Position numbers and translations under genes: made by a program. Below the pieces are notes generated by a model. It made no database searches and was not told where the DNA came from. It worked only from the letters and a program-made list of their open reading frames with translations. A DNA stretch of 12,007 bases from Deltaproteobacteria bacterium RBG_13_61_14 (lineage in GTDB: Bacteria > RBG-13-61-14): assembly GCA_001797815.1 (NCBI GenBank), contig MGQK01000009.1, forward strand, positions 21,385-33,391, given 5' to 3'. Below, in pieces: positions 1-12,007 of this stretch; the stretch's first letter is position 1, and each line of letters opens with the position of its first letter.

Positions 1-2
1 AG

Positions 3-1826
3 CACGGCGGCAACAAGTCCGGCATTCCCACGCCCCAGGGCTTCCTCATCTTCGACGACCGCTACATGGGCAAGCCCCTGGTGTTCGTGGGCACGGTGGG
101 ACTGATGCCGCGGGTCGTGCACGGCCAGCCCTCCCACGAAAAGCAGGCCCGGCCCGGCGACCTGATCGTGATGGCCGGCGGCCGCGTCGGGAAGGACGGC
201 ATCCACGGCGCCACCTTTTCCTCGGAGAGCCTGCACCAAGGCAGCCCGGCCGGCGCGGTCCAGATCGGCGACCCCATCACCCAGAAGAAGATGCACGACG
301 TCCAGCTCGAGGCCCGCGACCTGGGTCTTTACCGCAGCGTCACCGACAACGGCGCCGGCGGGCTTTCCTGCTCGGTGGGCGAGATGGCGCGGGAGAGCGG
401 CGGCTGCGAGGTCGAGCTCTCCCAGGTGCCGATCAAATATGCCGGGCTTCTGCCCTATGAGGTCTGGATCAGCGAGTCGCAGGAGCGGATGACCTATGCG
501 GTGCCGCCGGCGAACGCGCCGAAGTTCCTGGACCTGATCAAAAGCCGCGACGTGGAGGCCACGGTCATCGGCCGCTTCACCGACGACCAGCGCTGCCGGG
601 TCACCCTGCACGGAAAAACGATCATGGACGTGGATCTGACCTTCCTCCACGACGGCCTGCCCCAGCGCCGGCTCCACTCCGACTTTCAGCCGCCCCCAAG
701 CCGCGAGCCGGCCCTCCGGCCGCGCAAGAATTACACGGCGGTGCTGAACGCCGTGCTCGGCCGGCTCAACTTATGCAGCAAGGAATACGTGGTCCGGCAA
801 TACGACCACGAGGTCTTGGCCGGATCGGTGATCAAACCCTTGATCGGGGTGAAAAACGACGTCCACTCCGACGCGGTGGTGACCCGGCCGCTCCTCTCCT
901 CGCTCGCGGGCGTGGCGCTTTCCCACGGCATCCTGCCCTGGTTCGGCGACCTCGACCCCGCGGCCATGGCCTTTTGCGGCATTGACACCGCCATCCGCAA
1001 CGTCGTCGCCGTGGGCGCCAACCCGGAGCGGATCGCGCTCCTGGACAACTTCTGCTGGTGCTCCTCGGACGAGCCTTTTCGCCTGGGCCAACTCAAACGC
1101 ACGGCCGAGGCCTGCTCCCGGGCGGTGCTCGGCTACGGCGCGCCCTTGATCTCGGGCAAGGACAGCATGTTCAACGACTTCAAGGGGTTCGATGCGAGCG
1201 GCCGGCCGATCAAGATCTCGGTTCCGCCCACGCTCCTCATCTCCAGCCTGGGTCTGGTGGAAGATGTGCGGAAGTGCATAACTCTGGACGCCAAGGCGCC
1301 GGGCGACCTGGTCTATGCGATCGGCGAGACTCGCGACGAGTGCGGCGGGTCCGAGTATTACGCCTGGCTGGGCGAGAGCAAGGGCAAGGAGCGGGTTCTG
1401 GGAAAGAATGTGCCGCAGGTGGATATCCCGGCCGCCCTCGCGCGCTATCGCAAGGTGCACCGGGCGATCCAGGAAGAAATTCTGGTCTCGTGCCAGAGCC
1501 TGGGCTTGGGCGGGCTGGCGGTCGGGTTTGCCAAGATCGCGATGGCGGGCGAGCTGGGCCTGACCGTGGATCTGGATGCGGTCCCGGCTTCGCCCAAGCT
1601 CCGGCTGGATAAACTGCTCTTCTCGGAGAGCCAGAGCCGCTTCCTGGTGACGGTGGCGCCGGCCCAGCGCAAGCGGTTCGAAGCGATGATGAGCGGCGAG
1701 CCGTTCGCCCTGATCGGCCGCGTGACCAAGGAAAAAGTGCTCATACTGGAGGGGCCGGAAGGGCCGGTGGTGGAAGCGAAAGTGCTGGAGTTGAAAGCGG
1801 CCTACAAAAAGACGTTGGATTGGTAA
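3..1826 (+). CDS. purL: Phosphoribosylformylglycinamidine synthase subunit PurL (5' end missing)
   Basis: This is the synthetase subunit of FGAM synthase. It converts FGAR, ATP and ammonia from glutamine to FGAM in cytosolic purine synthesis. The frame is already open at the window edge and begins HGGNKSGIPTPQG, so the start codon and N-terminal part lie upstream; 607 residues remain. In fragment numbering, the ATP/phosphate-binding GKDGIHGATFSS lies near residues 63-74, DNGAGGLSCSVGEMA near 115-129, and the family signature ISESQERM near 156-163. The second half repeats the AIRS/PurM-like fold, with GVKNDVHSDAVV, WFGDLDPAAMAF and LISGKDSMFND. The C-terminus is complete, ending in TAA. purQ follows after 46 bases, so the two are almost certainly one operon. 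A separate PurQ implies the small-type complex that also needs PurS, which is either encoded elsewhere or fused to the missing N-terminus. No frameshift or missing key motif is seen. Confidence 0.96.
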   Translation, partial: HGGNKSGIPTPQGFLIFDDRYMGKPLVFVGTVGLMPRVVHGQPSHEKQARPGDLIVMAGGRVGKDGIHGATFSSESLHQGSPAGAVQIGDPITQKKMHDVQLEARDLGLYRSVTDNGAGGLSCSVGEMARESGGCEVELSQVPIKYAGLLPYEVWISESQERMTYAVPPANAPKFLDLIKSRDVEATVIGRFTDDQRCRVTLHGKTIMDVDLTFLHDGLPQRRLHSDFQPPPSREPALRPRKNYTAVLNAVLGRLNLCSKEYVVRQYDHEVLAGSVIKPLIGVKNDVHSDAVVTRPLLSSLAGVALSHGILPWFGDLDPAAMAFCGIDTAIRNVVAVGANPERIALLDNFCWCSSDEPFRLGQLKRTAEACSRAVLGYGAPLISGKDSMFNDFKGFDASGRPIKISVPPTLLISSLGLVEDVRKCITLDAKAPGDLVYAIGETRDECGGSEYYAWLGESKGKERVLGKNVPQVDIPAALARYRKVHRAIQEEILVSCQSLGLGGLAVGFAKIAMAGELGLTVDLDAVPASPKLRLDKLLFSESQSRFLVTVAPAQRKRFEAMMSGEPFALIGRVTKEKVLILEGPEGPVVEAKVLELKAAYKKTLDW

Positions 1827-1828
1827 AC

Positions 1829-1856
1829 CCCACCCTTCCGGAGAAGGGTGGGCTAC
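1829..1856 (-). repeat. REP-like GTAG-headed hairpin in the purL-purQ spacer
   Basis: The plus strand carries a perfect 10-bp stem: CCCACCCTTC (1829-1838), loop CGGA, GAAGGGTGGG (1843-1852). Read on the minus strand, the stem is immediately preceded by the tetranucleotide GTAG (complement of 1853-1856). A GTAG or similar head followed by a palindrome is the known signature of REP sequences mobilised by RAYT (Y1, TnpA-REP) transposases. No T-tract follows, so it is not a standard intrinsic terminator. It could protect the purL 3' end or adjust purQ translation. REP identity is inferred from structure only. Confidence 0.6.
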
Positions 1857-1859
1857 AAG

Positions 1860-1864
1860 AAGGA
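1860..1864 (+). promoter_or_regulatory. Shine-Dalgarno site for the TTG start of purQ
   Basis: AAGGA (1860-1864, within AAGAAGGA) lies 8 bases before TTG at 1873. No ATG or GTG lies in frame between the site and the RVLVLTGYGINC motif that must be included, so this site supports a TTG start. It begins only 7 bases after the spacer hairpin stem, so folding could affect ribosome access. Confidence 0.6.
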
Positions 1865-1872
1865 ATAAAGAC

Positions 1873-2679
1873 TTGGTCAAGCCGCGGGTGTTGGTGCTGA
1901 CGGGTTACGGGATCAACTGTGACGAGGAGAGCGAGTTCGCTTTCAACCAGGCCGGAGGCTTGGCCGAGCGGGTGCACATCAACGACCTGATCGCGGGAGT
2001 GAAGCGGCTATCCGATTACCAGATCCTGGTTTTCCCGGGCGGGTTCAGCTTCGGGGATGACGTGGCCTCGGGCAAGGTGCTGGCGCTCCGGGCCAAGGCC
2101 AACCTCGGCGAGCAAATCCTCCGCTTCATCGGCGACGGCAAGTTGATCCTGGGCATCTGCAACGGCTTCCAGGTGATGGCCAAGTTCGGGCTTTTGGCCG
2201 ACGCGGACGGCGACTACCGCAGCCAGCGCCTGACCGTGACCAACAACGACTCCAACCGCTACGAGGACCGCTGGGTATATCTCCGGCGAGTGAGCGACAA
2301 GTGCGTGTGGACCAAAGGGGCGGACCGGATCTATTTGCCGGTGGCGCATGGCGAGGGCAGGTTTTTCGCCGGGGAAGAAGTGGTGGCCGCGATCGAGCGG
2401 AACGACCAGGTCGGGTTCCGCTACGCGGACGAAGACTTTGAGCCGGCCGGGGGCCGCTACCCGCTCAACCCCAACGGCTCGCTCCGCGACATCGCCGGCA
2501 TCTGCGACCCCTCCGGCCGGATCTACGGCATGATGCCCCACCCCGAGCGCTTCCTCCACTTCACCAACCACCCCCGCTGGACCCGGCTCAAGGACCATCT
2601 CCGCCGCGAGGGCAAGCCCATGCCTGAGGCGGGCGACGGACTCCGCATCTTCCAGAACGGTGTCAATTATTTCCGCTGA
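1873..2679 (+). CDS. purQ: Phosphoribosylformylglycinamidine synthase subunit PurQ (glutamine amidotransferase)
   Basis: PurQ is the class I glutaminase that releases ammonia from glutamine for PurL in FGAM synthesis; it acts in the cytosol. The 268-residue length is normal for PurQ, or slightly long. The N-terminal strand RVLVLTGYGINCDEE is typical. FPGGFSFGDD (54-63) is the oxyanion-strand region, and GICNGFQ (94-100) carries the nucleophile Cys96. GMMPHPER (219-226) supplies catalytic His223 and Glu225, so the triad is complete. Translation begins at TTG 1873, supported by AAGGA 8 bases upstream. It follows purL by 46 bases, most of which is a perfect hairpin. The C-terminus ends at a TGA stop (2677-2679) with no clear terminator after it. 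Identity is secure; only the exact start is inferred. Confidence 0.96.
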   Translation: MVKPRVLVLTGYGINCDEESEFAFNQAGGLAERVHINDLIAGVKRLSDYQILVFPGGFSFGDDVASGKVLALRAKANLGEQILRFIGDGKLILGICNGFQVMAKFGLLADADGDYRSQRLTVTNNDSNRYEDRWVYLRRVSDKCVWTKGADRIYLPVAHGEGRFFAGEEVVAAIERNDQVGFRYADEDFEPAGGRYPLNPNGSLRDIAGICDPSGRIYGMMPHPERFLHFTNHPRWTRLKDHLRREGKPMPEAGDGLRIFQNGVNYFR

Positions 2680-2704
2680 AGACGAGGTGTCAAGGTGAAA
2701 AAAT

Positions 2705-2761
2705 CCCGTGAACGTGCCCGTGAACGTATCCGAAAAAGGCATGAGGCATGAGGCAAGAGGC
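2705..2761. repeat. Two adjacent short tandem repeats downstream of purQ
   Basis: CCCGTGAACGTG (2705-2716) is followed directly by CCCGTGAACGTA (2717-2728), matching at 11 of 12 bases. Nine bases later a heptamer runs GGCATGA, GGCATGA, GGCAAGA, GGC (2738-2761). Neither sits in a plausible gene. They begin the repeat-rich 2680-2936 intergenic stretch. Confidence 0.7.
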
Positions 2762-2813
2762 TCGTTACTATACACTGGGCACTACTCCATCCTGAATGAG
2801 GCGCCGGCCAACC

Positions 2814-2839
2814 GAATTAAGTATGGTGTCCCCCGAATT
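2814..2839 (+). repeat. Left inverted repeat bracketing the esterase gene
   Basis: The core AATTAAGTATGGTGTCCCCC (2815-2834) is the exact reverse complement of 4539-4558. Including flanking bases, 25 of 26 positions match (2814-2839 against 4534-4559). The motif's own ends are also complementary (GAATT at 2814-2818, AATTC at 2836-2840), so it can fold weakly on itself. It points inward toward the esterase. A TTGACA hexamer follows at 2846-2851, but I see no good -10 at the proper spacing. Confidence 0.85.
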
Positions 2840-2936
2840 CCCGATTTGACAAAAGGCGCGGTTTAGTGCCAGGATAACCTTCAAACAAGCAGCGGGCGAA
2901 ACCGATCAGGAGATAAAACTCTTTGAGGAGGGGAAA

Positions 2937-4535
2937 ATGAAAAAATTGCTCACGGCTTCTTTGTTGGCGGCACTATCTTTTTCAACCTTTGGCCGCCTGG
3001 CGTGGCCGGCGGATGATCCTTGCGTGAGGCCGGTTTCCAGCCAGCAGGGTCTGATCCGTGGCAAGGCAGACCCGGAGAACCAGGTTTGCGCATGGAAAGG
3101 AATCCCGTATGCCGCGACCCCGGTGGGCGACCTTCGTTTCCGGGCCACCCAGCCGCCCAATCCTCATCCGGGTGTTTTGGACGCTTACGAATTTGGGCCG
3201 GCCTGCCCCCAAGAGCCCAGCCTGCTGGCCGGAGGGGAAATCCAATCGTGCAATGAAGATTGCCTGACGCTCAACATCTGGAGCCCGCAAAAGCCGGGCC
3301 GTTACCCGGTAATGGTCTGGATCCACGGCGGCGGTTTTATCAATGGTTCGGGATCCATTGACCTTTATCATGGGGCGGTTCTCTCCGGGCAAAAAGACGT
3401 GGTGGTGGTGACTCTCAACTATCGCCTGGGCGCGCTCGGCTTTCTTTCTCTGCCGGAACTGGTCCAGGAAGACCCCAACGGCAGCGCCGGCAATTACGGC
3501 ATCCTTGACCAGATCCAGGCGCTGAAATGGGTCCAGCAAAACATCGCCGCCTTTCAGGGAGACCCCGGCAACGTCACCATCTTCGGGCAGTCCGCGGGCG
3601 GGGGGTCCGTGACCATGCTCCTCATTTCGCCGCTGACCCAGGGGCTTTTTCAGCACGCCATCCCCATGAGCGGCGCCATGAACGTGATCGGGAAAAAGGA
3701 AAAAGGATACGAGAGGGGACGGGAGCTGGTCAAGCAGCTCGGCTGCGAGGGAAAGGACCTCCTCCCTTGCCTGCGGGAAAAACCCGCGGACGCCTTCCCG
3801 CCTCGCAGCGCCCTCGGGAAGATTCCGTCCTTCAGCGGCATGGCGGCCGGCTTTTCGCCGAAGGTGGACGGCTACGTCATCACCTGTCAGCCCATCGAGT
3901 GCCTCGAACAGGGGTCCTACAACCGGGTGCCGGTGATGCTCGGATACACGCGCGATGAAATGAAATTTTTCACCATCGCGGCCCCCTATTTCAAATACCT
4001 GCCCAGGTTCATGGTCAACAAATTGATCCGCAAAATGAACGGCGAAGCCGCCGAGGAGGCGCGGGCGCTTTATTCCTACTCCGACTACAAGCGTTCGTCC
4101 GATCTTTTCCTGGCCATGATCACCGATTATTTCACCGGCCCGGGATTCGCCGACGCCGAGGCGCTTTCCCAGCACACCCCGGTCTATTTCTACCGGTTTG
4201 AGTGGGACCACTCCAAGTACGGAGCTTTCCACGGCCTGGACATCCCCTTTGTTTTCGGAAACCGGGATATCCATTCCAAAATCGCAAAAAAGGTTCAGGC
4301 GGAAAGCGACCGGGCCGACGCCGTTGACTTGGCCGAACTGATGATGGCTTACTACACCAATTTCGCCAAAACCGGAGATCCAAACGAGCCCGGCCTGCTT
4401 GACTGGCCGCGGTTCACGACTGAGAAGAAGGAGATAATGTATTTCGACCTTCCGATCACCGTGGCGCCCATCTCGGAAAAAGACCTGGCCCGCTATGAGT
4501 TTTTCGCCGGACAAAGCCGCAAGAGTACGGATTAA
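2937..4535 (+). CDS. Secreted type-B carboxylesterase (alpha/beta-hydrolase)
   Basis: This enzyme is predicted to hydrolyse carboxylic esters; the natural substrate is unknown. Residues 1-25 look like a Sec signal peptide (MKKLL, a hydrophobic stretch to about 19, then WPADD), so it is probably periplasmic or secreted. The type-B family motifs are in order: EDCLTLNIWSP (107-117), oxyanion HGGGF (130-134), NYRLGALGFL (161-170), nucleophile elbow GQSAGG with Ser219, TRDE with Glu341, and AFHGLDIPFVFG with His432. The triad is complete and the 532-residue length is normal. The start is fixed by AGGAGG (2926-2931) 5 bases before ATG 2937. Codons look less GC-biased than in purL/purQ, especially near the 5' end. 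The gene sits exactly between 21-bp inverted repeats, and its TAA stop (4533-4535) lies in the edge of the right repeat. This hints at movement with its flanks. Neighbouring genes give no functional clue. Confidence 0.9.
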   Translation: MKKLLTASLLAALSFSTFGRLAWPADDPCVRPVSSQQGLIRGKADPENQVCAWKGIPYAATPVGDLRFRATQPPNPHPGVLDAYEFGPACPQEPSLLAGGEIQSCNEDCLTLNIWSPQKPGRYPVMVWIHGGGFINGSGSIDLYHGAVLSGQKDVVVVTLNYRLGALGFLSLPELVQEDPNGSAGNYGILDQIQALKWVQQNIAAFQGDPGNVTIFGQSAGGGSVTMLLISPLTQGLFQHAIPMSGAMNVIGKKEKGYERGRELVKQLGCEGKDLLPCLREKPADAFPPRSALGKIPSFSGMAAGFSPKVDGYVITCQPIECLEQGSYNRVPVMLGYTRDEMKFFTIAAPYFKYLPRFMVNKLIRKMNGEAAEEARALYSYSDYKRSSDLFLAMITDYFTGPGFADAEALSQHTPVYFYRFEWDHSKYGAFHGLDIPFVFGNRDIHSKIAKKVQAESDRADAVDLAELMMAYYTNFAKTGDPNEPGLLDWPRFTTEKKEIMYFDLPITVAPISEKDLARYEFFAGQSRKSTD

Positions 4536-4559
4536 TTAGGGGGACACCATACTTAATTC
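4534..4559 (-). repeat. Right inverted repeat bracketing the esterase gene
   Basis: GGGGGACACCATACTTAATT (4539-4558) is the perfect reverse complement of 2815-2834. The match continues to 25 of 26 bases over 4534-4559, and it faces inward. The esterase stop codon TAA (4533-4535) falls at its edge, so this copy supplies or overlaps the end of the reading frame. Confidence 0.85.
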
Positions 4560-4711
4560 CCCTTGAGAGGTTTCGGCCCAGGCTTTTTAGGAGCAGGTTG
4601 GCGCCTTAAACTGGCGGCGGCTGCCGGGTTGGGTGAGATGAAGAGGCAGCCTGGGGCCAGTCTCGGCATGGCAATAACCTACTCAATTTCCGAAGTAAAA
4701 TTCAAGAAAAA

Positions 4712-4734
4712 AATTAGGTATGGTATTCCCCTAA
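4712..4734 (+). repeat. Third, diverged copy of the esterase-flanking repeat
   Basis: AATTAGGTATGGTATTCCCC (4712-4731) followed by TAA matches the right-end consensus with three substitutions in 23 positions. It has the same orientation as the left copy at 2814. It lies about 150 bases outside the bracketed unit, in the 494-base gene-free stretch 4536-5029. Confidence 0.6.
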
Positions 4735-4762
4735 CCCGGCCGAGCCGGAAGCCAAGAAGAGA

Positions 4763-4981
4763 GGAAGAGTCTCACGCCAAGACGCCAAGGCGCGAAAGTT
4801 TAAGCCCCCGGATCTTGGAGACCAGTGCCAGCTTCCTTTCGCTTCTCCTTCCCTGGCCTCGCCGCAAAGCCGGAACAAGTCGCCAAGAAGTTACCCCTTG
4901 GCGTCTTGAGGTTCTTGGTGTCAAGCTCCTTCCTCTTGTTCTTTACTTTAGCGACTTAGCGCCTTGGCGTGAAACTCTTTC
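4763..4981. repeat. 219-bp non-coding element with 36-bp inverted arms
   Basis: The left arm 4763-4798 (contains CACGCCAAGACGCCAAGGCG) and the reverse complement of the right arm 4946-4981 (contains CACGCCAAGGCGCTAAGTCG) agree at 30 of 36 positions. The interior has another small hairpin, CGCCAAG (4881-4887) with CTTGGCG (4897-4903), and further degenerate CGCCAAG-type units. No plausible gene is inside. It resembles dispersed CGCCAAG-type repeats seen in many environmental bacterial genomes. It may be a MITE-like element or a relic; its origin is unknown. Confidence 0.65.
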
Positions 4982-5009
4982 TTGTTTATTTCCCCGGATT
5001 AACTATAAT
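4982..5009 (+). promoter_or_regulatory. Candidate sigma-70 promoter for the acyl-CoA synthetase gene
   Basis: A perfect TATAAT lies at 5004-5009, with TTGTTT (4982-4987, three of six bases of TTGACA) 16 bases upstream. Transcription would start near 5016. That places GTG 5015 at or before the transcript start and favours ATG 5030 as the true start. The -35 region begins immediately after the right arm of the 219-bp repeat. Confidence 0.45.
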
Positions 5010-5029
5010 TTTTCGTGGAAAGAGCAATC

Positions 5030-6430
5030 ATGAGTAGCGCTTCAGACTTACGGCCGTTTTTCGAGCCCCGCTCCATCGCCGTGATCGGCGCCCGGCGCAA
5101 CCCCGGCTTCGGCTTCGGCATCCCGCTCTTCCTCGAACGCCACGGCTTCGGCGACAAGCTTTTCCTGGTCACACCGACTCCGGGCAACCTGCACGGCCGG
5201 CCGGTCTATAGCCGGGCCAGCGAGCTCCCGGAGCCGGTGGAGCTCGGCATCGTGATCGTGCCGGCCTCGGCCACCCCGGAGGTGCTGGAAGACTGCGCGA
5301 AGAAAGGCCCGCGGCACCTGATCCTGGAAAATGCCGGGTTCAGTGAAACCGGGCCCGAGGGCGCGGCCCTGGAAGCGCGTTGCCGCAAACTGGCAAAGGA
5401 CCTGGGCCTGCGGGTGATCGGGCCGAACTGCGTGGGGGTGGTCAACACCCAGAACCGCTTCACGTCCACCGAGGTGATGGAGGAATGCCTGATCCCGGGG
5501 CACCTGGGGATCATCGCCCAGAGCGGGGTGTTCGGGAACATCCTCTTGGACTGGCTGCCGGAGGAGCACCTGCGCATCAGCAAGGCTATCACCATCGGCA
5601 ACCGCCTGGACGTGAACGAGTGCGACCTGCTGGATTACCTGGCCGCAGACCCGGCCACCCGGGTGATCGTGATCTACCTGGAAGGCGCGCAGGACGGGCC
5701 GCGCTTGCTCGCCACCTTGAGGCGGGTGACCGCGCGGAAGCCGGTGCTGGTCCTGAAGAGCGGGCGCACCCCGGCGGGCCAGGCCGCCACGGTTTCGCAC
5801 ACCGGGAGCCTGAGCGGGGAGGACGCGGTTTACGAGGCGGTATTCCGGCAGGGAGGCGCGATCCGGGCGCGCGGTGTGCACGAGCTTTTCGATCTGGCCA
5901 AGGCGCTTTCCACCCAGCCGCCCATGAGAGGCAACCGGGTGGCGATTGTCACGTCCTCGGGCTCGCTCGGCGCGCTGGTGATTGACGCCTGCCTGGACCT
6001 GGGCCTGGTCGCGGCCGCCCTCGCGGAAGAGACGGTGGCCAAGGTGCGGCGGCAGGCGCCCTCCTGGATGAACGTCAAGAACCCGCTGGACGTGGGTCCT
6101 TCGGGCCAGTTCCGCGTGGCCCTGGAAGCGGTGCTCAGCGACCCGGGGGTGGACGGGGTCATCGCCATCCCGGTGGTCCCGTTCTCGGTGGTGCGAGCGA
6201 TGGAGCCGATCGGGTTTACCGCCGGTCTGTGGATGGGCGAGATCGCGAAGCTGTGGCAGGCTTCGGGAAAGCGCAAACCTCTGGTGGTGGGCCTGGTGGG
6301 GAATTCCGCCTGGGTGGATCGGATCCGAAAATTATGCGGCGACGAAGTGCCGGTGATGGATTTGCCGGAGCATGCGGCTCTGGCGCTGCGGGCGCTGAGT
6401 CTAGGAAACCATACCCATTCCGAGGAATAG
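5030..6430 (+). CDS. ADP-forming acyl-CoA synthetase (acetate--CoA ligase type) alpha subunit
   Basis: This is the alpha-type subunit of NDP-forming acyl-CoA synthetases, which interconvert acyl-CoA + ADP + Pi with acid + CoA + ATP. Numbered from ATG 5030 (466 residues), a Rossmann CoA-binding domain opens with RSIAVIGARRNPGFGFG (about 14-30). The ligase-CoA domain has GIIAQSGVFGN (about 160-170). VSHTGSLSG carries the predicted phosphohistidine at 257, the same number as the phospho-His of the Pyrococcus furiosus alpha subunit. A second flavodoxin-like domain starts near RVAIVTSSGSLG. The ATP-grasp (beta) domain is absent, so a separate beta subunit is needed, and none adjoins. The ATG is preceded by GGAAAGAG (5017-5024); GTG 5015 is an alternative start adding five residues, but it lies at the predicted transcription start. 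The gene is alone on its strand, between a repeat island and a convergent gene. Substrate cannot be read from the sequence. Confidence 0.9.
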   Translation: MSSASDLRPFFEPRSIAVIGARRNPGFGFGIPLFLERHGFGDKLFLVTPTPGNLHGRPVYSRASELPEPVELGIVIVPASATPEVLEDCAKKGPRHLILENAGFSETGPEGAALEARCRKLAKDLGLRVIGPNCVGVVNTQNRFTSTEVMEECLIPGHLGIIAQSGVFGNILLDWLPEEHLRISKAITIGNRLDVNECDLLDYLAADPATRVIVIYLEGAQDGPRLLATLRRVTARKPVLVLKSGRTPAGQAATVSHTGSLSGEDAVYEAVFRQGGAIRARGVHELFDLAKALSTQPPMRGNRVAIVTSSGSLGALVIDACLDLGLVAAALAEETVAKVRRQAPSWMNVKNPLDVGPSGQFRVALEAVLSDPGVDGVIAIPVVPFSVVRAMEPIGFTAGLWMGEIAKLWQASGKRKPLVVGLVGNSAWVDRIRKLCGDEVPVMDLPEHAALALRALSLGNHTHSEE

Positions 6431-6507
6431 GGAGACCCACCGCTTCACCTCATTCCCGAGAGGCTCGCACCCTGACCCGGAGCCAGGTGCAGAGGGCGGG
6501 CTGGTCC

Positions 6508-7914
6508 TTAAGCAGCCTGCACAATCTGTTTCAAGCTGGTCTGGCCCAGAAGGTCATGGTTGCTCTCCCGGACCTGCTGAAAGATTTCATCCACTTGACT
6601 GGGCGCTTCGGGCAGAGGGGGCTGGAAACGATGATGACCTTTCAACTCCACGGCCTGGTAAATGTTGCCGCCCACGGCCTCGATCACCTGGGCCAGGGTG
6701 ATCTGGTTTAGTTCCCGGTTGGGTTGGTAGATCTCCTGGGGGATATTTCTCCCTTCCGGGCCGCTGATCCGGACCAGGATCTTTTGATTCACGAGGGCGC
6801 TGATCACCCCGCGCAAGCGGGGGATGGCCACCCCGAAGCGGCCGGCCAGGTCGTTCAGGCAAGGCAGGTCCTCCCCCCGCTCGTAGTGAAAGGCGATCCG
6901 CTCCATGACCCGGCAGGCCAAATAGGCATCGGTCAAGGGCCGGGATTCCCGGGGGTCCACCCGCAACACGTGCCGGAAGTTCTGGATAATATAGTTGAGC
7001 TGGACTCCGAAGAGGACGATGATCCAGATCAGATACATCCAGATCAGGAACACCAGGAAGACGGCCAGGGAGGCATAAATTTTTTCGCGGGAGAGCGCCA
7101 TGGAGCCGGCCCAGTAGCCAAAGCCCCACTTGGTGGTTTCCCAGCCCAGGCCGGCGATCGCGGCCGAGAACAGGGCCGGCCGGGTCTGCACCCGGGTATT
7201 GGGGACCGTGATGTAGAAGATCGTCAGCGAGAACCAGATCAGCAAGAAAGGCACCAGGTAAGCGAGCAGGCCATGCAGCCAGAGCAAGACCTGGCTGAGC
7301 TGGCTGGTGATGGGGGTCACGGCCGCGAACGGGACCCCGCTCAGGCTCGCGATCAGGGTGTGGATCTGGACCTTGGCGGTGAGAAAGAGGGACAGCCCGA
7401 TCAGGATCGGGCCCCAGATCATGATCGCGGTGAAGATGATAAACCGCTGCACCAGCGAGCGCGCCTGGTCCACCTTCCAGATCTGATTGATGGACTGCTC
7501 GATGGCGTTGAGCAGGAAAATCGAGGTGATGAGCAGGAGCACGAACCCGATGTAGGTCCCGGTCTTGGCCCGGTCAATGAAGGTATTGAGCTGGTTCAGG
7601 ATCAGCTCGGCCAGTTGCGACTCGGGCATCAGGTAGCGGAACAAGTATTCCCGCACGCTCGCTTCCAGGTCTACATCGGCGCTCCCCTTCAACAGGGTGA
7701 GGAACGAAAAGAAAAAAGCCAGGGCCGGCACCAGCGAGATCAGGCTGCGATAGGCCAGCGCGTTCGCCTGATACTGGACCCGGTTTTCGCGGAACACCTG
7801 CACCGTCCGCCGCAGGACCCAATAGGACAGGCGCAGGCCCTCGGCCCAGACCCGCGGCCGGGTCGGGTCCCAGCGCAGCATTCGCCAGCGGGGTCGGGCG
7901 GGCTTGGTCACCAT
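6508..7914 (-). CDS. YihY/BrkB family membrane protein with C-terminal winged-helix-like domain
   Basis: This is an integral inner-membrane protein of the YihY/virulence factor BrkB family, once misannotated as RNase BN; its function is not established. Numbered from TTG 7950, about six hydrophobic segments are visible near 69-87, 132-151, 169-191, 220-247, 258-276 and 291-318. The family signature LLNAIEQSINQIWKV lies at 146-160. After about residue 340 comes a soluble tail containing LPCLNDLAGRFGVAIPRLRG, which looks like a winged helix-turn-helix. Start choice is uncertain. ATG 7914 is given here (468 residues) but has GAGGG only one base upstream. GTG 7911 would give 4-base spacing. TTG 7950 (480 residues) overlaps the upstream GH2 stop as TTGA and would suit translational coupling. 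It is the last gene of the minus-strand block and converges on the acyl-CoA synthetase gene across 77 bases that lack a clear T-tract terminator. Confidence 0.88.
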   Translation of the reverse strand: MVTKPARPRWRMLRWDPTRPRVWAEGLRLSYWVLRRTVQVFRENRVQYQANALAYRSLISLVPALAFFFSFLTLLKGSADVDLEASVREYLFRYLMPESQLAELILNQLNTFIDRAKTGTYIGFVLLLITSIFLLNAIEQSINQIWKVDQARSLVQRFIIFTAIMIWGPILIGLSLFLTAKVQIHTLIASLSGVPFAAVTPITSQLSQVLLWLHGLLAYLVPFLLIWFSLTIFYITVPNTRVQTRPALFSAAIAGLGWETTKWGFGYWAGSMALSREKIYASLAVFLVFLIWMYLIWIIVLFGVQLNYIIQNFRHVLRVDPRESRPLTDAYLACRVMERIAFHYERGEDLPCLNDLAGRFGVAIPRLRGVISALVNQKILVRISGPEGRNIPQEIYQPNRELNQITLAQVIEAVGGNIYQAVELKGHHRFQPPLPEAPSQVDEIFQQVRESNHDLLGQTSLKQIVQAA

Positions 7915-7946
7915 GCCCTCAATTGAACCGGAATTGCGATTCGCTG

Positions 7947-10184
7947 TCAACGGTACCTACCCAACATCGCGTTTAAAATATAGCGCGGGAAAGTCGAAAG
8001 TGCAAAGGCCAGGTGGGATCTCTCGGCCTGGAGCGCTCGGCCCATCTGCACCCAGGCGTTCCTCGATCGGCCCCCAGGCGGGGTAATGAAAAAATCAAGC
8101 TCTTCCGTGTCCAGCAGCTCTTCGCCCTGAAACAGGCCCACTTTCAGGCAATAGTTTCCGGGCATGGTGTCGGAAGCTAAAGGCGGCATGAGCTCCAGCA
8201 CCGGCCGGGAGCTGTCCGGCTCGACCGCGATCTCCTCCTCTCCATGAAAAAGTTCGCGGCCGTCGTTCGAACTCGCCTGCCAGGCGATGCGGCCATTCTC
8301 CAAGCGGTCGTGGCAGTCGTTGATCACCCAGACTCGGCAGAAGAATTCCCCGCCCTGGTCAAAGCAAGGGTTCCAGTAAAGCGGGGCCAGGAAGCCGGAG
8401 CGCCGCGGCCGGCGCCAGAGATCGAGGCTGAGCTTTTTCGGCTGCGAGGCCAATGCCACGGCCGCGTGGGCGAGCTTGGGCCGGCGCTCGTAGTCCACGA
8501 TGGACCACGAGATCGAGGGCCAGGCGTCCACAAAGGTGAAGAGGCAATAGCCGAAGGTCCGGCCCTTGCCCCGGCGGAAGGCCTGGATGGCGAAGCTGAG
8601 CAGTTCGGCCTGGTAGCGCTGGCTGCTCTCGATCATTTCTTCGAGCGACCGGAAGGGCTTCCCGATCTGGAAAAGGAGACCCTGGAAGTTGTGGTAGTCC
8701 CAGTCCGGGCTGGCCGGCCAGCTTTGGTCCCCCAGCTCTTTCCAGAGCGCGGCCCCGGGAGAGGGGAGCGACTGGGCGCCGAACTCGGTCGGAAAAGGCC
8801 GGCCGGGCAAAGCCGCGAACCCGAGGCGGGTCCCCATATACCAGCCGAAGAAGGGGTGCTCCACCACCGAGGAAGATTTTTTGATCCGCCGGCCGCTGCG
8901 CTCGACCTCGGCCACCGCCTGCTTGAGAAGCTGATCCAGCCGGCGGTTGCCGGGCCGGAACGGTTCGCAGTGGCAGCACCAGAGATAGATGCTGGGGTGG
9001 TTGTGGAGCAGGCGCACCATCTCCTGGATCTGCCGGCCGGCCTCGGCCCGGGAGGCCGCCGAGGTATCGTAGTCCCAGAGAAGAGCAAAGTCCTGCCACA
9101 GCAAAATGCCCTGCTCGTCGCACAACTCGTAGAACCGCTTCGGTTCCACGTGGTAGGGGATGCGGAGGCTGTTCAAGTTCGCGGCCTTGACCAGCGAAAG
9201 ATCCTGCCCCAGCCGCTCCTCGCCCATCTCCGAGAGCCACAGGCTCGAGAGATAGCAGGACCCGCGCAGATAGACCCGCCGGCCGTTCAAGTAGATGCCA
9301 TCGTCCTTCCAGGCAATGGTGCGGAAGCCGATCCGGTCTCGGCCTTGGTCCGAAACCTCCCCCTGGATCTTCACCTCAAGCAAAAGCGAATAAAGGTTCG
9401 GCTGGCCCAGGTCATAGGTCCACCAGAGCTTCGGGTCCTGGACTTCCCCGGCCAGGCTGATCCGGTTCGCGCCCGGTTGCAACGAGATCTTTTGGGAGAG
9501 CAACAAAAAGGAAGGACCGGAGAAGGTGGCCGGCTCCAGCCGGCAGACCAGCTCGGCCTCCGAGGCCTCTCCGCCGCGGAAATGGACCTCGACCTCCAGG
9601 TCCACTCGCCACGCGCCCCCGCGCTCCCTCGGAGCCGCGACCATCCGGCTGATCCGGGCCGGGCCGGCGGCGTGGAGCGAGACCGATCCCCAAATCCCGC
9701 CGGAACCGCGCTCCTGGCCGCGCCGGCTCCAGCCGCCGGGCCGCATGTCCCAGTGCTGGAGCCCGCCCTTGAAGATGGTTTTGTTAAAAGGGAAGCCGGG
9801 ATCGAGCGGCGCGTCCACCTCCACCGCGATCAGGTTCTCGCCCGGCCGCAGCCGCTCGGTCGCCTCAAACTCAAACGGCGCAAAGTAGCCGGTGTGGCTG
9901 CCGAGGAAATGGCCGTTGAGCCAGACCCGGGCGCGGTAATCCACGGCTTCGAAGCGGAGGAACACCCGCTCATGAGGCGGGGCGAGGTCGCGGGCAAAGC
10001 GCCGGCGGAACCACACCTTGCCGGAATAGTCGAGCCCGCGCAGATACCAGTTGGCCGGGAGTTCCATCTCCGGCCAGGAGGAATCGTCCAGGCTCTCCTG
10101 GAAAAAGCCCCGGGCCTCGCCCGCGCCGTTCGGATCAGGCGAATAGCGCCAGCGGCCGTCAAGCGAAGTGCTGGTCAAAGGCAT
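7947..10184 (-). CDS. Glycoside hydrolase family 2 protein (beta-mannosidase-like), cytosolic
   Basis: This is a putative exo-acting retaining glycosidase. The N-terminal jelly-roll sugar-binding domain (about 8-175) contains ANWYLRGLDYSGKVWFRR and ARVWLNGHFLGSHTGYFAPF. An Ig-like domain follows, with PKLWWTYDLGQPNLYSL near 252-268 and IGFRTIAW near 286-293. The TIM barrel then has VYLRGSCY (305-312), SLRIPYH and LLWQDF. The nucleophile is probably Glu468 in PTEFGAQSLPS, resembling the SEFGFQS type of beta-mannosidases. The acid/base is probably Glu408 in LWCCHCEP. The Asn that normally precedes this Glu is Cys407, which is unusual. (Residue numbers count the TTG codon before ATG 10184.) Length, about 745, fits GH2. 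No signal peptide is visible. No Shine-Dalgarno site is seen before ATG 10184; a hairpin sits just upstream. It lies 39 bases after the MBL gene, and its TGA overlaps the possible TTG start of yihY. Substrate is not resolvable. Confidence 0.87.
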   Translation of the reverse strand: MPLTSTSLDGRWRYSPDPNGAGEARGFFQESLDDSSWPEMELPANWYLRGLDYSGKVWFRRRFARDLAPPHERVFLRFEAVDYRARVWLNGHFLGSHTGYFAPFEFEATERLRPGENLIAVEVDAPLDPGFPFNKTIFKGGLQHWDMRPGGWSRRGQERGSGGIWGSVSLHAAGPARISRMVAAPRERGGAWRVDLEVEVHFRGGEASEAELVCRLEPATFSGPSFLLLSQKISLQPGANRISLAGEVQDPKLWWTYDLGQPNLYSLLLEVKIQGEVSDQGRDRIGFRTIAWKDDGIYLNGRRVYLRGSCYLSSLWLSEMGEERLGQDLSLVKAANLNSLRIPYHVEPKRFYELCDEQGILLWQDFALLWDYDTSAASRAEAGRQIQEMVRLLHNHPSIYLWCCHCEPFRPGNRRLDQLLKQAVAEVERSGRRIKKSSSVVEHPFFGWYMGTRLGFAALPGRPFPTEFGAQSLPSPGAALWKELGDQSWPASPDWDYHNFQGLLFQIGKPFRSLEEMIESSQRYQAELLSFAIQAFRRGKGRTFGYCLFTFVDAWPSISWSIVDYERRPKLAHAAVALASQPKKLSLDLWRRPRRSGFLAPLYWNPCFDQGGEFFCRVWVINDCHDRLENGRIAWQASSNDGRELFHGEEEIAVEPDSSRPVLELMPPLASDTMPGNYCLKVGLFQGEELLDTEELDFFITPPGGRSRNAWVQMGRALQAERSHLAFALSTFPRYILNAMLGRYR

Positions 10185-10190
10185 CAAACT

Positions 10191-10214
10191 GGGGGACAGA
10201 CATTCTGGTCTGTC
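10191..10214 (+). repeat. Small hairpin with GGGGGACA head between the MBL and GH2 genes
   Basis: GACAGAC (10195-10201), loop ATTCTG, GTCTGTC (10208-10214) forms a perfect 7-bp stem that fills most of the spacer. On the plus strand it starts GGGGGACA (10191-10198), the same 8 bases that begin the esterase right repeat at 4539. There is no T-tract, so it is unlikely to be an intrinsic terminator. It occupies the place where a ribosome site for the GH2 gene would be expected. Confidence 0.55.
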
Positions 10215-10223
10215 AACCTCATT

Positions 10224-10877
10224 TCATTTCGCGTGTTCGAGCACCCAGACCTCGGGCCCCTTGGCCGGGAGTTTCTCCGGCGTGATCTCGACTTCGGCGG
10301 AGGTCAGCTTCTTGACCGCGGTCATGCGCTTCAAGAAGTCGTCCACCGGCGCGATGGGGAAGCCGCACTTCTCGGTCTTGAAGTGCATGGGGATCATCAC
10401 CCGCGGCTTCACCGCCAGGACCAGCTGGCTCGCTCCGGCCGCGTCAATGGTGAAGAAGCCGCCCACCGGCGCGAGCAGCAGGTCCACCGTTCCGAGCTTC
10501 TTCAGGTCCTCGGCCAAAAGCTGGTGCCCAAGGTCGCCCACGAACAAGATCCGCACCCCGTCCACCGTGAAGGCAAACATCGTGTTGGGACCGCGCTCCT
10601 TGCCCTGGCTCTCGTCGTGGTGGACCGGGACGCCGGTGAACTGGATCCCCTTGGCCGCGGCCGAGGCCTTCACCACCCGGGGGCTGCCCTTCAAGCCCTT
10701 GGTGTAGTTGTGGTCCGCGTGATCGTGCGAGACCACCGCGACGTCGGCCCGGTCGTCCACCGGGTCGTACTTGATGCCCCCGCCGAAGCAGCCCGGCTCG
10801 TAAGGATCGGTCACGATCACCGTGCCGTCCTGGGCGGTGATGGTAAAACTAGCATGCCCGTTCCATCGAATCTTCAT
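10224..10877 (-). CDS. MBL-fold metallohydrolase (Lactamase_B_3, UlaG/UPF0173-like)
   Basis: This is a cytosolic metal-dependent hydrolase of the metallo-beta-lactamase superfamily, likely binding two metal ions; substrate unknown. The start MKIRWNGHASFTI is typical of the UlaG/UPF0173 branch. The metal motif HDHADH is at 51-56 (His51, His53, Asp55, His56). Further ligand candidates are His86/His87 in PVHHDES, Asp115 in FVGDLGH and His165 in MIPMHFKTEKCGFP. The 217-residue length is normal for these small members. The start is strongly supported: AGGAGG (complement of 10885-10890) lies 7 bases before ATG 10877. It follows the SucC-like gene by 49 bases and precedes the GH2 gene by 39, consistent with one transcript. 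The neighbours do not point to a defined substrate; many homologues are annotated only as metal-dependent hydrolase. Confidence 0.88.
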   Translation of the reverse strand: MKIRWNGHASFTITAQDGTVIVTDPYEPGCFGGGIKYDPVDDRADVAVVSHDHADHNYTKGLKGSPRVVKASAAAKGIQFTGVPVHHDESQGKERGPNTMFAFTVDGVRILFVGDLGHQLLAEDLKKLGTVDLLLAPVGGFFTIDAAGASQLVLAVKPRVMIPMHFKTEKCGFPIAPVDDFLKRMTAVKKLTSAEVEITPEKLPAKGPEVWVLEHAK

Positions 10878-10926
10878 GGCTTAGCCTCCTTCTCTCCTCT
10901 TCTTCTCCCACTTGGCTATCTGCGGA

Positions 10927-12006
10927 TTATTTCTTCTCCGCAATTTCGTTTCGTAGTTTCACCAGATACTCCGCCGCCTCGTCCATGGTGCTCTCCCGGG
11001 TGAAATACTTGATGCCATACTTCTGCAAAATCTGAAAGCCGTCGTCCTCCCAGCTCCCCGGCACCCGGAACACCACCGGGAATTGCTTCAGGTCCACCCC
11101 GGCGTTGGCCAGGCCCTTGATCACGCCCCGGGCCACCAGGTCCACCCGGGTGTTGCTGAGCACGTTGGTGATCACGCCCAGGCACGTGAGCCCCTTCTTG
11201 CCCGCGATCACCTCGGTCAGCTTCTGGATCTTCTTCACCGTGGGGTTGCCCCCGATCTCGCAGTAGTTGGCCGGCCGGCCCCCGGCCCGCAGGATCGCGT
11301 CCATCACGGTCAGGCTGGCGCCCCCGCCGCCGATAATCAACCCGATGTCGCCGTCGAACTCCACCACCCGGCCGGCCACCCCGCGGTGGTCAATCTTGTC
11401 CACCTCCGCCCCCGCTTTCTCCAGCCGGGTCGCCGGCCGGCCCTTGTCCTCCCGCGGCTCGATCTTGAGCGCCTGGAGCTTCTGCTCCTGGCGGAAGAGG
11501 GCGTCGTCGTCCAGCTCCATCCGGCAGTCGCCGGCGATCACCTCGCCCTTGGCCGTAACCACCAGGGGGTTGATCTCCAGGAGCTGGGCGTCATAATTGC
11601 GGTAGCACTTCCAGACCCGCTCGATCACGTCGGCCGCCGCAGAAAGCTCCTTGCCCTTGAAGCCCACCCGGGCCGCCATCTCCTTGGCCTGGAAAGGCAG
11701 GAGCCCGCTCATCGAGTCAATCGGCATCCGCGCCAGGTCGCTGCTGTCCGAGAGTGCCGCGGTCTCCACCTCCACCCCGCCGGCGGAAGTGAGGATCAGG
11801 AGGTTCTGCTTCTCGATCTCGTCAATAGTGAGGCCCAGGTAATACTCCCGCGCAATCATGAGCTTCTCCTCGGCCAGGATCGAGTGCAGCTTCATCCCGT
11901 GGATCTGGGCGGCCATCAAGGTCTCCGCTTCCGACCCGGCCTGCTCCGGCGTGTCCGCAAACCGGATGCCGCCGGCCTTGCCCCTGCCCCCGCGCAAGAT
12001 CTGGGC
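10927..12006 (-). CDS. SucC-like ATP-grasp CoA ligase beta subunit (5' end missing)
   Basis: The gene is open at the right window edge; about 359 residues of an ADP-forming CoA ligase beta subunit are present. Such subunits bind ATP and CoA partner loops and work with a SucD-type alpha subunit. The visible N-terminus, AQILRGGRGKAGGIRFAD, is the ATP-grasp lysine/glycine loop of SucC. In numbering from Leu4 of that string taken as 1, LLEINPLVV (139-147) and AGDCRMELDDDALFRQ (155-170) give the metal-binding Asn143 and Asp157. The C-terminal ligase domain has GGGGASLTVMDAILRAGG (223-240). Two motifs differ from classical SucC: EIGGNPT stands where VGGGAT is usual, and ITNVLSNTRVD where NIFGGIVRCD is usual. 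Substrate may thus be something other than succinate, for example malate, citrate or acetate-type acids. An alpha partner is not downstream and might lie beyond the edge. It leads the minus-strand block, with the MBL gene 49 bases on. Confidence 0.87.
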   Translation of the reverse strand, partial: AQILRGGRGKAGGIRFADTPEQAGSEAETLMAAQIHGMKLHSILAEEKLMIAREYYLGLTIDEIEKQNLLILTSAGGVEVETAALSDSSDLARMPIDSMSGLLPFQAKEMAARVGFKGKELSAAADVIERVWKCYRNYDAQLLEINPLVVTAKGEVIAGDCRMELDDDALFRQEQKLQALKIEPREDKGRPATRLEKAGAEVDKIDHRGVAGRVVEFDGDIGLIIGGGGASLTVMDAILRAGGRPANYCEIGGNPTVKKIQKLTEVIAGKKGLTCLGVITNVLSNTRVDLVARGVIKGLANAGVDLKQFPVVFRVPGSWEDDGFQILQKYGIKYFTRESTMDEAAEYLVKLRNEIAEKK

Positions 12007-12007
12007 C

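Follow-up and report, generated by a model that had tools for sequence, protein, structure and literature searches.

Organization of the esterase locus

The window, i.e., the whole stretch of 12,007 nucleotides that was analyzed, contains a gene for a secreted carboxylesterase located between purQ and an acyl-CoA synthetase gene and bracketed by a short repeat present as two inverted copies (Table 1). The genome of the window is referred to as G000, and contigs are written C46, C99, and so on. The esterase reading frame is complete, with a ribosome site (GAGGAGGGG) and a hydrophobic N terminus, in agreement with an earlier note on this DNA that placed one complete secreted carboxylesterase with its own ribosome site between the repeats. 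The same note described a 21-bp inverted match, 25/26 when extended, and this was borne out by repeat search: the arms of 26 nt are 96% complementary, with 25 of 26 nucleotides matched and 21 nt exact. As had also been stated, the right arm extends into the stop codon of the esterase gene (positions 4533-4535). The arms face inward and are 1.7 kb apart, so they do not constitute a closely spaced, hairpin-forming REPIN doublet.

Table 1. Features of the esterase locus. Positions are those of the window.
Feature	Position	Strand	Evidence and remarks
REP-like terminal repeat, left	2814..2839	+	Right-end orientation, directed at the esterase; repeat search and mismatch scan
Secreted type-B carboxylesterase, 532 aa	2937..4535	+	Pfam COesterase, E=1.6e-118; sister of the G002:C414 esterase
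REP-like terminal repeat, right	4534..4559	-	Right end of the deleted rayt copy; overlaps the esterase stop codon
Internally deleted rayt reading frame, MPRLAPGCLF...KKPGPKPLKGN*	4555..4671	-	Fusion of the 5'- and 3'-terminal parts of the C46 rayt; DNA match and alignment
Former rayt promoter/leader region	4672..4711	-	Aligns with the leader of the C46 rayt
Degenerate left-end copy of the repeat (AATTAGGTATGGTATTCCCC)	4712..4736	+	3 mismatches; 2 relative to the R-containing pattern

A mismatch scan of positions 2600-5050, allowing up to 6 mismatches, found no inverted partner of the left repeat upstream in the gap between purQ and the esterase gene. The surroundings on its left-hand side consist of other short intergenic repeats of G000, and the left repeat is best read as a REP singlet. 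A third, degenerate copy of the motif was located to the right of the esterase gene, with the match at 4712-4730. The intergenic region at 4760-5010 contains imperfect copies of phrases like CGCCAAGGCGC and CTTGGCGT, which is typical of the mosaic intergenic repeats of G000. Further downstream, positions 6508-7950 encode a BrkB-like membrane protein, the C-terminal stretch of which matches the Rrf2 regulator family.

The esterase gene has relatives without repeats

The GC content at third codon positions was 0.74 for the esterase gene compared to 0.84-0.91 for the seven other window genes measured, and the less GC-biased codon choice noted earlier thus holds. This value is not unusual for the family, because the related esterase on C67 of G000 has 0.757 and the ortholog in G002 has 0.77. 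Eleven esterase matches were found in G000 and 15 in each of the two same-order genomes, G001 and G002. In the tree the window esterase groups with that of G002:C414 (support 100/99). At up to one mismatch the repeat motif was absent from both G001 and G002, and thus from the vicinity of the G002 ortholog, and it was found beside none of the other 10 esterase matches in G000. Taken together, the ortholog in a motif-free genome and the lack of motifs beside the other G000 esterases indicate that the gene does not depend on the repeats. We rejected the esterase as recent foreign cargo, given the ortholog in G002, a family of 11-15 members per genome and a codon composition within the family range.

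An apparent conservation of synteny between the esterase and acyl-CoA synthetase genes in G002:C414 was dropped, as the synthetase there is a 34% paralog and the better match to the window gene (50%) is found elsewhere (C453). The purQ gene is followed by a transporter gene in G002 and the G001 contig ends soon after purQ, so that synteny at purQ says nothing on insertion in either genome.

The repeat motif belongs to a Y1/RAYT transposase family

The motif AATTAAGTATGGTGTCCCC (core motif AATTARGTATGGTGTCCCC) was searched throughout the 4.74 Mb of G000, as the earlier note had proposed. It was present in 77 copies at up to three mismatches, while a reversed control pattern gave none. The pair around the esterase gene is therefore not a chance match. 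Y1_Tnp matches were found 19 times in G000. An intact rayt gene on C46 (L054:6513-7178) matched Y1_Tnp above the cut-off (E=3.8e-12), and its closest NCBIfam model was REP_Tyr_transpos at 77 bits, just below the cut-off of 80. Inverted motif copies lie upstream of its start, and the first bases of another copy contain its stop codon. When the C46 protein was searched against 84,980 species genomes, 43 loci were obtained. Most of the better-matching relatives have, some 50-60 bp upstream of the start codon, an end that is identical or closely related (GGGGACACCATACTTAATT, or similar to GGGGACAGTATACTTATT); the inverse of this end is located no more than a few bases from the stop codon. Relatives with this layout include members of the Desulfobacterota (titled Deltaproteobacteria), Riflebacteria, Tectomicrobia, and Omnitrophota, and their end sequences have partly diverged. 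Elements of a Y1/RAYT transposase family have the motif as their terminal repeat; the earlier guess that the ends belong to such an enzyme encoded elsewhere in the genome is thereby supported by the C46 gene and by relatives in other phyla bounded by the same ends.

The arrangement resembles the rayt genes flanked by REPs described by Nunvar et al. (2010; PMC2817692) in that a short intergenic repeat dispersed over the genome flanks a Y1 tyrosine transposase gene in two inverted copies. It differs from that system in three respects: none of the aligned copies has the GTAG/GTGG head, nor is a single repeat palindromic; the rayt stop codon lies within or directly next to the right end; and the repeat sequence is common to several phyla. 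The motif sequence had no match in the literature searched. Inverted doublets of REPs (REPINs), of which REP singlets are viewed as leftovers, were described by Bertels and Rainey (2011; PMC3116915). Comparable doublets, 22-50 bp apart and forming long hairpins, are the dominant form of the motif in several host genomes, among them G065 and G067, whereas singles outnumber doublets in G000, where many singles border AT-rich genes. Folding energies of the inverted doublets as single-stranded DNA were -20 to -21 kcal/mol (z about -9), whereas single copies fold no better than shuffled sequence.

The folding results also bear on whether the inverted pair could serve the esterase gene as a terminator or in regulation. 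The overlap of the right arm with the stop codon would fit such a role, but neither single copy forms a hairpin by this measure and the motif occurs at 77 places in unrelated contexts. A hairpin formed by single copies was accordingly rejected, and we regard a terminator or regulatory function of the pair as highly improbable.

Tandem arrays with a unit of 6-11 bp, such as CCCCCGAATACCCCCGAATACCCC, are often present in the flanks immediately outside the element ends (L151-L188), in G000 for example at the motif copies C82:43054, C60:25631, and C4:13332. Such arrays are about 15-fold enriched (17.8% compared to 1.2% of random windows from the same loci). Different genomes have different units, and in some cases the two sides of an element differ as well. 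In the unrelated genome G037 a longer composite with several motif copies at similar spacing was observed at C28:266-583, C95:70747-71031, and C151:8444-8651.

A deleted rayt copy abuts the esterase stop codon

Positions 4534-4742 align with the leader and first codons, and then with the last codons, of the C46 rayt gene. The reading-frame DNA matches C46:40472-40583 with 70% identity over about 100 bp (E=5e-7) and C99 with 86% over 56 bp. Read on the minus strand from 4736 to 4534, the segment comprises the degenerate left end, a promoter-like leader, ATGCCGAGACTGG..., a short frame ending in ...KKPGPKPLKGN*, and the right end. The region from about 4534 to 4736 is therefore an internally deleted rayt copy, which is located outside the esterase gene and adjoins the stop codon of the latter with its right end. 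The earlier statement that no transposase is enclosed was correct for the interval itself, but missed the remnants immediately outside it on the right side. Like the MITEs of IS200/IS605-type elements, this copy retains both ends while most of the transposase gene is lost. It differs from them in being a single copy: no other copy of the derivative was found in G000, and C99 has only the right end in common with it.

Inward-facing motif pairs are in excess genome-wide

Neighboring motif pairs 300-3000 bp apart were more frequent in G000 than expected from uniform placement (19 compared to 3.3). Over the same range of gaps in the whole of G000 and G037, 14 pairs faced inward, none outward, and 11 were direct (P=0.0009 for the inward count under 1:2:1). 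The lack of outward pairs at this distance is partly expected, as outward pairs correspond to the elements as such, which span only a short distance; 12 outward pairs of less than 300 bp were found in G000. Similarly, any gene with a complete element on either side is necessarily bracketed inward. In 1.41 Mb of sampled contigs there were 10 inward pairs, compared to 2.5 expected when placement was restricted to AT-rich DNA (maximum 7 in 400 trials); these contigs were chosen partly for holding motifs, which inflates clustering there, while the orientation count covers the whole genome.

The inward intervals of G000 mostly contain single AT-rich genes, with a GC content mostly of 0.33-0.47 compared to 0.61 for the sampled genome. 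The values were 0.33 for both C41 and C60, 0.34 (multi-gene) and 0.40 for the two on C125, 0.36 for C121, 0.37 for C99 (several short genes), 0.40 for C109, 0.43 for C46, and 0.47 for C53. The esterase interval has a GC content of 0.58, the highest of the 10 inward intervals, and is the least foreign in composition. In G069 and G062, single-gene brackets with a GC content of 0.37 are located beside rayt, and G037 has brackets of 0.40, 0.42, and 0.44 together with one of 0.54. The gene alone between the two inward copies on C109 (L061:5537-6988) encodes a SIR2-like protein that is possibly defense-related. For the G069 bracket an empty-site search in 76 family genomes found the modules separately and no empty site, and the bracketed gene was absent among the matches listed.

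A different layout was observed at C65:25954-26715 and C65:31908-32773 (L058) and at C44:797-2312 (L053), where three different genes lie between two common modules, a left one that spans about 110 bp and contains promoter-like boxes, and a right one. The orientation is direct at these loci and the cassette-like layout is suggestive.

A more general cause of the genome-wide pattern may be that accessory DNA or AT-rich intergenic DNA tolerates insertions and for this reason comes to be bordered by the repeats, so that genes located there become bracketed. We give this explanation about even odds, and it is compatible with the reading of the esterase locus preferred below. Consistent with it, 34 of 51 motif copies were located within or at most 200 bp from AT-rich segments, compared to 6.5 expected. 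Insertion tolerance explains part of the AT-rich pattern, because unrelated intergenic repeat families of G000 also border AT-rich DNA, although less strongly (10-56% of copies compared to 7% of random points). However, the motif exceeds these families (65%, and 72% for solo copies), and tolerance alone does not produce the inward bias. Inward brackets around single genes recur as a real pattern that is only partly explained.

Origin of the bracket around the esterase gene

The most likely explanation, to which we assign a probability of roughly 0.7, is that an inherited esterase gene lies by coincidence between two separate remnants of a single RAYT/REPIN-type element family. An element consisting of left end, rayt, and right end on the minus strand is located to the right, between the esterase and acyl-CoA synthetase genes; most of its transposase is deleted, and about 200 bp are left, with the right end against the esterase stop codon. 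The single end observed between purQ and the esterase gene is probably a leftover of another element or REPIN. Judging from the family, spread is likely to occur by single-strand cut-and-paste catalyzed by the Y1 tyrosine enzyme, which would recognize the hairpin of inverted ends and insert into intergenic DNA. The esterase gene need not move along with the repeats. What speaks against this explanation is that inward brackets are commoner than expected, an excess which independent insertion alone does not predict.

The earlier note had proposed that the esterase is the cargo of a small non-autonomous unit. On this view, the esterase would lie between inward RAYT ends and, as with other single genes of G000, either the RAYT enzyme or recombination between repeats would have moved it. 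The significant inward excess, the AT-rich genes that such pairs enclose in G000, and the AT-rich brackets in G069, G062, and G037 agree with this. Against it, the esterase interval is the least AT-rich of its kind and the ortholog in G002 exists without motifs, as do the other 10 esterases of G000. Furthermore, the right repeat forms the 3' terminus of the deleted rayt lying outside, so that the ends are in inside-out order around the esterase: the gene is preceded by a right end and followed by the right end of the neighbor, whereas the autonomous order would have the left end before the cargo and the right end after it. A second copy of the repeat-esterase-repeat block was not found in G000 or in its same-order relatives G001 and G002. 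Cargo status of the esterase is thus disfavored, and we consider movement of this kind unlikely. The bracketing idea stands in so far as inward brackets around single genes are in excess, but not for the esterase as cargo; two insertions of a common repeat, which the note gave as its main alternative, fit better.

In a broader form, ends of this cross-phylum RAYT family would delimit single-gene cassettes, with foreign genes being gained or exchanged between inward ends through inside-out action of the RAYT enzyme or through recombination between repeats. This reading, with the esterase as one such cassette, is quite doubtful, and any mobility of the inward intervals is hypothetical. The bracket resembles a composite transposon in that a gene is located between two inverted element ends, but its ends are inside-out when compared to those of the autonomous element, and it shows no sign of co-movement.

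On the preferred reading, i.e., two remnants beside an inherited gene, a striking bracket is explained as two ends of a RAYT/REPIN-type family that lacks the usual GTAG head and occurs in several phyla. The analysis also exposed a testable genome-wide pattern in which inward ends enclose single, mostly AT-rich genes above chance placement. If a gene and both ends are found to appear together in close strains, a role of RAYT in gene acquisition would become directly testable.
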